From contig NZ_CP095187.1 in assembly GCF_022965755.1 (NCBI RefSeq), positions 2,914,001 through 2,978,000 on the forward strand: 64,000 nt of DNA, written 5' to 3'. This DNA comes from Pseudoxanthomonas sp. F37 (GTDB lineage: Bacteria; Pseudomonadota; Gammaproteobacteria; Xanthomonadales; Xanthomonadaceae). Under the pieces are notes generated by a model, which saw only the letters and a program-made list of their open reading frames with translations, was not told the origin of the DNA and ran no database searches. Each line of letters begins with the position of its first letter. Position 1 is the stretch's first letter. A program made the position numbers and the translations under genes. Below, piece after piece: positions 1 to 64,000 of the stretch.

Positions 1-2291
<2,291 letters not shown>

Positions 2292-2311
2292 TTTGTTTCT
2301 CCGTTGGAGAC

Positions 2312-2414
2312 GGGAATCGGGAATAGGACGGGGGGAATAGTCGGAAGCGGGGAGCCGGGAGTTCGGTGATTCGCAGTCTGCTGTCGCGCCTGCGATTCCC
2401 TATTCCCGATTCCC
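2312..2414. repeat. Palindromic GGGAAT-type repeat between rpoB and rpoC
   Basis: A perfect 15-bp inverted repeat, GGGAATCGGGAATAG at 2312-2326 and its complement at 2400-2414, encloses about 73 bases. It belongs to a family of short repeats also found at 6727-6817 and 13597-13647. In the rpoB-rpoC transcript it would fold into a long hairpin. Its function is unknown; it could be a REP-like element or a processing/stability structure. Confidence 0.8.
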
Positions 2415-2426
2415 CATTCCCTGCCC

Positions 2427-6578
<4,152 letters not shown>

Positions 6579-6726
6579 GTGACTGTGCCTTTGGCAGCGT
6601 GGGGCGCGCGTCCGCGACCGCACGGGGGACATTCTTTCGAACGGGGGAATTTTCAGTTGGAAGTCGCTGGTATTGCCGGCACCAGCACGCCCTCTGCTGC
6701 TACTTCCAACTACAAACTCGCTTGGA

Positions 6727-6817
6727 CGGGAATCGGGAATAGGGAATGGAGAATCGCCAGCGGGCGGAGAATGGCCCTGCGCTCGTGCGATTCCCTATTC
6801 CCTATTCCCTCTTCCCG
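6727..6817. repeat. Palindromic GGGAAT-type repeat upstream of rpoB
   Basis: Two arms face each other: a GGGAATCGGGAATAGGGAATGG-like unit at 6727-6749 and a roughly complementary unit at 6790-6817. Together they form an imperfect hairpin. The element is the same family as the copies at 2312-2414 and 13597-13647. It sits in the rplL-rpoB intergenic region, downstream of the attenuator-like hairpin in the direction of transcription. Confidence 0.75.
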
Positions 6818-6830
6818 TTGAAACGACCGA

Positions 6831-6856
6831 AGGCCAGGGGCTTTCGCCCCCGGCCT
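6831..6856 (-). terminator. Attenuator-like hairpin between rplL and rpoB
   Basis: On the transcribed strand an 11-bp stem (AGGCCGGGGGC with its partner, one G-U pair) closes a GAAA tetraloop. It lies just after the rplL stop codon. Only a short T stretch follows, so a partial terminator is more likely than a full stop. Enterobacteria have an attenuator at this position that sets the ribosomal protein to RNA polymerase ratio. The same role here is an inference from position and structure. Confidence 0.6.
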
Positions 6857-6893
6857 CGGGTTGTCGCCTGAGTGGACCGGCGACGGATACGGC

Positions 6894-7265
6894 TTACTTG
6901 ACTTCGACGCTCGCACCAGCGGCTTCGAGGTCCTTCTTGAACTTGTCGGCGTCTTCCTTCGACACGCCTTCCTTCAGGACGCCGCCGGCCTCGGTGAGGT
7001 CCTTGGCTTCCTTCAGGCCCAGGCCCGTGATGGCGCGGACGGCCTTGATGACGTCGACCTTCTTCGCACCGGCGTCCTTCAGGACGATGGTGAACTCGGT
7101 CTGCTCTTCGACCGGGGCGGCGGCGGCGGCCGGACCGGCAGCGGCGACGACCGGGGCGGCGGCGGAGACGCCGAACTTCTCTTCGATGGCCTTGACCAGC
7201 TCCATCACTTCCATCAGGGTCTTGCCGGCGATGGCGTCGACGATCTGCTCGTTGGAAAGGGACAT
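6894..7265 (-). CDS. rplL: 50S ribosomal protein L7/L12
   Basis: This is the multi-copy stalk protein of the large ribosomal subunit, which recruits translation GTPases; it has 123 residues, the normal length. The N-terminal dimerisation domain ([16 protein letters not shown]) is followed by an alanine/proline-rich hinge at about residues 35-52. The C-terminal domain carries the conserved [12 protein letters not shown] helix. It lies 60 bases downstream of rplJ and is translated with it from one messenger. L10 and L12 together normally control their own translation through the rplJ leader. Confidence 0.97.
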
Positions 7266-7325
7266 TGTGTTTACCTTTGGAAATTATCTGGGATTAGGGT
7301 TCGTAGAACCGTAGAAGACGTCGGA

Positions 7326-7862
7326 TCAGGCTTCGGCCGGGGCTTCGGCGGCGGCTTCCGCCGGCGCTTCGCCACCACCCTGCTTGTCGGCCACGGCCTT
7401 GACGGCGCGGGCAAACATCGAGGCCGGTTCGGCCAGGACACGGGCCAGCATGGCCAGCGCCTGTTCGCGGGTCGGCAGCGACGCCAGGACTTCCACATGG
7501 CTGGCCGGATACAGCTGGCCACCCACGGAGACGACCTTCGGCTGCAGCTTGTCGTTACCCTTGGCGAATTCCTTGATCAGGCGACCGGCAGCGCCGGGTT
7601 CCTCGGTCGAAAACGCATACAGCAGCGGACCGACGAGCTTGTCCTGGACAACCTCGAATTCGGTACCGGCCACGGCACGCACGGCCAGCGTGTTTTTGAC
7701 AACCTTCAAGTACACGCCGGTCTCGCGGGCCTTCTTGCGCATCGCGGTCATCTGACTGACCGTGGTGCCTGCGTATTCGGCGGCGACCAGGGAGTGCGCC
7801 TTGGCGGCGACGTCTGCCAGCTCGGCGACTACTTCTTGCTTCTGGGACAGATTGAGAGCCAT
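7326..7862 (-). CDS. rplJ: 50S ribosomal protein L10
   Basis: This is the stalk-base protein that holds L7/L12 dimers on the large subunit; it has 178 residues. The start at [12 protein letters not shown] is preceded by GAGGAG, and an in-frame extension further upstream is leader sequence rather than protein. The C-terminus is rich in Ala, Pro and Glu, longer than in E. coli, and typical of this family of bacteria. The gene is first after a 426-base leader and is followed by rplL. Translation is probably controlled by L10 binding to that leader. Confidence 0.96.
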
Positions 7863-8288
7863 ACACTCCTCACTTATTGACTCCGCTCGCGACTCCTGCC
7901 GCTTGCGGTCCTGGACGGCACCCTTCCGTGGATACCGGGGACACGGAGGTCCCGTCGGTGGCCTGTCTGACTGGCGACCCTGCGGTCGTGCTCCAGAAAA
8001 CTTCCAGAAGGCGGCACCATCTGCGCGGGCGCATTCCCGGGGGAATGGATTAAGCGGTCCCGCTAGCCACGACGGCGATTCCCTGCCAGCACGAGCTTCC
8101 CTGCCCGTCGTCGTTGCGCGCTGACCGCACCTGCGGTCTTTGACGGCTGTCGCTTGCGCCGGTCTGCCGGCTTGGGCGACTGCCCTCAAAAGGTGGGGAA
8201 CGATTATCGAGGAAGGAGCAACGAGTGGGCCTTGGCAGTGCCGCTTCTACTCGCTCCTCACTCCTCTCCTCTCGTTCCTGCTTGTTGC
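7863..8288 (-). promoter_or_regulatory. Long rplJ leader / rplA-rplJ intergenic region
   Basis: This 426-base stretch has no gene. It is unusually long for an otherwise packed operon and contains several inverted repeats, for example GACCGCA-CC-TGCGGTC at 8123-8138. In many bacteria the same spot holds a promoter and the L10 leader, an RNA structure bound by the L10-L12 complex that represses rplJL translation. I infer the same here from position and structure; I did not fold it. Confidence 0.55.
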
Positions 8289-8987
8289 TTACTTCAGGGA
8301 CAGCGAGGACTGGTCGACGGTGACGCCGGGGCCCATGGTCGAGCTGACCGAGATCTTCTGCAGGTACTGGCCCTTCGAGGTGGCCGGCTTGGCCTTCACC
8401 AGGTCGACCAGCAGCGCCTGCAGGTTCGACTTCAGCGCTTCGTCGTCGAAGCTGGCCTTGCCGATGGTGCAGTGGATGATGCCGGCCTTGTCGGTGCGGT
8501 AGCGCACCTGGCCCGACTTGGCGTTCTTCACCGCCTCGGCCGGGTTCGGCGACACGGTGCCGACCTTCGGGTTCGGCATCAGGCCGCGCGGACCCAGGAC
8601 CGTACCCAGCTTGCCGACCACGCGCATCGCGTCCGGCGTGGCGATGACCACGTCGTAGTTGATGTCGCCGGCCAGCATCTTCTCGGCCAGGTCGTCCATG
8701 CCGACAGCTTCGGCGCCCGCGGCGGCGGCTTCGTCGGCCTTGGCGCCGGCCGGGGCGAACACCGCCACGCGGACCGACTTGCCGGTACCGGCCGGCAGCA
8801 CGGTGGAACCGCGCACCTGCTGGTCGGACTTCTTGGCATCCACGCCCAGGCGCACGGCCACGTCGACGGACTCGACGAACTTGGCCTTGACCGCGGTCTT
8901 GACGATCTTCAGGGCCTCGTCAATGGCGTACGCCTTGCCGGGGGTCACGGCGGCCAGGATGGCCTTCTGTCGCTTGTTCTGTGCCAT
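8289..8987 (-). CDS. rplA: 50S ribosomal protein L1
   Basis: This is the L1-stalk protein, which moves deacylated tRNA out of the ribosome; it has 232 residues, the usual size. It begins [18 protein letters not shown] and holds the conserved core [14 protein letters not shown] and the segment [13 protein letters not shown]. The start lies four bases past the rplK stop, and its ribosome-binding site (GGAGG) overlaps the end of rplK, so the two are probably translationally coupled. L1 commonly represses the rplK-rplA messenger by binding near its start. Confidence 0.97.
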
Positions 8988-8990
8988 CTC

Positions 8991-9419
8991 TTAACCCTCC
9001 ACCGTCAGGCCCATGGAGCGGGCAGAACCCGCGATCGTGCGCACCGCTGCATCCAGGTCGGCCGCGGTCAGGTCGGGCTCCTTCGCCTTGGCGATGTCCT
9101 CGAGCTGCTTGCGGGTGACCTTGCCCACCTTCTCGGTGTTCGGGCGCTTGGAGCCGGACGTAATGCCGACGGCCTTCTTCAGCAGGATCGACGCAGGAGG
9201 CGTCTTCGTGATGAAGGTGAAGGTACGGTCGGAATAGGCCGTGATGACCACCGGAATCGGCAGGCCCGGCTCCAGCTTCTGCGTGGCGGCGTTGAACGCC
9301 TTGCAGAATTCCATGATGTTCAGGCCGCGCTGGCCCAGCGCGGGACCGACCGGCGGCGAGGGGTTGGCCTGACCGGCCTTCACCTGCAGCTTGATGTAAC
9401 CGACAACTTTCTTTGCCAT
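8991..9419 (-). CDS. rplK: 50S ribosomal protein L11
   Basis: This protein of the GTPase-associated centre has 142 residues, as in the family. The N-terminal domain reads [30 protein letters not shown] (residues 1-30). The proline-rich loop binds thiostrepton-type drugs and senses uncharged tRNA through RelA. The C-terminal 23S rRNA-binding domain ends in [12 protein letters not shown]. It follows nusG after about 196 bases containing a UUCG-capped hairpin and precedes rplA by three bases. Confidence 0.97.
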
Positions 9420-9512
9420 GTGAGTACTCTCCGGGTGCTAGCGCCTGTGAAGGCTCCCCATCGGACCGGGAAAATCACGCGTCCCGGCATCGCGTATCTC
9501 GAACGCGCCGAC

Positions 9513-9530
9513 GGCCGCCCGAAGGCGGCC
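9513..9530 (-). promoter_or_regulatory. UUCG-tetraloop hairpin between nusG and rplK
   Basis: On the transcribed strand the sequence GGCCGCC-TTCG-GGCGGCC forms a perfect 7-bp stem with a UUCG loop, a very stable fold. It lies in the untranslated stretch before rplK. It lacks a T run, so a processing, stability or leader structure is more likely than a terminator. No function is shown. Confidence 0.5.
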
Positions 9531-9615
9531 ATGGCCCCTGCCGGCTCAGCCGTTCAGGGAGCCGCGCAGTATATCAGGCTTTTGGCAGGACCGCCCAGGC
9601 GGCCCCGCCGCCGGC

Positions 9616-10173
9616 TCAGGCCTTCTCGACCTGGCCGAACTCCAGCTCCACCGGGGTGGAGCGGCCGAAAATCAGCACCGCCACGCGCAGGCGGCTCTTC
9701 TCGTAGTTGACTTCCTCGACCACGCCGTTGAAGTCGTTGAACGGACCGTCGGTGACGCGGACCATCTCGCCCGGCTCGAACAAGACCTTGGGCCTGGGCT
9801 TCTCGACGCCTTCCTGCACCCGGTCGAGGATGGCGGCCGCCTCCTCGTCGCGGATCGGCAGCGGACGGTCGGCGGTGCCGCCGATGAAGCCCAGCACCTT
9901 GGACGTGTCCTTCACCAGGTGCCAGCTTTCGTTGTCCATGCGCGGGATGCCACCCTCGTCATGGGTTTCGATCTGGACCAGCACGTAACCCGGGAAGAAC
10001 TTGCGCTCGGAACGACGCTTCTGGCCGGAGCGCATCTCCACGACCTCCTCGGTCGGGACCAGCACATCGCCGAACTTCTCCTGCATGCCGTCGCGGACGA
10101 TGCGGTCGCGCAATGCCTGCGCCACCGACTTCTCGAAGCCGGAATAAGCATGGACGACATACCAGCGCTTCAC
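9616..10173 (-). CDS. nusG: Transcription termination/antitermination protein NusG
   Basis: NusG binds RNA polymerase, reduces pausing and couples transcription to translation or Rho. I chose the GTG start (reading [16 protein letters not shown]) because GAGGAG lies just upstream of it and it gives the usual 185 residues. A TTG further upstream at 10197 would overlap secE. The N-terminal NGN domain covers about residues 1-120, including [11 protein letters not shown]. The C-terminal KOW domain ([16 protein letters not shown]) covers about 130-185. It follows secE by 13 bases. Confidence 0.96.
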
Positions 10174-10186
10174 TGAGCGACTCTCC

Positions 10187-10576
10187 TCAACGGCCAAAAT
10201 TCAGGAACCACTCGATCAACGCCTGGATGGCGAAGTCGAAACCGGCCAGGATCAGGCTGAGCACGATCACCACCACGATGACCACCCAGGTGGTCCGGGT
10301 GGCTTCCTCGCGCGTGGGCCACACCACCTTGCGCAGTTCGAAACGCGACTCGGCGAGGAATTCGCGGGTATCGCGCCCCTTGCCGGTCTGCAGGAACACC
10401 AGCGCGCCCAGCACCAGGCCCGCGACCACCGCCAGCGAACGCAGCGGCGTGGCCCATTGTCCGTTGAACCACCACCACGCGACCAGGCCACCCACGACCA
10501 GCGCAAGCGCAAGGACGTACTTGGCGATGTCGGCCGCAGGCGTGCCGGCTTTGGATTGTTCGACCTTGCTGTTCAA
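10187..10576 (-). CDS. secE: Preprotein translocase subunit SecE
   Basis: SecE stabilises SecY in the inner-membrane protein-export channel. The 129-residue protein has three hydrophobic segments (about residues 17-38, 45-65 and 95-125), like E. coli SecE and unlike the short one-helix forms. The conserved cytoplasmic stretch [19 protein letters not shown] comes before the last segment. The only suitable start is TTG, reading MNSKVEQSK, without a strong ribosome-binding site; this may keep expression low. It lies between tRNA-Trp and nusG. Confidence 0.95.
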
Positions 10577-10638
10577 GTCAGTTGTCGCTCTTTAGCTCGA
10601 GGGGAGCGCGGTAGACCCGGACTCCGCGGGGAAGGAAG

Positions 10639-10714
<76 letters not shown>

Positions 10715-10815
10715 ATCGATTTGCTACAACCTTCCCTTAGACGGCGAAGGCGGACCGAGGTTCCGGCCCGCCCTTCGCGCTGTCCGGCGAACCCGTCGCC
10801 GGGACCGCAGGGGCC

Positions 10816-12006
<1,191 letters not shown>

Positions 12007-12041
12007 GGCTGCTAGTTCTCGCGTGAATCGTCAATGGGAAG

Positions 12042-12117
12042 TGGTGCTCACGAATGGAATCGAACCATCGACCTCCTCCTTACCAAGGAGGTGCTCTACC
12101 GACTGAGCTACGTGAGC
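12042..12117 (-). tRNA. tRNA-Thr (GGT)
   Basis: The 76-base cloverleaf has acceptor stem GCTCACG/CGTGAGC, discriminator A and an encoded CCA. The anticodon stem-loop CCTCC-TTGGTAA-GGAGG presents GGT. It lies 35 bases upstream of tuf in the same transcript. Confidence 0.95.
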
Positions 12118-12171
12118 GTGAAACCTGTTTGTGTTGCCTGGACTTGCCGCAGACCCTGCACGGGCGTTCAG

Positions 12172-12245
12172 TGGAGCGGGAGACGGGAATCGAACCCGCA
12201 CTAGTAGCTTGGAAGGCTACAGTTCTACCATTGAACTACTCCCGC
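12172..12245 (-). tRNA. tRNA-Gly (TCC)
   Basis: The 74-base cloverleaf has acceptor stem GCGGGAG/CTCCCGC and an encoded CCA. The anticodon stem-loop GTAGC-CTTCCAA-GCTAC presents TCC. It is the middle gene of the tRNA cluster before tuf. Confidence 0.95.
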
Positions 12246-12284
12246 ACCGGGAGACCACTACAACTCGAAACAACAACGGAAAGC

Positions 12285-12370
12285 TGGTGGAGGGAGGTGG
12301 ATTCGAACCACCGAAGGCGTAAGCCAGCAGATTTACAGTCTGCCCCCGTTGGCCGCTTGGGTATCCCTCC
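12285..12370 (-). tRNA. tRNA-Tyr (GTA)
   Basis: This 86-base class II tRNA has a long variable arm, acceptor stem GGAGGGA/TCCCTCC and an encoded CCA. The anticodon stem-loop GCAGA-CTGTAAA-TCTGC presents GTA. It is first in the tRNA-tuf transcript, about 50 bases downstream of a good promoter. Confidence 0.95.
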
Positions 12371-12429
12371 GGGATCACCGGACTGACCAGGCCTGGCGGC
12401 CAAATCAAACCAGGGTGAAACAGCCCGAG

Positions 12430-12458
12430 ATTTTGGCGTGTGCGGATGCGTCTGTCAA
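12430..12458 (-). promoter_or_regulatory. Sigma-70 promoter of the tRNA-tuf operon
   Basis: On the minus strand a perfect -35 box TTGACA (12458-12453) is followed after exactly 17 bases by CAAAAT (12435-12430), a 4-of-6 -10 box. A run of seven A lies upstream of the -35 box, as in UP elements. The bases after the -10 box are GC-rich (CTCGGGC), as in promoters under stringent control. Transcription would start about 50 bases before tRNA-Tyr. Confidence 0.75.
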
Positions 12459-12479
12459 CGCGCCCGACACATTTTTTTC

Positions 12480-13571
12480 TCAGACGTTGAACCGGAAGTG
12501 CAGGACGTCGCCCTCCTGGACCCGATACTCCTTGCCCTCCAGCCGCAGGCGGCCGGCGTCGCGGGCTCCCGCCTCGCCCCGGTACTTGATGAAGTCGTCG
12601 AAGGCGATGGTTTCGGCGCGGATGAAGCCCTTTTCGAAATCGGTATGGATCACCGCCGCCGCCTGCGGCGCGGTGGACCCCGCCCGGACGGTCCAGGCGC
12701 GGACTTCCTTCACGCCGGCGGTGAAATAGGTCTGCAGGCCCAGCAGGGCGTAGGCGGCCCGGATCACCCGGTTCAGGCCCGGCTCGTCCAGCCCCAGGTC
12801 GGCCAGGAAGGCGTCACGGTCGGCGTCGTCCAACTGGGACAGCTCTTCCTCGATGGCGGCCGACACCGGCACCACCTGGGCGCCCTCGGCCGCGGCGCGG
12901 GCACGCACGGCGTCCAGGTGCGGGTTGTTCTCGAAACCGTCCTCCAGCACGTTGGCCACGTACATGACCGGCTTGAGGGTCAGCAGGAACAGGTCGCGGA
13001 CCAACGCCCTCTCCTCTTCGTCCAGCCCCAGCGCGCGACCCGGCTTGCCGTCGTTCAGGCCGGCCTGCAGCTTCTGCAGCACGGGCTTGCGGGCGATGGC
13101 GTCCTTCTCCCCCGCCTTGGCCGAGCGCTCGGCACGGTTGAGCGCCTTCTCCACGCTCTCCAGGTCGGCCAGCGCCAGCTCGGTGTCGATGGTGTCGATG
13201 TCCGAGATCGGATCGATCCGGTTGTTGACGTGGATGACGTCGTCGTTCTCGAAGCAGCGCACCACGTGGGTGATGGCATCGACCTCGCGGATGTGGGCCA
13301 GGAACTTGTTGCCCAGGCCCTCGCCGCTGGCCGCGCCCGCCACCAGGCCGGCGATGTCGACGAACTCCACCGCGGTCGGAATGACCTTCTGCGGGTTGAT
13401 GATCTCGGCCAGCTGGTTCAGGCGCGGGTCCGGCACCGGCACCACGCCCACGTTGGGCTCGATGGTGCAGAACGGGAAGTTGGCCGCGGCGATGCCCGCC
13501 TTGGTCAGCGCGTTGAACAGGGTCGACTTGCCGACGTTCGGCAGGCCGACGATGCCGCATTTGATGCCCAT
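12480..13571 (-). CDS. ychF: Redox-regulated ATPase YchF (Obg family)
   Basis: This is a conserved ribosome-associated ATPase of the Obg/YchF (OLA1) group; it has 363 residues, the exact family length. The P-loop GLPNVGKST is at about residues 8-16. The nucleotide-specificity site is altered as in YchF, which prefers ATP to GTP. A C-terminal TGS-like domain ends with [20 protein letters not shown] and HFRFNV. The start MGIKCGIVG is preferred over an in-frame ATG further upstream that lies in a repeat. pth lies upstream in the same orientation, separated by a palindromic repeat. Confidence 0.97.
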
Positions 13572-13596
13572 GTCTGGAATCCGTGAATGGAGAATC

Positions 13597-13647
13597 GGGA
13601 ATGGGGAATGGGGAAGCAAAGCTCCCGATTCCCCATTCCCCATTCCC
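13597..13647. repeat. Palindromic GGGAAT-type repeat between pth and ychF
   Basis: A perfect 19-bp inverted repeat, GGGAATGGGGAATGGGGAA at 13597-13615 and its complement at 13629-13647, encloses a 13-base loop. It is the tightest hairpin of the three copies in the window. The edge of the repeat forms the TAG stop codon of pth. In the transcript it would be a strong stem-loop right after pth. Confidence 0.85.
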
Positions 13648-14237
13648 TATTCCCTCGGCGTATGCAACCGCGTCATCGCATCCATGAAATTGCCGGCCAC
13701 CGCCAGTGGCAGCACGTCCAGGGCGTCGTCGATGGCCCGCGCGATCAGGGCCTCGTCGTCCTTGCCCGGCCTGCCCAGCACCCAGCTGGTCACCCGGTCC
13801 TTGTGGCCGGGATGGCCGATGCCGATGCGCAGGCGGTGGAACTTGCCATGGCCCAGGTGCTGGATGGTGTCGCGCAGCCCGTTCTGGCCGCCATGGCCGC
13901 CGTCGAACTTCAGCCTGGCCACGCCGGGCGCCAGATCCAGCTCATCATGCGCCAGCAGCGCCTCTTCCGGGGCGATCTTCCAGAACCGCAGCGCCGCCGC
14001 GACCGACTTGCCGCTCAGGTTCATGTAGGTGGCCGGCTTCAGCAACCACACCGGCTGCCCGGCCACGACGACCTTGGCGGTCTCGCCGAACAGCTTGCTG
14101 TCCAGGCCAAAGCGCTCACCCTGCCGCTCCGCCAGGGCGTCGACAAAATGGAACCCGGCGTTATGCCGGGTTCGGGCATGTTCGGCACCAGGATTACCCA
14201 GTCCGACGATGAGGCGCAGGCCTGCCATGGGACGCAT
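13647..14237 (-). CDS. pth: Peptidyl-tRNA hydrolase
   Basis: Pth releases peptides from peptidyl-tRNA that has dropped off ribosomes. The family core LIVGLGNPG is at the N-terminus, with the catalytic His in TRHNAGFHFVD, then PATYMNLSGKSV and the tRNA-binding GGHGGQNGLRD. I chose the ATG at 14237 (196 residues) because AGGG lies six bases upstream; the ATG at 14228 (MAGLRLIVG) is possible. The stop codon lies in a palindromic repeat, so the last residues are repeat-derived. Neighbours rplY and ychF form a common translation-quality cluster. Confidence 0.95.
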   Translation of the reverse strand: MRPMAGLRLIVGLGNPGAEHARTRHNAGFHFVDALAERQGERFGLDSKLFGETAKVVVAGQPVWLLKPATYMNLSGKSVAAALRFWKIAPEEALLAHDELDLAPGVARLKFDGGHGGQNGLRDTIQHLGHGKFHRLRIGIGHPGHKDRVTSWVLGRPGKDDEALIARAIDDALDVLPLAVAGNFMDAMTRLHTPRE

Positions 14238-14278
14238 CGCGCACCCTCGCCCGCCGGAGCGGGCGAAGGCTCACGCGA

Positions 14279-14932
14279 TTACTTGTCGTCCTTCTTGGCG
14301 ACCTTGGCCGCCGGCACTTCGGCCGACTCCGCCGGAGCTTCCTCGGTCTCTTCCTTGCCGTGCTTGGCGATCACGACGGCGACGTCGTGTTCCTTGCCCA
14401 GCTTCAGCTCGGGAATCACCACACCGGCCGGCAGCTTGATGTCGGACAGGTGGACCACCGCGCCGATGGCCAGGTCGGCCAGGTCGATCTCGATGAACTC
14501 CGGCAGGTCCTTCGGCAGGCACTCGACGACGACTTCGTTCAGCTCATGGGTGACCACGACCTCGGCAGACTTGCCGGCCGGCGACTTGTCCTCGTTGAGG
14601 AAGTGCAGCGGCACCGCGGTGCGCAGCGTCTCGTTCTCGTTCACGCGCTGGAAGTCCAGGTGCATGATCTGCTGCTTGAACGGGTGGCGCTGCATGTCAC
14701 GCAGCAGCACCTTCTGGATGTCGCCATTGAGGCTCAGGTCCAGGATGGACGAGTAGAACCAGTCGTTCTGGCTGGCGAGCCAGACCTCGTTGTGGTTCAG
14801 CTGGATGCTGACCGGATTGAGTTCGCCACCGTAGACGATGGCGGGCACCTGGCCGGCGTGACGGAGGCGGCGGCTCGCACCCTTACCCTCGTCCTCGCGG
14901 CGCTGCACCTTGATTTCATGCGTGTTTGCCAT
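14279..14932 (-). CDS. rplY: 50S ribosomal protein L25/general stress protein Ctc
   Basis: This 5S rRNA-binding protein is of the long Ctc type (217 residues against about 94 in E. coli). The N-terminal L25 domain (about 1-95) reads KVQRREDEGKGASRRLRHAG and VPAIVYGG. The beta-rich TL5-type domain follows (about 100-185). The tail is rich in Ala, Glu and Lys. It lies between prs and pth, the usual arrangement in proteobacteria, about 110 bases downstream of prs. Confidence 0.95.
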   Translation of the reverse strand: MANTHEIKVQRREDEGKGASRRLRHAGQVPAIVYGGELNPVSIQLNHNEVWLASQNDWFYSSILDLSLNGDIQKVLLRDMQRHPFKQQIMHLDFQRVNENETLRTAVPLHFLNEDKSPAGKSAEVVVTHELNEVVVECLPKDLPEFIEIDLADLAIGAVVHLSDIKLPAGVVIPELKLGKEHDVAVVIAKHGKEETEEAPAESAEVPAAKVAKKDDK

Positions 14933-15044
14933 GTTTCTTCACTACCCAGGTTGTTGGATCGCCTCGGGCGATCCGATGAAGGCTCATCCGCGACCAGATG
15001 AACCCGGAAAGCCACGCCCCGATGAGCCGGCGCGCGGCGGAGAC

Positions 15045-16004
15045 TCAATCCACGTACAGCGAACTGACCGATTCGCCGAAGGCGATGCGGCGGATCGTTT
15101 CCGCCAGCAGTTCCGCCACCGACAGCTGGCGGATCTTGCTGCAGCCCTGCGCCTGCGGCGAGAGCGGGATGGTGTCGGTCACGACGAGTTCGTCGAGCAC
15201 CGAGTTGTTCAGGTTGTCCACCGCCGGGCCCGAGAGCACGGGATGGGTGCAGTACGCCGCCACCTTGTTGGCGCCGTGCTGCTTCAGCGCCGCCGCCGCG
15301 GCGCAGAGGGTGCCGGCGGTGTCGACGATGTCGTCCACCAGCACGCAGTCCTTGCCTTCCACGTCGCCGATGATGTTCATCACCGTGGCCACGTTGGCGC
15401 GCGGGCGGCGCTTGTCGATGATCGCCAGGTCGGCGTCGTCCAGGCGCTTGGCGACCGCGCGGGCACGCACCACGCCGCCGACGTCGGGCGACACGACCAG
15501 CAGGTTCTCCGTGCCGTAGGCGCGCCAGATGTCGGCCAGCAGCAGCGGGGAGGCGTACACGTTGTCCACCGGGATATCGAAGAAGCCCTGGATCTGATCC
15601 GCATGCAGGTCGACCGTCAGCACGCGGTCGGCGCTAACCGCGCCGAACATCTTCGCCGCCACCTTGGCCGTGATCGGCACGCGCGAGGAGCGCATGCGGC
15701 GATCCTGGCGGGCGTAGCCGAAGTACGGCACCACCGCGGTGACGCTGCTGGCCGATGCGCGCTTGAGCGCGTCGATCAGCACCAGCAGTTCCACCAGGTT
15801 CTCGGCGCTCGGCGCGCAGGTCGGCTGCACGACGAACACTTCCTGCCGGCGGACGTTCTCCTGGATCTCCACCTGCACTTCGCCATCGGAGAACCGGGAC
15901 ACCAGCGCCTTGCCGGGACGCACGCCCAGTTCGCGGCAGATGCTGTTGGCCAACGGCTTGTTGGCGTTGCCGGAGAACACAAGCAGGTTACGTTCGTCTT
16001 GCAT
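15045..16004 (-). CDS. prs: Ribose-phosphate pyrophosphokinase (PRPP synthetase)
   Basis: The enzyme makes phosphoribosyl pyrophosphate from ribose 5-phosphate and ATP for nucleotide, His and Trp synthesis; it has 319 residues, class I size. It starts [16 protein letters not shown]. It carries the ATP-binding FGYARQDRR segment, the divalent-metal signature [17 protein letters not shown] and the PRPP loop [15 protein letters not shown]. Further in-frame sequence upstream covers the tRNA-Gln gene and is not coding. It is downstream of tRNA-Gln and ispE, all on the minus strand. Confidence 0.97.
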
Positions 16005-16036
16005 GGGTCGTCTCGGCGGATGCGGCTGGACTGGAT

Positions 16037-16112
16037 TGGCAGGGGCGGAAGGATTCGAACCTACGAATGCCGGGATCAAAACCCGGTGCCTTAACCACTT
16101 GGCGACGCCCCT
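16037..16112 (-). tRNA. tRNA-Gln (TTG)
   Basis: The 76-base cloverleaf has acceptor stem AGGGGCG/CGCCCCT and an encoded CCA. The anticodon stem-loop CCGGG-TTTTGAT-CCCGG presents TTG. Its first two bases are the last two bases of the ispE stop codon TAG, so the genes overlap by two bases. prs follows 32 bases downstream. Confidence 0.95.
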
Positions 16113-17001
16113 AGGCGTGTTTCTCCGTTCCGCGGAACTGCGCCAGCGCATCCAGCAGCGGCGAGCGCGCCGCGCCCTCCACCACCCAGGCATGCAGCCC
16201 GGCCGGCAGGAGCGCCAACGCGGCCTCGGCGGCGGCCCGGTCGGCGAACTCCACGAAGCAGCCGCCGCCGGAACCGGTCAAGCGTGGCGTACCGACGCGC
16301 GAAAGGGCCTGGAAGACCGCCTCGATGGCAGGCTCCCGGCGACGCACGACCGGCTCGAACGCGTTGCCGAGCAGTGATCCCGAAACGAAGTCGGATATTT
16401 TCGCGGGTGCAGCATCACGCGTCAAATCGGGGGAGGCGAACAGCGCCGCGGTGGGCACGTGGACGCCCGGATCGACCAGCAGGTACCACGCCGGGGGCAG
16501 GGCCAGCGGGGTCAGGACCTCGCCCACCCCTTCCGCCCAGGCGTTCTGGCCACGCACGAAGACCGGCACGTCCGCGCCGAGCTGCAGGCCCAGCGACGCC
16601 AGCCGGTCCGGGCCCAGCCCGCAGCCCCACACATGATCCAGCGCCACCAGCACCGTCGCGGCATCGGACGATCCGCCACCGAAGCCGCCGCCGGCCGAAA
16701 TGCGCTTTTCGACGCCGATATCTGCACCTTGGTCAAATTTGGCCTCTTTTTGCAGAAGTTTGGCCGCCTTGATGACCAGGTCGTCCGCCTCGGCCACGCC
16801 GGGAGCGGAGGTTCCGACCCGCCGGATCGTCCCGTCGGAACGGGGGCGCAGATGAATGCGGTCGCCCCATGCCAGCAGGCGGAACACCGTCTGCAGCAGG
16901 TGGTAGCCATCGGCCCGCCGGCCGGTGATCTGCAACGTGAGGTTGAGCTTTGCGGGGGCCGGCCACGCCGACCAGCCCGCTTCAGGAGGAAACAGGCTCA
17001 C
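16111..17001 (-). CDS. ispE: 4-(cytidine 5'-diphospho)-2-C-methyl-D-erythritol kinase
   Basis: IspE phosphorylates CDP-methylerythritol in the MEP pathway to isoprenoids; the product has 296 residues and is a GHMP kinase. The N-terminal motif [19 protein letters not shown] is followed by the glycine-rich ATP loop [14 protein letters not shown] and the C-terminal [12 protein letters not shown]. Translation starts at GTG, which overlaps the lolB stop as GTGA, so the two are probably coupled. The stop codon TAG runs into tRNA-Gln. The lolB-ispE-tRNA-Gln-prs order is conserved in gammaproteobacteria. Confidence 0.96.
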
Positions 17002-17648
17002 TGCGGCGCCATCTGCCACTGGTCGACGGCGAGCTTCACCGCGGCGCCCTCGCGCCGCGCCTCCACCCGGCGCGGCAGGTCGGGCCGTGCGCCCTCGGCC
17101 GGAAACCAGTCCAGGTAGTCGACCCGCCAGCCATGCTGCGACAGGGCGCGCAGGCGGCCCTGGGTGTCGTACTCCAGCCCCTCCACCCCCGCGGCCGGGT
17201 CGGCCAGGCCACGCGCCCAATGCACCATCGAGGCCACGGGGATGTCCCAGCCGGTGGCCTGCCGCAGCAGGTCCGCCGCGTTGCCGCCCTCGCGGGTTCC
17301 GCCCTCCAGCCCCTCCAGGCGGCCTGCGCCGGTCTGCAGGTCGCCGGCCAGCCGCCAGCTCTGGCGGGTGACCGGCGCACTGAGCGCGACCCGGTAGCGG
17401 GCGTCGGTCTGCTCCCAGTCGATGCGGCCGCTGCCCCCCTTGCCGTTGGCGCTGACGGCGACCCGCCCGGAGAACGACCAGTCCGCCTGCGCAGCCAGCC
17501 ATGCCGCGCGGGTGGCCTGCGCCGCCTGCGCGGCGGCCAGCGCCTCGGGATCGCGCAGGACGGGCGATGCCACGGTCGGCCCCCGCGTGGCGCAGCCGGC
17601 CAGCGACAGGGCCACCAGCCCCGTCCACAGCAGTCCTGAAACCTTCAT
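16998..17648 (-). CDS. lolB: Outer-membrane lipoprotein LolB
   Basis: LolB receives lipoproteins from LolA and inserts them into the outer membrane. The 216-residue precursor has a lipoprotein signal [19 protein letters not shown] with lipobox LAGC at Cys19. Mature motifs include [20 protein letters not shown], and later [10 protein letters not shown]. The start overlaps the stop of the upstream TPR gene (ATGA) and the end overlaps ispE (GTGA), so three genes are translationally linked. Confidence 0.93.
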
Positions 17649-19336
17649 GCGCCCGTCTTCTCCAGCGCCCGCTGCAGCGAGCGGTTGTCGGGATCGATCT
17701 TGCGCGCCTCCTCGAAGAACCGGCGCGCCTCGTCCTTCTGTCCCATCACCCACAGCACCTCTGCGACATGCGCGGCGATCTCGGCGTCCTTCTGCAGGGT
17801 GAAGGCCCGCCGCAACTCCACCAACGCCTCGGCGTTGCGACCCAGCCGATAGAGGACCCAGCCGTAGCTGTCGATGATCGCGGCGTCGTCCGGCGCGGCG
17901 GCGCGCGCCCGATCGATCAGCTCCAGCGCTTCCTGGTAGCGTGTGGTGCGGTCGGCCAGCGTATAGCCCAATGCATTGAGGGCGGCCACGTTGTCCGGCT
18001 CGATGACCAGGATCCGGCGGAAATCGGCTTCGGCATGGTCGATGCGGTCGCGGCGCTCCCACGCCAGGCCGCGCGAATACAGCAGCGCCAGGTCGTCGGG
18101 ATAGGCCGCCAGCCCGCGCGCGAAGACCTCCAGTTCGCCCGCGTCCTGCTGGTCCTCGTGGCGCAGTTCGGCCTCCATCAGATAGGCGTCGCGGCGTGTC
18201 CCGTCGCCGACCCCGGCATCGGCCTGGAGCCGCCGCGCCTCGGCGAAGGCTTCGTCCTTGCGCCCCAGGTCGAACAGCGTCTTGATCGCCCGCAGGCGCG
18301 CTTCGGCGCGCTGTTCGCCGGCCGGGACGCTGCGGTACCACGCCAGCGCCTCTTCGCGCCGTTCCAGGAACTCGGCCATCTGGCCCAGCAGCAGGCGCCG
18401 TTCCGGGCTGTAGGCTGTCGCGGGATCCTTGCCGGTGGACGCTTGTTTCAGCTCTTCGTACAGCGCATCCAGCGCCTGTTTGTCGTCGGCCTTGGCCAGC
18501 AGCTGCGCCCGCAGGCCGTAGGTCAGCGTGTCCTGCGGGCCCTGCCCCATCGCCCGCGACGCCGCGGCCGGGTCGCCCAGCCGGTCGTACTCTTCCGCCA
18601 GCTTCAGGCGCAGCGCGGCATCGCCTGCCGCCTTCGGCAGCAGGCCGTCCAGCACCGTTTTCGCTTCTTCCTTGCGGCCGGCCTGCTGCAGCTGGCTGGC
18701 CTGCAGCAGCGCCACCTGCGGCTCGCCGGAAAAGCGCTGCACCACCTCGCCCACCATGCGCTCGGCCAGCACGGGCTGGTCCATCTGCTGGGCCAGGCCG
18801 GTGAAGGCCAGCCACGCCTGCAGGGTGTCGGGGATGGCGCCCCGGTCGACCAGTTCACGCAACAGGCGCGGCGCCAGCTCCGGATCCTTGCCCCCGCTGG
18901 CCAGTGCGGTGAGCGCATACCGCCAGCCCAGCTCGTCCGGGTCCTGCATCAGTCCGGCCAGCTCCCGACGGGCCTGGCGGCCCTGTCCCTGGCGCAGGGC
19001 CAGCGTGGCCTCGGCGCCACGCAGGGCCAGCGTGCGCGGCGACCTGGCCCGCCACAGCTTCAGCGCCTCGGCGGCGCGCGCATCGTCCTTCGCCAGCAGG
19101 GCGATACGCGTGGCGCGCTCGGCCAGGCCGGCATCGTCGTCCCGCCGGGCCGCATCCAGGTACCAGCGCGCGGCGTCGGGCAACTGGCCGGCCTGCAGGG
19201 CGAACTCGCCGGCCATGACGGTGGTCAGCGCATCGTCCTTCGGCTCGACGGGGCGCACGGAAGGCGCGGCCAGCGCCGCCGGCGCCAGGGCCACCAGCGC
19301 CAGCATCGCCAGACGGGTACGAATCATTTCGGGCAT
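17645..19336 (-). CDS. Exported tetratricopeptide-repeat protein
   Basis: This 563-residue protein begins with a signal-type segment ([21 protein letters not shown]) and then consists almost wholly of TPR-like helical pairs, for example [20 protein letters not shown] and [19 protein letters not shown] near the C-terminus. Such proteins upstream of lolB are common in this family and are taken to scaffold envelope complexes; the partner is unknown. Starts at 19336 and 19327 are both possible. It overlaps lolB by four bases (ATGA) and is divergent from hemA, with a 66-base shared promoter region. Confidence 0.88.
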
Positions 19337-19402
19337 GAAACTCACGTGGGCCGTAAAATGGCGGCCCTGATGAGCCAGCAGCTTACTGCAAGCACCTGAA
19401 CG

Positions 19403-20683
19403 ATGACGTTGTGGGTCCTCGGATTGAACCACCAGACCGCGCCGGTCGACCTGCGCGAACGGGTGGCGTTCGACGCCGGCACGGTGCCGCACGCGTTGTC
19501 CTCGCTGCGCGCGTTGCCGGACGTGGCCGAGGCCGCGCTGCTGTCGACCTGCAACCGCACCGAACTCTATGCGGTGGCCGAGGATGGCGACGTGCTGTCC
19601 AGCTGGCTGGCCACCCATGCCGAAGGCCTGGAAGGCTATCTGTACCGGCATCGCGACGCCGACGCGGTGCGCCACCTGTTCCGGGTGGCCACCGGCCTGG
19701 ATTCGATGGTGCTGGGCGAACCGCAGATCCTGGGCCAGGTGAAGGACGCCTGGGCGACGGCCCGTGAACACGGCGCGCTCGGCAACCGCCTGGACCGGCT
19801 GTTCCAGCAGACCTTCGCCGTGGCCAAGCGTGCGCGCACCGATACGCGGGTCGGCGCGAACCCGGTCTCGGTCGCCTCCACGGCGGTGCGCCTGGCGCAG
19901 AACTCCTTCGCCCGCCTCAGCGAATCCACGGTGCTGCTGGTCGGCGCCGGCGAAACCATCGAACTGGCGGCCAAGCATCTCAGCGAAGGACGCGTGCGCC
20001 GCCTGCTGGTGGCCAACCGCACGCTGGCGCATGCGCAGGAACTGGCCAGCCGCCACGGCGGCTACGCCCTGCCGCTGGCCGAACTGGACCGTCACCTGGC
20101 CGAAGCCGACGTGGTGTTTTCCGCCACCGCCGCGCGCGAGCCGGTGGTGCGCCACGCCCAGGTCGCGGCTGCGCTCGCCGCGCGCAGGCACAAGCCGATG
20201 CTGCTGTTCGACCTGGCCGTGCCGCGCGATATCGACGCCTCCGTGGCGGACCTGCGCGACGCCTACCTGTACACCGTCGACGACCTGGAGCGTGCGGTCG
20301 AGGACAACCGGCGCAGCCGGCGCGAAGCCGCCGATGCGGCCGAGGCCATCATCGACGTGCAGGTGGGCCGGTTCATGGAAAGCCTGCGCGCCGGCGCACG
20401 CACCGAGCCGCTCAAGCGCCTGCGCGCCCTGGGCGACGCCGCGCGCGAGGACGTGCTGGCCAAGGCGCGCCAGCAACTGGCCAACGGGCGCGAACCGGAG
20501 CAGGTGCTGGACTTCCTGGCCCACACCCTGACCAACCGGCTGCTGCACCCGCCGACGGCCGCCCTGCGCGAGGCCGCGCTGAACGGCGACGCCGACCTGG
20601 CCCGCGCCGCCGACCGCCTGTTCCCGGCTCAGCCGCCCTATTCCCACCTGAAGAAAGACGATGACGCCAACGCTGCGCCGTAA
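19403..20683 (+). CDS. hemA: Glutamyl-tRNA reductase
   Basis: HemA reduces glutamyl-tRNA(Glu) to glutamate-1-semialdehyde, the first step of haem and tetrapyrrole synthesis by the C5 route; it has 426 residues. The N-terminus reads [20 protein letters not shown]. The catalytic cysteine is in [13 protein letters not shown]. The quinate/shikimate-dehydrogenase-type NADPH domain has [17 protein letters not shown], and a C-terminal dimerisation helix follows. The 3' end overlaps prfA by 23 bases, an old arrangement that links haem and translation genes. Confidence 0.97.
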
Positions 20684-21746
20684 GCTGGAAGCGCTGGCCG
20701 AACGCCGGGAAGAACTCGAACGCCTGCTCGCCGACCCGGACGTGATCGGCGACGGCGACCGTTTCCGCGCGTTCTCGCGCGAGTTCGCCCAACTGGAACC
20801 GCTGGCCACCGCGATGGCGGAGGAAAAGCGCGCGCGGGCCGACCTGACCGCGGCGCAGGCGATGCGCGACGACCCCGAACTGGCCGAACTGGCCGACGAG
20901 GAGATCGCCGCCGCGCAACAGCGCCTGGCGCGGCTGGACGAAGAACTGATGCTGTTGCTGCTGCCCAAGGACAGCCGCGACGAGGGCAACCTGTTCCTGG
21001 AAGTGCGCGCGGGCACCGGCGGCGACGAGGCCGCCATCTTTGCCGGCGACCTGTTCCGGATGTACGCACGCTATGCCGAACGCCAGGGCTGGAAGGTGGA
21101 GGTCGAATCCGACAGCCCCGGCGAGCACGGCGGCTACAAGGAAATCGTCGCCCGCATCGTCGGCCGCGGCGCGTACTCGAAGCTGAAGTTCGAGTCGGGC
21201 ACCCACCGCGTGCAGCGCGTGCCGGAAACCGAATCGCAGGGCCGCATCCACACCTCGGCCGCCACCGTGGCGATCATCCCGGACGTGGACGAGGTGGACG
21301 AGATCGTCATCAACCCGGCCGACCTGAAGGTCGACACCTTCCGCTCCTCCGGCGCTGGCGGCCAGCACGTCAACAAGACCGAATCGGCCATCCGCATCAC
21401 CCACGTGCCCACCGGCGTGGTGGTGGAGTGCCAGACCGAGCGCAGCCAGCACGCCAACCGCGACAAGGCGATGAAGCGGCTGAAGGCGCAGCTGCTGGAC
21501 GCCGAGCGCAGCCGGCAGCAGGCCGCGCAGGCCCAATCGCGCAAACTGCAGGTGGGCAGCGGCGATCGCAGCCAGCGCATCCGCACCTACAACTTCCCGC
21601 AGGGCCGCATCACCGACCACCGCGTGGAAGGGCTTACCCTGTACGATCTGCCCAATGTCATCCAGGGCGACCTGGACGCACTGATCGACCGCCTCGCCCG
21701 CGAGCATCTGGCCGATGAGCTGGCCCGCCTGACGGAGTCCGCATGA
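20661..21746 (+). CDS. prfA: Peptide chain release factor 1
   Basis: RF1 reads UAA and UAG stop codons and triggers peptide release; it has 361 residues. The peptidyl-hydrolysis motif GGQ is in [19 protein letters not shown] at about residues 225-243. The stop-codon recognition region carries a P-x-T-type segment between about 180 and 200. It starts inside hemA with GAAGAAAG upstream of ATG, and it ends four bases into the next gene (ATGA). Confidence 0.97.
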
Positions 21747-22195
21747 CACCTCTCATTGTCCGCCGCGCGGGCCTGAACCACCTGGACGTGGTGGCGCACC
21801 TGTTCGACCTGTACCGGATGTTCTACGGCCAGCCGGGCGATCCGACGCTGGCGCGCGATTTCATCCGGGCCAGGATGGAGCGCGACGAATCGGTGGTCCT
21901 GCTGGCCTGGCGCGACGAGCAGGCCGTCGGCTTCGTCCAGCTCTACCCTGCGTTATCGTCCGTCAGTGCCGCGCGCACGTGGATCCTCAACGACCTGCTG
22001 GTGGTGCCCGAAGCGCGCCGGCTGGGGGTGGCGCGCGCCCTGCTGTCGGCCGCCGCCGACTTCGCCCGCGACGACGGCGCGTTGCGGCTGGAACTGGAAA
22101 CCGACCACGACAACCACGCCGCGCAGGCCCTGTACCGCGACATGGGCTGGACGCTGTACGACGGCACACTGCGCTACCGACTGCCGCTCCGCTGA
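21743..22195 (+). CDS. GNAT-family N-acetyltransferase
   Basis: The 150-residue protein has the GNAT fold. It starts [20 protein letters not shown], and the core strand [20 protein letters not shown] contains the acetyl-CoA loop (R-x-x-G-V-A). The C-terminus reads [18 protein letters not shown]. The substrate is not predictable. The ATG overlaps the prfA stop by four bases, so the two are translationally coupled, but no functional link to release factor is evident. Confidence 0.9.
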
Positions 22196-22221
22196 CGCAC
22201 GATTGCGCTACGCTGCGCGGC

Positions 22222-22740
22222 ATGAGCCATGCCGACGACCTTATCCCGTTGCACCTCTGCGTGCTGACCGTTTCGGACAGCCGCACCCTGGCCGAAGACC
22301 GTTCCGGCGACTACCTGGCCGAAGCGCTCGCCAGCGAAGGCCACCAGCTGCATGCCCGCGCCCTGCTGCCCGACGACCGCTACCGCCTGCGTGCGCAGGT
22401 CTCGCAGTGGATCGCCGATCCGGCCGTGGACGGCATCCTGGTGACCGGCGGCACCGGCTTCACCGGCCGCGATTCCACGCCCGAAGCGCTGCTGCCGTTG
22501 CTGGACAAGGAAATGCCGGGCTTCGGCGAGCTGTTCCGGCAGATCAGCTTCGAAGAGATCGGCACCTCGTCGCTGCAGTCGCGCGCCTTCGCCGGGCTGG
22601 CCAACCAGACCTTCCTGTTCTGCCTGCCCGGCTCCACCTCGGCCTGCCGCACGGCATGGGAGAGGATCATCCGCGCGCAGCTGGATGCGCGCACGCGGCC
22701 CTGCAATCTGGCCACGCTGCGTCCCCGCCTGAAGGAATGA
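22222..22740 (+). CDS. moaB: Molybdenum cofactor biosynthesis protein MoaB/MogA-like
   Basis: This 172-residue protein belongs to the MoaB/MogA molybdopterin-adenylyltransferase family. It shows the family start VLTVSDSRTLAEDRSGDYL, the nucleotide/substrate motif DGILVTGGTGFTGRDSTPEA and the late motif FCLPGSTSACRTAWE. The family adenylates molybdopterin before molybdenum insertion, although E. coli MoaB itself is not essential. The start MSHADDLIPLHL is internal to a longer open frame. No other molybdenum-cofactor gene is in the window. Confidence 0.9.
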   Translation: MSHADDLIPLHLCVLTVSDSRTLAEDRSGDYLAEALASEGHQLHARALLPDDRYRLRAQVSQWIADPAVDGILVTGGTGFTGRDSTPEALLPLLDKEMPGFGELFRQISFEEIGTSSLQSRAFAGLANQTFLFCLPGSTSACRTAWERIIRAQLDARTRPCNLATLRPRLKE

Positions 22741-22757
22741 GCCAGGAGAGCCCCCCC

Positions 22758-23096
22758 ATGTCGCTCGATGCCACCCTGCGTCTGCTCACCAAGGCCAGCG
22801 GCCTGACCGCCGCCGACCTGGCCGCCGCCATCCCGCGGGCCGGCGTATCCACCGTCAAGGCCTGGCTGGCAGGCGAGAAGATGCCCGGCAGCGAGCAGCT
22901 CAACGCCCTGGCCCGAGCGTTCGGCGTGCCGGCCGGCGCCTTGCTGTCGGAACTGGCCTCCACGCTGGACCCGGCGCGCACGCAGGGCGAGCACGGCCTG
23001 CTGGCCGCCTACCGCGCCCTCAACACCCGCCAGCAGGGCGCGCTGCTGGAAGTCGCGCGCGGCATGGCCGGCCAGGCCGCGCGCCGCAAACGCTGA
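22758..23096 (+). CDS. XRE-type helix-turn-helix regulator
   Basis: This is a small DNA-binding protein of 112 residues. The N-terminal two-thirds (LTKASGLTAADLAAAIPRAG, then VSTVKAWLAGEKMPGSEQL) is an XRE/Cro-like helix-turn-helix. A short helical C-terminus (YRALNTRQQGALLEVARGM) may make dimers. I chose the ATG at 22758 because AGGAG lies just upstream; an in-frame ATG at 22737 overlaps the moaB stop. It sits 28 bases before polyphosphate kinase 2, which suggests but does not prove that it controls that gene. Confidence 0.82.
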   Translation: MSLDATLRLLTKASGLTAADLAAAIPRAGVSTVKAWLAGEKMPGSEQLNALARAFGVPAGALLSELASTLDPARTQGEHGLLAAYRALNTRQQGALLEVARGMAGQAARRKR

Positions 23097-23124
23097 ACCC
23101 CTCTCCGCCGCACAGGACGACGCG

Positions 23125-23904
23125 ATGAAGCCGCTCAAGCGCAAGGACTACGAAGCCCGCCTGAAACCGCTGCAGCTGGAACTGGCGGCGATGGCCCGCT
23201 GGGCCTCGCACTGCGGTGCGCGCATCGTGGTGGTGGTGGAAGGCCGCGACACCGCCGGCAAGGGCGGCGCCATCGGCGCGATCACCGAACACCTCAACCC
23301 GCGCCAGTGCCGCGTGGTGGCGTTGCCCAAGCCGGGCGAACGCGAAGCCACGCAATGGTATTTCCAGCGCTACATCGCGCACCTGCCGGCAGCGGGCGAG
23401 ATCGTGCTGTTCGACCGCAGCTGGTACAACCGCGCCGGCGTCGAGAAGGTCATGGGCTACTGCACCGACGAGCAGTACCAGCGCTTCCTGCAGCAGGCGC
23501 CGGTGTTCGAACGCGGCATCACCGACGACGGCATCCTCCTGTTCAAGTACTGGCTGTGCGTGGACCAGGCCCTGCAGGAGGAGCGCTTCGCCGAGCGTGC
23601 GGACGAACCGCTGAAAAGCTGGAAGCTGTCGCCGATCGACCTGAAGGCGCGCGAGAAGTACGCCGACTACACGGCCGCGCGCGAAGCCATGCTGGAGGCC
23701 ACCCACACCGCGCACGCCCCGTGGACGCTGGTGGACTTCAACGACCAGCGCGTCGGTCGCCTCACCCTGATCCGCGACCTGCTGGACCGCCTGCCCGACA
23801 CCCGCGTGCCGGTGGAACCGCTGGGCCTGCCGCCGCTGCGCGGCAAGCTGCACAAGGAACGCTACGGCGTGCTCAAGCCGATCAAGCCGCAGCGCGGCGG
23901 CTGA
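23125..23904 (+). CDS. ppk2: Polyphosphate kinase 2 (class I PPK2)
   Basis: PPK2 enzymes phosphorylate nucleotides from polyphosphate (class I: mainly GDP/ADP to GTP/ATP). The 259-residue protein has a Walker A-like loop VEGRDTAGKGGAIGAI at about residues 38-53. It has the class signature DRSWYNRAGVEKVMGYC and the lid-region segment DDGILLFKYWLCVDQ. Length and single-domain layout fit class I. It is the sixth gene of a close run starting at hemA. Confidence 0.93.
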   Translation: MKPLKRKDYEARLKPLQLELAAMARWASHCGARIVVVVEGRDTAGKGGAIGAITEHLNPRQCRVVALPKPGEREATQWYFQRYIAHLPAAGEIVLFDRSWYNRAGVEKVMGYCTDEQYQRFLQQAPVFERGITDDGILLFKYWLCVDQALQEERFAERADEPLKSWKLSPIDLKAREKYADYTAAREAMLEATHTAHAPWTLVDFNDQRVGRLTLIRDLLDRLPDTRVPVEPLGLPPLRGKLHKERYGVLKPIKPQRGG

Positions 23905-23906
23905 CG

Positions 23907-24305
23907 ATGCGCCTGCCCTTCATGGCCGCGGTGTGGCTGGCGGCAGCGCCTGCGCTGGCGCAGGACCCGGCGGATACGGAAGACCCGTCGGCGACCACCC
24001 TGGAAACGCTGACCGTCCGGCCCGAGCCGGAGGAAGTCGTGGACCTGTACCGCTTCCGCAACCCCATCGAGGTCGAGCCGGGCACGTTCGAGCGCGACTG
24101 GCGCGAACCGCCCAGCCTTGAACAGTTGGGCAAGAACGGCGGCATCGTGCCGGTGCTCGCCGGCCTGGCCGCCAAGGGCATCCAGGCCGGCGCACGCAAG
24201 ATCCCCGGCTGGAAGGAACCCAGGCAGGCGGTGATCGCGCGACCGCCGCCGCTGGACGAGGCCCAGACCGCCCGCGCGCTGCGACTGCACGAAGCGGGGG
24301 AGTGA
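23907..24305 (+). CDS. Small exported protein of unknown function
   Basis: This 132-residue protein starts two bases after the ppk2 stop. It has a clear signal peptide (MRLPFMAAVWLAAAPALAQ) and a mature part that is acidic at first and then basic. I recognise no domain. The motif VVDLYRFRNPIEVEPGTFERDW looks conserved in style, but I cannot name the family. The last part, PPPLDEAQTARALRLHEAGE, is helical. It is probably periplasmic. Confidence 0.72.
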   Translation: MRLPFMAAVWLAAAPALAQDPADTEDPSATTLETLTVRPEPEEVVDLYRFRNPIEVEPGTFERDWREPPSLEQLGKNGGIVPVLAGLAAKGIQAGARKIPGWKEPRQAVIARPPPLDEAQTARALRLHEAGE

Positions 24306-24309
24306 AGCC

Positions 24310-24575
24310 TCAGCCGGTGACGAAGCCGTCGTTCACCGGTCCCGTCCACGCCTGGCGCACGACCGAGCCGACGCACGCAGCGGGTGGCCCGTGCTGAAGC
24401 CACGCTTCCAGCGCATCCAGTGCGGCGGCCTGGCCTTCGGCGATCACTTCCACGCCGCCGTCGGCAAGATTGGTGGCCCGGCCACGCAAGCCCAAATCCA
24501 GCGCGCGCTCGCGCGTGGAGGCGCGGAAGAACACGCCCTGCACCTTGCCGGCGACCAGGAAGCGCGCGGCGGGCA

Positions 24576-24576
<1 letters not shown>
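24310..24576 (-). CDS. acyP: Acylphosphatase
   Basis: The enzyme hydrolyses acyl phosphates such as carbamoyl or acetyl phosphate. The 88-residue size is typical. The phosphate-binding loop GKVQGVFFRASTR contains the catalytic Arg, and the catalytic Asn is in RATNLADGGVEV. The ATG shares a base with the stop of the upstream tlpA-like gene (TGATG), so translation is probably coupled. It is the last gene of a three-gene operon. Confidence 0.92.
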
Positions 24577-25144
<568 letters not shown>

Positions 25145-25148
<4 letters not shown>

Positions 25149-26422
25149 GCAGGCTCCTGGGAGGATTCGACGTACAGATCGCTGACGCGCTTCTTCAGCA
25201 GTTCGCGCAAGGGCACGCGCAGCTCGTCCAGCGCGCGCCGCGCCGCGCATCCCAGCGCATCGTCGTGGAAGGGAAGGTGCGCTTCGGCGACGGGAATGCG
25301 CAGCTGGCAGGCCTCGTACAGGTCGCACAGGGTCAGGTCGTCCAGGTCGCGCGCCAGCAGCCATTCGCCTTCCTCGTCGCGGCGCAGCAGGTTGATCTCG
25401 GCAAGTTGGCCCAGGATCTGCTGGATCAGCGAATCGGTCAGCATCGGCTCCATCGCCAGGATCTGGTCGCTGTGCAGTCCCTTGCCCTGGGCGCGCGCCT
25501 GCGCAAAGCGCCCCAGCATGCGCAGCAGGCCATAGATTTCGTAGCCCAGCGGCAGGCGCAGCGCGACCGGCTGGTAGCGGAACGCCGCCATGCCCGACGC
25601 CAGCGATGCGCCCAGCAGCACCGCCACCCAGCACAGGAAGATCCACAGCAGCAGGATGGGCGCGGCCGCCACTGCGCCATAGATCTTCTGGTAGGTGTTG
25701 AAGCTGCCCAGGTAGGCGCCCAGGCCCCACTTGGCCAGTTCCAGCAGCACCGTGGCCAGCAGCGCACCGGCCACGGCGTAGCGCCACTTGATGGTCCGGT
25801 GCGGCACCACGCGGTAGATCACCACGATGGCGGCCAGTTCGATCAGCACCGGCGCCAGGCTCAGCGACAGCGTCTGCAGCCACCTGCCGCCGCTGGTGGC
25901 GAACACCGGCAGCGCGTAGAAGCGCGCCGACAGCGCCAGCGAGGCGGCGGCCATCAGTGCGCCCAGCGTCAGCACCGTCCAGTACACCAGGAAGCGCGAC
26001 AGCTTCGGCCGTGCACTGCGCACGCGCCAGATGCGGTTGAAGGTGGCTTCGATGCTGTTGAGGGTGATCAGCAGCGATACCACCAGCGCGATCACGCCCA
26101 CCGCCGTCAGCTTGCCGGTGTTGTCCAGGAAGCCGTCCAGCTTCGTCTTCAGGCTGGCCGCCGCGCCCGGCAGGAAGTTGGCGAAGATGTAGTCGCGCAA
26201 CTGGTCGCTCCACTCCTGGAACGTGGAGAACGCCGACAACACCCCGAACACCACCATCGCCAGCGGCACCAGCGCGAACAGCGTGGTGTAGGCCAGCGAG
26301 CCTGCGGCCTGGAACAGGCGGTCGTCGAGGAAGCGCTTGGCCAGGAAACGGAAGAACGTGCCCATGCGCGCACGGTCGCGCACGCGTTCGGTCCAGCGGT
26401 TCAACGAGTCCAGGGGCTCCAT
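25145..26422 (-). CDS. YihY/BrkB-family inner-membrane protein
   Basis: This 425-residue integral membrane protein has about six transmembrane segments in the first 290 residues and a soluble C-terminal domain of about 130 residues. Family marks include AAGSLAYTTLFALVPLAMVV and SFNTYQKIYGAVAAAPILLL. The family was once called ribonuclease BN, which is wrong; its transport role is unclear. The C-terminal part resembles a winged-helix-type domain. It heads the yihY-tlpA-acyP operon. Confidence 0.9.
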
Positions 26423-26498
26423 GGGCGGAAGGGTAACCGATGCGTCATGGAGGCGACATCGCCGATACTAGGCGCTCCCCGAACGACGAAGACGGCCC

Positions 26499-27095
26499 AT
26501 GCCCGAGATCCTGGTGCTCTACTACAGCCGCGGCGGTTCCGTGGCCAGGCTGGCGCGGCAGATCGCGCGCGGCGTGGGCGAAGTCGAGGGGATGTCCGCG
26601 CGCCTGCGCAGCGTGCCGCCGGTGGCCGCGGTGACCCAGCAGGCGGCACCGCCCGTACCCGAGGACGGCGCCCCGTACGTGGACAAGCAGGACCTGGCCG
26701 ACTGTGCGGGCCTGGTGCTGGGCAGCCCCACCCGCTTCGGCAACATGGCCGCGCCGGTGAAGCACTTCATCGACGGCCTGGGTGCGGAATGGGCCAGCGG
26801 CACGCTGGTGGGCAAGCCGGCGGCGGTGTTCACCTCCACCGCCACCCAGCACGGTGGGCAGGAATCCACCCTGCTGTCGATGCAGGTGCCGCTGCTGCAC
26901 CATGGCTGCGTGATCGTCGGCATTCCCTTCACCGAGCCGCAGCTGAGCACCACGCGCACCGGCGGCACGCCCTACGGCGCCAGCCACGTGGCCGGCGGCG
27001 AGGACGATCCGCAACCCAGCGACGAGGAGGCCGCGCTGGCGCGGGCGCTGGGCCGGCGCGTGGCCGACATCGCGCGCCGGCTGGGGGTGCGCTGA
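26499..27095 (+). CDS. wrbA: WrbA-type NAD(P)H:quinone oxidoreductase
   Basis: This is a flavodoxin-like FMN enzyme that reduces quinones by two electrons; it has 198 residues. It begins with the FMN phosphate-binding segment ILVLYYSRGGSVARLA. It carries the WrbA-type motifs LGSPTRFGNMAAPVKHFID and FTSTATQHGGQESTLLSM, and the late GGTPYGASHVAG. The stop overlaps the start of the next gene (TGATG). It is divergent from the YihY-like gene. Confidence 0.95.
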   Translation: MPEILVLYYSRGGSVARLARQIARGVGEVEGMSARLRSVPPVAAVTQQAAPPVPEDGAPYVDKQDLADCAGLVLGSPTRFGNMAAPVKHFIDGLGAEWASGTLVGKPAAVFTSTATQHGGQESTLLSMQVPLLHHGCVIVGIPFTEPQLSTTRTGGTPYGASHVAGGEDDPQPSDEEAALARALGRRVADIARRLGVR

Positions 27096-27427
27096 TGGAA
27101 CGTTCGCGCCTGGTCCTGGCCGGCCTGCTGCAGCTGCTGGCGGTGCTGTATGCGGTCTGGTTCTTCGGCGACCGCCATTACACGGCGGTGCTGCTGGTGT
27201 TCTGCCTGCCGCCGGTGCTGCTGATGATCGGCGTGATGGCGCGCCGGCGCAGTGCGGCGTTCTGGTCCGGGGTGCTGGCGCTGTTCTGGTTCGCGCATGC
27301 GGTGATGGTGGCGTGGTCGCGGCCGGCGGAGGCCGGTTTCGCCTGGGCCGGCATCGTGCTGTCGGTCGGTATCGTGCTGGCCACCAGCTGGCCGGCCTTC
27401 GCCAAGCGGTTCGGCAGGAAGCGGTGA
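27095..27427 (+). CDS. DUF2069 membrane protein
   Basis: This 110-residue protein has four hydrophobic segments (from about residues 5, 31, 57 and 81) and a basic C-terminus, so it is a small inner-membrane protein. The layout and the position directly behind wrbA match the DUF2069 family, whose function is unknown. It overlaps wrbA by one base (TGATG), so it is probably made with it. A quinone-related role is only guilt by association. Confidence 0.85.
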   Translation: MERSRLVLAGLLQLLAVLYAVWFFGDRHYTAVLLVFCLPPVLLMIGVMARRRSAAFWSGVLALFWFAHAVMVAWSRPAEAGFAWAGIVLSVGIVLATSWPAFAKRFGRKR

Positions 27428-27513
27428 TGCGCGCCTGCCTGCGGTTGCGGCGATAATCGCCGCCTACGACCGCATTCAACGCTGGCGCCCGAGGCGCCGG
27501 CAGGAGCCTTGAG

Positions 27514-27999
27514 ATGGACGAGCTGCTGATCGTCACCACCGGTGGCACGATCGACAAGATCTACTTCGACGACAAGTCCGACTACCAGATCGGCGATCCG
27601 CAGATCGGCATGATCCTGCGCGAGTTGGGCGTGACGTTCCGCTTCACGGTCATCCCCATCCTGCGCAAGGACTCGCTGCACATCACCGACGAGGACCGCG
27701 AGCTGATCCGCGCGACCATCGCGGCGCAGCCGACGAAGCATGTGCTGGTCACGCACGGCACCGACAGCATGGTGCAGACCGGCCATGTGCTGGCCTCCAT
27801 CCCGGACAAGACCATCGTGATGACCGGCGCCCTCAGCCCGGCGCGCTTCCGCGGCTCGGACGCGGAGTTCAACATCGGCTGCGCCATCGGCGCCGTGCAG
27901 TCGCTGCCGGCGGGCGTGTACATCGCCATGAACGGGCGGATCTGGGACCCGGCCAAGGTCAGGAAGAACGTGGCGGCGAACCGGTTCGAGGCGGTGTGA
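27514..27999 (+). CDS. Asparaginase-like single-domain protein
   Basis: The 161-residue protein matches only the N-terminal domain of type I/II asparaginases. It has VTTGGTIDKIYF with the first active-site Thr, and HVLVTHGTDSMVQTG with the second Thr-Asp pair. It lacks the C-terminal domain that completes the usual tetramer. Such one-domain forms are widespread in this family of bacteria, so this is probably not a truncation. The activity is unproven. AGGAG precedes the start and a good terminator follows. Confidence 0.88.
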   Translation: MDELLIVTTGGTIDKIYFDDKSDYQIGDPQIGMILRELGVTFRFTVIPILRKDSLHITDEDRELIRATIAAQPTKHVLVTHGTDSMVQTGHVLASIPDKTIVMTGALSPARFRGSDAEFNIGCAIGAVQSLPAGVYIAMNGRIWDPAKVRKNVAANRFEAV

Positions 28000-28028
28000 G
28001 GCCGGAAGGCTTCCATGCTCGGTGACGA

Positions 28029-28052
28029 CAAGGCCCGCTGATGCGGGCCTTG
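28029..28052 (+). terminator. Terminator after the asparaginase-like gene
   Basis: A perfect 10-bp stem, CAAGGCCCGC and GCGGGCCTTG, closes a TGAT loop 29 bases after the stop codon. A weak T-containing tail (TGCTTTC) follows. It fits a factor-independent terminator for the wrbA to asparaginase-like run. Confidence 0.75.
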
Positions 28053-28127
28053 TGCTTTCACGGGAGAGGGAATCGTTCTCCGGCGCGTGCTCCTGAAAAC
28101 CTGCTCCGACCCTGCTGCGGAGGCGAC

Positions 28128-28493
28128 CTACGGCGGCGAAATGGCAAAGGCGCAGAGGCTTGACGACAGCGGAACGGCCTTCGCACCCAGGGCCTCATAG
28201 AGCGAGATGGCCCTGTGGTTGCTGGAGCGCACATTGTTGATCACCAGCTCGCGACACCCCTCGTCACGCGCCTTCTGTCGCAGCTGTTCAATCACCGTGC
28301 TGCCATAGCCGCGGGAGCGCTGTCTCGAATCGATTTCGATCTTCTCCAGCACAAAGCGTTCGCCCGACTCGAACCACCCATGGGCGCGACCTACGCGACG
28401 GCCATCGAGCCATGGCTCAATGACATAGTGCCGCCGCTGCTGGCTCTTCTCGAAGCACCAGTCTGTTTTCCATTGGAGAGGGGTTGCTTTCAA
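28128..28493 (-). CDS. GNAT-family N-acetyltransferase
   Basis: This 121-residue protein has the acetyl-CoA loop in RQRSRGYGSTVIEQLRQKA and the following strand ELVINNVRSSNHRAISLYEA, both GNAT marks. The substrate is unknown. It sits alone between a convergent terminator and an A-T-richer stretch. Base composition is below that of the housekeeping genes, so later acquisition is possible. Confidence 0.85.
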   Translation of the reverse strand: MKATPLQWKTDWCFEKSQQRRHYVIEPWLDGRRVGRAHGWFESGERFVLEKIEIDSRQRSRGYGSTVIEQLRQKARDEGCRELVINNVRSSNHRAISLYEALGAKAVPLSSSLCAFAISPP

Positions 28494-28700
28494 TGAGGAT
28501 CCACTTGGCTGCGATGGCCGAACACCCGGTCACCCCGGGCCGTGTCGCGGCGTGGGCGGGGGGAAAGAGGCCGGAGGCGGGGGCGCAGGATACCTGTCCC
28601 GAGCTGAATCGCCGCGCAGCCGACCCGGCACGGAGCTGAGAACGTTCGACCCGTCATAGCTGCTCCAGGAGTTGCTGTTTCAGATCGACCCGATGCCTAT

Positions 28701-29390
28701 CTAGCGCTTTCTTTCAAACACCGATATGAAGATCATGCCTTTATCATCTGGAGCAAGTGTTGTCCGTGTGTCCATGAAGTTCTGTCCGAACCAAGGCTCT
28801 CCAAACGCATTCGAGATCAATCCTGACCAATCAGCATTGGGAGAGGTGGGACTGGTCCCCGCCCTCACCACGGCGGACATAACGCAAACCGATCTTCCGC
28901 ACCGGACTTTGTCTACCTCAAGTCCAGAGTAGCCCGGGCCGTGGCTTCGAAGAGCCACGTCAAAGCTGTTTTCCATCTGCTGGGCCCATGCCTCGTCTCG
29001 GCCTTCCTTCTCGAGAATCTCCATTAGATCCGAGAACTCCGCATCTGCAGCCCGCAGCTTTCCGTTCACCAGTGCTGCGCGCTTGGCGTTCTCCGCACTC
29101 ATTATTGCGGGCCCACGAAGATTGCCTTCGGAACTCTCGCTGTTGGCATGCTGGGCGGCCACAAGTTGCGGCGTCCCGGATGCAGCGCTGGACGGGTCAG
29201 AGTTGTCGCCGGACGCGCGGGCCTGGGAAGCTTTCGTAGCTCCACCGACACTGACATCTTCTCCGTCTGCCTTGTTGCGGCTCGCCTCAGCATTCTCTTC
29301 GGCCGACTTTCCATCGTGGAGGCCGATCACCCCTATTCCCAAGGCGGCGGCAATAGCGACTGCAACGATAGCGATGTTCATGGTCTTCAT
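28701..29390 (-). CDS. Membrane-anchored or exported protein of unknown function
   Basis: The 229-residue protein has an N-terminal hydrophobic segment (MNIAIVAVAIAAALGIGVIG) that is either a signal peptide or an anchor. A Ser/Ala/Glu-rich low-complexity linker follows (about residues 28-85). The folded C-terminal half contains two nearby cysteines (VRCGRSVCVMSAVV) that could form a disulfide. AGGAA precedes the ATG. I recognise no family. The gene lies in an A-T-richer stretch with no near neighbours in the same operon. Confidence 0.7.
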   Translation of the reverse strand: MKTMNIAIVAVAIAAALGIGVIGLHDGKSAEENAEASRNKADGEDVSVGGATKASQARASGDNSDPSSAASGTPQLVAAQHANSESSEGNLRGPAIMSAENAKRAALVNGKLRAADAEFSDLMEILEKEGRDEAWAQQMENSFDVALRSHGPGYSGLEVDKVRCGRSVCVMSAVVRAGTSPTSPNADWSGLISNAFGEPWFGQNFMDTRTTLAPDDKGMIFISVFERKR

Positions 29391-29933
29391 GCGTGTTCCT
29401 TTGCGAATTATTCAGCAGAGCACTCTCGCGAGCACTCTGCTTCTAAGCACTGGATCGGCAGGCTTCAGCCACTGCAACTACGGAGTCCGGATTGAGTGCA
29501 GTAGATGGTTGGCCGGCTACCATTGTCTGTCGTGCAAGTGCAGTGGGAAGTGTCAAAGGCCTGCTTGGTAACGTCGGTGCATGCTGGCACTGTGCCTGAG
29601 CCGGAGTCAGCTGCACACCGGGTCCGGTTATACGACTTGTCTATAGCCCCCGTATGGCCGGCTATACCCTTTCAACCTCGATCTTAGGGGGCTGAGTCCG
29701 GCAAACTAGTGGATGTATAACCGGACACAGCGGACTGACCGGAGCGCGCTCGGAAAACCGCAGCGTAACATTGAAGAACGTCCGCTCCGGGCCGGGAGGT
29801 GCCCCCCTGCCCTCGATAAACATCCCTGACCATCCGCGATGCACACGCATCACGTTGGCGGTAGCCGGAGTGAGGTGAGCAGCGCCCCACACCATGGAAC
29901 CCACCCTTTCGGCACAGAAGGCGCAGCCCTCGC
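29391..29933. other. Gene-poor intergenic stretch with a 12-bp inverted repeat
   Basis: No convincing gene lies in these 543 bases; the short open frames lack coding character and ribosome-binding sites. The stretch is A-T-richer than the surroundings. A perfect 12-bp inverted repeat, GTCCGGTTATAC at 29622-29633 and its complement at 29715-29726, encloses 81 bases. It separates the hypothetical protein from the LacI regulator and the sugar locus. Confidence 0.6.
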
Positions 29934-30941
29934 CTACCCCACGCGTTCCGCGGTGGACCCACGCAGCATCAGAGCAAAATCCAAGGTCTGCCGGTGCTGC
30001 ACGTCCATGCCGTCGATGATGGCGAGCAAGAGCTTCACGGCGCGAATGCCGATTTCGCGCATGGGTTGGCTGATGGTGGTCAAGGGCGGGTTGAGGTAAC
30101 GGGATGAGGCCAGGTCGTCGAAGCCGATGACCGAGACGTCATGCGGCACGCCGAGGCCGAGGTCCCTGCAGGCGGCCAGTACCCCCAACGCCATCTGGTC
30201 GCTGAAGCAGAAGGCCGCGGTCGGGGCGCCGGTGCCCTGCGCCAGCAGCTGCCTGGCCGCCGCGTAGCCGGACTCCACCGAGAAGTCGCCCGGCGCGAGT
30301 ATCAACTGGCGCAGGCGGCCGCGCGCCCTGGCGGCCGCCTTCGCCCCTTCCAGTCGTTGCCGATGCAGGGGATTGTCGGGCGGGCCACCGACTACCGCGA
30401 TGCGCTGATGCCCCAGTCCGTACAGGTGTTCCATCGCGGCGCGCGCGGCGGCGGCGTTGTCGATATGGACACTGGGAATGCCCAACGCCGGATCGAACTC
30501 GCAGCCATTGACCACCGGCGCGCGCGGGCCCAACTGCTGGACGATCTCGCGCGCCGTCGGCGGCAGCCGATGTCCCAGGACGATCAGGCCATCGGCCTCG
30601 TTGCGGCGAAGCATCTGCACGTAGCGCTCTTCGCGATCGGGCTGGTGCTGGGTATCGCCCAGGAGCACGGCGTAGTCGGCGGCCTGCGCGGTTTCTTCCG
30701 CACCCTGCAGGATCTTTGCGAAGAAGGGATTGGCGATGTCCGGCACGGTCACCAGGATCTTCCCGCTGCGCTGCGTCTTGAGCGTCCGGGCTATCGTGTT
30801 GGGGACATAGCCCAGTGCGGCCGCCGCCTGCTGGATGCGCTCGCGCGTGGCCGGCAGCACCTTCTCCGGGCGCGAGAGCGCGCGGGACACCGTCCCTGCC
30901 GAGACGCCCACGTGTCGAGCGATGTCGTAGATCGTCGCCAT
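29934..30941 (-). CDS. LacI-family transcriptional regulator of the sugar locus
   Basis: This 335-residue protein has a LacI-type DNA-binding domain at the N-terminus (TIYDIARHVGVSAGTVSRAL) with the hinge region near residues 48-58 (NTIARTLKTQRSG). A periplasmic-binding-protein-like effector domain follows (NPFFAKILQGAEETAQ, GFDDLASSRYLNPPLTTI). The start MATIYDIA is preferred over a longer in-frame start. It is divergent from the isomerase gene at 31034. The palindrome TGCAATCGATTGCA in front of both catabolic operons is its likely operator. The inducer is probably a pathway sugar. Confidence 0.93.
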   Translation of the reverse strand: MATIYDIARHVGVSAGTVSRALSRPEKVLPATRERIQQAAAALGYVPNTIARTLKTQRSGKILVTVPDIANPFFAKILQGAEETAQAADYAVLLGDTQHQPDREERYVQMLRRNEADGLIVLGHRLPPTAREIVQQLGPRAPVVNGCEFDPALGIPSVHIDNAAAARAAMEHLYGLGHQRIAVVGGPPDNPLHRQRLEGAKAAARARGRLRQLILAPGDFSVESGYAAARQLLAQGTGAPTAAFCFSDQMALGVLAACRDLGLGVPHDVSVIGFDDLASSRYLNPPLTTISQPMREIGIRAVKLLLAIIDGMDVQHRQTLDFALMLRGSTAERVG

Positions 30942-31004
30942 GTCAGCCCCGGCGTCTCCGATGCGCTGCACAACGCCTTTGCGCCGGACCCCATGCTAGG
31001 ATCG

Positions 31005-31018
31005 TGCAATCGATTGCA
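31005..31018. promoter_or_regulatory. Left LacI-type operator TGCAATCGATTGCA
   Basis: This perfect 14-bp palindrome with a central CG is typical of LacI-family sites. It lies 15 bases before the GTG start of the isomerase gene and 63 bases from the divergent regulator start, so binding could control both. An identical palindrome is at 39888-39901. The shared sequence extends to 18 bases, GTGCAATCGATTGCATCA, read toward the operon. Confidence 0.85.
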
Positions 31019-31033
31019 TCAGGGCCGATCGCC

Positions 31034-32086
31034 GTGAAGACACTCAAGGGTCCCGCGCTGTTCCTGGCGCAATTCATCGGTGACAAGCCTCCCTTCGATC
31101 GGTTGGATACCTTGGCCGAATGGGCGGCCGGGCTGGGCTATTCTGGCGTACAAGTGCCCACCAGCGCGCCCCATGTCTTCGACCTGGCGCAGGCGGCACA
31201 GAGCCAGGCGTACTGCGACGATATCGCCGGCATGCTGGACCGGCACGGCCTGCGCATCACCGAACTGTCCACCCACCTGCAGGGCCAGCTGGTCGCCGTC
31301 CATCCCGCGTACGACAGCCTGTTCGACGGGTTCGCCCCGCCGGAGAAGCGCGGCGATCCTTCTGCCCGGCAGGCGTGGGCGGTCGAACAGATGGCCATGG
31401 CCGCGCAGGCCAGCCAGCGCCTGGGACTGACCGCGCATGCGACGTTCTCGGGTGCATTGGCCTGGCCTTATTTCTACCCCTGGCCGCAGCGGCCGCCGGG
31501 CCTGGTGGAAGAGGCCTTCGCCGAACTCGGACGCCGCTGGCGTCCCATCCTGGACACCTTCGATGCCCACGGCGTCGACCTCTGCTACGAGATCCATCCC
31601 GGCGAAGACCTGCACGACGGTGCGACCTTCGAACGGTTCCTCGACGCGGTGGACCACCATCCGCGCGCCAAGATCCTCTACGACCCCAGCCACCTGCTGC
31701 TGCAGCAGATGGACTATCTGGGCTTCATCGACCGCTACCACGAGCGCATCGGCATCTTCCACGTGAAGGACGCCGAGTACCGCGCCAGTGCGCGCAGCGG
31801 CGTCTATGGCGGCTACGAGAACTGGATCGACCGTCCCGGCCGCTTCCGCTCGCTGGGCGATGGCCAGATCGATTTCAAAGCGATCTTCTCGAAGTTGGCG
31901 CAGTACGATTTCCCCGGCTGGGCAGTACTGGAATGGGAGTGCTGCCTGAAGCATCCGGAAGACGGCGCGCGCGAAGGCGCCGCCTTCATCCGCGACCATC
32001 TGATCCGCGTGACCGGGCGCGCCTTCGACGATTTCGCCGACAGCGGCGCGAGCCGGGAAACACTGCGCCGCATGCTGGGGATCTGA
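31034..32086 (+). CDS. Sugar phosphate isomerase/epimerase-type TIM-barrel protein (cytoplasmic)
   Basis: This 350-residue protein belongs to the AP-endonuclease-2/xylose-isomerase-like TIM-barrel family and has no signal peptide. Likely metal ligands are Glu in DLCYEIHPGEDLHDG, Asp and His in ILYDPSHLLLQ, His in IFHVKDAEY and Glu in AVLEWECCLK. Translation probably starts at GTG 31034 just after the operator. It is first in a five-gene operon with a permease and an oxidoreductase. Family members isomerise sugars or cleave keto-glycosides; the exact reaction here is unknown. Confidence 0.87.
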   Translation: MKTLKGPALFLAQFIGDKPPFDRLDTLAEWAAGLGYSGVQVPTSAPHVFDLAQAAQSQAYCDDIAGMLDRHGLRITELSTHLQGQLVAVHPAYDSLFDGFAPPEKRGDPSARQAWAVEQMAMAAQASQRLGLTAHATFSGALAWPYFYPWPQRPPGLVEEAFAELGRRWRPILDTFDAHGVDLCYEIHPGEDLHDGATFERFLDAVDHHPRAKILYDPSHLLLQQMDYLGFIDRYHERIGIFHVKDAEYRASARSGVYGGYENWIDRPGRFRSLGDGQIDFKAIFSKLAQYDFPGWAVLEWECCLKHPEDGAREGAAFIRDHLIRVTGRAFDDFADSGASRETLRRMLGI

Positions 32087-32113
32087 CCGGACACCGACCT
32101 GGGAGGGGAAGTC

Positions 32114-33340
32114 ATGACGTTCGCTATGTCGCGCCTGAGCGCGATGATGTTCCTGCAGTTCTTCATCTGGGGGGCGTGGTTCGTCACCCTGGGCACGTAT
32201 CTGGTGCAGGGCCCGCTGAAGGCCAGCGCAAGCCAGGTCGCCACCGCCTTCCTCAGCCAGTCCATCGGCGCCATCGTCGCGCCGTTCCTGGTCGGACTGA
32301 TCGCCGACCGCTACTTCGCCGCGCAACGCATCCTGGCGGTGCTGCACCTGGCCGGGGCGGTGCTGATGTGGTTCGCGTCCACGGCGACGAGCTTCGACGC
32401 ATTCGCTGCTTACGTGATGGCCTACATGCTGTTGTTCATGCCGACGCTGGCGCTGGCGAACAGCGTGGCGATGCGGCACATGCAGTCGCCGGAAAAACAG
32501 TTCCCGCCCGTGCGGGTCGCGGGCAGCATCGGCTGGATCGTCGCCGGCGTGCTGATCGGCTGGCTGGGCTGGGAACAGGCGCACCGCCTGGAGCTCACCT
32601 TCCGCATGGCCGCGGCGGCCTCGCTGATGCTGGGGCTGTACGCGTTCACCCTGCCGCACACGCCACCGCTGGCGCAGCAGCGCAACGCTTCGCTGGGCCA
32701 GATCCTGGGCCTGGACGCGTTGCGCCTGCTGAAGTCGCGCTCGTACCTGGTGTTCTTCCTGGCCTCCATCGCCATCTGCGTGCCGCTGTCGTTCTACTAC
32801 AACTTCACCAACCCATACCTCAACGACCTGGGTGTGCGCGGTGCGGCCGGCCTGCAGTCCCTGGGCCAGGTGTCCGAAGTGCTGCTGATGCTGGCCATGC
32901 CCTTCCTGTTCGCCCGGCTGGGGGTCAAGACCATGCTGGCGATCGGCATGGCGGCGTGGGTGGTGCGCTACGGGATGTTCGCCTATGGCGACGCCGGCGG
33001 CGGGTTCGCGCTGCTGGTCGTCGGCATCGTGCTGCACGGCATCTGCTACGACTTCTTCTTCGTCACCGGCCAGATCTACACCGACGCCCACGCGGGCCCG
33101 GCCGTACGCAGCAGCGCGCAAGGGTTCATCACGCTGGCCACCTATGGCGTGGGCATGCTGATCGGTACCTTCCTGTCCGGTGCGGTCGTCGAGCACTACA
33201 CCACGGCGGCGGGCCCGGACTGGCAGAAGATCTGGCTGTTCCCCGCGGCCGTGGCCTTCGTCGTGCTGGTGGCCTTCCTGCTGCTGTTCCGCGAGCGGCC
33301 GGTGTCCGCCGCTGCGCCCTCCACCTCGTCCGCCAGTTGA
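32114..33340 (+). CDS. MFS permease of the nucleoside:H+ symporter type
   Basis: This 408-residue integral inner-membrane transporter has about twelve hydrophobic segments. It starts MTFAMSRLSAMMFLQFFIWG and resembles NupG/XapB-like major-facilitator permeases. A mid-loop and late segments such as CYDFFFVTGQIYTDAHAG are typical of that group. In sugar loci of this kind, NupG-like permeases usually carry sugars or sugar derivatives rather than nucleosides. It probably imports the product of the periplasmic steps. It follows the isomerase by 27 bases. Confidence 0.88.
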   Translation: MTFAMSRLSAMMFLQFFIWGAWFVTLGTYLVQGPLKASASQVATAFLSQSIGAIVAPFLVGLIADRYFAAQRILAVLHLAGAVLMWFASTATSFDAFAAYVMAYMLLFMPTLALANSVAMRHMQSPEKQFPPVRVAGSIGWIVAGVLIGWLGWEQAHRLELTFRMAAAASLMLGLYAFTLPHTPPLAQQRNASLGQILGLDALRLLKSRSYLVFFLASIAICVPLSFYYNFTNPYLNDLGVRGAAGLQSLGQVSEVLLMLAMPFLFARLGVKTMLAIGMAAWVVRYGMFAYGDAGGGFALLVVGIVLHGICYDFFFVTGQIYTDAHAGPAVRSSAQGFITLATYGVGMLIGTFLSGAVVEHYTTAAGPDWQKIWLFPAAVAFVVLVAFLLLFRERPVSAAAPSTSSAS

Positions 33341-33351
33341 GGGGCCGTCGC

Positions 33352-34476
33352 ATGGGCAAGCTCGGGGTGGCCATCGTCGGCACCGGAATGATCGGCGCCG
33401 TGCATCGGCGCGCGGCCTTGCTGGCCGGCGCGGTCGTGCGTGGCGTCAGTGCGTCATCGCCGGAACGTGGCGCAGAAGTGGCGGAAGCGTGGGATGTGCC
33501 GCGCGCCTATCGCGACATCGGCGAAGCCCTCGCCGACCCGCAGGTGCAGGTGGTGCATGTGTGCACCCCCAACCACCTGCACCGCGCGATGGCGCAGGCC
33601 GCACTGGAAGCCGGCAAGCATGTGATCTGCGAGAAGCCGCTCGCCACCACCCTGCACGATGCCGAAGCGCTCTCCGCGCTGGCGGCCTCGGCCGGCCTGG
33701 TGGCGACGGTGCCGTTCGTCTACCGCTATCACCCGGTCGTCCGCGAAGCGCGCGCGCGGATCGCTCGCGGCGACCTGGGGCCGCTGCGGCTCATCCATGG
33801 CAGCTACCTGCAGGACTGGCTGCTGGACCCGGCCAGCAACAACTGGCGCGTGGATCCGGCACTGGGCGGCGCGTCGCGCGTCTTCGCCGACATCGGCTCG
33901 CACTGGTGCGACCTGGTGGAATGGGTCAGCGGCGAACGTTTCGTGGACGTCAGCGCGGCCTTCGAAACGGTGATCGCGCAACGCGCCGCCGCCACCGGGC
34001 TGAGTTTCGCAACGCCCGCGGCGGGCGGCGCGATGCAACCGGTATCCAGCGAAGACGTGGCCGCGGCGCTGTTCAAGACCGGCAACGGCACGCTGGCCTC
34101 GTTGACCGTCAGCCAGGTGTCGGCCGGACGCCGCAACCGCCTGTGGTTCGAGATCGACGGCGCGCAGGCCAGCGTGGCCTTCGATCAGGAAGACAGCGAA
34201 CGGCTCTGGATCGGCCTGCCCGACCAGCGCGAGGAGATCTTCGTGCGAGGTCCGGGCGCGGGAAGCGCCGAACAGCGCCGGCTGTCGGTGCTGCCGCCCG
34301 GCCACGCGCAGGGCTATGGCCACTGTTTCGACGCCTTCGTCGCCGACACCTACCGCGCCATCCTCGCCGAACGGCCCGAAGGACTGCCGACGTTCGAGGA
34401 CGGGCGGCGTTCGGCGCTCATCGTCGATCGCGTCATCGCCTCGGCCAGGTCGCGCGCCTGGACGCGCATTCCCTGA
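33352..34476 (+). CDS. Gfo/Idh/MocA-family oxidoreductase
   Basis: This 374-residue NAD(P)-dependent sugar oxidoreductase has an N-terminal Rossmann loop VAIVGTGMIGAVHRRA. The family motif CEKPLATT (Glu94-Lys95-Pro96) includes the catalytic Lys. A C-terminal alpha/beta domain contains GSHWCDLVEW, near the active site. No signal peptide is seen, so it is cytoplasmic. It probably reduces a keto-sugar or oxidises a sugar in the pathway. It starts 11 bases after the permease stop. Confidence 0.92.
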   Translation: MGKLGVAIVGTGMIGAVHRRAALLAGAVVRGVSASSPERGAEVAEAWDVPRAYRDIGEALADPQVQVVHVCTPNHLHRAMAQAALEAGKHVICEKPLATTLHDAEALSALAASAGLVATVPFVYRYHPVVREARARIARGDLGPLRLIHGSYLQDWLLDPASNNWRVDPALGGASRVFADIGSHWCDLVEWVSGERFVDVSAAFETVIAQRAAATGLSFATPAAGGAMQPVSSEDVAAALFKTGNGTLASLTVSQVSAGRRNRLWFEIDGAQASVAFDQEDSERLWIGLPDQREEIFVRGPGAGSAEQRRLSVLPPGHAQGYGHCFDAFVADTYRAILAERPEGLPTFEDGRRSALIVDRVIASARSRAWTRIP

Positions 34477-34537
34477 TCGAAGCGGCCATGACCGGCTTTG
34501 CCTTCCCCCACGCAGATCTCCGGACTCCGAGCACACC

Positions 34538-35392
34538 ATGAGCATCACGCCCTTGCGAAGAACCGCCACCGCCACGCTGCTGTTCCTGTCCTCCCTGCCC
34601 GGCTTCGCCAGGGACGCCACGCCGGCCCAGCCCGTCGCCGTGCAGATGTACACCCTGCGCCACGTGGCCTCGCTCGATGAACAACTGAAGATCGTGCACG
34701 ATGCCGGCGTGCGGGCGGTGGAAACCGTCGGCACGCAGAACGTCAGCGCCAGCGAACTGAAGCGGTTGCTGGACACGTATTCGATCAGGGTGATCTCCAG
34801 CCATGTGCAGTTGGCGGACCTGCGCGCGGACCTGGACGGCGTGGTCGCCTTCCAACAGGCCATCGGCAACACCGTGCTGGTGGTGCCCTATCTGGGCGAA
34901 CAGGAGCGGCCGACCGACGCGGCCGGCTGGACGGCCCTGGGCGAGGAACTGGCCGGCATCTCGGAACGGCTGCAAGCCAGGGGCATGACCCTGGCCTACC
35001 ACAACCACGACTTCGAACTGGTGGATTTCGCCGGCAGGACGGGACTGGAGCTGCTGTTCGAAGCGGCCGGCCCCGGATTGAAAACGGAACTGGATCTGGC
35101 CTGGGTGGCGCGCGCCGGGCTGGACCCGGCGGCGATGCTGGGCAAGTTCCGCGGGCGCCTGTTCGCGGTCCACGCCAAGGACAATGCCGCCCAGGGCCAG
35201 GCGCAGGACGAGGGCGGCTTCGCCGCTGTCGGCCAGGGCGTGCTGGACTGGGCATCGATCCTTCCCGCCGCCAGGGCCGCGGGCGTGCAATGGTTCATTG
35301 TCGAGCACGATCAACCGCGCGATCCCGCGGCGGTGGTGAAAGCCGGCGCGGACTATCTCAACAAGCACCTGCCTGCGGACGCAGTGCGCTGA
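34538..35392 (+). CDS. Exported sugar phosphate isomerase/epimerase-type TIM-barrel protein
   Basis: This 284-residue protein starts with a signal peptide (MSITPLRRTATATLLFLSSLPGFA). The mature part is a TIM barrel with VAVQMYTLRHVASLDEQL, the likely metal ligands in LAYHNHDFELVDF and FAVHAKDNAAQG, and WFIVEHDQPRDP. Export of an isomerase-like fold is unusual and points to chemistry on a free sugar or glycoside in the periplasm. It lies 61 bases after the oxidoreductase and 17 before a cytochrome c gene. Confidence 0.88.
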   Translation: MSITPLRRTATATLLFLSSLPGFARDATPAQPVAVQMYTLRHVASLDEQLKIVHDAGVRAVETVGTQNVSASELKRLLDTYSIRVISSHVQLADLRADLDGVVAFQQAIGNTVLVVPYLGEQERPTDAAGWTALGEELAGISERLQARGMTLAYHNHDFELVDFAGRTGLELLFEAAGPGLKTELDLAWVARAGLDPAAMLGKFRGRLFAVHAKDNAAQGQAQDEGGFAAVGQGVLDWASILPAARAAGVQWFIVEHDQPRDPAAVVKAGADYLNKHLPADAVR

Positions 35393-35409
35393 ATACCGGA
35401 GCGACCCCC

Positions 35410-35718
35410 ATGGTGAAATCCGTCATGCTGGCCGGCCTGTCTGTCGTGATGGCCGCCTCCGTCGCGGTCCCGGCGCTCTCGGCAGGCCCGCGGGATGCGG
35501 CGGCCGGTGCCCGGCTCTACGCCACCCAGTGTTCGGCCTGCCACGGCGCGGAACGTGCCGGCATTCCGGGCACCTTCCCTGCCCTCACTGACGTGGGCAA
35601 GCGGCTGGACGAAAAGCAGATCAGGGAGAAGATCGTGAACGGCGGCGGGCTGATGCCGCCCTTCAGCCAGCTCTCGGAAAAGGAGATCGACGACCTGGTC
35701 GCCTTCCTCCAGCAGTAG
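35410..35718 (+). CDS. Small periplasmic c-type cytochrome
   Basis: This 102-residue precursor has a signal peptide (about residues 1-25) and one haem-binding motif CSACH at residues 41-45. Met82 in GLMPPFSQL is the likely second axial ligand. It is a class I cytochrome c. It closes the left operon and stands tail-to-tail with the operon that encodes the flavin dehydrogenase, for which it is the obvious electron acceptor. Confidence 0.92.
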   Translation: MVKSVMLAGLSVVMAASVAVPALSAGPRDAAAGARLYATQCSACHGAERAGIPGTFPALTDVGKRLDEKQIREKIVNGGGLMPPFSQLSEKEIDDLVAFLQQ

Positions 35719-35747
35719 GCGGGACCGGACAGCGGCCGCGCAGCCGA

Positions 35748-36515
35748 TCAGAGTTCGCGCACCCAGACGTTGCGGAAGCTGACCCTGGCGTCGTGGTCCT
35801 GCAGGTAGATCGGGGCGCAGCCGTGGGGCGGATACGAGGGCGCGCCGATGTATTCGGTCTTGCCCGACACGACCGTATCGTTCTGCACCAGCACACCGTT
35901 GTGCAGCACCGTGATGCGCGCCGGGGAGACCAGGCCGCCGCCGTCGGAGAAGCGCGGCGCCTTCCAGATGATGTCGTAGACCTGCCATTGGCCCGGTGCG
36001 CGCGAGGCGTTCACCAGCGGAATGGCCTGCTTGTAGATCGATGCCGCCTGCCCGTTGGGATAGGTGGGGTTGTCGTAGCTGTCGAGCACCTGCAGTTCGT
36101 AGACCTCCTGCAGGAAGATGCCGCTGTTGCCGCGCTGCTGCCCCTCCAAACCCCGGGTCTCGGCAGGCGTGCGCCATTCCACATGCAACTGGATATCGCA
36201 GAAGCGCCGCTTCGTGCGGATGCCCTTGCTGCCCGGCACCACCGTGAATGCGCCGTCGGCCACCGCCCAGCGCGCCTGGCCGCCCTGCTCGCCGTCCCAC
36301 GCCGACAGGTCCTTGCCGTCGAACAGCACCACGGCATCGGAGGGCGCGGCGTCGCGGGGCGTGGCGACCATCGCCGGGACCGGCTTCCAGACTTCGGTCC
36401 TGGCGGGATCGCGCTGCGGGTCGGCGGTGGCCTGCGCGATCGCGGGCGCCGCGGCCAGCCCCCAAGGGGCCAGCAGGCAGGTCGCCATCAGGAGGGGTCG
36501 GGGCATCGGGGTCAT
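35748..36515 (-). CDS. Exported DUF1080 / 3-keto-disaccharide hydrolase family protein
   Basis: This 255-residue protein has a signal peptide (MTPMPRPLLMATCLLAPWGLA). A concanavalin-like DUF1080 domain, now named the 3-keto-disaccharide hydrolase family, follows. Marks are VVLFDGKDLSAWDG at its start, RGNSGIFLQEVYELQVLDSY in the middle and PIYLQDHDARVSFRNVWVREL at the end. It would hydrolyse keto-glycosides in the periplasm. An ATG at 36533 is an alternative start. It is last in the right operon, 47 bases after the small dehydrogenase subunit. Confidence 0.9.
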   Translation of the reverse strand: MTPMPRPLLMATCLLAPWGLAAAPAIAQATADPQRDPARTEVWKPVPAMVATPRDAAPSDAVVLFDGKDLSAWDGEQGGQARWAVADGAFTVVPGSKGIRTKRRFCDIQLHVEWRTPAETRGLEGQQRGNSGIFLQEVYELQVLDSYDNPTYPNGQAASIYKQAIPLVNASRAPGQWQVYDIIWKAPRFSDGGGLVSPARITVLHNGVLVQNDTVVSGKTEYIGAPSYPPHGCAPIYLQDHDARVSFRNVWVREL

Positions 36516-36562
36516 GGGCGTTCTCGTGAGCATGCGGGGCGCGGACGGACGGTGCAGGCCGC

Positions 36563-37138
36563 TCATTCGGTGGCCCAGGCCGGCGTGCCCGGCGTGTAGG
36601 CCAGGTCGCCGTCGTAGCGGCCGGGCACCGGCACGTACCGCAGCGCTTCGGTCGCACCCGGGCGCGAGGTGAAGAAACTGAAGATCGCCAGCTGCTTGAG
36701 CATGGTGAAGTAGTGCGGCGCCAGCGGCCCCGGGTCCACACCGCCTTCCTTCGCGGTGGTCGCCAGCCCCGCCCTGGCTTCGGCATCCAGCGTGCGCAGC
36801 AGGGCGCTGCGCGCATCCGGCGACAGCGCGAGGAACCGTTGCCCGCCACGCCGGTCCAGATCGGCCAGACCGTCGCGGAAGATCGCCTGGTTCTGCGGCG
36901 TGTAGCAATCGGCCACGTACCGGGCCATGAACGCGCCCGCGCCCGCATCCTTGGCCCCCGGCGTGCTGGTCCGCGGCAGGATGGTATCGGCCACCTCGTC
37001 CAGCAGCGCCACATCGGCTTCGGAAAAAGCGCTCGCGGCGCCGGCAACCGGCGCCTGCGCGCGGGTGAATGCCGGCAGGCCGATCATGGCCGCGCCGGTG
37101 GCGGCGGCGATCATCTTCAGCAGTTCGCGACGTTCCAT
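36563..37138 (-). CDS. Gluconate 2-dehydrogenase subunit 3-type small subunit
   Basis: This 191-residue partner of GMC flavin dehydrogenases carries a twin-arginine-like signal (MERRELLKMIAAATGAAMIG). In this family the small subunit carries the folded flavin subunit, which has no signal, across the membrane through Tat. The body has VALLDEVADTILPRTSTPGA and ends APHYFTMLKQLAIFSFFTS. Its ATG overlaps the stop of the GMC gene (TGATG), so the two are made together. Confidence 0.92.
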   Translation of the reverse strand: MERRELLKMIAAATGAAMIGLPAFTRAQAPVAGAASAFSEADVALLDEVADTILPRTSTPGAKDAGAGAFMARYVADCYTPQNQAIFRDGLADLDRRGGQRFLALSPDARSALLRTLDAEARAGLATTAKEGGVDPGPLAPHYFTMLKQLAIFSFFTSRPGATEALRYVPVPGRYDGDLAYTPGTPAWATE

Positions 37139-38823
37139 CACAGATTCCCCGCCTTGAGTTCACGCACCGCGTGGTCCGCCGCGCGCGCCGTCAACGCCAT
37201 GTAGGTCAGCGACGGATTCACGCAGGCGCTGGAAGTCATGCAGGCGCCATCGGTCACGTAGACGTTGGGCGCATCCCACACCTGGTTGTGCATGTTCAGT
37301 ACCGAGGACTTGCGGTCCCGCCCCATCCGCGCGGTGCCCATTTCGTGGATGCCCATGCCCGGCGCGTAGTCATCGTCATGCACCCGCACGTCCCTGATGC
37401 CCGCGGCCTCCAGCATCTCCGCGGCATCGGCGCCCATGTCCTTGCGCATGGCCCGCTCGTTCTCGCGCATGGACACGTCCATCGCCAGCACCGGCAGGCC
37501 CCACTTGTCCTTGCGCGCGGGGTCCAGGCTGATGCGGTTGTCGTGATACGGCAGCATCTCGCCGAACCCGGTCATGCCGATATGCCACTCGCCCGGCTGG
37601 GTCAACGCCTGCTTCAGTTCCGCCCCGATATTGAGCTCGGCGATTTCGCGCGACCACCCGGCGCGGCTGGCGCCGCCCTGATAGCCGAAGCCGCGCGCGT
37701 AGGCGCGCTTGTCGCTGCCGACGTTGCGGAAGCGCGGGATGTAGAAACCGCACGGACGGCGGCCGGAGTAGTACTTGTCCTCGTAGCCCTCGACGCGCCC
37801 CGAGGCACCGACGCGGAAATGATGGTCCATGACATTGTGGCCCAGCTCGCCCGAGGAGGAACCCAGGCCGCCTTCCCAGACATCGGTGGCCGAGTTCATC
37901 AGCAGCCAGGTGGAATTGAACGAGGACGCATTGAGGAAGACCACCTTGGCCGTGTACGCGTAGGTCTGGCCGTTCTCGGCATCGATGATCTCCACCCCGC
38001 GCGCGCGCTTGCGGTCCTTGTCGTACAGCACCTCCTTGACGATGGAGAACGGCCGCAGCGTCAGGTTGCCCGTCTTCATCGCCGCCGGCAGCGTGGCCGA
38101 CTGGGTGGAAAAGTACGCGCCGAACGGACAGCCCAGGATGCACTTGTTGCGGTACTGGCAGTTCACCCGGCCCTGCTCGGGCCTGGGCTGGGTGATGTTG
38201 GCGGTACGCGAGTGGATGAGGTGGCGCGTGCCGCCGAAGGCCTGCTTGATCCGCGCGGCCACGTCCTTCTCGACGATGTTCAAGGGAATGGGCGGCAGGA
38301 ATTCGCCATCGGGCAGCACGTCCAGCCCCTCACGCGTACCGGCGATGCCGGCGAACCGTTCGACGTGGTCGTACCAGGGCGCGATGTCGGCATAGCGGAT
38401 CGGCCAGTCGGTGGCGATGCCCTCTTTGAGGTTCGCCTCGAAGTCCAGGTCCGACAGGCGATAGCTCTGCCGGCCCCACAGCAGCGATCGGCCGCCGACG
38501 TGGTAGCCGCGGTACCAGTCGAAGCGCTTGGTTTCCGTGTAGGGGCAATCCTGCTCGTTCGCCCACATGTCCAGCGTGTTCTCGCCCAGGCCGCCGTCGC
38601 GCACGCGGACCGGGAACCTGGCCCGCATCTCCTGGGTGGGATGATTGCGGTGCGGGAAATCCCACGACTCCTTCATCGCGTTCACGTAGCCCTTGACGTG
38701 CTCGATGTTGCGGCCACGCTCCAGCATGAGGACCTTGAGGCCTTTCTCGGTCAGCTCCTTGGCCGCCCAACCGCCGCTGATGCCCGAGCCGACGACGATG
38801 GCGTCGTAGTGATTGTCTGCCAT
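37138..38823 (-). CDS. GMC-family FAD dehydrogenase, probable glycoside 3-dehydrogenase large subunit
   Basis: This 561-residue flavoprotein has an N-terminal FAD loop VVGSGISGGWAAKELTEKG and a C-terminal active-site region with HEMGTARMG and ACVNPSLTYMALTARAADH (catalytic His and Asn). Cys222, Cys228 and Cys232 form Cys-x5-Cys-x3-Cys, the spacing that binds a [3Fe-4S] cluster in FAD-dependent glucose dehydrogenase of Burkholderia. It has no signal peptide and would leave the cell with its Tat-type partner. Together with a DUF1080 hydrolase and a cytochrome c, a C3-oxidising role on glycosides is the best guess; gluconate or sorbitol oxidation is the main alternative. Confidence 0.9.
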   Translation of the reverse strand: MADNHYDAIVVGSGISGGWAAKELTEKGLKVLMLERGRNIEHVKGYVNAMKESWDFPHRNHPTQEMRARFPVRVRDGGLGENTLDMWANEQDCPYTETKRFDWYRGYHVGGRSLLWGRQSYRLSDLDFEANLKEGIATDWPIRYADIAPWYDHVERFAGIAGTREGLDVLPDGEFLPPIPLNIVEKDVAARIKQAFGGTRHLIHSRTANITQPRPEQGRVNCQYRNKCILGCPFGAYFSTQSATLPAAMKTGNLTLRPFSIVKEVLYDKDRKRARGVEIIDAENGQTYAYTAKVVFLNASSFNSTWLLMNSATDVWEGGLGSSSGELGHNVMDHHFRVGASGRVEGYEDKYYSGRRPCGFYIPRFRNVGSDKRAYARGFGYQGGASRAGWSREIAELNIGAELKQALTQPGEWHIGMTGFGEMLPYHDNRISLDPARKDKWGLPVLAMDVSMRENERAMRKDMGADAAEMLEAAGIRDVRVHDDDYAPGMGIHEMGTARMGRDRKSSVLNMHNQVWDAPNVYVTDGACMTSSACVNPSLTYMALTARAADHAVRELKAGNL

Positions 38824-38848
38824 GGGATTCCCCTGGTGGATATCGGAT

Positions 38849-39727
38849 TCAGATGTCGCACAGGCGCACGGCCTCGCGCAGCGAGGCGATGGGATCGGCG
38901 GCGGTGGGCACGAACTCCTGCGCCACGTAACCGTCGAAGCCCGTGTCGCGGATGGCGCGGCAGATGGCGGGATAGTTGAGTTCCTGGTCCGCGCCGATCT
39001 CGTGCCGGCCGGGCACGCCCGCGGTGTGGTAATGCCTGAAGAACGCGTGGTGCTTGCGGATCGTGGCGATCACATCGCCTTCCATGATCTGCATGTGGTA
39101 GATGTCGTAGAGCAGGCCGAAATGCCCGGAGCCCAGCCGCTGGCACAGCGCCACGCCCCAGTCGGAGCGGTCGCACAGATAGTCGGGGTGATCCACCTTC
39201 GAGTTCAGCAGTTCCATGACCAGCATGACGCCGCGCTTCTCCGCATGGCCCAGGACCCGTTTCAGGCCGGCTTCGGCGTTGGCCAGGCCCTCCTCCGGAT
39301 CCATGCCGTTGCGATTGCCGGAGAAGCAGATGAGGTTGCGGTACCCGGCGTCGGCGACCAGGTCGATGTGGCGGGTGTAGCGCTCGACCAGCCGGTCGTG
39401 GAACTCGGCAGCGGCGAAGCCCTTGTCCAGGCCGAGCTCCGCGCCGTTGCACATCGAGCTGAACACGCCGTGCGCTTTCAGCGTGGGCCAGTCCTGCGGG
39501 CCGACCAGATCGATGGCGGAAAATCCCACGTCCTTCACGGTCTGGCACAGCTGTGCGATGGACAGCTTCGGGAACGTCCAGCGGGCGACGGAGTGTTTGA
39601 GCGAGCCTTTGAGCGGCGCCGCTGCGCCAGCGCCAGCGATCAGCCCGGTACTGGCCAGCCCAATGCTGCCCAGCACGGCGGCACGCAGCGTATCCCTGCG
39701 GGTGAACCCCGCACCTGGCGCGCTCAT
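38849..39727 (-). CDS. Tat-exported hydroxypyruvate isomerase-like TIM-barrel protein
   Basis: This 292-residue protein has a twin-arginine signal (FTRRDTLRAAVLGSIGLAS). The body is a TIM barrel of the hydroxypyruvate isomerase/sugar epimerase type, with VMELLNSKVDHPDYLCDRSD, LLYDIYHMQIMEGDVI and the C-terminal YVAQEFVP. It heads the right operon, 25 bases before the GMC gene. It is the third barrel protein of the locus and the second that is exported. The operator at 39888 lies 160 bases upstream. Confidence 0.9.
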   Translation of the reverse strand: MSAPGAGFTRRDTLRAAVLGSIGLASTGLIAGAGAAAPLKGSLKHSVARWTFPKLSIAQLCQTVKDVGFSAIDLVGPQDWPTLKAHGVFSSMCNGAELGLDKGFAAAEFHDRLVERYTRHIDLVADAGYRNLICFSGNRNGMDPEEGLANAEAGLKRVLGHAEKRGVMLVMELLNSKVDHPDYLCDRSDWGVALCQRLGSGHFGLLYDIYHMQIMEGDVIATIRKHHAFFRHYHTAGVPGRHEIGADQELNYPAICRAIRDTGFDGYVAQEFVPTAADPIASLREAVRLCDI

Positions 39728-39887
39728 GGAGCCGGCCACCGCAAGCCTGCGCTCGCAAGCCGCATCCGGGACGTTGCCGCCCTCACAAGGCTGCGCCGGA
39801 CGAACCGCGCCCTGTCGGCCTGATCGGATAGACATCCATCCATGTGCCGGCCTCCCAACCGCACAAAGTTCCAAGGATTCGCCTTGA

Positions 39888-39901
39888 TGCAATCGATTGC
39901 A
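39888..39901. promoter_or_regulatory. Right LacI-type operator TGCAATCGATTGCA
   Basis: This palindrome is identical to the one at 31005-31018, 8.9 kb away. Read on the minus strand toward the GMC operon the shared sequence is again GTGCAATCGATTGCATCA. It lies about 160 bases before the first gene of that operon. No LacI-type gene is adjacent on this side, so the regulator at 29934-30941 probably acts on both ends. Confidence 0.85.
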
Positions 39902-40044
39902 CCATAAATCAGCCGAACACCGCGATGCAAGACTCCGGCACGCCTTCTTATGCTGCATGGCACAACGATCCGAGCGTTGCGCGGGCCGGTCAACAGCGGA
40001 CATCCGGCCGCTTCGGCATGCGCCCATGCAATGATCGGGACACC

Positions 40045-40725
40045 CTAATCGTTCATCAGGCAACGCGTGGTGGCCATGATTCTTGCGCTTCGGGTGGCAT
40101 TGACCGACGGCGTGTGCAGCAAGCGCATATCCATCAGGAACACATCGCCTGCGCGCCCCGCCATCTCGACGATCCCCATGCCAATCCTGTCCAGATCCTG
40201 TTGCAGGTGCGTCGACATCCTGAGCATCCGCCGCAACGCAGGCCCATCCACTTCAGGCCGGTGAGAGCCGGCGAGCGCGAGAGTCGCGCCGCCATGCGGG
40301 GCGACATCGTCGATGAGAAAGAACGCCTGCACACCAGGAACGGGGCCACGCGCATCAGCGGCCACATCCACATGCCAATTGAGGCCTTGCAGCGTCCATG
40401 CGCCCTGCTGAGGCGGCGACAGAAGCAGCTGCGTCGCCTGGACATTGCTGGGGCTGCGCCCTCCAAGACCGGCAACGATCGCACTCAGTTCGCGGGTCAT
40501 GAGCGCGGCATGCAACCCCGGCACCTCCATCGACCTGGACAGCGCTCCGATCTGCTGGAACGCCGGCAACGAACGTAGCGACCGGGGAAGTCCCCTGCCG
40601 CGGTATACCTGCTTGAGCTTCTCAAGCACGGCTCGTCTGATCGGCTCGACCCTCGCCCTGGGATGAAAGCCTCCCAAGCGAACGAATCCGCTTGAAGTGA
40701 AGGCCGCTGATGCGTCGTTTCTCAT
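40045..40725 (-). CDS. Phytanoyl-CoA dioxygenase (PhyH) family protein
   Basis: This 226-residue protein is of the iron/2-oxoglutarate-dependent PhyH family. The iron ligands are His and Asp in GLNWHVDVAAD and a later His in MRLLHTPSVNATRSARIM, where the Arg should bind 2-oxoglutarate. The substrate cannot be told. It ends about 140 bases before the right operator and shares the orientation of the GMC operon, so it is upstream of that operon, but a separate transcript seems likely. Confidence 0.85.
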   Translation of the reverse strand: MRNDASAAFTSSGFVRLGGFHPRARVEPIRRAVLEKLKQVYRGRGLPRSLRSLPAFQQIGALSRSMEVPGLHAALMTRELSAIVAGLGGRSPSNVQATQLLLSPPQQGAWTLQGLNWHVDVAADARGPVPGVQAFFLIDDVAPHGGATLALAGSHRPEVDGPALRRMLRMSTHLQQDLDRIGMGIVEMAGRAGDVFLMDMRLLHTPSVNATRSARIMATTRCLMND

Positions 40726-40878
40726 TGCACGATACTAGCCCAGGCCGGCAACGCTCTTCGGACGAACCGCGTCAGCTTCAGGTATCGCTATGCGATAGTC
40801 ATTCGGGCGAGTTCGTCAGCTTGCGGCCAGGAGCGGAAACTCGCTGGCGCTTGCCGAAAGCAAGAGGTCGAGAATTAG

Positions 40879-41124
40879 CTTTGCTATTCCGCGGAACTAC
40901 CTACTACAGCGGGGATGCAGAGAGTCACCTTACCAATAATGCTTGCTCATGAGCTTGGCCATACGCTTGGCTACGGGGACAACGTGTCGTCAATGGATAT
41001 GATTGGCAATGACGTGAGATTCGCTGAAAATCCAATACGAGGAGAGTTTGAGCTTCCCCTCCGTATTTCATACCACATACCTGTGACTCTTCAGACGGCC
41101 AGGGTTACGCCTTCTTCGAAATGA
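40879..41124 (+). pseudogene. Metalloprotease remnant with HELGHTLGYGD motif
   Basis: An open frame of about 81 codons holds HELGHTLGYGD, a zinc-binding HExxHxxG motif of metzincin-type proteases, and a possible Met-turn (SSMDMIG). It starts abruptly after an in-frame stop. It has no signal peptide, no propeptide and no ribosome-binding site, and upstream sequence in other frames is not clearly related. I read it as the decayed end of a secreted protease gene. Composition is A-T-richer than the core genome. A short real gene cannot be excluded. Confidence 0.5.
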
Positions 41125-41171
41125 ATGCGAGCATCATTTCACCGACTCACACGCAATCGAGAACTCGGACC

Positions 41172-41795
41172 ATGAATAGACCCATAGTTGCCGCCGTTCT
41201 ATTTCTATTTCCGCTGATAACGCATGCTCAAAACATCGTAACCAAGGCGGAAGATATCTCCAATGATCTCGGAGAGCTGAATTTGAGCGCCGGCATTTCC
41301 GAGCCGCAAGCCCTGGTATTAGCGAGGCAGTATTGCGAGAAGTACATAGCGGGCTGCGGCTCCGTCTATCCAGCCAAGAGTCGGGGCTCCAACTGGGATA
41401 TTCCTGTCAGAACGGGGACTGCGGCGCATCTTGAAGCTAACCCCATTAGCGTCGAGAAGCATACTGGAAAGATGTCCTGGGGAGATGGCCCCACACTTCT
41501 CCTGACGGAAATTCTCGATTCCACCCGCCCTGCGCCTAAGCCACTAAATGCAAAGATGCAGCCTCTGAGTGGCGACGACTTGGCGCATGCTGTAAAGATT
41601 CAATTCTATGTGCTGCCATCTGGCACTCCCAGAATCCACTCAGTTTTGCGTTCTGCAGCCGGAGACGGCTTGGCGTGTGATTTTCCCGCGAGACGCACTG
41701 TGGAGAGCTGGAAGTTCCCCCCTAGAAAAGAAGGGATCATGCTTGTTGCGAGCCTGAAATCAGGCTGCATGGCTGATCGAGCAGAACGGAGGTGA
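41172..41795 (+). CDS. Exported protein of unknown function with a TonB-C-like end
   Basis: This 207-residue protein has a signal peptide (MNRPIVAAVLFLFPLITHAQ). The region IQFYVLPSGTPRIHSVLRSA to RTVESWKFPPRKEG resembles the C-terminal fold of TonB-like proteins (strand, strand, helix, then a W-x-F-x-P segment), but this is a weak match. The middle contains three cysteines. The gene follows the metalloprotease remnant in an A-T-richer stretch. An in-frame ATG lies 51 bases upstream, but the chosen start places the signal peptide correctly. Confidence 0.65.
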   Translation: MNRPIVAAVLFLFPLITHAQNIVTKAEDISNDLGELNLSAGISEPQALVLARQYCEKYIAGCGSVYPAKSRGSNWDIPVRTGTAAHLEANPISVEKHTGKMSWGDGPTLLLTEILDSTRPAPKPLNAKMQPLSGDDLAHAVKIQFYVLPSGTPRIHSVLRSAAGDGLACDFPARRTVESWKFPPRKEGIMLVASLKSGCMADRAERR

Positions 41796-42276
41796 CTCTC
41801 TATCGCGCCGGAATTTCCGGCCATGGCGCTCGGCAGATCCGCGACGGCCTATCGCCTGCAGACGCTCGACCTGCTCGCTCCTGACACAACCACCGCCCAG
41901 GGTCTGCCGCTCCCTAGCTCGGAGCACTGGATGCGTTGCGCCGGCCGAGCGTCAACAAGAAGGCCGTGATCTGCAGGCGGTTTGAGCCGTTTGCCGGGAT
42001 CATGTCTCGCGTTTAGGGCAGAAAACTGAGGCCCTGATGCAGACCATGTCCGCTCCAGTTCGGAGGCGGCCATCTTGCCGCCAGGAATCCGACCACACCC
42101 AAAACGCACGCCCCAGTCGCCCTCTCAGGCACGCCTCCAGACCGCCCACGGCTGATCCCGCGACACCCTCCGCGCCACGATATCGAACCGATGCCGCTTG
42201 CTCCCTCGAACCGCCCTGCAAAAGGCATCGATGCGCTCCCCACAGCGTGCCGGAACATCCGCCGAGGCGGCACCCC
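41796..42276. other. Intergenic stretch without a recognisable gene
   Basis: I see no supported gene in these 481 bases. Short frames on the minus strand have no ribosome-binding site and no family resemblance. The stretch separates the A-T-richer segment from the phosphorelay operon, which is transcribed toward it. I did not find a clear terminator. Confidence 0.5.
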
Positions 42277-43410
42277 TCAGGCCATCGCGATGTGCTTCTT
42301 GATGCTGGAAAGCAGGCGGTTGCGGTCGAACGGCTTCACCATGAAGTCCACGGCCCCCAGCTTGATGCTCTCCACCGCCACCTCGCGCGTGCTGTTGCCG
42401 GTGATCAGGATGATGGGGACCCCAGCCAGTTCGCTGTTCGCCTTCACGATCCGTATCAGCTCGATCCCGTCCGTGTCGGGAAGCCCGAAATCCACCATGA
42501 TCAGATCCGGCCGCCAGCCCCTGAGCAGCAGGATGGCCTCCGACGCGCTCTTGGCATAGCTCAGCCGCAACCCCGCGTCGGCCAGCAGGTGGCCGATCAT
42601 GCGGTGCTGGAATTCGTCGTCGTCGACCACCAGCACCTCGGGCTCCACATGCCGGGTCTGCGCGGAAATGGCACGGGCATGGCCTAGATGGCTTTCCAGA
42701 TGCGCCTTCAGCGCCGTCGCCCACTCCGCCACTTCCGTCATGTCCCCGCACTCGCGCACCTGCACCAGCAGCGCGCGTGCGGCGTCGTAGGACGGCGCGG
42801 GCAGCATGCCGGACAGTCCTTCGACGAGCGCCTGCATGCCGTCGCCGGCACCGTGCAGCCTGCGCGAGACATCGCCCATGGCCTTGTCGCCGGCGGCCAG
42901 GGTGTCCAGAACGGTCTGCTCCAGCTGCGCCATGTGGCGGGCGTTGGCCGCGATGCCGGAAAAGCGCGAGTTCCACGCACTCGATTCCTGCAGGGCGCGC
43001 ACCGCGGCGATGACCGCCATGCCCAGCCGGCGGGGGTCGTCGCTGATCGGCCAGAAGACCACATAGTCGTCGAAGCGCTTGTCCTTGCACAGCTGGAAGG
43101 CGCGCACGGCGTCGGCGCGCTTGCACAGGACGATCGCCTTGTGCCGGAGCGAAGCCAGCTGCGCCGATGCCCGGAACAGTCCCAGGTACCAGCTCTCCGC
43201 CTCGTCGAGCTCATGGAACGCCAGCACCAGCACGCTCGGCTTGATGGCCTCGGCCTGCTGGTAGGCGGCCTCGATGTTCGAGGTGGCCACCTCGAGCGCG
43301 ACCTGCTGCATGATCATCTCGGCCAACAGGCGACGGTCGGAACCCGAATCGCAGACCACCAGCACGCGGGCCGCATGCAGGCTGTCGCCGGGTTTGGAAT
43401 CCACGTTCAT
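42277..43410 (-). CDS. Two-receiver response regulator (degenerate plus intact REC)
   Basis: This 377-residue protein has two receiver-like domains joined by a helical linker. The first (about 14-135) begins VLVVCDSGSDRRLLAEMI but lacks the phospho-acceptor Asp in VLVLAFHELDE. The second (about 258-375) is intact, with VVDDDEF, the acceptor Asp307 in IMVDFGLPDTDG and Lys in DFMVKPFDRNR. There is no DNA-binding or enzyme output domain, so it may act as a phosphate sink or adaptor. It starts five bases after the EAL gene and is last in the phosphorelay operon. Confidence 0.9.
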   Translation of the reverse strand: MNVDSKPGDSLHAARVLVVCDSGSDRRLLAEMIMQQVALEVATSNIEAAYQQAEAIKPSVLVLAFHELDEAESWYLGLFRASAQLASLRHKAIVLCKRADAVRAFQLCKDKRFDDYVVFWPISDDPRRLGMAVIAAVRALQESSAWNSRFSGIAANARHMAQLEQTVLDTLAAGDKAMGDVSRRLHGAGDGMQALVEGLSGMLPAPSYDAARALLVQVRECGDMTEVAEWATALKAHLESHLGHARAISAQTRHVEPEVLVVDDDEFQHRMIGHLLADAGLRLSYAKSASEAILLLRGWRPDLIMVDFGLPDTDGIELIRIVKANSELAGVPIILITGNSTREVAVESIKLGAVDFMVKPFDRNRLLSSIKKHIAMA

Positions 43411-43415
43411 CCGGC

Positions 43416-44642
43416 TCAGTCCCCGCGTGCCCCGCCCGCGCCGCGCAGCCGCGCGGGGCCATCCCACGCACGCGTCCACGGAAGCACCTCGTCGATGGGC
43501 AGTGCGGGAGAGAAGTAGTACCCCTGCGCCTGGGCTGCGCCCAGCTCGCGCACCAAGTGGAACTCCTCTTCCGTCTCCACGCCTTCGGCCACCGTGGTCA
43601 TGCCCAGGTCCGTGGCCAGTGCCAGGGTGGATTGCAGGATCTTGCGGCCACGCTCGTTCCTGGCCGCGCCGGCGACGAAGCTGCGGTCGATCTTGAGTTC
43701 GTCGAACGGCAGGTCGCGCAGATTGGCGAGCGAGGAGTGGCCGGTGCCGAAGTCGTCGATGGACAGCGAGATCTTCCGCAGCCTCAAGCGGTTGGCGGTG
43801 TCCAGCTGGGCGCTCGGCTGCACGAACGCCTCCTGTTCGGTGATCTCCAGGGTGAGGTTCTCCAGCGGCGCCTGGAAGCGCAAGGCCAGCGCCACGATGG
43901 ACTCGGTAAGCCTGATGTCGGCCAGCAGTTCGGCGGTGACGTTGACGGACACCGTCCAGGGATGGCCGCGCCCCGTCCATTCGGCGAGATCGGAGATGGC
44001 GGTGATCAGCAGCGTGCTGGACACCTCCTTCATGTGGGCGGCATAGCGCTGCGTCGTGGCCAGGTTGCCCGGCGTCAATATCCCGTGCGTCTGGCTCCGC
44101 CAGCGCGCGAGCGCCTCGAAGCCGACGATCTGCAGGGTCCTGAGGTCGATCTTGGGCTGGTACCAGGGTTCGACGTTCTCCACCGCCACCTGGTCGAGCT
44201 CGGACTCGTACAGTTCCAGAGGCTTGCGCGTGGAAGCCGATGCGGCGGACATGCGAAGGACTTCGCGCAGCGCCAGCTCCAGCTCATTGGGATAGACCGG
44301 CTTGTGCAGCGCGGGGCCTACGCACAGCCCGTGCGCCATCGCCAGCTCCCGGGCCGACGCCACGATGGCCGTCTCCTCCGCGGAGAACAGCAGCAGCCCG
44401 CCCGAATAGCCCAGCGAGGCGATGTTCCGGATGAACTCCACGCCATCCATTCCCGGCATCTGCAGGTCGCACACCACCACGGCGACCCGATCATGGGTCT
44501 GGGCCAGGGACTCCAGCGCGCTGGCGGCATCGTCGTAGACACGGATCGCCTCGATGCCCTGCGCACGCAGCCCCAGGTTCCTCAGCTGCATCTCGACCAC
44601 GCGAAGGGTGATGCGGTCGTCGTCGACCACCACGATTTCCAT
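43416..44642 (-). CDS. Response regulator with EAL cyclic-di-GMP phosphodiesterase domain
   Basis: This 408-residue protein joins an N-terminal receiver (acceptor Asp59 in VVCDLQMPGMDG) to a C-terminal EAL domain. Catalytic marks are intact: EALAR at Glu176, SVNVTAE, LEITEQEAF, SIDDFGTGHSSL, ELKID and VAEGVETEEE, so it should hydrolyse cyclic-di-GMP. I chose the ATG with GGAGG directly upstream; an in-frame ATG at 44660 overlaps the kinase gene. The hybrid kinase upstream is its likely phosphate source. Confidence 0.93.
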   Translation of the reverse strand: MEIVVVDDDRITLRVVEMQLRNLGLRAQGIEAIRVYDDAASALESLAQTHDRVAVVVCDLQMPGMDGVEFIRNIASLGYSGGLLLFSAEETAIVASARELAMAHGLCVGPALHKPVYPNELELALREVLRMSAASASTRKPLELYESELDQVAVENVEPWYQPKIDLRTLQIVGFEALARWRSQTHGILTPGNLATTQRYAAHMKEVSSTLLITAISDLAEWTGRGHPWTVSVNVTAELLADIRLTESIVALALRFQAPLENLTLEITEQEAFVQPSAQLDTANRLRLRKISLSIDDFGTGHSSLANLRDLPFDELKIDRSFVAGAARNERGRKILQSTLALATDLGMTTVAEGVETEEEFHLVRELGAAQAQGYYFSPALPIDEVLPWTRAWDGPARLRGAGGARGD

Positions 44643-44652
44643 GGGAACCTCC

Positions 44653-47600
44653 TTATCCATCGGTTTCTCCTCTCTCTTCCAGTCTCTTGACCGCCTGCGT
44701 GGTTTCGTCCAGCAGCCCCACCGCTTCGCTGAGCAGCATCACCAGTACCTCCTGGCTGAGCGGACCATCGGCGACAAGGGCGGCGCGCTCCAGCTCGGAG
44801 CAGATTTCCGCGAAGGGCAAGGCGCCGACCGCGCGGGAGGACGACTTCAGCCGATGGGCGATGCCCGCGATCGTGGTGACGTCGTCCCTCAGGCTTGCGC
44901 TCTGCAGGTCGAACGTGGCCTGGCGCAGCGACTCCCCGAAGGCCGACAGGAGCTCGGCATGCACGGACTTGTCGCGGCCCACCAGTTGCTCCAGGACGGA
45001 CAGGTCCAGCCTTTCGGCGCCTGCCGGGACGGCGGCCGCCGCCGGGGCGCTGTCGCTGTGGACCGAGGTCAGGCGCGTCAGGGACTCCTGCAGCGACGTC
45101 AGGGTGGTCGGCTTGACCAGGTATTCGTCCGCCTTCAGATCGACCGTGGTCGCCTCCGTACGGATGGCGTTCGCCGTCAGCACGATCACCGGGATATCGC
45201 GGTGCCGGGCATCGGCCTTGAGGTGGCCGATCAGCGTGTAGCCGTCCATGTTGGGCATGTGCAGGTCGGTGATGACGATGGCATACCGCCGCTGCTCCAG
45301 CAGCGCCAGGGCCTCCAGGCCGTCCCCGGCCACATCGGCCACGTACCCGAGCAGTTCGAGCTGCCGCAGGATGACCTTCTGGTTGGTGATGTCGTCCTCG
45401 ACCACGAGCACGCGCCCACGCTGCGCGGGGGCGCTGGCGGCCGCGCCCGGCGCGGGTTTGTCGGCCCCGGGGGGCGCGAGCGGCCAGTCGAATCCGATGC
45501 CCGCGCTGAGGCACACCGCGGACAGGAGGGCGCGCTGCCTCAGGATGGAGGCATCCAGCACCACGGTGCCGTCGTCTATCCGCCGCGGCGAACGCCTGCG
45601 TCCGCGCGTGACCACCAGCCGGGCCACGCCGGCGACCCCATCCATGCAGGGCGGCAGCATCAACCAGCCCCGGGCCTTGTAGTCCGCGCCGTGCAGGAGC
45701 AGCGCATCGGGGTGGGACGCAAGCACCTTGGCCGCCAGCTCCAGGCTGGGGACCTGGCGGGCGCTCGCGCCCGCGTAGCGCAGGTACGAGCAGACATCGT
45801 CGGCGTCGTACACCGCGCTCTGCGTCACCAGCACCTCCAGGCCGTCCAGCCTGAGGTTCAACGAGGGCGACTGGCTCACGCCCGAGACCGGAATGCGCGC
45901 GTAGAACGTCGATCCCACGTCCAGCTGGCTGGTGGCCCAGATGGATCCGCCCATCAGGTCGACCAGTTGCTTGCAGATGGCCAGCCCCAGACCGGTGCCG
46001 CCGAACCGGCGCGTGGTGGAAGCCTCGGCCTGGGTGAACACATGGAACAGGCGGTCCATGTTTTCCGCGGAAATGCCTATCCCGTTGTCGGCCACGGTGA
46101 CCAGCAGCCAGCCGTTGTCGTCGCGGTCTTCCTCTATCGCGAACCTCACGCGCCCGCGCTTGGCGCGACTGCCGCTGAACTTGATCGCATTGCCCAGCAG
46201 ATTGAAGAAGACCTGCCTCATCCTCACCGGATCGGCCAGCACCGTCTCGGGCAGGCCCGGGGAGATGTAGAGGTTGACGTCCACGCCCTTGGCGACCGCC
46301 TCGGCATTGAGGGTCTCGCAGACGGACTCGGCAAGCGGCTCGAGCGCCGTGGGCTGGCGCACGATCTCCAGCCGGCCGGCCTCGATCTTCGAGAAATCCA
46401 GGATGTCGTCGATCAGCCGCAGCAGGTTGGTGGCCGATTCGTGGATCGTCTTCAACGCATCGTTCTGCCGGCTGCCCAGCTCGCTTCGGGAAAGCACCTC
46501 CACCATGCCCAGCACGCCGTTCATGGGCGTGCGTATCTCATGGCTCATCGAGGCCAGGAACGCGGATTTGGCCCGGCTGGCGGATTCGGCCTGTTGCTTG
46601 GCCGCCTGCAGCTCCGCCGTGCGCTGCGCGACGATCCGCTCCAGGTCTTCGTTGAGCGTGCGCAGTTCGCGCTCGGCCAGCTTCTGGTCGCTGATGTCCA
46701 GGGCAACGCCCTGCATCGACCCGGCATGCTCGCCGTCGGAGGGGAACATCCTCCCGATGATCGACACCCAGCGCACGTCGCCGGACGTGGCGGGCACCCT
46801 CACCTCCACGCGGAATTCCTGCTCGGCCTGCAGGACGTGGCGCAGTTCCCTGTCCTTGGCCTCCCGCTCGTCGGCGTGTATCCGCTCCAGGAATTCCAGA
46901 TAGCCGATGGAACCCGTGGGCGCCACCCCGAACATCTCGGCGCACCGGTCCGACCAGACGATCCGGCGCTGCTCCCTGTTCCAGCTCCAGGTCCCCAGGC
47001 CGGCGGCCCGCAGGGCCAGGCGAAGGCTCTGTTCGCTGTTCTCCAGGGCGATCTGCGCCGCACGGCGTGCGGTGATGTCCCGGAAGTAGACCGACAGCTC
47101 GCCCTCGTGCGGGTAGGCGCGCACTTCGAACCACGCCTGGAGCGGTGGGTAGAAAGCGACGAATTCGCGGGCCGTATCGGTCCGCACGGCTTCTTCGTAC
47201 TGCGCCTGGAACTCGCTTCCCACGGCTTCCGGAAACGCATCCCAGATGTTGTAGCCGAGCAGCTTCCCTCGATGCTCGTGCAGCAGCCGTTCGGCCTGGC
47301 GGTTCACGTAGCGGAAGGCGAAGTTGCGGTCCAGCTGGAAGAACGCGTCGGTGATGCTCTCCAGGGTGTTGGTCAGCCGGGCCGCCACGTTGGCCATCTG
47401 CTGCTCGGCGCGGTAGCGCGCCGAGGAATCCAGGAAGGCGCCGCGGATGTACGCCACGTTGCCCGCGGCGTCCCGCTCGGCCGTTCCCACGCAGCGCACC
47501 CAGATGCGCTCGCCGATGGCCGAGATGATCTCGAACTCCTCGTCGATGGGGGTGCCATCCATCTCGCACGAGGCGAAGGCTTGGATCAGGTGGTTGCGCC

Positions 47601-48213
47601 ATTCCGGGGCGATGAACTGCACCGCCTGCTCGGGCGTCGGGTGGGTGCCCTCGGGCATGCCATGGATTTCGGCCACCTGGCCCGACCAGGTGATCTGGCG
47701 TGCGCGCACGTCGTACTGCCACCCGCCGAACCGGACCATCCGGCTGGCGAAGCGCGCCAGGGCGGACACCTCGTCGGCCTGTCGCTGCGCCAGCTTCTGC
47801 GCGGTGATGTCTTCGTGCACGACCAGCACATGCGGTGCCGCCGTGCCCGCGCCGGACGTGAAACAGGACGCGCGTGCGACGAACCAGCGTGGCCGGTCGG
47901 GGGTATCGCAGGGGTATTCCAGCTGGAAGCCGCCCGAGCCCGCCTGCACCACCTCGGCGAACAGCTCGACGAACTTGCGCGCGTACGGGTCGCCGGAGGC
48001 AGCAGCGCGCTTGCAGACCAGCAGGTAGTCGGCGCCCTCGGCGACGGCGCCCGGATCGATGCCCGCGCCGTGCGAGGCCTGCTTCCACGCCTGATTGGCG
48101 AACAGCAAGGTGCCGGACGCGCCCACGATGCAGGCCGGGTGGGGCAGAGCGTCCAGCGCCGCGCGTGCCAGATCCTGGTGCAGTGCCATGAGTGATGTCG
48201 CCGCCGCGTCCAT
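44653..48213 (-). CDS. Hybrid sensor histidine kinase with PAS repeats, receiver and HPt domain
   Basis: This 1186-residue protein has no clear membrane segment, so it probably senses a cytoplasmic signal. About four PAS domains fill residues 12-520. A HisKA helix carries His558 in SMSHEIRTPMNGV. An ATPase domain (about 660-775) has LLGNAIKFS, DNGIGI and FGGTGLGLAI. A degenerate receiver-like stretch (about 790-905) precedes an intact receiver with Asp983 in ITDLHMPNMDG. An HPt domain has His1120 in GIAHRLKSSSRAVG. It can run a full His-Asp-His relay and end on the two downstream regulators. Confidence 0.94.
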   Translation of the reverse strand: MDAAATSLMALHQDLARAALDALPHPACIVGASGTLLFANQAWKQASHGAGIDPGAVAEGADYLLVCKRAAASGDPYARKFVELFAEVVQAGSGGFQLEYPCDTPDRPRWFVARASCFTSGAGTAAPHVLVVHEDITAQKLAQRQADEVSALARFASRMVRFGGWQYDVRARQITWSGQVAEIHGMPEGTHPTPEQAVQFIAPEWRNHLIQAFASCEMDGTPIDEEFEIISAIGERIWVRCVGTAERDAAGNVAYIRGAFLDSSARYRAEQQMANVAARLTNTLESITDAFFQLDRNFAFRYVNRQAERLLHEHRGKLLGYNIWDAFPEAVGSEFQAQYEEAVRTDTAREFVAFYPPLQAWFEVRAYPHEGELSVYFRDITARRAAQIALENSEQSLRLALRAAGLGTWSWNREQRRIVWSDRCAEMFGVAPTGSIGYLEFLERIHADEREAKDRELRHVLQAEQEFRVEVRVPATSGDVRWVSIIGRMFPSDGEHAGSMQGVALDISDQKLAERELRTLNEDLERIVAQRTAELQAAKQQAESASRAKSAFLASMSHEIRTPMNGVLGMVEVLSRSELGSRQNDALKTIHESATNLLRLIDDILDFSKIEAGRLEIVRQPTALEPLAESVCETLNAEAVAKGVDVNLYISPGLPETVLADPVRMRQVFFNLLGNAIKFSGSRAKRGRVRFAIEEDRDDNGWLLVTVADNGIGISAENMDRLFHVFTQAEASTTRRFGGTGLGLAICKQLVDLMGGSIWATSQLDVGSTFYARIPVSGVSQSPSLNLRLDGLEVLVTQSAVYDADDVCSYLRYAGASARQVPSLELAAKVLASHPDALLLHGADYKARGWLMLPPCMDGVAGVARLVVTRGRRRSPRRIDDGTVVLDASILRQRALLSAVCLSAGIGFDWPLAPPGADKPAPGAAASAPAQRGRVLVVEDDITNQKVILRQLELLGYVADVAGDGLEALALLEQRRYAIVITDLHMPNMDGYTLIGHLKADARHRDIPVIVLTANAIRTEATTVDLKADEYLVKPTTLTSLQESLTRLTSVHSDSAPAAAAVPAGAERLDLSVLEQLVGRDKSVHAELLSAFGESLRQATFDLQSASLRDDVTTIAGIAHRLKSSSRAVGALPFAEICSELERAALVADGPLSQEVLVMLLSEAVGLLDETTQAVKRLEERGETDG

Positions 48214-48277
48214 GAACTAGCGTGGAAGCAAGCCTGTGGCTTCAGACGGTAGCGGAGTGTGATGAGTCGCCTTGAAA

Positions 48278-48293
48278 TGTGACGCGCATCGCA
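48278..48293. promoter_or_regulatory. Possible CRP/Clp-type site before the hybrid kinase
   Basis: The sequence TGTGA-N6-TCGCA matches nine of ten positions of the CRP/Clp consensus TGTGA-N6-TCACA. It lies about 65 bases upstream of the kinase start. In Xanthomonas the Clp protein binds such sites and responds to cyclic-di-GMP, which would suit this operon. One such match in 64 kb can arise by chance. Confidence 0.3.
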
Positions 48294-48411
48294 AAGCGAT
48301 CTGAATGATGAGCAGCATGAAAACCCGCAGGCGGTCAGGGGAGGTCCGCGCCACTCATCATCGGCCTGCATCCCTGATGCTTTAGGCCATGCCCCCATCG
48401 GGCGTGCCCGC

Positions 48412-48627
48412 CTATGTCCCGCGCTTGGCCCGGTGATACGCCACCAGCGCGTTCGCATGGCCGTGGCCCATCTTGTGGTCGGTCTTCAGCACGGCCACCT
48501 GCTCCATGTGCTTGCGCTCGCCCAGGGCGTCCAACACCGTGAACCAGTGTTCCACCGGCTTGCCGTACTGCTTCTCGATGGAGGGGAAGTAGGAAGCCGG
48601 GCCTTTCGCCTTCTCGTTCGTCGTCAT
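48412..48627 (-). CDS. DUF4287 small protein
   Basis: This 71-residue protein has the DUF4287 core ASYFPSIEKQYGKPVEHWF followed by a helical, His- and Lys-rich part (DHKMGHGHANALVAYHRAK). The family has no known function and is common in proteobacteria and actinobacteria. I chose the start MTTNEKAKGPAS because it matches the family size; a longer in-frame start is unlikely. It stands between the kinase promoter region and the alpha/beta hydrolase. Confidence 0.85.
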   Translation of the reverse strand: MTTNEKAKGPASYFPSIEKQYGKPVEHWFTVLDALGERKHMEQVAVLKTDHKMGHGHANALVAYHRAKRGT

Positions 48628-48802
48628 GCATCGTTCCTCGTGATGGGGTGGAGCCGCGGTCGACGGGCTGGCACGCTTGCCCCGCCCTTGCCTGTCCGAC
48701 GAAGCAGCAGGCATCGGATCGACATGACGCCGGCACGCGGTCTGCGCCCGCGCACGCGCCGCACGGCCCCGCATCGCGGGGCCGCTTCGGACCGGACATC
48801 GA

Positions 48803-49570
48803 TTATTCGCTGGCCCGGCCCGCGTCCCGGGCTGCACGGTCAATCGTGTCGGCGACCACCTTGGGCTGGGTCATGAAGACCGCGTGGCTGGCGGACACCT
48901 TGGTGATGCGCGCGTTGATGCGTTCGGCCATGTGGATGAGCATGGCCTGGTCGAAGGCCTTGTCTTCGGTGGCGATCACCGCCCAGCTGGGTTTGCTGCG
49001 CCAGGCCGCGTTCGTCAGCACGGTGCCGAACGCGGACATGTTGATGGGCACCTGCGAGTCGCGCAGGAAGGCGGCATCGGCATCGGTGGTGTCGTGGGCG
49101 AAGCCGGCCTTGAACTTGTCCGGACGGATGAAGCCGAAGCCATCGCCGGAGGTGTCGATCACGAACTCGGGCGTGGGCGCGAAGCCGGTGTACTGCTGGG
49201 CCGTGGTTTCGCCGGCGTCCGGCGCCAGCGCGGACACGTATACCAGGCCGGCCACCTTGTCGTGCACGCCGGCCTGGGTGATGACCGTGCCGCCCCAGGA
49301 ATGCCCCACCAGGATGGCGGGCCCGTCCTGGCGGTCCAGCACGCGGCGGGTGGCCTGCACGTCGTCGGCGAGCGAGGTCAGCGGATTCTGCACGATCGAG
49401 ACGCGGTAACCGCGCGCGGTCAGGTCGTCGTAGACCGGGCGCCAGCCGGCCCCGTCGGCAAAGGCGCCATGCACCAGTACGACATTCCGCACGGCGTCGC
49501 CGGCCTGTGCAGCGGGTGAAAAGGGGGCGGCCAGGGCGGCCGCGAGCAGAACGGGGATCAGCTTGAACAT
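48803..49570 (-). CDS. Exported alpha/beta hydrolase
   Basis: This 255-residue protein has a signal peptide (MFKLIPVLLAAALAAPFSPA). The alpha/beta-hydrolase core has the oxyanion-region motif VLVHGAFADGAGW, the nucleophile Ser91 in LVGHSWGGTV and the catalytic His in KVSASHAVFMTQP. Related proteins are esterases or lactonases; no substrate can be given. It would act in the periplasm. It is monocistronic as far as seen. Confidence 0.92.
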   Translation of the reverse strand: MFKLIPVLLAAALAAPFSPAAQAGDAVRNVVLVHGAFADGAGWRPVYDDLTARGYRVSIVQNPLTSLADDVQATRRVLDRQDGPAILVGHSWGGTVITQAGVHDKVAGLVYVSALAPDAGETTAQQYTGFAPTPEFVIDTSGDGFGFIRPDKFKAGFAHDTTDADAAFLRDSQVPINMSAFGTVLTNAAWRSKPSWAVIATEDKAFDQAMLIHMAERINARITKVSASHAVFMTQPKVVADTIDRAARDAGRASE

Positions 49571-49800
49571 GGACGTGTCCTTGGCAGGGGTGGGTGTGCG
49601 GCCGTCGGCCGGCAGGGCTACTGTGCGGCGCACGCCAGGACTATGGGCCACCTAACGTCCGGTAAACTTGACCAATCGTGCGATCCTCCTCCACCCCATC
49701 TCCCACCGGTCGGTCACCCACCGGCCGGACCGCATGCCTGCCCCGCGTTCGCCACGCGTTCGCCACGCTTGGCGCCGCACGGAGAAGATCCCGGGCCAGC

Positions 49801-49822
49801 GCCGGAGTTCTTCCTGCACCTC
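49801..49822 (+). repeat. Left copy of a 22-bp direct repeat flanking the effector-like module
   Basis: The sequence matches 53091-53112 at 21 of 22 positions and is in the same orientation. Similarity fades outward but reaches 26 of 30 over 49791-49820. The right copy is half of a rho-independent terminator, so this may be a decayed terminator duplicate. The two copies bracket the three-gene module at 49861-52883. Confidence 0.7.
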
Positions 49823-49860
49823 GCGCCGCGCGCTCCTCATCCGCAGACGCGCGGGCGTCC

Positions 49861-50424
49861 TCAGGGTGTTCCCCTGCGCCTTGCCGCACGGTACTGCCCT
49901 TTGTCACCGGTACGCATTCCACCGGGATCGGCGTGGGTGCAGACGACACCCCCGCATATCACCGCATCGGAAGCGTAGAAGGCCTGCACGACCGGCACGG
50001 CGTCTTCGTAGCGTTGCAGTTCGTCCTTTGTGACGGCCAGTTCGCGGCGGTAGTAGCCCAGCACCATCCAGGCCACCAACAGCACCAGCAGCAGGGTCGT
50101 GCCGGTGACGGCGAGCCATAGCCATACCGTCCTGCCCATACCGCGCACCTGCGCGGACGTGGCCGATACGGCGTGGCCGTACTCGGCGGCCACGGGAGCA
50201 ACCGCTTCGCGGGCATCCTGCGCGATCCGCGCGCCGGCCCCCTCCACGATAGCCGCCAGGTCGCGGCGGAACTGGCCTGCCTCCTGCCGCAACGACTGCA
50301 CGTGTTCGATGATCGTCGCCCTCATGCGCGTCTCACGCTGGACCATTTCGGCGCGCAGCATCATCAGCGCCTTGATGGCCTCGGCTGGCGTCGCGGTGGC
50401 GGGGACAGCGTTGAGGTCTTCCAT
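49861..50424 (-). CDS. Coiled-coil single-pass membrane protein of unknown function
   Basis: This 187-residue protein has a helical, probably coiled-coil N-terminal part (about 12-90) and one transmembrane segment (about 100-124, TVWLWLAVTGTTLLLVLLVAW). A short C-terminal tail has a Cys pair (VICGGVVCTH). GGAG precedes the ATG. It is last in a three-gene run after the lipoprotein and the transpeptidase-like protein. A role in immunity or secretion of the neighbour is conceivable but not shown by sequence. Confidence 0.72.
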   Translation of the reverse strand: MEDLNAVPATATPAEAIKALMMLRAEMVQRETRMRATIIEHVQSLRQEAGQFRRDLAAIVEGAGARIAQDAREAVAPVAAEYGHAVSATSAQVRGMGRTVWLWLAVTGTTLLLVLLVAWMVLGYYRRELAVTKDELQRYEDAVPVVQAFYASDAVICGGVVCTHADPGGMRTGDKGQYRAARRRGTP

Positions 50425-50475
50425 GACAACTCCTTGTTCTCGACTTCCGTGTGGATGCGATGTCCCGGTGATGGG

Positions 50476-51843
50476 CTAGCGCGCCGTCTGCCGGTCCTGC
50501 GCGAGGGCCTGCTCGGCCGCCTGGTGCTGGGCGAGCCATTGGTTTCCCTGTGCTTCCATGTGCCGGCCTTCGGCGGAGCGCGCAAACTCGGTGACCACTC
50601 GATCAGCCGAGGCGGCATCACCTGACCGGATCGCCGCAAGGTAGTCAACCACTGCTTGATCGCTCAGATAACCCGCCTGGGGCGGACGTTGGCGTTGCCC
50701 GTGCTCAGCCGGAGCCTCAGGCCTCTGGTGGGGTTGCCGCTCCCGTGGCTCATTCCCTCGCTCATCACCCCGGTTGACGCCATGAAGCAAGCCGCCCTCT
50801 GTCGACGTGAGGACGTACTGCCAACGGGTTTGTTGGGGATTGGCCCGGGCCGCATTGTTGAAAGCCAGATAGTCCTCTGGGTGGATCGTCTGGCAACCGG
50901 CCGAATCGGTATTCGCCCGGGAGCCACTATGAATCTTGAAGCTTGTATTCAGGTCCTGCACGCCGTTGATATCGTTCTGGGTGAACCAGCCATCTCCATT
51001 GCTGTCACGCTGCACGCGATGTGCGTCTCGCGGCGGCCTCATCTGCTCGACTGAAGGTCTGAATGCACCAGTTGTCATGGCCAACCGCGGATTCGGATGG
51101 TCGGCATGCGCCATCTCGATGGTCCCATCGGCCAGTCTGCCCATATCACTGATGCCATCCCGGTTAACGTCCTCGCCCTCGCTTCGCCGCCATGCCACAT
51201 TGGCGTATGGCGTGTGCTCGCGGCGCGGACCAGGTTCTGCACGTTCGTCATACTGTGCGGTCGGCTCGGTGCTCGCGCGATCGGCGATGAACACGTGCCG
51301 CTCGCCATTCGCCTGCTTTCGAAGCACGACGATATGGTCGTCATAGACCCCCGTCCCGCGCGAGTCACGATCACCCATGGAGGCCAGCGTGGATGTTTCC
51401 CTGCGCAGCCCAAGCAACACACTCTCCTCGTTCTGCAATGCATCCTTCGCCGCCTGGCTTCCTCGCGCCTCCACGATGCTGGCATAGACGTCAAACTTCT
51501 GCGCATTGGTCAGGCCAACCAGTTCATTGGGCTGGTCGATCTCACGACCGTTGTAGTCCGGGACCCTGGGGGGCTGCCCGGCCCGCCGCAAACGCTCGAG
51601 TACGGGGACCAGTTCCGGCGACCGCAACCGATCGGACTGATGAATCTCATCAATCTGTTCGCGTGCACCAACGGACACATACCGATCCAATGCCTCCTGC
51701 ACGACCCTGCGCTCTCCCGCCCTTTCGATTTCAAGCAGTTGCAATGCCCGATCGGGTTGGCCTTGGCGCATCTGTGCAATCACTCGATCCGCGGCGACAC
51801 GGATGTCGATGTCCGTTACATCGGTACGATAGGGGTTGGTCAT
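50476..51843 (-). CDS. L,D-transpeptidase-like putative effector with calcium-loop motifs
   Basis: This 455-residue protein starts MTNPYRTDVTDIDI after a good GGAGG. A helical N-terminus (1-150) leads to a region with two EF-hand-like loops (DVNRDGISD at 226-234, DSNGDGWFTQND at 280-291). The segment IHSGSRANTDSAGCQTI follows (His305, Cys317), which recalls the His...Ser-x-Gly-Cys active site of YkuD-type L,D-transpeptidases. The tail is rich in Gln and Arg. It has no signal peptide, so if it attacks cell walls it would need a dedicated secretion system. I see no XVIPCD type IV effector motif. The function is an inference. Confidence 0.7.
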   Translation of the reverse strand: MTNPYRTDVTDIDIRVAADRVIAQMRQGQPDRALQLLEIERAGERRVVQEALDRYVSVGAREQIDEIHQSDRLRSPELVPVLERLRRAGQPPRVPDYNGREIDQPNELVGLTNAQKFDVYASIVEARGSQAAKDALQNEESVLLGLRRETSTLASMGDRDSRGTGVYDDHIVVLRKQANGERHVFIADRASTEPTAQYDERAEPGPRREHTPYANVAWRRSEGEDVNRDGISDMGRLADGTIEMAHADHPNPRLAMTTGAFRPSVEQMRPPRDAHRVQRDSNGDGWFTQNDINGVQDLNTSFKIHSGSRANTDSAGCQTIHPEDYLAFNNAARANPQQTRWQYVLTSTEGGLLHGVNRGDERGNEPRERQPHQRPEAPAEHGQRQRPPQAGYLSDQAVVDYLAAIRSGDAASADRVVTEFARSAEGRHMEAQGNQWLAQHQAAEQALAQDRQTAR

Positions 51844-51860
51844 CGTTCTGGCCTCCTTGG

Positions 51861-52883
51861 CTATTGGATGTCCTCGTCCACGAACGGATCTTGGCGTCCG
51901 TCCTGCGCTTGACCGTCCTTGCCGCACCTCATGTCCGGTCGCAGCGGATCGCAGAAGGACTGGGGCCACAGACTTGCAGGGACTCGCTGCCGCCGCTCGA
52001 AGTCGCGCCCGTTCCAGACCGCGAACCCGAGATGCAACCGATCCCCGAATCGCCGGCTATCGGAGACCCAGTCAGGCATGGGGACTGGATCATGGCCGTG
52101 GTCTCGTGCACGCCCAGGATGCGAGGCATCCCTCAGGTTTATCGTCCATCGCAAAACAGGAACGCGCGCAAGTTTCTGAGTATCCAGATACGGCCGGAAT
52201 GGCGCGGTCAGTACTTGCTCGGACGAAGTCAGCGCGGGTGCCGCGAGGTACTCCTGGGTGACGTCCAACAATCGTCCGGCCGACGACCACTTGTATATGC
52301 GCGTTTCGGCATGTGCCGACCGACACGCAGGTACATTGACGACATATTCGCCTTCTGGCGCCACGTCCGGCTGATCATCGATACAGTTGAACGGACCTAT
52401 CACCAGATAGACACTGTCCGATGGATCATTTCCCTCGAACGAGCGCAGCAGTATGCCTTCCAGAATGTCGACATTGGCGATGAAGTCCGGGCCCGCACCC
52501 CGGCCCGGCAATGCGGCGTAGGGTTGAGGCCTGCGCGCAGACTCGGTTCGGACGTTCAGGGGAACGAAGATGTGCTCTTCCGGAATTGCGGCGAGGACCT
52601 CAGCAAGATGGCGCGGGAGCAATCCGAAACATGCCCTGTTGACCCCCCCCAATCTCGTCATGCCGCTGTCGTCCTCTGGATCTTCCGGACATCGTTCCGC
52701 ACCCATGCTCCTTTCCACCGCGTAAGGAACCCACGGGGTGGGTGTCTTGTGCGGGGGCGGCGGGTTCTCCGAGAAGAGCGGCACGGAGGTCGGCGATTCC
52801 GCACCACGAAGATGGTCGGCTGCAGAACTGCAGGCGTTGCTGACTGTGAGTACTGCGAGGCTCACAAACAACTTTCCGCGCAC
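51861..52883 (-). CDS. Putative lipoprotein, possible immunity partner
   Basis: This 340-residue protein has a lipoprotein-type signal, MRGKLFVSLAVLTVSNACSS, when started at the GTG with AGGAGG six bases upstream; a TTG at 52904 would add seven residues. The mature part is rich in Pro, Arg and Asp, with several Cys, and shows no known domain. It ends 17 bases before the transpeptidase-like gene. Lipoproteins placed this way protect Xanthomonadaceae from their own cell-wall-degrading type IV effectors, which is the basis for the suggested role. Confidence 0.68.
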   Translation of the reverse strand: MRGKLFVSLAVLTVSNACSSAADHLRGAESPTSVPLFSENPPPPHKTPTPWVPYAVERSMGAERCPEDPEDDSGMTRLGGVNRACFGLLPRHLAEVLAAIPEEHIFVPLNVRTESARRPQPYAALPGRGAGPDFIANVDILEGILLRSFEGNDPSDSVYLVIGPFNCIDDQPDVAPEGEYVVNVPACRSAHAETRIYKWSSAGRLLDVTQEYLAAPALTSSEQVLTAPFRPYLDTQKLARVPVLRWTINLRDASHPGRARDHGHDPVPMPDWVSDSRRFGDRLHLGFAVWNGRDFERRQRVPASLWPQSFCDPLRPDMRCGKDGQAQDGRQDPFVDEDIQ

Positions 52884-53077
52884 GGGCAACCTCCTGTTGG
52901 CCAACCAGACTTCCAGATCATTGAAGCGGGGCGAGCTGAGACAGCGCGCGCCGCACCCTATCCATACTCTTCATTCGCGAAATTCATCCTTTTCAGGGCA
53001 TTCAATGGTGGACGCCTGCATCCTGGAGAGATCGACGAGAAAAACTCACATGCGACTACATCGTGGCAACAAGAAAA

Positions 53078-53099
53078 AACCCCGGCCAAGGCCGGGGTT
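53078..53099 (-). terminator. Terminator of the S8 protease gene
   Basis: A perfect 10-bp stem (AACCCCGGCC with GGCCGGGGTT) and a two-base loop lie about 40 bases after the protease stop codon. On the minus strand a run of six T follows. It is a strong rho-independent terminator. Confidence 0.88.
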
Positions 53100-53112
53100 C
53101 TTCCTGCACCTC
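53091..53112 (+). repeat. Right copy of the 22-bp direct repeat
   Basis: This copy matches 49801-49822 at 21 of 22 positions. It overlaps the right arm of the protease terminator and continues as TTCTTCCTGCACCTC. It marks the promoter-proximal border of the three-gene effector-like module. Confidence 0.7.
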
Positions 53113-53137
53113 CCTGTGCGTCCCCGCGGGGCGATCC

Positions 53138-54931
53138 TCAGAAGGTGATGCTCCAGCTGTTGATGTAGCCGGTGTCGATGCTGGCGCGATCGCGGGCGCG
53201 CAGGCTCCAGCTGCCGTTGAGGGCTTCGCTGGACAGGTTGACCGTGTAGGTCTGGTTGATGTTGTCGGCGCTGCCGCCGCTGCGGTTATGCAGCACGTAC
53301 ACCGAACCATCGGGCGCGATCAGGTCCACGATCAGGTCGCCGATGTAGGTGTGCACGATGTTCACCGCCACCTGCGCGTTGCTGGGCGCATTGCCGGTAC
53401 GTCCCGAGACGGCGATGGTGCTGGTCACGCCGGTGCTGTTGTTGTCCGGAATGCTGACATCGGTGCCGTTGGTGTAGGTCTGCGTGCCCGGGTCCGGATC
53501 GGGACCGCCGCCCTGCACGGCCGTCACCGCACCGTCGGCGTTGGCGATACCCGCGCCGCAACCGCCCGAGCAGCTGCCGGGCAACGGGCGCGCCGTGCTC
53601 TTCAGCGTGCTTTCCACCTCGGCCGGCGTCAGCGGCGAGTCGGCCGCGGCCTGCATCAGCGCGACCACGCCGGCCACGTGCGGCGCCGCCATCGAAGTGC
53701 CGTTGTACGAGGCATAGCTGGCGCTGCCCGGCGTGGTGGTGCCGGTGTTGAGCGTGGACAGGATGCTGGCGCCCGGCGCGGAGATGTCGATGCCGGTGCC
53801 GTAGTTGGAGAAGCTGGCGCGCGAACCGGCCGAAGTCGTCGCCGCCACGGCGATGACGTTGGGGCAGTTGGCCGGAACCGAACTGGACACGTTGGTGTTG
53901 CTGTTGCCGGCCGCCACCACCACCGTGGTACCGCGGCCCACGGCGCCGTTGATCGCGGTCTGGTAGGTGCTGGAACAGGTGCCGCCGCCGCCCAGCGACA
54001 TGTTGATCACTTCGGCGGGGTTGGCGTTGGCGGGTACGCCGCTGACCGTGCCGCCGGAGGCCCAGGTGATCGCGTCAGCGATGTCCGAGGTGTAGCCGCC
54101 GCAGCGGCCCAGCACGCGCACCGGCACCACCTTGGCGCCGAACGCGGTGCCGGCCACGCCGCTGCCGTTGTTGGTCACCGCCGCCACCGTGCCGGCCACG
54201 TGGGTGCCGTGCCAGCTGGAGTTGGTCACCGGCGAACCGCTGTAGCACTCGCCCGCCACCGGGTTCCAGTCGCCTTCGTCGTTGGGGTTGGAGTCGCGGC
54301 CGTTGCCGTCGCGCGAGACGAACGTGTCGCTGATGAAGTCGTAGCCCGGCAGGATGTTGGCGTTGAGGTCGGCATGGTTGGTGATGCCGGTGTCGATGAC
54401 CGCCACCACCACGCCCGCACCGGTGGACTTGTCCCACGCCGGTTGCACGTTGATGCCCGCCGCCGTGGTGCCGAAGCCCCACTGTTCGGAGAAGCGCGTG
54501 TCGTTGGGCGTCAGCACCGCGTACATGCGCTGGTCCACTTCCACGTATTCGACGTCGGGATCGGCGGCCAGCTGGCGCATCAGCGATTCGGCTTCCACCC
54601 GGTCCAGCTTGCGGTCGGCGCGCACGACATCCGCGCCGCCCGCCGCCAGCCGGCGCAGCTTCTGCAGGCCCAGCGCGCGGCCGCCGCGCTTGGCGACGCC
54701 GGTGCTGGCGGCCGTGCTGAGCGAGCGCTGCAGCTGCGCCGCGTCGCTGCGCTCGGCGCTGCCGTCGCGGTACTTCACGATGAAGCGGTCGTAGCCGGCC
54801 GGTTCTTCCGCCTGCAGGCCGCTCATGTCCACTCGGCCGGCCATCGCCGGCAACGCGTACAGCGACGCCAGCACGGCCGAGGACAGGCACAGCAGGCGCA
54901 CACGCGAACCACGCTTTGCAATTCCAGACAT
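53138..54931 (-). CDS. Secreted S8 (subtilisin-like) serine protease with P-domain
   Basis: This 597-residue extracellular protease precursor has a signal peptide (about 1-31). An inhibitor-I9-like propeptide (about 48-138, RFIVKYRDGSAE...VEYVEVDQRMYAV) comes next, and then the catalytic domain. The triad is Asp180 in VVAVIDTGI, His241 in SWHGTHVAGT and Ser413 in NGTSMAAPHVAG, with oxyanion Asn343 in VVAAGNSN. A C-terminal proprotein-convertase P-domain (about 480-597) follows a Gly/Pro linker. It is of the kind used by Xanthomonas, Stenotrophomonas and Lysobacter for extracellular protein breakdown. Confidence 0.95.
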   Translation of the reverse strand: MSGIAKRGSRVRLLCLSSAVLASLYALPAMAGRVDMSGLQAEEPAGYDRFIVKYRDGSAERSDAAQLQRSLSTAASTGVAKRGGRALGLQKLRRLAAGGADVVRADRKLDRVEAESLMRQLAADPDVEYVEVDQRMYAVLTPNDTRFSEQWGFGTTAAGINVQPAWDKSTGAGVVVAVIDTGITNHADLNANILPGYDFISDTFVSRDGNGRDSNPNDEGDWNPVAGECYSGSPVTNSSWHGTHVAGTVAAVTNNGSGVAGTAFGAKVVPVRVLGRCGGYTSDIADAITWASGGTVSGVPANANPAEVINMSLGGGGTCSSTYQTAINGAVGRGTTVVVAAGNSNTNVSSSVPANCPNVIAVAATTSAGSRASFSNYGTGIDISAPGASILSTLNTGTTTPGSASYASYNGTSMAAPHVAGVVALMQAAADSPLTPAEVESTLKSTARPLPGSCSGGCGAGIANADGAVTAVQGGGPDPDPGTQTYTNGTDVSIPDNNSTGVTSTIAVSGRTGNAPSNAQVAVNIVHTYIGDLIVDLIAPDGSVYVLHNRSGGSADNINQTYTVNLSSEALNGSWSLRARDRASIDTGYINSWSITF

Positions 54932-55256
54932 CAGACTCTCCCTCAAAGGTTGAAAGCCGCGAATGCGGCAAGAGCCCGGTCGGGGGCGCGGAGACTGGCA
55001 CGGGAGGCGTAGCGGACTGCCGCGTTCGACCGGGCGACACGCCGTGCAATGCAGGGCGTACGACGACGCTAGCGGAGCGCGGCCACATGAATCAGCGATG
55101 AAAGCCACACTTCCTCGCATCATGTTTCAAACGTAATCACTGGGATACACGCATGAAGTGGAAGCTACCGGTGGACACCGCTTCGTAGATTCATTTACGT
55201 GCTGCACGCGTGAAAAGCGCGAATTTTTTATTCGTGCGCGCGTCGTTTTCGTGCGC
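54932..55256. other. Upstream region of the S8 protease gene
   Basis: No gene is seen in these 325 bases. They should hold the protease promoter, but I find no confident -35/-10 pair. The part near 55200-55256 is A-T-richer, with a weak inverted repeat near GCGCGAATTTTTTATTCGTGC, just before the ilvE terminator. Confidence 0.5.
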
Positions 55257-55287
55257 AAAAAAAGCCCGCGCGAGGCGGGCTTTTTTT
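55257..55287 (-). terminator. Bidirectional terminator after ilvE
   Basis: A 13-bp inverted repeat (AAAAAAAGCCCGC and GCGGGCTTTTTTT) closes a five-base loop. It gives a GC stem followed by seven T on either strand. It lies 20 bases after the ilvE stop codon and is a textbook rho-independent terminator. Confidence 0.92.
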
Positions 55288-55307
55288 GTGCGGCGATTGC
55301 GCGCGGA

Positions 55308-56414
55308 TCAGTCGCGCAGCTTCACCAACCAGCCATGGCGATCCGGCAGGCGGCCATACTGGATGTCGGTCAGTTCCTTGCGGATGCCCATCGTCACCTC
55401 GCCTGCCGGTGCGTTGGGATCGCCCACCTCGAAACCCTTGCCCTTCAGCTGGCCGATCGGGGTGATGACCGCGGCGGTGCCGCAGGCGAAGACTTCGGCG
55501 ATGTCGCCCGAGGCGACGCCCTGCTTCCATTCGTCGATGGAGACCTTGCGCTCTTCCACCGCATGGCCGCGGTCGCGCGCGATCTGCAGGATGCTGTCGC
55601 GGGTGATGCCTTCCAGGATGCTGCCCGACAGTGCCGGGGTGACGATGCGGCCGTCCTTGTAGACCAGGAACACGTTCATGCCGCCGAGTTCTTCCAGGTA
55701 CTTGCCCTCCACCGGATCGAGGAACAGCACCTGCGAGCAGCCCTGCGCCTGCGCCTCCTGCTGCGGCAGCAGCGAGGCCGCGTAGTTGCCGCCGCACTTG
55801 GCTGCGCCGGTACCGCCCTTGGCGGCGCGCGCATAGTCTTCGGACAGCCAGATCGACACCGGCGCCACGCCCTTGGCGAAGTACGCGCCGGCCGGGCTGG
55901 CGATGACGTAATAGCCCGCCTTCTGCGCGGCGCGCACGCCGAGGAAGGCCTCGGTGGCGATCATGAAGGGACGGAAGTACAGGCTGGTCTCCGGCGCCGA
56001 CGGCACCCAGTCGCCATCGACGGCGACCAGCTGGCGCAGCGATTCGACGAACTCGGACACCGGCAGCTGCGGCAGCGCCAGGCGCGCGGCCGAGCGCTGC
56101 AGGCGCGCACCGTTGGCGTCGGGACGGAAGGTCCAGATGGAACCGTCGGCATGGCGGTAGGCCTTGATGCCTTCGAAGATCTCCTGGCCGTAATGCAGCA
56201 CGGAGGCGGCGGGGTCCAGCGACAGCGGGCCGTAGGCGCGTACCTGCGCATCGTGCCAGCCCTGCGCCTTGTCCCAGGTGATCTCGACCATGTGGTCGGT
56301 GAAGTGCAGGCCGAAACCGGGGTTGGCGAGGATGGCGTCGCGCTCGGCGGCTGTGCGGGCCTTCTCGTTGCGGGTCACGCGGTAGGTCAACGGGGCGGCG
56401 TTCATCACGTTCAT
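55308..56414 (-). CDS. ilvE: Branched-chain amino acid aminotransferase (class IV PLP fold)
   Basis: The enzyme moves amino groups between branched-chain keto acids and glutamate; it has 368 residues, the longer BCAT type. Marks include VLHYGQEIFEGIKAYRH, SLYFRPFMIATEAFLGV and the PLP-lysine region AAKCGGNYAASLLPQQEA. The late motifs are LSGSILEGITRDSILQIA and EVFACGTAAVITPIGQ. GGAAGAG precedes the ATG. sufT lies 42 bases upstream in the same orientation, so they may share a transcript. Confidence 0.95.
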   Translation of the reverse strand: MNVMNAAPLTYRVTRNEKARTAAERDAILANPGFGLHFTDHMVEITWDKAQGWHDAQVRAYGPLSLDPAASVLHYGQEIFEGIKAYRHADGSIWTFRPDANGARLQRSAARLALPQLPVSEFVESLRQLVAVDGDWVPSAPETSLYFRPFMIATEAFLGVRAAQKAGYYVIASPAGAYFAKGVAPVSIWLSEDYARAAKGGTGAAKCGGNYAASLLPQQEAQAQGCSQVLFLDPVEGKYLEELGGMNVFLVYKDGRIVTPALSGSILEGITRDSILQIARDRGHAVEERKVSIDEWKQGVASGDIAEVFACGTAAVITPIGQLKGKGFEVGDPNAPAGEVTMGIRKELTDIQYGRLPDRHGWLVKLRD

Positions 56415-56456
56415 CTCTTCCTTCCTGACGGGTTCTGCTGAGGGCGAGCCGTGGGC

Positions 56457-57008
56457 TCAGAGCATGCCGGTTTCCAGCTTGGCGGCTTCGGACATCATGT
56501 GGCGGCCCCACGGCGGGTCGAACACCAGTTCGACATCGGCCTCGGCCACGGTGGGGATCATTTCCAGCTTGCTGCGCACGTCGTCGACCAGGATCTCGCC
56601 CATGCCGCAGCCCGGCGCGGTCAGCGTCATCTTCACCTCGACGCCGCGCTGGCCGTCCTCGCGGGTGCTGAGGTTGGCTTCGTACACCAGGCCGAGGTCG
56701 ACGATATTGAAGGGGATTTCCGGATCGAAGCAGGTACGCAGCTGGTTCCAGACCAGCGCCTCGACCTCGTCGTCGCTGGCGTTCTCGGGTAGCGACAGCG
56801 GTTCGGTGGGTTCCTTGCCGATGGCGTCGCCGTCCTTGCCGGCGATGCGGAACAGGTTGCCTTCCACGAAGACGGTGTAGCTGCCGCCGAGCGCCTGGGT
56901 GATGTAGCCGTAACTGCCTGCCGGCAGGGTGACGAGTTCGCCCTGTGGCACCAGCACGGCCGCGCAATCGCGGGAGAATTGGACGGGTTCGCTGCTGCGG
57001 GAATACAT
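56457..57008 (-). CDS. sufT: Probable Fe-S cluster assembly protein SufT
   Basis: This 183-residue protein has a lineage-typical N-terminal part (MYSRSSEPVQFSRDCAAVLV, then PAGSYGYITQALGGSYTVFV). A C-terminal DUF59/MIP18 domain follows, with PEIPFNIVDLGLVYEA and TAPGCGMGEILVDDVR, where Cys is conserved. SufT-type proteins help mature iron-sulfur enzymes. I chose the ATG at 57008 because the longer TTG start lacks support. The rest of the suf operon is not in the window. Confidence 0.88.
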   Translation of the reverse strand: MYSRSSEPVQFSRDCAAVLVPQGELVTLPAGSYGYITQALGGSYTVFVEGNLFRIAGKDGDAIGKEPTEPLSLPENASDDEVEALVWNQLRTCFDPEIPFNIVDLGLVYEANLSTREDGQRGVEVKMTLTAPGCGMGEILVDDVRSKLEMIPTVAEADVELVFDPPWGRHMMSEAAKLETGML

Positions 57009-57117
57009 GCCGGACCAGATGGGGACGCGCGTGGGGCGCTGCAAGACGGCCTATTGTAGCCCCCACCCCCGGGAACCGGGTCGAAGCCTTATCCTTGGCG
57101 GCCCTGACGGAGTTCCC

Positions 57118-57531
57118 ATGCCCCCCGCGACGCGTCGCCCTTCCCGTTGGCTGGTCCCCCTGATGTTGCTGCTCGGCGGTGCCGGCGTGGTCCTGGTATG
57201 GGTGACCCTGGCCCTCTACCTGCAGCGGCAGTCGGGCTGGATGGCGCTGCTGGTCGCGGCGGACGTGGTGGTGATGCTGCGGCTGGCGGGCATGCCGCGT
57301 GGTCCGGCACGGACATGGCTGGCCCTGCTGGCCACGCCGATGATCTGCGTGGCCGCCCTGTGGGGCATCGTGGCCGCGCAGCTGGGCTTCGCGCTGGGCC
57401 TCACGCCCTGGGATTCGGCCGCCAGGCTGGGCGTGCACCACGCATGGACGCTGCTGACGCTGGCCAGCACGCCGCTGGACTGGATCGCGCTGGCGCTCGC
57501 CCCGGCGGTCGCCGCGTGGGGCGCACGCTGA
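57118..57531 (+). CDS. Small inner-membrane protein of unknown function
   Basis: This 137-residue protein has four hydrophobic segments (about 10-34, 40-57, 66-92 and 108-135) and a basic N-terminus. GGAG lies five bases before the ATG. I recognise no family. It is divergent from sufT and convergent with the MocR-type regulator, so it is probably a single-gene unit. Confidence 0.68.
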   Translation: MPPATRRPSRWLVPLMLLLGGAGVVLVWVTLALYLQRQSGWMALLVAADVVVMLRLAGMPRGPARTWLALLATPMICVAALWGIVAAQLGFALGLTPWDSAARLGVHHAWTLLTLASTPLDWIALALAPAVAAWGAR

Positions 57532-57535
57532 CCGC

Positions 57536-58978
57536 TCAGGCCAGTCCCCGTTCGCGCATGCAACCGGCGAACACCTGCACCGCCTGTTCGATCTCGGCCA
57601 CCGACAGACTGGCGAACCCCATCAGCAGCCCGGCCTGCGAGGGAGGACGCTGGTAGTACGGCGCGATGGAGTACAGGTCCAGCCCCTTCTCGCGCGCGGC
57701 GAGGATCAACGCGTTCCCCTGTGCCGGGTCGGCCCTGCGCAGCCACGCGACCAGGTGCATGCCGGCGCGCGAGTCGGCCACATGCAGCGCATCGCCCAGT
57801 TCCCGCGACAATGCGGCCAGCAGCGCGCCGCGGCGCTCGAGCAGCGCGCGCCCGGCGCGGCGCAGGTGGCGCTCGAAGCCGCCATGGGCCATGAAGTTGG
57901 CCAGCGCGGCCTGCTCGATGGCGGAACTGCCGAAGTCGTCCTGCCATTTGGCGTTGAGGTAATCGCGCTGCAGGCCGGGCGGCATCACCAGATAACCCAG
58001 CCGCAGCGAGGGGAACAGCGCCTTGGAGAACGTGCCCACGTAGACCACCCGGCCGTCGCGGTCCAGCGAGCGCAGCGCGGCCAACGGCTGGGCGTCGTAG
58101 CGGAATTCGCCGTCGTAGTCGTCCTCGAAGATCCAGCTGTCGTGCCGGCGCGCGTAGGCCAGCAGTTCCAGCCGGCGCTCCAGCGACATCACCACGCCGG
58201 AGGGAAACTGGTGCGACGGCGTCACGCATACCAGCTTGGGCGGCGGCGCAGGCAAGCGGTCCAGGCGCAGGCCGTGCCCGTCGACTTCCACGGCATCCAC
58301 CTGCGCGCCGTGGATCTGCAGCACTTCGCGCATCGCCGTGTAATGCGGTTCCTCCAGCGCGGCGCTCTCGCCCACGTCCAGCAGCACGCGTGCGGTCAGC
58401 GCCATGGCCTGCTGGGTACCGGCGACGATGAGCACGTCCGCGGGGGTGGCCTGCACGCCGCGGCGGCGCGCCAGGTAGTCGCACACCGCTTCGCGCAGTG
58501 CCGGCAGGCCCTGGGTCATCGGGTAGTTGGGCGGCGTGTAGGCGGCGGCGCGGCCCAGCTCGCGCGCCCAGGCGGTGGTGAGCGCGGGGTTCGCATACGG
58601 CACGCCGTAGGAGAAGGCGTAACGCATGCCGGGCGTGGCCCGTCCCGGCATGTTGGCGTGGTCGTGGAAACGGCGGCCGCGGCGGGCGAAGGCGGACTGC
58701 GGGGGGCGCTCGACCTGGGCCGGCGACGGCGGTGCCTCGGCCTTGACCGGCGGGGTGACGAAACTGCCCGATCCCACCTGCCCGCGGACGAAGCCTTCCG
58801 CCCGCAGTTGTTCGTAGGCGGCCAATACGGTGTTGCGCGACAGGCCCAGCTCGCGCGCCAACTGGCGCGTGGCCGGAAGCCGCCCGCCCGCGCCCAGACG
58901 GCCGGCGAACAGGGCCGCCTTGAGCGCCCGGGTCAGCTGGGCATGCAGCGGCCCCTGGCCGTCCATGTTCACGTGCAC
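57536..58978 (-). CDS. MocR/PdxR-type GntR regulator with aminotransferase-like domain
   Basis: This 480-residue protein has an N-terminal winged helix of the GntR family (LPATRQLARELGLSRNTVLA). A fold-type-I aminotransferase domain follows, with the PLP Lys in TFSKALFPSLRLGY and IFEDDYDGEFRYD before it. I chose the GTG start because GGAGG lies five bases upstream; an ATG is 12 bases further in. It is divergent from two tandem membrane-protein genes, with repeated half-sites in the shared promoter region that it probably binds. Confidence 0.92.
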   Translation of the reverse strand: MHVNMDGQGPLHAQLTRALKAALFAGRLGAGGRLPATRQLARELGLSRNTVLAAYEQLRAEGFVRGQVGSGSFVTPPVKAEAPPSPAQVERPPQSAFARRGRRFHDHANMPGRATPGMRYAFSYGVPYANPALTTAWARELGRAAAYTPPNYPMTQGLPALREAVCDYLARRRGVQATPADVLIVAGTQQAMALTARVLLDVGESAALEEPHYTAMREVLQIHGAQVDAVEVDGHGLRLDRLPAPPPKLVCVTPSHQFPSGVVMSLERRLELLAYARRHDSWIFEDDYDGEFRYDAQPLAALRSLDRDGRVVYVGTFSKALFPSLRLGYLVMPPGLQRDYLNAKWQDDFGSSAIEQAALANFMAHGGFERHLRRAGRALLERRGALLAALSRELGDALHVADSRAGMHLVAWLRRADPAQGNALILAAREKGLDLYSIAPYYQRPPSQAGLLMGFASLSVAEIEQAVQVFAGCMRERGLA

Positions 58979-58998
58979 GAGGACCTCCGTGGGTGGAT

Positions 58999-59064
58999 TG
59001 GCCCTATTCCAATCGATGGAATTGGACCTTGATAGTGCCACTTCCAAGCGCGTTGATAGGGCCA
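58999..59064. promoter_or_regulatory. Repeated half-sites in the MocR divergent promoter region
   Basis: TTGATAGTGCCA (59029-59040) and TTGATAGGGCCA (59053-59064) form an 11-of-12 direct repeat with a 24-base period. An inverted copy of the core, TGGCCCTAT, lies at 58999-59007. Direct repeats plus one inverted site are the usual target of MocR/PdxR-type regulators. The block sits between the regulator start at 58978 and the divergent gene at 59090. Confidence 0.8.
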
Positions 59065-59089
59065 ATTCCCTTCCCGGAGGTGCCCCGCC

Positions 59090-59578
59090 ATGCCCGTCCT
59101 GCTCGCCCACGGGCTCGAACGCCCTCATCTGCGGACGCCCTGGCTGCTGCTCGCGGCGGTCACCGGCGCGGTGCTGGACCTCGGCGTGGCGGTCCTGTTC
59201 TGGGCGGCCGAGGGCGTGCAACCGCTGCGCATCCTTCAGTCCATCGCTGCCTGGTTCCTCGGCCGTGCCGCCTACGAGGGCGGTGCCTCCACGGCCCTGC
59301 TGGGGGGGCTGGCCTACATGGCGCTGGTCTGGCTGCTGGCGCATCTGTACCTGGCCGCGTTCCGGCGCCATGCCGGGCTGCGCCGGTATCCGTTGCGCGC
59401 CGGCGCCCTGTTCGGCGCGTCGATGTACGTTGCGGTGTTCCATGTGGCCGTCCCTTTGCTGGCGGTGGAGGGCGGCTCGCCATCCCGACCCGACTGGGTG
59501 CTGGTATGCCTGCTGGCGTACGCCGGCCTGATCGGCGTGCCGATCGCCTGGGCGTGCGGACGCGTGCTGCGCCGCTGA
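59090..59578 (+). CDS. Membrane protein, first of two tandem paralogues
   Basis: This 162-residue protein has four hydrophobic segments. GGAGG lies nine bases before the ATG. The segment DLGVAVLFWAAEGVQPLRIL, followed by an LGRAAYEGGA block, is shared with the next gene (DLLYAFAFWGAQGVAPVRIL, then LGREAYAAGA), so the two are clear paralogues. The function is unknown. It is the probable target of the divergent MocR-type regulator, 25 bases after the last half-site. Confidence 0.8.
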   Translation: MPVLLAHGLERPHLRTPWLLLAAVTGAVLDLGVAVLFWAAEGVQPLRILQSIAAWFLGRAAYEGGASTALLGGLAYMALVWLLAHLYLAAFRRHAGLRRYPLRAGALFGASMYVAVFHVAVPLLAVEGGSPSRPDWVLVCLLAYAGLIGVPIAWACGRVLRR

Positions 59579-59676
59579 CGTTCGCGCCGGCATGGCCCCG
59601 TGCGGCGGCGGCGCAATTGGATCTGTGAATGCGCGCACGCCCTGCGTCCAATCGCAGCCCCGAGGTCACCGCACGC

Positions 59677-60171
59677 ATGCACATGACACCTTCCGGTTTC
59701 CGCCCCACCGGGGCCGCCACGCTGCTGCTGGCCACCGCCGTCGCGGGCTCGCTCGACCTGCTGTACGCCTTCGCCTTCTGGGGTGCCCAGGGCGTGGCGC
59801 CGGTGCGCATCCTGCACTCCATCGCCTCGGGGTGGCTTGGGCGCGAGGCCTACGCGGCCGGTGCGCCTGCCGCGGCACTCGGCGCGCTGTCGCACTACGG
59901 CATCGTGCTGGCGATGGCGTGGACCTGGTATCGGGCGGCACGCGCCTGGCCCGCATTGGCCCGGCGCCCGTGGCTGTTCGGACCGCTGTACGGCGCAGCG
60001 CTCTACCTGGCGATGACCTACGTGGTGGTGCCGCTGTCCGCCGCAGGCAACGGGCAATGGCCTGCGTGGCAATGGAGCCAGCTGGCGCACCTGGCCGCGC
60101 ACATGGCCCTGGTGGGCACGCCCTGCGCACTCGCGGCCGCGCACGTGCTGCGCAGGGCATCGCATCCCTGA
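59677..60171 (+). CDS. Membrane protein, second of two tandem paralogues
   Basis: This 164-residue paralogue of the preceding gene has four hydrophobic segments and the shared FWGAQGVAPVRILHSIASG block. An in-frame ATG at 59629 would add 16 residues without hydrophobic content. The 98-base gap to the first paralogue has no obvious terminator, so they may be cotranscribed. I cannot name a function. Tandem pairs of small four-helix proteins often assemble as heteromers. Confidence 0.78.
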   Translation: MHMTPSGFRPTGAATLLLATAVAGSLDLLYAFAFWGAQGVAPVRILHSIASGWLGREAYAAGAPAAALGALSHYGIVLAMAWTWYRAARAWPALARRPWLFGPLYGAALYLAMTYVVVPLSAAGNGQWPAWQWSQLAHLAAHMALVGTPCALAAAHVLRRASHP

Positions 60172-60195
60172 AGGCGCGAACGCGGGCGTGCGCGT

Positions 60196-60981
60196 TCATT
60201 CCGGCCCGCACGCCGACAGCGGCAGTTCCATCGCCTGCAGTCCTTCACCCGTCATGGACGACTCGGCGAACAACACCAGGCCCATCGCGTGGACATCCGC
60301 ACCTTCGGGCAGCGGCACGCGGACCTCGCCCCGGTGCGTGTCGCCGCGGACTTCCCACGGCCCCTGCAGGTGCCTTGCCACGCGATCGTGCCGCAGCATC
60401 CTGCCGGCGTTCTCGCCGGCCGTTACCCGGCTGCCCAGCCCATCCTGATACAGGGCCAGCCACAGCAACGGGTGCGAGCGGGCCGCACCCTGCGTGCGTG
60501 CGCCGATGGTCACCCGCAGTGCTCCCCGTTCGCGCGTGACGTCCAGTGAAAGACCAATCCCCGGCGGCGAGGACCGCTCGGCGGCCAGCAGCGCCGGGAA
60601 AGCGTCCGCGTCGCGCCAGTCGACCAGCACGTGCCGGCCCACCATCACCTGCGGCGTCACCACCACGCGCCTGCCGGCGAGCAGGACACGCGCCTGCTGT
60701 CGCCGGCCATGCAGCGGCGCGGCGAACGGGTCGGGCCAGCCGATGTCGTCCCAGTAGTCCACGTGCAGCGCCAGCAGCACGGGCCGTTGGCCGGGCGGCC
60801 GGCGCGCCAGCGACGACAGCCACCGGTCCGCCGCCGGGCACTCGCTGCAGCCTTCGGCGGTGTACAACTCGACCAGGGGGACGCGCCCGCTTCCGCTCGC
60901 CATCGAACACGCAGCATCGGCGTCCATGCACATGGCGATGCCCGCGATCCAGCAGGCGGCCCGCAATGCATTGCGCACCAT
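60196..60981 (-). CDS. DUF1223 thioredoxin-like exported protein
   Basis: This 261-residue protein has a signal-type N-terminus (MVRNALRAACWIAGIAMCMD). The DUF1223 core VELYTAEGCSECPAADRWL carries a Cys-x2-Cys pair in a thioredoxin-like position, and HVDYWDDIGWPDPFA is also typical. The C-terminal half is beta-rich. The function is unknown; a periplasmic redox role is plausible. It is convergent with the membrane paralogues and divergent from the TonB receptor. Confidence 0.88.
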   Translation of the reverse strand: MVRNALRAACWIAGIAMCMDADAACSMASGSGRVPLVELYTAEGCSECPAADRWLSSLARRPPGQRPVLLALHVDYWDDIGWPDPFAAPLHGRRQQARVLLAGRRVVVTPQVMVGRHVLVDWRDADAFPALLAAERSSPPGIGLSLDVTRERGALRVTIGARTQGAARSHPLLWLALYQDGLGSRVTAGENAGRMLRHDRVARHLQGPWEVRGDTHRGEVRVPLPEGADVHAMGLVLFAESSMTGEGLQAMELPLSACGPE

Positions 60982-61229
60982 GGCGGCTCCCAGGCGTGGA
61001 TGGAAGACACGACGCTAGCGGCACGCGCCCCTGCGCGATGTGCAGGCACTGCGCAAGCCGTGGCCCCGGATAGGGCTGCACGCACTGCACGCACGCACCG
61101 GTCCGGATGATCAAGCCGCGCATATCGTTTTCGTCGTGGTGCGCGCAATCCCGGGGTTAAGAACTCGTGATGCTGACCGAAGCCCGCCGAGCCAGCGCGG
61201 GCGCCTTCCACCCATCACGGAGCCTTCCC

Positions 61230-64000
61230 ATGACGTTGCAGCACAGCCCACTGCGCGAGGCCATCCGCGTGGCACTCGCCGCCACCGCAATGTACGCCGG
61301 CGCCGCGGCCGCCCAGGACAGCGCGCAGGACCCCACCACCCTGGACCGCATCGAGGTCACCGGCAGCCGCATCCGCCAGGTCGACATGGAGAGCGCCGCG
61401 CCGGTGCTGACCATCAGCCGGGACGACATCGAGCGCCAGGGCTTCCAGTCCATCGCCGACATCCTGCAGAACATCTCCGCCACCGGTGCGCCGGCGATCA
61501 GCCGTGCCATGCCGCTGTCGGCCGGCGAGAACGTGGGCGGCCAGTTCATCGACATGCGCAACCTCGGCACGGTGCGCACGCTGGTGCTGGTGAACGGCCA
61601 GCGCATCGGCGCCAGTACCAGCGGCCTGCAGGACATCTCGCTGATCCCGACCGCCGCCGTCGAACGCATCGAGGTGCTCAAGGACGGCGCCTCCTCGATC
61701 TACGGCTCCGACGCCATCGCCGGCGTGGTCAACATCATCACCCGCTCCGGCGTGGAGGGCGCGCAGGCGCAGCTCTACCACGGCCAGTACGACGAGGGCG
61801 ACGGCGAGATCACCCGCGCCGACTTCGTGCTGGGTTTCAACGGCGACCGCGGCTCGCTGACCACGGCGGTGGAGTACCGCAAGGAAGAGGAGGTCATGGC
61901 CGCCGACCGGCCGTACTCGGCCTACCCGCAGGGCCAGTGGCATCCCACCCGCGGCTGGACGACGGTGAGCCAGTGGGGCGTCATCAATCTGCCCGCGGCC
62001 CTCGGCGGCAACCGCGTGCTCGACGCCGGCGCCGACTGGCGCGACATCGGCAACTTCCACGCGCTCAACACCAATACCGGCACCAGCGCGGCCGATCCGG
62101 CCGGCTCCACCGCCGACAAGAGCAACCCCAACCAGCAGACCCACCTGCGCACGCCGCTGGAGAGCCGCTCGCTGTTCGTCGATGGCCGCTTCGACCTCAA
62201 CGAGGACATCCGCCTGCGCGGCAGCATGCTCTACAGCCAGCGCGAAGCGGCACGGCAGATTGCGGGCTATCCGTTCCAGAGCGCATCGTTCGGCCTGATG
62301 ATGTCGGCCGACAGCTACTACAACCCGGTCGGCACGCACCACGGCTACGCCGCGCCGACCGCCGTCAACTTCGCCCGCCGCACGTGGGAGATCCCGCGCG
62401 TGGACAAGCCCACCTCCACCACCTGGCGCTTCACCGCGGGCCTGGAGGGCAGCTTTCAGGCGGGCGGACGGTACTACGACTGGGACGTGAACTATCTGTA
62501 CAACAACAACAAGGTCCAGCAGGAGAACTACGGCAACCTCAACCTGGCCCGCGTGGCGCAGGCGGTGGGCCCGTCGTTCCTCAACGCCAACGGCCAGGTG
62601 CAATGCGGCACGCCCACCAGCCCCATCCCGCTGACCGATTGCGTGGCCTGGAACCCCTTCATCCCCTTCGGCCGCGCCGGCGACGGCGGCCTGACCGACA
62701 ACCAGGCGCTGATCGACTTCCTGTTCCAGACGTTGAACTCGACCGGCGAAACCGAGACCGAAGCCTTCACCGCCAATCTGTCGGGCTCGCTCTTCGCGCT
62801 GCCCGGCGGCGAGCTGGGGTTCGCCGTGGGCGTGGAAAGCCGCAAGGAATCCGGCCGTTTCATTCCTGACGCGATGGCGGTGACCGGCAACTCCACCACC
62901 CTGTCCGCAGGTCCCACCCGCGGCGGCTATCGCGTGGACGAGCTGAATGCCGAGCTCTCCATCCCGCTGCTGGCCGACCTGCCCGGCGCGGAGGAACTGA
63001 GCTTCAGCGTGGCCACGCGCTATTCGGACTACGACACCTTCGGCGATACCACCAACAGCAAGGTCGGCTTCAAGTGGAAGCCGGTCGACTCGGTGCTCGT
63101 GCGCGGCACCTATGCCGAAGGCTTCCGCGCACCGACCATCAACGACCTGTACGGCGGGGGTTCGCAGACCTTCAGCTTCTTCACCGACCCCTGCGACACG
63201 CTGTTCGGGGCATCGGCCGGCAATGCGTCGGTCCGCGCGCGCTGCGCCCAGGACATCGCCAACGCCGACACCTACCGCCAGCTCGCACAGGGCTTCGTCC
63301 CGGCCGGATCGCCCAACTCGCAGACGCCGGTGGCGTTCTTCAACGGCTCCAACCCGGACCTGCTGCCGGAATCGTCCGAATCGAAGACGCTGGGCGTGGT
63401 GTGGAGCCCGGGATTCGCCAGCGGCCTGAACGTCAGCCTGGACTGGTGGAACATCCGTATCGAGGACACCATCGTGGCGGACACGCCCACCCAGATGCTC
63501 AACGACTGCTACATCCAGAACGATGCCGCACGCTGCGCCGCCTTCACCCGCGACCCGGTGCTCGGCTTCGTCAACAACCTGACCTTCAACGGCATCAACG
63601 CCGGTTACCGCGAAACGGAGGGCTACGACCTGGACCTGAGCTACCGCCTTGCCACGGAAGCGGCGGGCGATTTCCGGCTGGTCTGGCAGACCACCTACAC
63701 CGCGCGCGACGAGATCAAGACCGACACCAACCCCGCCACCCTGCCGCAGCAGCTGGTCGGTTACGCGACCTCGCCGGGCTTCATCGGCACGTTCCGCGTC
63801 CGCTCCAACGCCAACCTCACGTGGACCTTCGGCAGCTTCGGCGCGACCTGGGGTGCGCGCTACTACTCCTCGCAGAAGGAGACCTGCCTGTCCGCGGCGC
63901 TGTTCCCCGAGGAGTGCAGCGACCCCGGCTTCGTCGCCGCCAACCCGGCGCAGTCGCGTGCGGTACACAAACGCGGCTCGATCACGTTCAACGACATCGA
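61230..64000 (+). CDS. TonB-dependent outer-membrane receptor (runs off right edge)
   Basis: About 923 codons are in the window; the C-terminal end of the barrel lies beyond the edge. A signal peptide (about 1-28) is followed by TLDRIEVTGSRIRQVDMESA, the TonB-box region of Xanthomonadaceae receptors. The plug domain (about 50-170) has LVLVNGQRI and IEVLKDGASSIYGSDAIAGV. Barrel strands follow, with GTYAEGFRAPTINDLYGGGS near residue 630. There is a cysteine-rich extracellular loop (about 645-675). GGAG precedes the ATG. The ligand is unknown; such receptors import siderophores, glycans or peptides. Confidence 0.95.
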   Translation, partial: MTLQHSPLREAIRVALAATAMYAGAAAAQDSAQDPTTLDRIEVTGSRIRQVDMESAAPVLTISRDDIERQGFQSIADILQNISATGAPAISRAMPLSAGENVGGQFIDMRNLGTVRTLVLVNGQRIGASTSGLQDISLIPTAAVERIEVLKDGASSIYGSDAIAGVVNIITRSGVEGAQAQLYHGQYDEGDGEITRADFVLGFNGDRGSLTTAVEYRKEEEVMAADRPYSAYPQGQWHPTRGWTTVSQWGVINLPAALGGNRVLDAGADWRDIGNFHALNTNTGTSAADPAGSTADKSNPNQQTHLRTPLESRSLFVDGRFDLNEDIRLRGSMLYSQREAARQIAGYPFQSASFGLMMSADSYYNPVGTHHGYAAPTAVNFARRTWEIPRVDKPTSTTWRFTAGLEGSFQAGGRYYDWDVNYLYNNNKVQQENYGNLNLARVAQAVGPSFLNANGQVQCGTPTSPIPLTDCVAWNPFIPFGRAGDGGLTDNQALIDFLFQTLNSTGETETEAFTANLSGSLFALPGGELGFAVGVESRKESGRFIPDAMAVTGNSTTLSAGPTRGGYRVDELNAELSIPLLADLPGAEELSFSVATRYSDYDTFGDTTNSKVGFKWKPVDSVLVRGTYAEGFRAPTINDLYGGGSQTFSFFTDPCDTLFGASAGNASVRARCAQDIANADTYRQLAQGFVPAGSPNSQTPVAFFNGSNPDLLPESSESKTLGVVWSPGFASGLNVSLDWWNIRIEDTIVADTPTQMLNDCYIQNDAARCAAFTRDPVLGFVNNLTFNGINAGYRETEGYDLDLSYRLATEAAGDFRLVWQTTYTARDEIKTDTNPATLPQQLVGYATSPGFIGTFRVRSNANLTWTFGSFGATWGARYYSSQKETCLSAALFPEECSDPGFVAANPAQSRAVHKRGSITFNDI

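What the first reader, a model, noticed from the sequence alone, without database searches (positions are those of the whole stretch)
29934..39902. Two-operon locus that looks like a periplasmic 3-keto-glycoside pathway
Seen: a GMC dehydrogenase with its Tat-type small subunit, a small cytochrome c, an exported DUF1080 protein, two exported and one cytoplasmic TIM-barrel isomerase-like proteins, an MFS permease, a Gfo/Idh oxidoreductase and a LacI regulator. Known: DUF1080 is now the 3-keto-disaccharide hydrolase family, and GMC/small-subunit/cytochrome sets oxidise sugars in the periplasm. Inferred: a glycoside is oxidised at C3, cleaved outside, and the keto-sugar is imported and converted. 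The mix of a respiratory flavin oxidation step with a Gfo/Idh step inside, and of three barrel proteins in different compartments, does not match one well-known pathway.
Basis: partly seen in the sequence, partly recalled or inferred. Interest (0 to 1): 0.78.

Follow-up and report, generated by a model that had tools for sequence, protein, structure and literature searches.

The report
Periplasmic sugar-oxidation route for cutting glycosides
This bacterium carries a ten-gene set that probably breaks down glycosides by oxidising their sugar outside the cell, snapping the bond without water and importing the piece; nearly every step resembles enzymes already described, but one conserved exported enzyme still has no known job.

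Summary
In detail: ten genes at 29934-39727, in two convergent operons, encode the families named. Both operons carry the palindrome TGCAATCGATTGCA, found nowhere else in the 3.97 Mb genome at up to one mismatch. It occurs in the 16 of 37 same-genus genomes that have the locus and in none of the other 21.

It is a C3-oxidation glycoside pathway, but it does match described ones. The cytoplasmic barrel is 72% identical to hydratase AtHYD; one exported barrel is 57% identical to 3-keto-O-glycoside eliminase AtOGE, metal ligands and catalytic His conserved. The other genes resemble the Caulobacter lactose cluster. Cleavage is probably elimination then hydration, not direct hydrolysis.

Two points stay open. 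None of 47 hydratase relatives shows an export-type N-terminus; 17 of 17 close eliminase relatives (14 from one genus) and 22 of 30 distant ones do, so a 3-keto-glycal may be what is imported. The third barrel (38849-39727) is Tat-type, conserved with the dehydrogenase into Bacteroidota, and unassigned; 3-keto-glycoside epimerase or isomerase is my guess. Verdict: new member of a known kind.

The parts
29934..30941 (-). LacI-family regulator, probable local repressor of both operons
   Evidence: Pfam LacI HTH + Peripla_BP_3; best NCBIfam CytR 320.8 bits, below its cut-off 436; operator pair
31005..31018 (.). Operator TGCAATCGATTGCA in front of the rightward operon, between the divergent LacI and hydratase genes
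   Evidence: binding not tested
31034..32086 (+). Cytoplasmic TIM barrel: 2-hydroxy-3-keto-glucal hydratase (AtHYD orthologue), GTG start
   Evidence: 253/349 identical to PDB 8RO4; 8RO4 title names AtHYD from A. tumefaciens; no export-type N-terminus in 47 of 47 relatives
32114..33340 (+). MFS permease (Nuc_H_symport), candidate importer of the 3-keto-glycal or 3-keto-sugar
   Evidence: Pfam 397 bits; substrate inferred from context only
33352..34476 (+). Gfo/Idh/MocA oxidoreductase, candidate 3-ketoglucose reductase
   Evidence: Pfam; best NCBIfam levoglucosan dehydrogenase 181.8 bits, cut-off 650; role inferred from the A. tumefaciens operon
34538..35392 (+). Exported TIM barrel: 3-keto-O-beta-glycoside beta-eliminase (AtOGE orthologue)
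   Evidence: 145/253 identical to 8BVK; of nine AtOGE residues checked, eight are conserved (His132, His134, Asp163, His189, Glu233, Glu161, Glu39, His66); Asn52 is Lys75 here
35410..35718 (+). Small exported mono-haem cytochrome c, possible electron acceptor of the dehydrogenase
   Evidence: Pfam Cytochrome_CBB3 62 bits; CSACH; detected in 7 of 15 same-genus loci and 6 of 80 named loci
35748..36506 (-). Exported PF06439/DUF1080 protein, probable 3-keto-glycoside eliminase/hydratase of an uncharacterised subfamily
   Evidence: 144 bits vs cut-off 26.8; 120/215 identical to 4QHZ; model matches 8rr2, 9fbe, 8v31, 8tda, 3osd at 18-19% identity, TM 0.57-0.59 by query length
36563..37138 (-). Tat-type small subunit of the dehydrogenase (Gluconate_2-dh3)
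   Evidence: Pfam 114 bits; RR N-terminus
37138..38823 (-). GMC flavo-dehydrogenase, probable glycoside 3-dehydrogenase; no signal of its own, so probably exported with its Tat partner
   Evidence: Pfam; Cys222, Cys228, Cys232 invariant in 11 aligned sequences and aligned with the same segment of solved glucose and fructose dehydrogenases
38849..39727 (-). Tat-type exported TIM barrel of unknown reaction, conserved with the dehydrogenase; candidate 3-keto-glycoside epimerase/isomerase
   Evidence: Pfam AP_endonuc_2 92 bits; relatives at 45% identity or more in 15 same-genus and 39 of 80 named loci, within 400 bp upstream of the dehydrogenase in 15 and 26 of these; invariant E172, D208, H234, E271; model pLDDT 85.9; fold matches
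39888..39901 (.). Operator TGCAATCGATTGCA in front of the leftward operon
   Evidence: binding not tested

Best explanation
A LacI-controlled locus for non-hydrolytic use of glycosides. In the periplasm the GMC dehydrogenase, carried out by its Tat subunit, oxidises the sugar of a glycoside at C3 and passes electrons to a cytochrome c. The exported AtOGE-type barrel then eliminates the aglycone or second sugar from the 3-keto-beta-glycoside, leaving 2-hydroxy-3-keto-glucal; the exported DUF1080 protein probably does the same for other (perhaps alpha) linkages and may also hydrate. The MFS permease imports the 3-keto-glycal or 3-keto-sugar, the cytoplasmic AtHYD-type barrel adds water, and the Gfo/Idh enzyme reduces 3-ketoglucose to glucose. 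The third barrel (38849-39727) does an extra periplasmic step on keto-sugars, probably epimerisation or isomerisation. Shown here: gene content, conserved active-site residues, shared operators, co-conservation. Inferred from orthologues: oxidation, elimination, hydration. Inferred from context only: regulator-operator binding, transport substrate, Gfo role, electron transfer to this cytochrome, third barrel, and which glycosides are used.
For: Hydratase 72% identical to 8RO4 over its full length, eliminase 57% identical to 8BVK with eight of nine checked residues kept (8RO4 title). Tat-type small subunit and cysteine motif in the dehydrogenase. Both operons carry one operator found only there in this genome and found in same-genus genomes only together with the locus. 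Gene order kept in same-genus loci and in Lysobacter and Stenotrophomonas loci L051, L052; parts of the set kept in more distant loci. Compartment pattern. Genetics of the Caulobacter cluster; the same paper names Indibacter alkaliphilus LW1, whose locus L077 carries a 69% identical GMC plus hydratase 64%, MFS 57% and third barrel 55%.
Against: No activity, expression or growth data were available for this organism. The Gfo enzyme is below every NCBIfam cut-off and, outside L051 and L052, 23-35% identical to the Gfo proteins of the other loci; 21 of 59 Gfo relatives have RR near the N-terminus, so in some loci a Gfo protein may itself be exported. The DUF1080 protein is 18-19% identical to members with a named reaction. 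AtOGE Asn52, reported to activate the catalytic His, is Lys here. The cytochrome gene was not detected in 7 of the 14 same-genus loci that span its place and was detected in only 6 of 80 named loci, though a short variable protein is easily missed. Close eliminase relatives were found in only 3 of 80 named loci. The hydrophobicity test is crude.
Confidence: 0.8

Rival explanations
1. One reading: the glycoside is oxidised at C3 and directly hydrolysed in the periplasm by DUF1080; the barrels are sugar isomerases acting on the released keto-sugar.
For: Pfam calls PF06439 '3-keto-disaccharide hydrolase'; [quoted passage not shown]
Against: Two barrels are orthologues of a beta-eliminase and a hydratase; fold relatives of the DUF1080 model are titled eliminase/hydratase. 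Elimination plus hydration is formally hydrolysis, so the two versions differ in mechanism and not in net outcome.
Confidence: 0.12
2. The dehydrogenase is a polyol, gluconate or free-sugar dehydrogenase and the other genes are only neighbours.
For: The nearest solved GMC enzymes are FAD glucose and fructose dehydrogenases; the small subunit is named for gluconate 2-dehydrogenase.
Against: Those matches are weak (118 bits at best), while dehydrogenase and hydratase occur together in 31 of 54 well-flanked named loci and the two operons share operators.
Confidence: 0.05
3. Same pathway, other crossing point: DUF1080 hydrates in the periplasm (as hydratase or bifunctional enzyme), so 3-ketoglucose, not the 3-keto-glycal, is imported and the cytoplasmic hydratase handles only imported or leaked glycal.
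For: Fold relatives are titled eliminase/hydratase or hydratase; a B. thetaiotaomicron lyase variant is described as deficient in hydration, implying that the wild type hydrates (passage of PMC13273386).
Against: The hydratase is kept at 59-96% identity without export-type N-terminus in 47 loci, and L053 has it with the eliminase but no DUF1080 hit in the fetched stretch.
Confidence: 0.35

Closest known systems
Agrobacterium tumefaciens four-enzyme O-glucoside pathway (GlycDH/TAT, AtOGE 8BVK, AtHYD 8RO4, Gfo; PMC10628242)
   Same: GMC dehydrogenase with Tat partner, orthologous eliminase and hydratase, one Gfo/Idh
   Different: Here also a cytochrome c, a DUF1080 protein, an MFS permease, a third exported barrel and a LacI gene with two operators; the Gfo is not shown to be orthologous
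Caulobacter crescentus lacABC lactose 3-dehydrogenase cluster with DUF1080 CCNA_01705 (PMC9007349 section 10)
   Same: Three-part dehydrogenase, DUF1080, transporter, epimerase-like proteins and a reductase in one cluster
   Different: Three barrels here, two sugar epimerases described there; the Caulobacter sequences were not compared; substrate here unknown
Bacteroides BT2156-BT2160 and Alistipes 3-keto-glycoside systems
   Same: DUF1080 proteins; structures titled eliminase/hydratase or hydratase
   Different: NCBIfam calls BT_2158 and BT_2159 glycoside and disaccharide 3-dehydrogenases; our Gfo scores 35 and 41 bits against cut-offs 750 and 650. Deletion of BT2157 or BT2158 gave no growth defect on raffinose-family sugars (passage of PMC11501099)
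Levoglucosan pathway LgdA-LgdB1-LgdB2-LgdC (PMC10066097, passages)
   Same: Same chemistry; the Gfo here is nearest the levoglucosan dehydrogenase model
   Different: NAD-dependent oxidation and ABC import there, flavin oxidation here; below the model's cut-off
E. coli YcjR 3-dehydro-D-guloside 4-epimerase and Hyi hydroxypyruvate isomerase
   Same: Fold group and several metal-site residues of the third barrel
   Different: 21% and 24% identity; the third barrel has a Tat-type N-terminus, whereas YcjR and Hyi are recalled as cytoplasmic (not checked)

Membership tests
A. tumefaciens-type non-hydrolytic glucoside pathway | GMC flavo-dehydrogenase with Tat-signal partner | tested here: met
A. 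tumefaciens-type non-hydrolytic glucoside pathway | OGE-type Mn ligands and catalytic His | tested here: met
   H155, H157, D186, H212, E256 conserved, 145/253 identical
A. tumefaciens-type non-hydrolytic glucoside pathway | HYD-type 2-hydroxy-3-keto-glucal hydratase | tested here: met
   253/349 identical to 8RO4
A. tumefaciens-type non-hydrolytic glucoside pathway | Gfo oxidoreductase that reduces 3-ketoglucose | tested here: inconclusive
   Gfo/Idh present but not compared with the A. tumefaciens Gfo; below every NCBIfam cut-off
A. tumefaciens-type non-hydrolytic glucoside pathway | Measured C3 oxidation and eliminative cleavage | not testable with these tools
   needs enzyme assays
Caulobacter LacABC/DUF1080 lactose system | Three-part dehydrogenase with DUF1080, transporter, epimerase-like proteins and reductase in one cluster | tested here: met
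Caulobacter LacABC/DUF1080 lactose system | Sequence orthology to LacA | not tested
   No Caulobacter locus is among the 80 returned; indirect link through Indibacter alkaliphilus LW1 (L077, 69%)
PF06439 3-keto-disaccharide hydrolase family | Pfam gathering score | tested here: met
   144 bits vs 26.8
Named eliminase/hydratases with solved structure (8rr2, 9fbe, 8v31, 8tda; BT2157 3osd) | Close sequence relationship | tested here: not met
   18-19% identity in the structure alignment; nearest is 4qhz at 53%
BT_2158 / BT_2159 Gfo glycoside 3-dehydrogenases | NCBIfam cut-offs | tested here: not met
   35 and 41 bits vs 750 and 650
Levoglucosan dehydrogenase NF052479 | NCBIfam cut-off | tested here: not met
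   181.8 vs 650 bits
YcjR 3-keto-glucoside 4-epimerase (for 38849-39727) | Glu/Asp/His/Glu metal-site residues and fold | tested here: inconclusive
   E172, D208, H234, E271, H211, R241 aligned with identical residues in YcjR; TM 0.78 by target length; but the third-barrel profile scores Hyi 66 bits and YcjR 35.5, and several D-psicose 3-epimerase chains rank above YcjR by Foldseek E-value
Hydroxypyruvate isomerase TIGR03234 (for 38849-39727) | NCBIfam cut-off | tested here: not met
   93.5 vs 353.45 bits; at the column of H234 Hyi has Gln

The most novel reading that the evidence does not exclude
The third barrel is a Tat-exported, metal-dependent 3-keto-glycoside epimerase or isomerase, a conserved periplasmic step missing from the published four-enzyme scheme, which turns 3-keto-galactosides or other 3-keto-hexosides into 3-keto-glucosides before elimination, so that one eliminase/hydratase line serves many sugars; and the compound that crosses the inner membrane is the unsaturated 3-keto-glycal and not a sugar.
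Probability: 0.25. Interest if true: 0.55.

Novelty: new member of a known kind. Interest (0 to 1): 0.36.

Why it matters
It joins two literatures in one locus: the A. [quoted passage not shown] A hydratase orthologue and a Gfo gene give such a keto-sugar a concrete, testable route. The compartment pattern and the conserved exported third barrel mark the two steps that remain unexplained, and the operator pair makes the regulon easy to test.

Tried and rejected
Considered and rejected: (1) direct hydrolysis by DUF1080 as the only cleavage, because two barrels are eliminase and hydratase orthologues; (2) Bacteroides-type Gfo dehydrogenase, NCBIfam cut-offs not met; (3) levoglucosan pathway, cut-off not met; (4) C-glycoside deglycosidase: no chain named as such is in the sequence-search lists of the three barrels (some entries there carry only generic names, e.g. 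8tct, 8tcs, 8tcd), such enzymes appear for the third barrel only as fold matches at 14-16% identity (7drd, 8un2, 8qrz, 7bvs), and no Pfam hit of the ten proteins is a small CGE subunit; (5) third barrel as a second eliminase or hydratase: its profile scores OGE and HYD proteins below 5 bits, Hyi 66 and YcjR 35.5.

Led nowhere: promoter and terminator scan, 0 and 4 sites against 1.1 and 4.9 in shuffles; paper search for the compartment idea with six terms together, 0 papers; papers seen only as passages that did not help: PMC9765024, PMC11003636. So nothing here is claimed to be absent from print.

Dropped before counts: tblastn places under 45 bits, or overlapping a better one by over 30%, were dropped. 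One search's locus count uses 54 of 80 named loci (at least 8 kb on both sides). Of the 50 named loci with a third-barrel hit, 39 reach 45% identity over a long enough stretch; the other 11 are weak or cut hits. Searches used 49 of the 54 (15 + 39) relatives plus the window; one search used 16 of 29 DUF1080 relatives plus the window.


Full report
What is there. Window 29934-39902 holds ten intact genes in two convergent operons. Rightward: hydratase-type barrel, MFS permease, Gfo/Idh oxidoreductase, exported eliminase-type barrel, cytochrome c. Leftward: exported barrel of unknown function, GMC dehydrogenase, its Tat-type small subunit, exported DUF1080 protein. A LacI gene is divergent from the rightward operon. 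Each protein hits its Pfam family above cut-off. The window lies in a one-contig genome of 3.97 Mb with one PF06439 match. The nearest named loci by dehydrogenase identity are Lysobacter sp. Root690 (90%) and an uncultured Stenotrophomonas (89%), so the organism is probably one of the Xanthomonadaceae; I did not establish its name.

Regulation. The palindrome TGCAATCGATTGCA stands at 31005-31018 and 39888-39901. In the whole genome these are the only matches at up to one mismatch, with none for the reversed control. In 61 genomes searched for exact sites, it occurs in 16 of 37 same-genus genomes (own included), exactly the 16 that carry the dehydrogenase at 86% identity or more, and in none of the other 21, three of which (G026, G033, G035) have a 59-60% identical dehydrogenase; of 24 genomes of other genera one has a single site (G058). 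In 15 of the 16 two sites lie on one contig, 8.6 to 13.9 kb apart, and by coordinates they bracket the locus; both ends were seen in fetched sequence for ten loci and, with the extra stretches, for G002 and G017. In G013 the two sites are on different contigs. Against exclusivity: G015 has a third site, and it and the G058 site lie beside a TonB receptor and an alpha-amylase-family gene with a LacI-like gene nearby, so the motif also serves elsewhere. That the LacI of the window binds it is inferred.

The enzymes. The 31034-32086 protein matches 8RO4 over its full length (603.6 bits, 253 of 349 identical); 8RO4 is titled 2-hydroxy-3-keto-glucal hydratase AtHYD from A. tumefaciens. The 34538-35392 protein matches 8BVK (321.5 bits, 145 of 253 identical), which PMC10628242 (passages; sections 7, 8 and 14 read) identifies as the O-glycoside beta-eliminase AtOGE. 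Its Mn ligands His132, Asp163, His189 and Glu233, the catalytic His134 and the alternative-site residues Glu39, His66 and Glu161 are present; the ninth residue checked, Asn52, reported to activate the His, is Lys75 here. That paper describes oxidation by GlycDH, elimination by AtOGE, hydration by AtHYD (there on preliminary evidence) and reduction by a Gfo enzyme. The dehydrogenase has Cys222, Cys228 and Cys232 invariant in 11 aligned sequences, aligned with the corresponding segment of solved glucose and fructose dehydrogenases; that these bind a 3Fe-4S cluster there is recalled. The DUF1080 protein is closest to the uncharacterised 4QHZ (120 of 215 identical); its model (pLDDT 79.8) also matches structures titled 3-keto-glycoside eliminase/hydratase (8rr2, 9fbe), 3-keto-2-hydroxy-glucal hydratase (8v31, 8tda) and BT2157 (3osd), at 18-19% identity. 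The label 'hydrolase' is therefore doubtful, and the exact reaction of this member is open.

Conservation. In the 15 same-genus neighbourhoods fetched, the gene order and the convergent arrangement are kept where the stretch reaches, with inserts at the junction in L034, L042, L043 and L044. The cytochrome gene was detected in 7 of the 15; L037 ends before its place and 7 span it without a hit. In the 80 named loci found through the dehydrogenase, tblastn finds the small subunit in 72, third barrel in 50 (11 of them weak or cut), Gfo in 47, hydratase in 37, MFS in 37, an eliminase-like barrel in 33 (at 50% identity or more in 3), DUF1080 in 28, LacI in 7 and the cytochrome in 6. With stricter limits in the 54 loci with 8 kb on both sides: hydratase 31, third barrel 29, both 26. 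The third barrel lies within 400 bp upstream of a dehydrogenase in 26 of 39 named and 15 of 15 same-genus loci, elsewhere in the cluster in the rest. In a sample of 369 genomes of the class, not chosen by the dehydrogenase, the third barrel (E <= 1e-30) occurs in 4, the dehydrogenase (E <= 1e-100) in 5 and the hydratase (E <= 1e-30) in 11; the three third-barrel hits at 63% identity or more, the window included, lie next to a dehydrogenase hit, the fourth (45%) does not. So the hydratase is used beyond this dehydrogenase, while close third-barrel relatives go with it.

Compartments. With a simple test (mean hydropathy of 11 residues at least 1.6 in the first 40), an export-type N-terminus is called in 0 of 47 hydratase relatives (10 same-genus, L046, 36 named), 17 of 17 eliminase relatives at 50% identity or more (14 same-genus, 3 named), 22 of 30 more distant eliminase-like relatives, 26 of 27 DUF1080 relatives, 32 of 50 third barrels (RR in 45 of 50) and 88 of 93 small subunits (RR in 90). 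The test is crude: it also of 110 dehydrogenases and 26 of 59 Gfo proteins, and would call the Gfo of the window (2.09), which starts directly with its nucleotide-binding fold; 21 of the 59 Gfo relatives have RR near the N-terminus, so some of those may really be exported. The pattern implies that elimination is periplasmic and hydration cytoplasmic, so that the permease would import 2-hydroxy-3-keto-glucal, unless DUF1080 hydrates outside. The words periplasm, cytoplasm and transport do not occur in the main text of PMC10628242.

The third barrel. It is no close relative of the other two barrels (profile scores below 5 bits). NCBIfam places it nearest hydroxypyruvate isomerase, far below cut-off. 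Its model (pLDDT 85.9) is nearest 3ngf (TM 0.80 by target length); the 3-keto-glucoside 4-epimerase YcjR 6wn6 follows closely by TM (0.78), above the listed ketose 3-epimerases and AtHYD (0.52), although by E-value several D-psicose 3-epimerase chains rank before YcjR. The invariant E172, D208, H234 and E271 align with identical YcjR residues; at H234 Hyi has Gln. Overall the profile prefers Hyi (66 bits) to YcjR (35.5). I read the protein as a metal-dependent epimerase or isomerase of 3-keto-glycosides; a C4-epimerase would help to explain why such clusters can serve galactosides such as lactose in Caulobacter. L053, an Agrobacterium-labelled assembly with eliminase and hydratase, has no third-barrel hit. 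This part is a hypothesis.

Link to genetics. [quoted passage not shown] its locus L077 has the hydratase at 64%, the MFS at 57%, the third barrel at 55% and the dehydrogenase at 69% identity to the window, but its DUF1080 and eliminase-like proteins at only 22% and 26%. Caulobacter proteins themselves were not compared.

Verdict. The gene set is real, conserved and, by its operators, very probably co-regulated. It is an additional member of the oxidation-elimination-hydration-reduction glycoside pathways and combines contents of the A. tumefaciens and the Caulobacter versions. What the literature that I could read does not explain is the conserved exported third barrel and the compound that crosses the inner membrane.

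Noticed in passing
L131:5299 (G015) and L132:5404 (G058): The same exact operator occurs beside a TonB receptor and an alpha-amylase-family gene, with a LacI-like gene nearby; it looks like a sucrose-type regulon (recalled gene association), so this palindrome is probably shared by other LacI-type regulators.
   Followed up: partly
L034:3322-5823 (-): In one same-genus genome (G002) a melibiase/GH31-like protein with a Tat-type N-terminus (Pfam 44 and 40 bits; sequence) sits between the two operons, a hint that alpha-galactosides may be substrates there.
   Followed up: partly
L042:12839-14709 and L044:2384-7411: Other same-genus genomes carry unrelated genes at the same point between the operons (RpiR/SIS regulator and ketopantoate reductase in L042; a 1177-aa protein and short repeated relatives in L044), as if the convergent junction tolerates insertions.
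   Followed up: no
L029 (G024) and places in G002, G012, G013, G026, G033, G036 listed: Several same-genus genomes hold a second dehydrogenase paralogue at 47-50% identity; G026, G033 and G035 hold a 59-60% one and no operator: perhaps a separate, differently regulated version of the locus.
   Followed up: no
window 40045-40725 (-): Phytanoyl-CoA dioxygenase-like gene (Pfam 39.5 bits) directly beyond the second operator.
   Followed up: no
L064, L078, L107, L108: Bacteroidota loci with three to six dehydrogenase copies in a row (43-69% identity to the window's) beside a third-barrel gene; substrate diversification by gene multiplication is possible.
   Followed up: no
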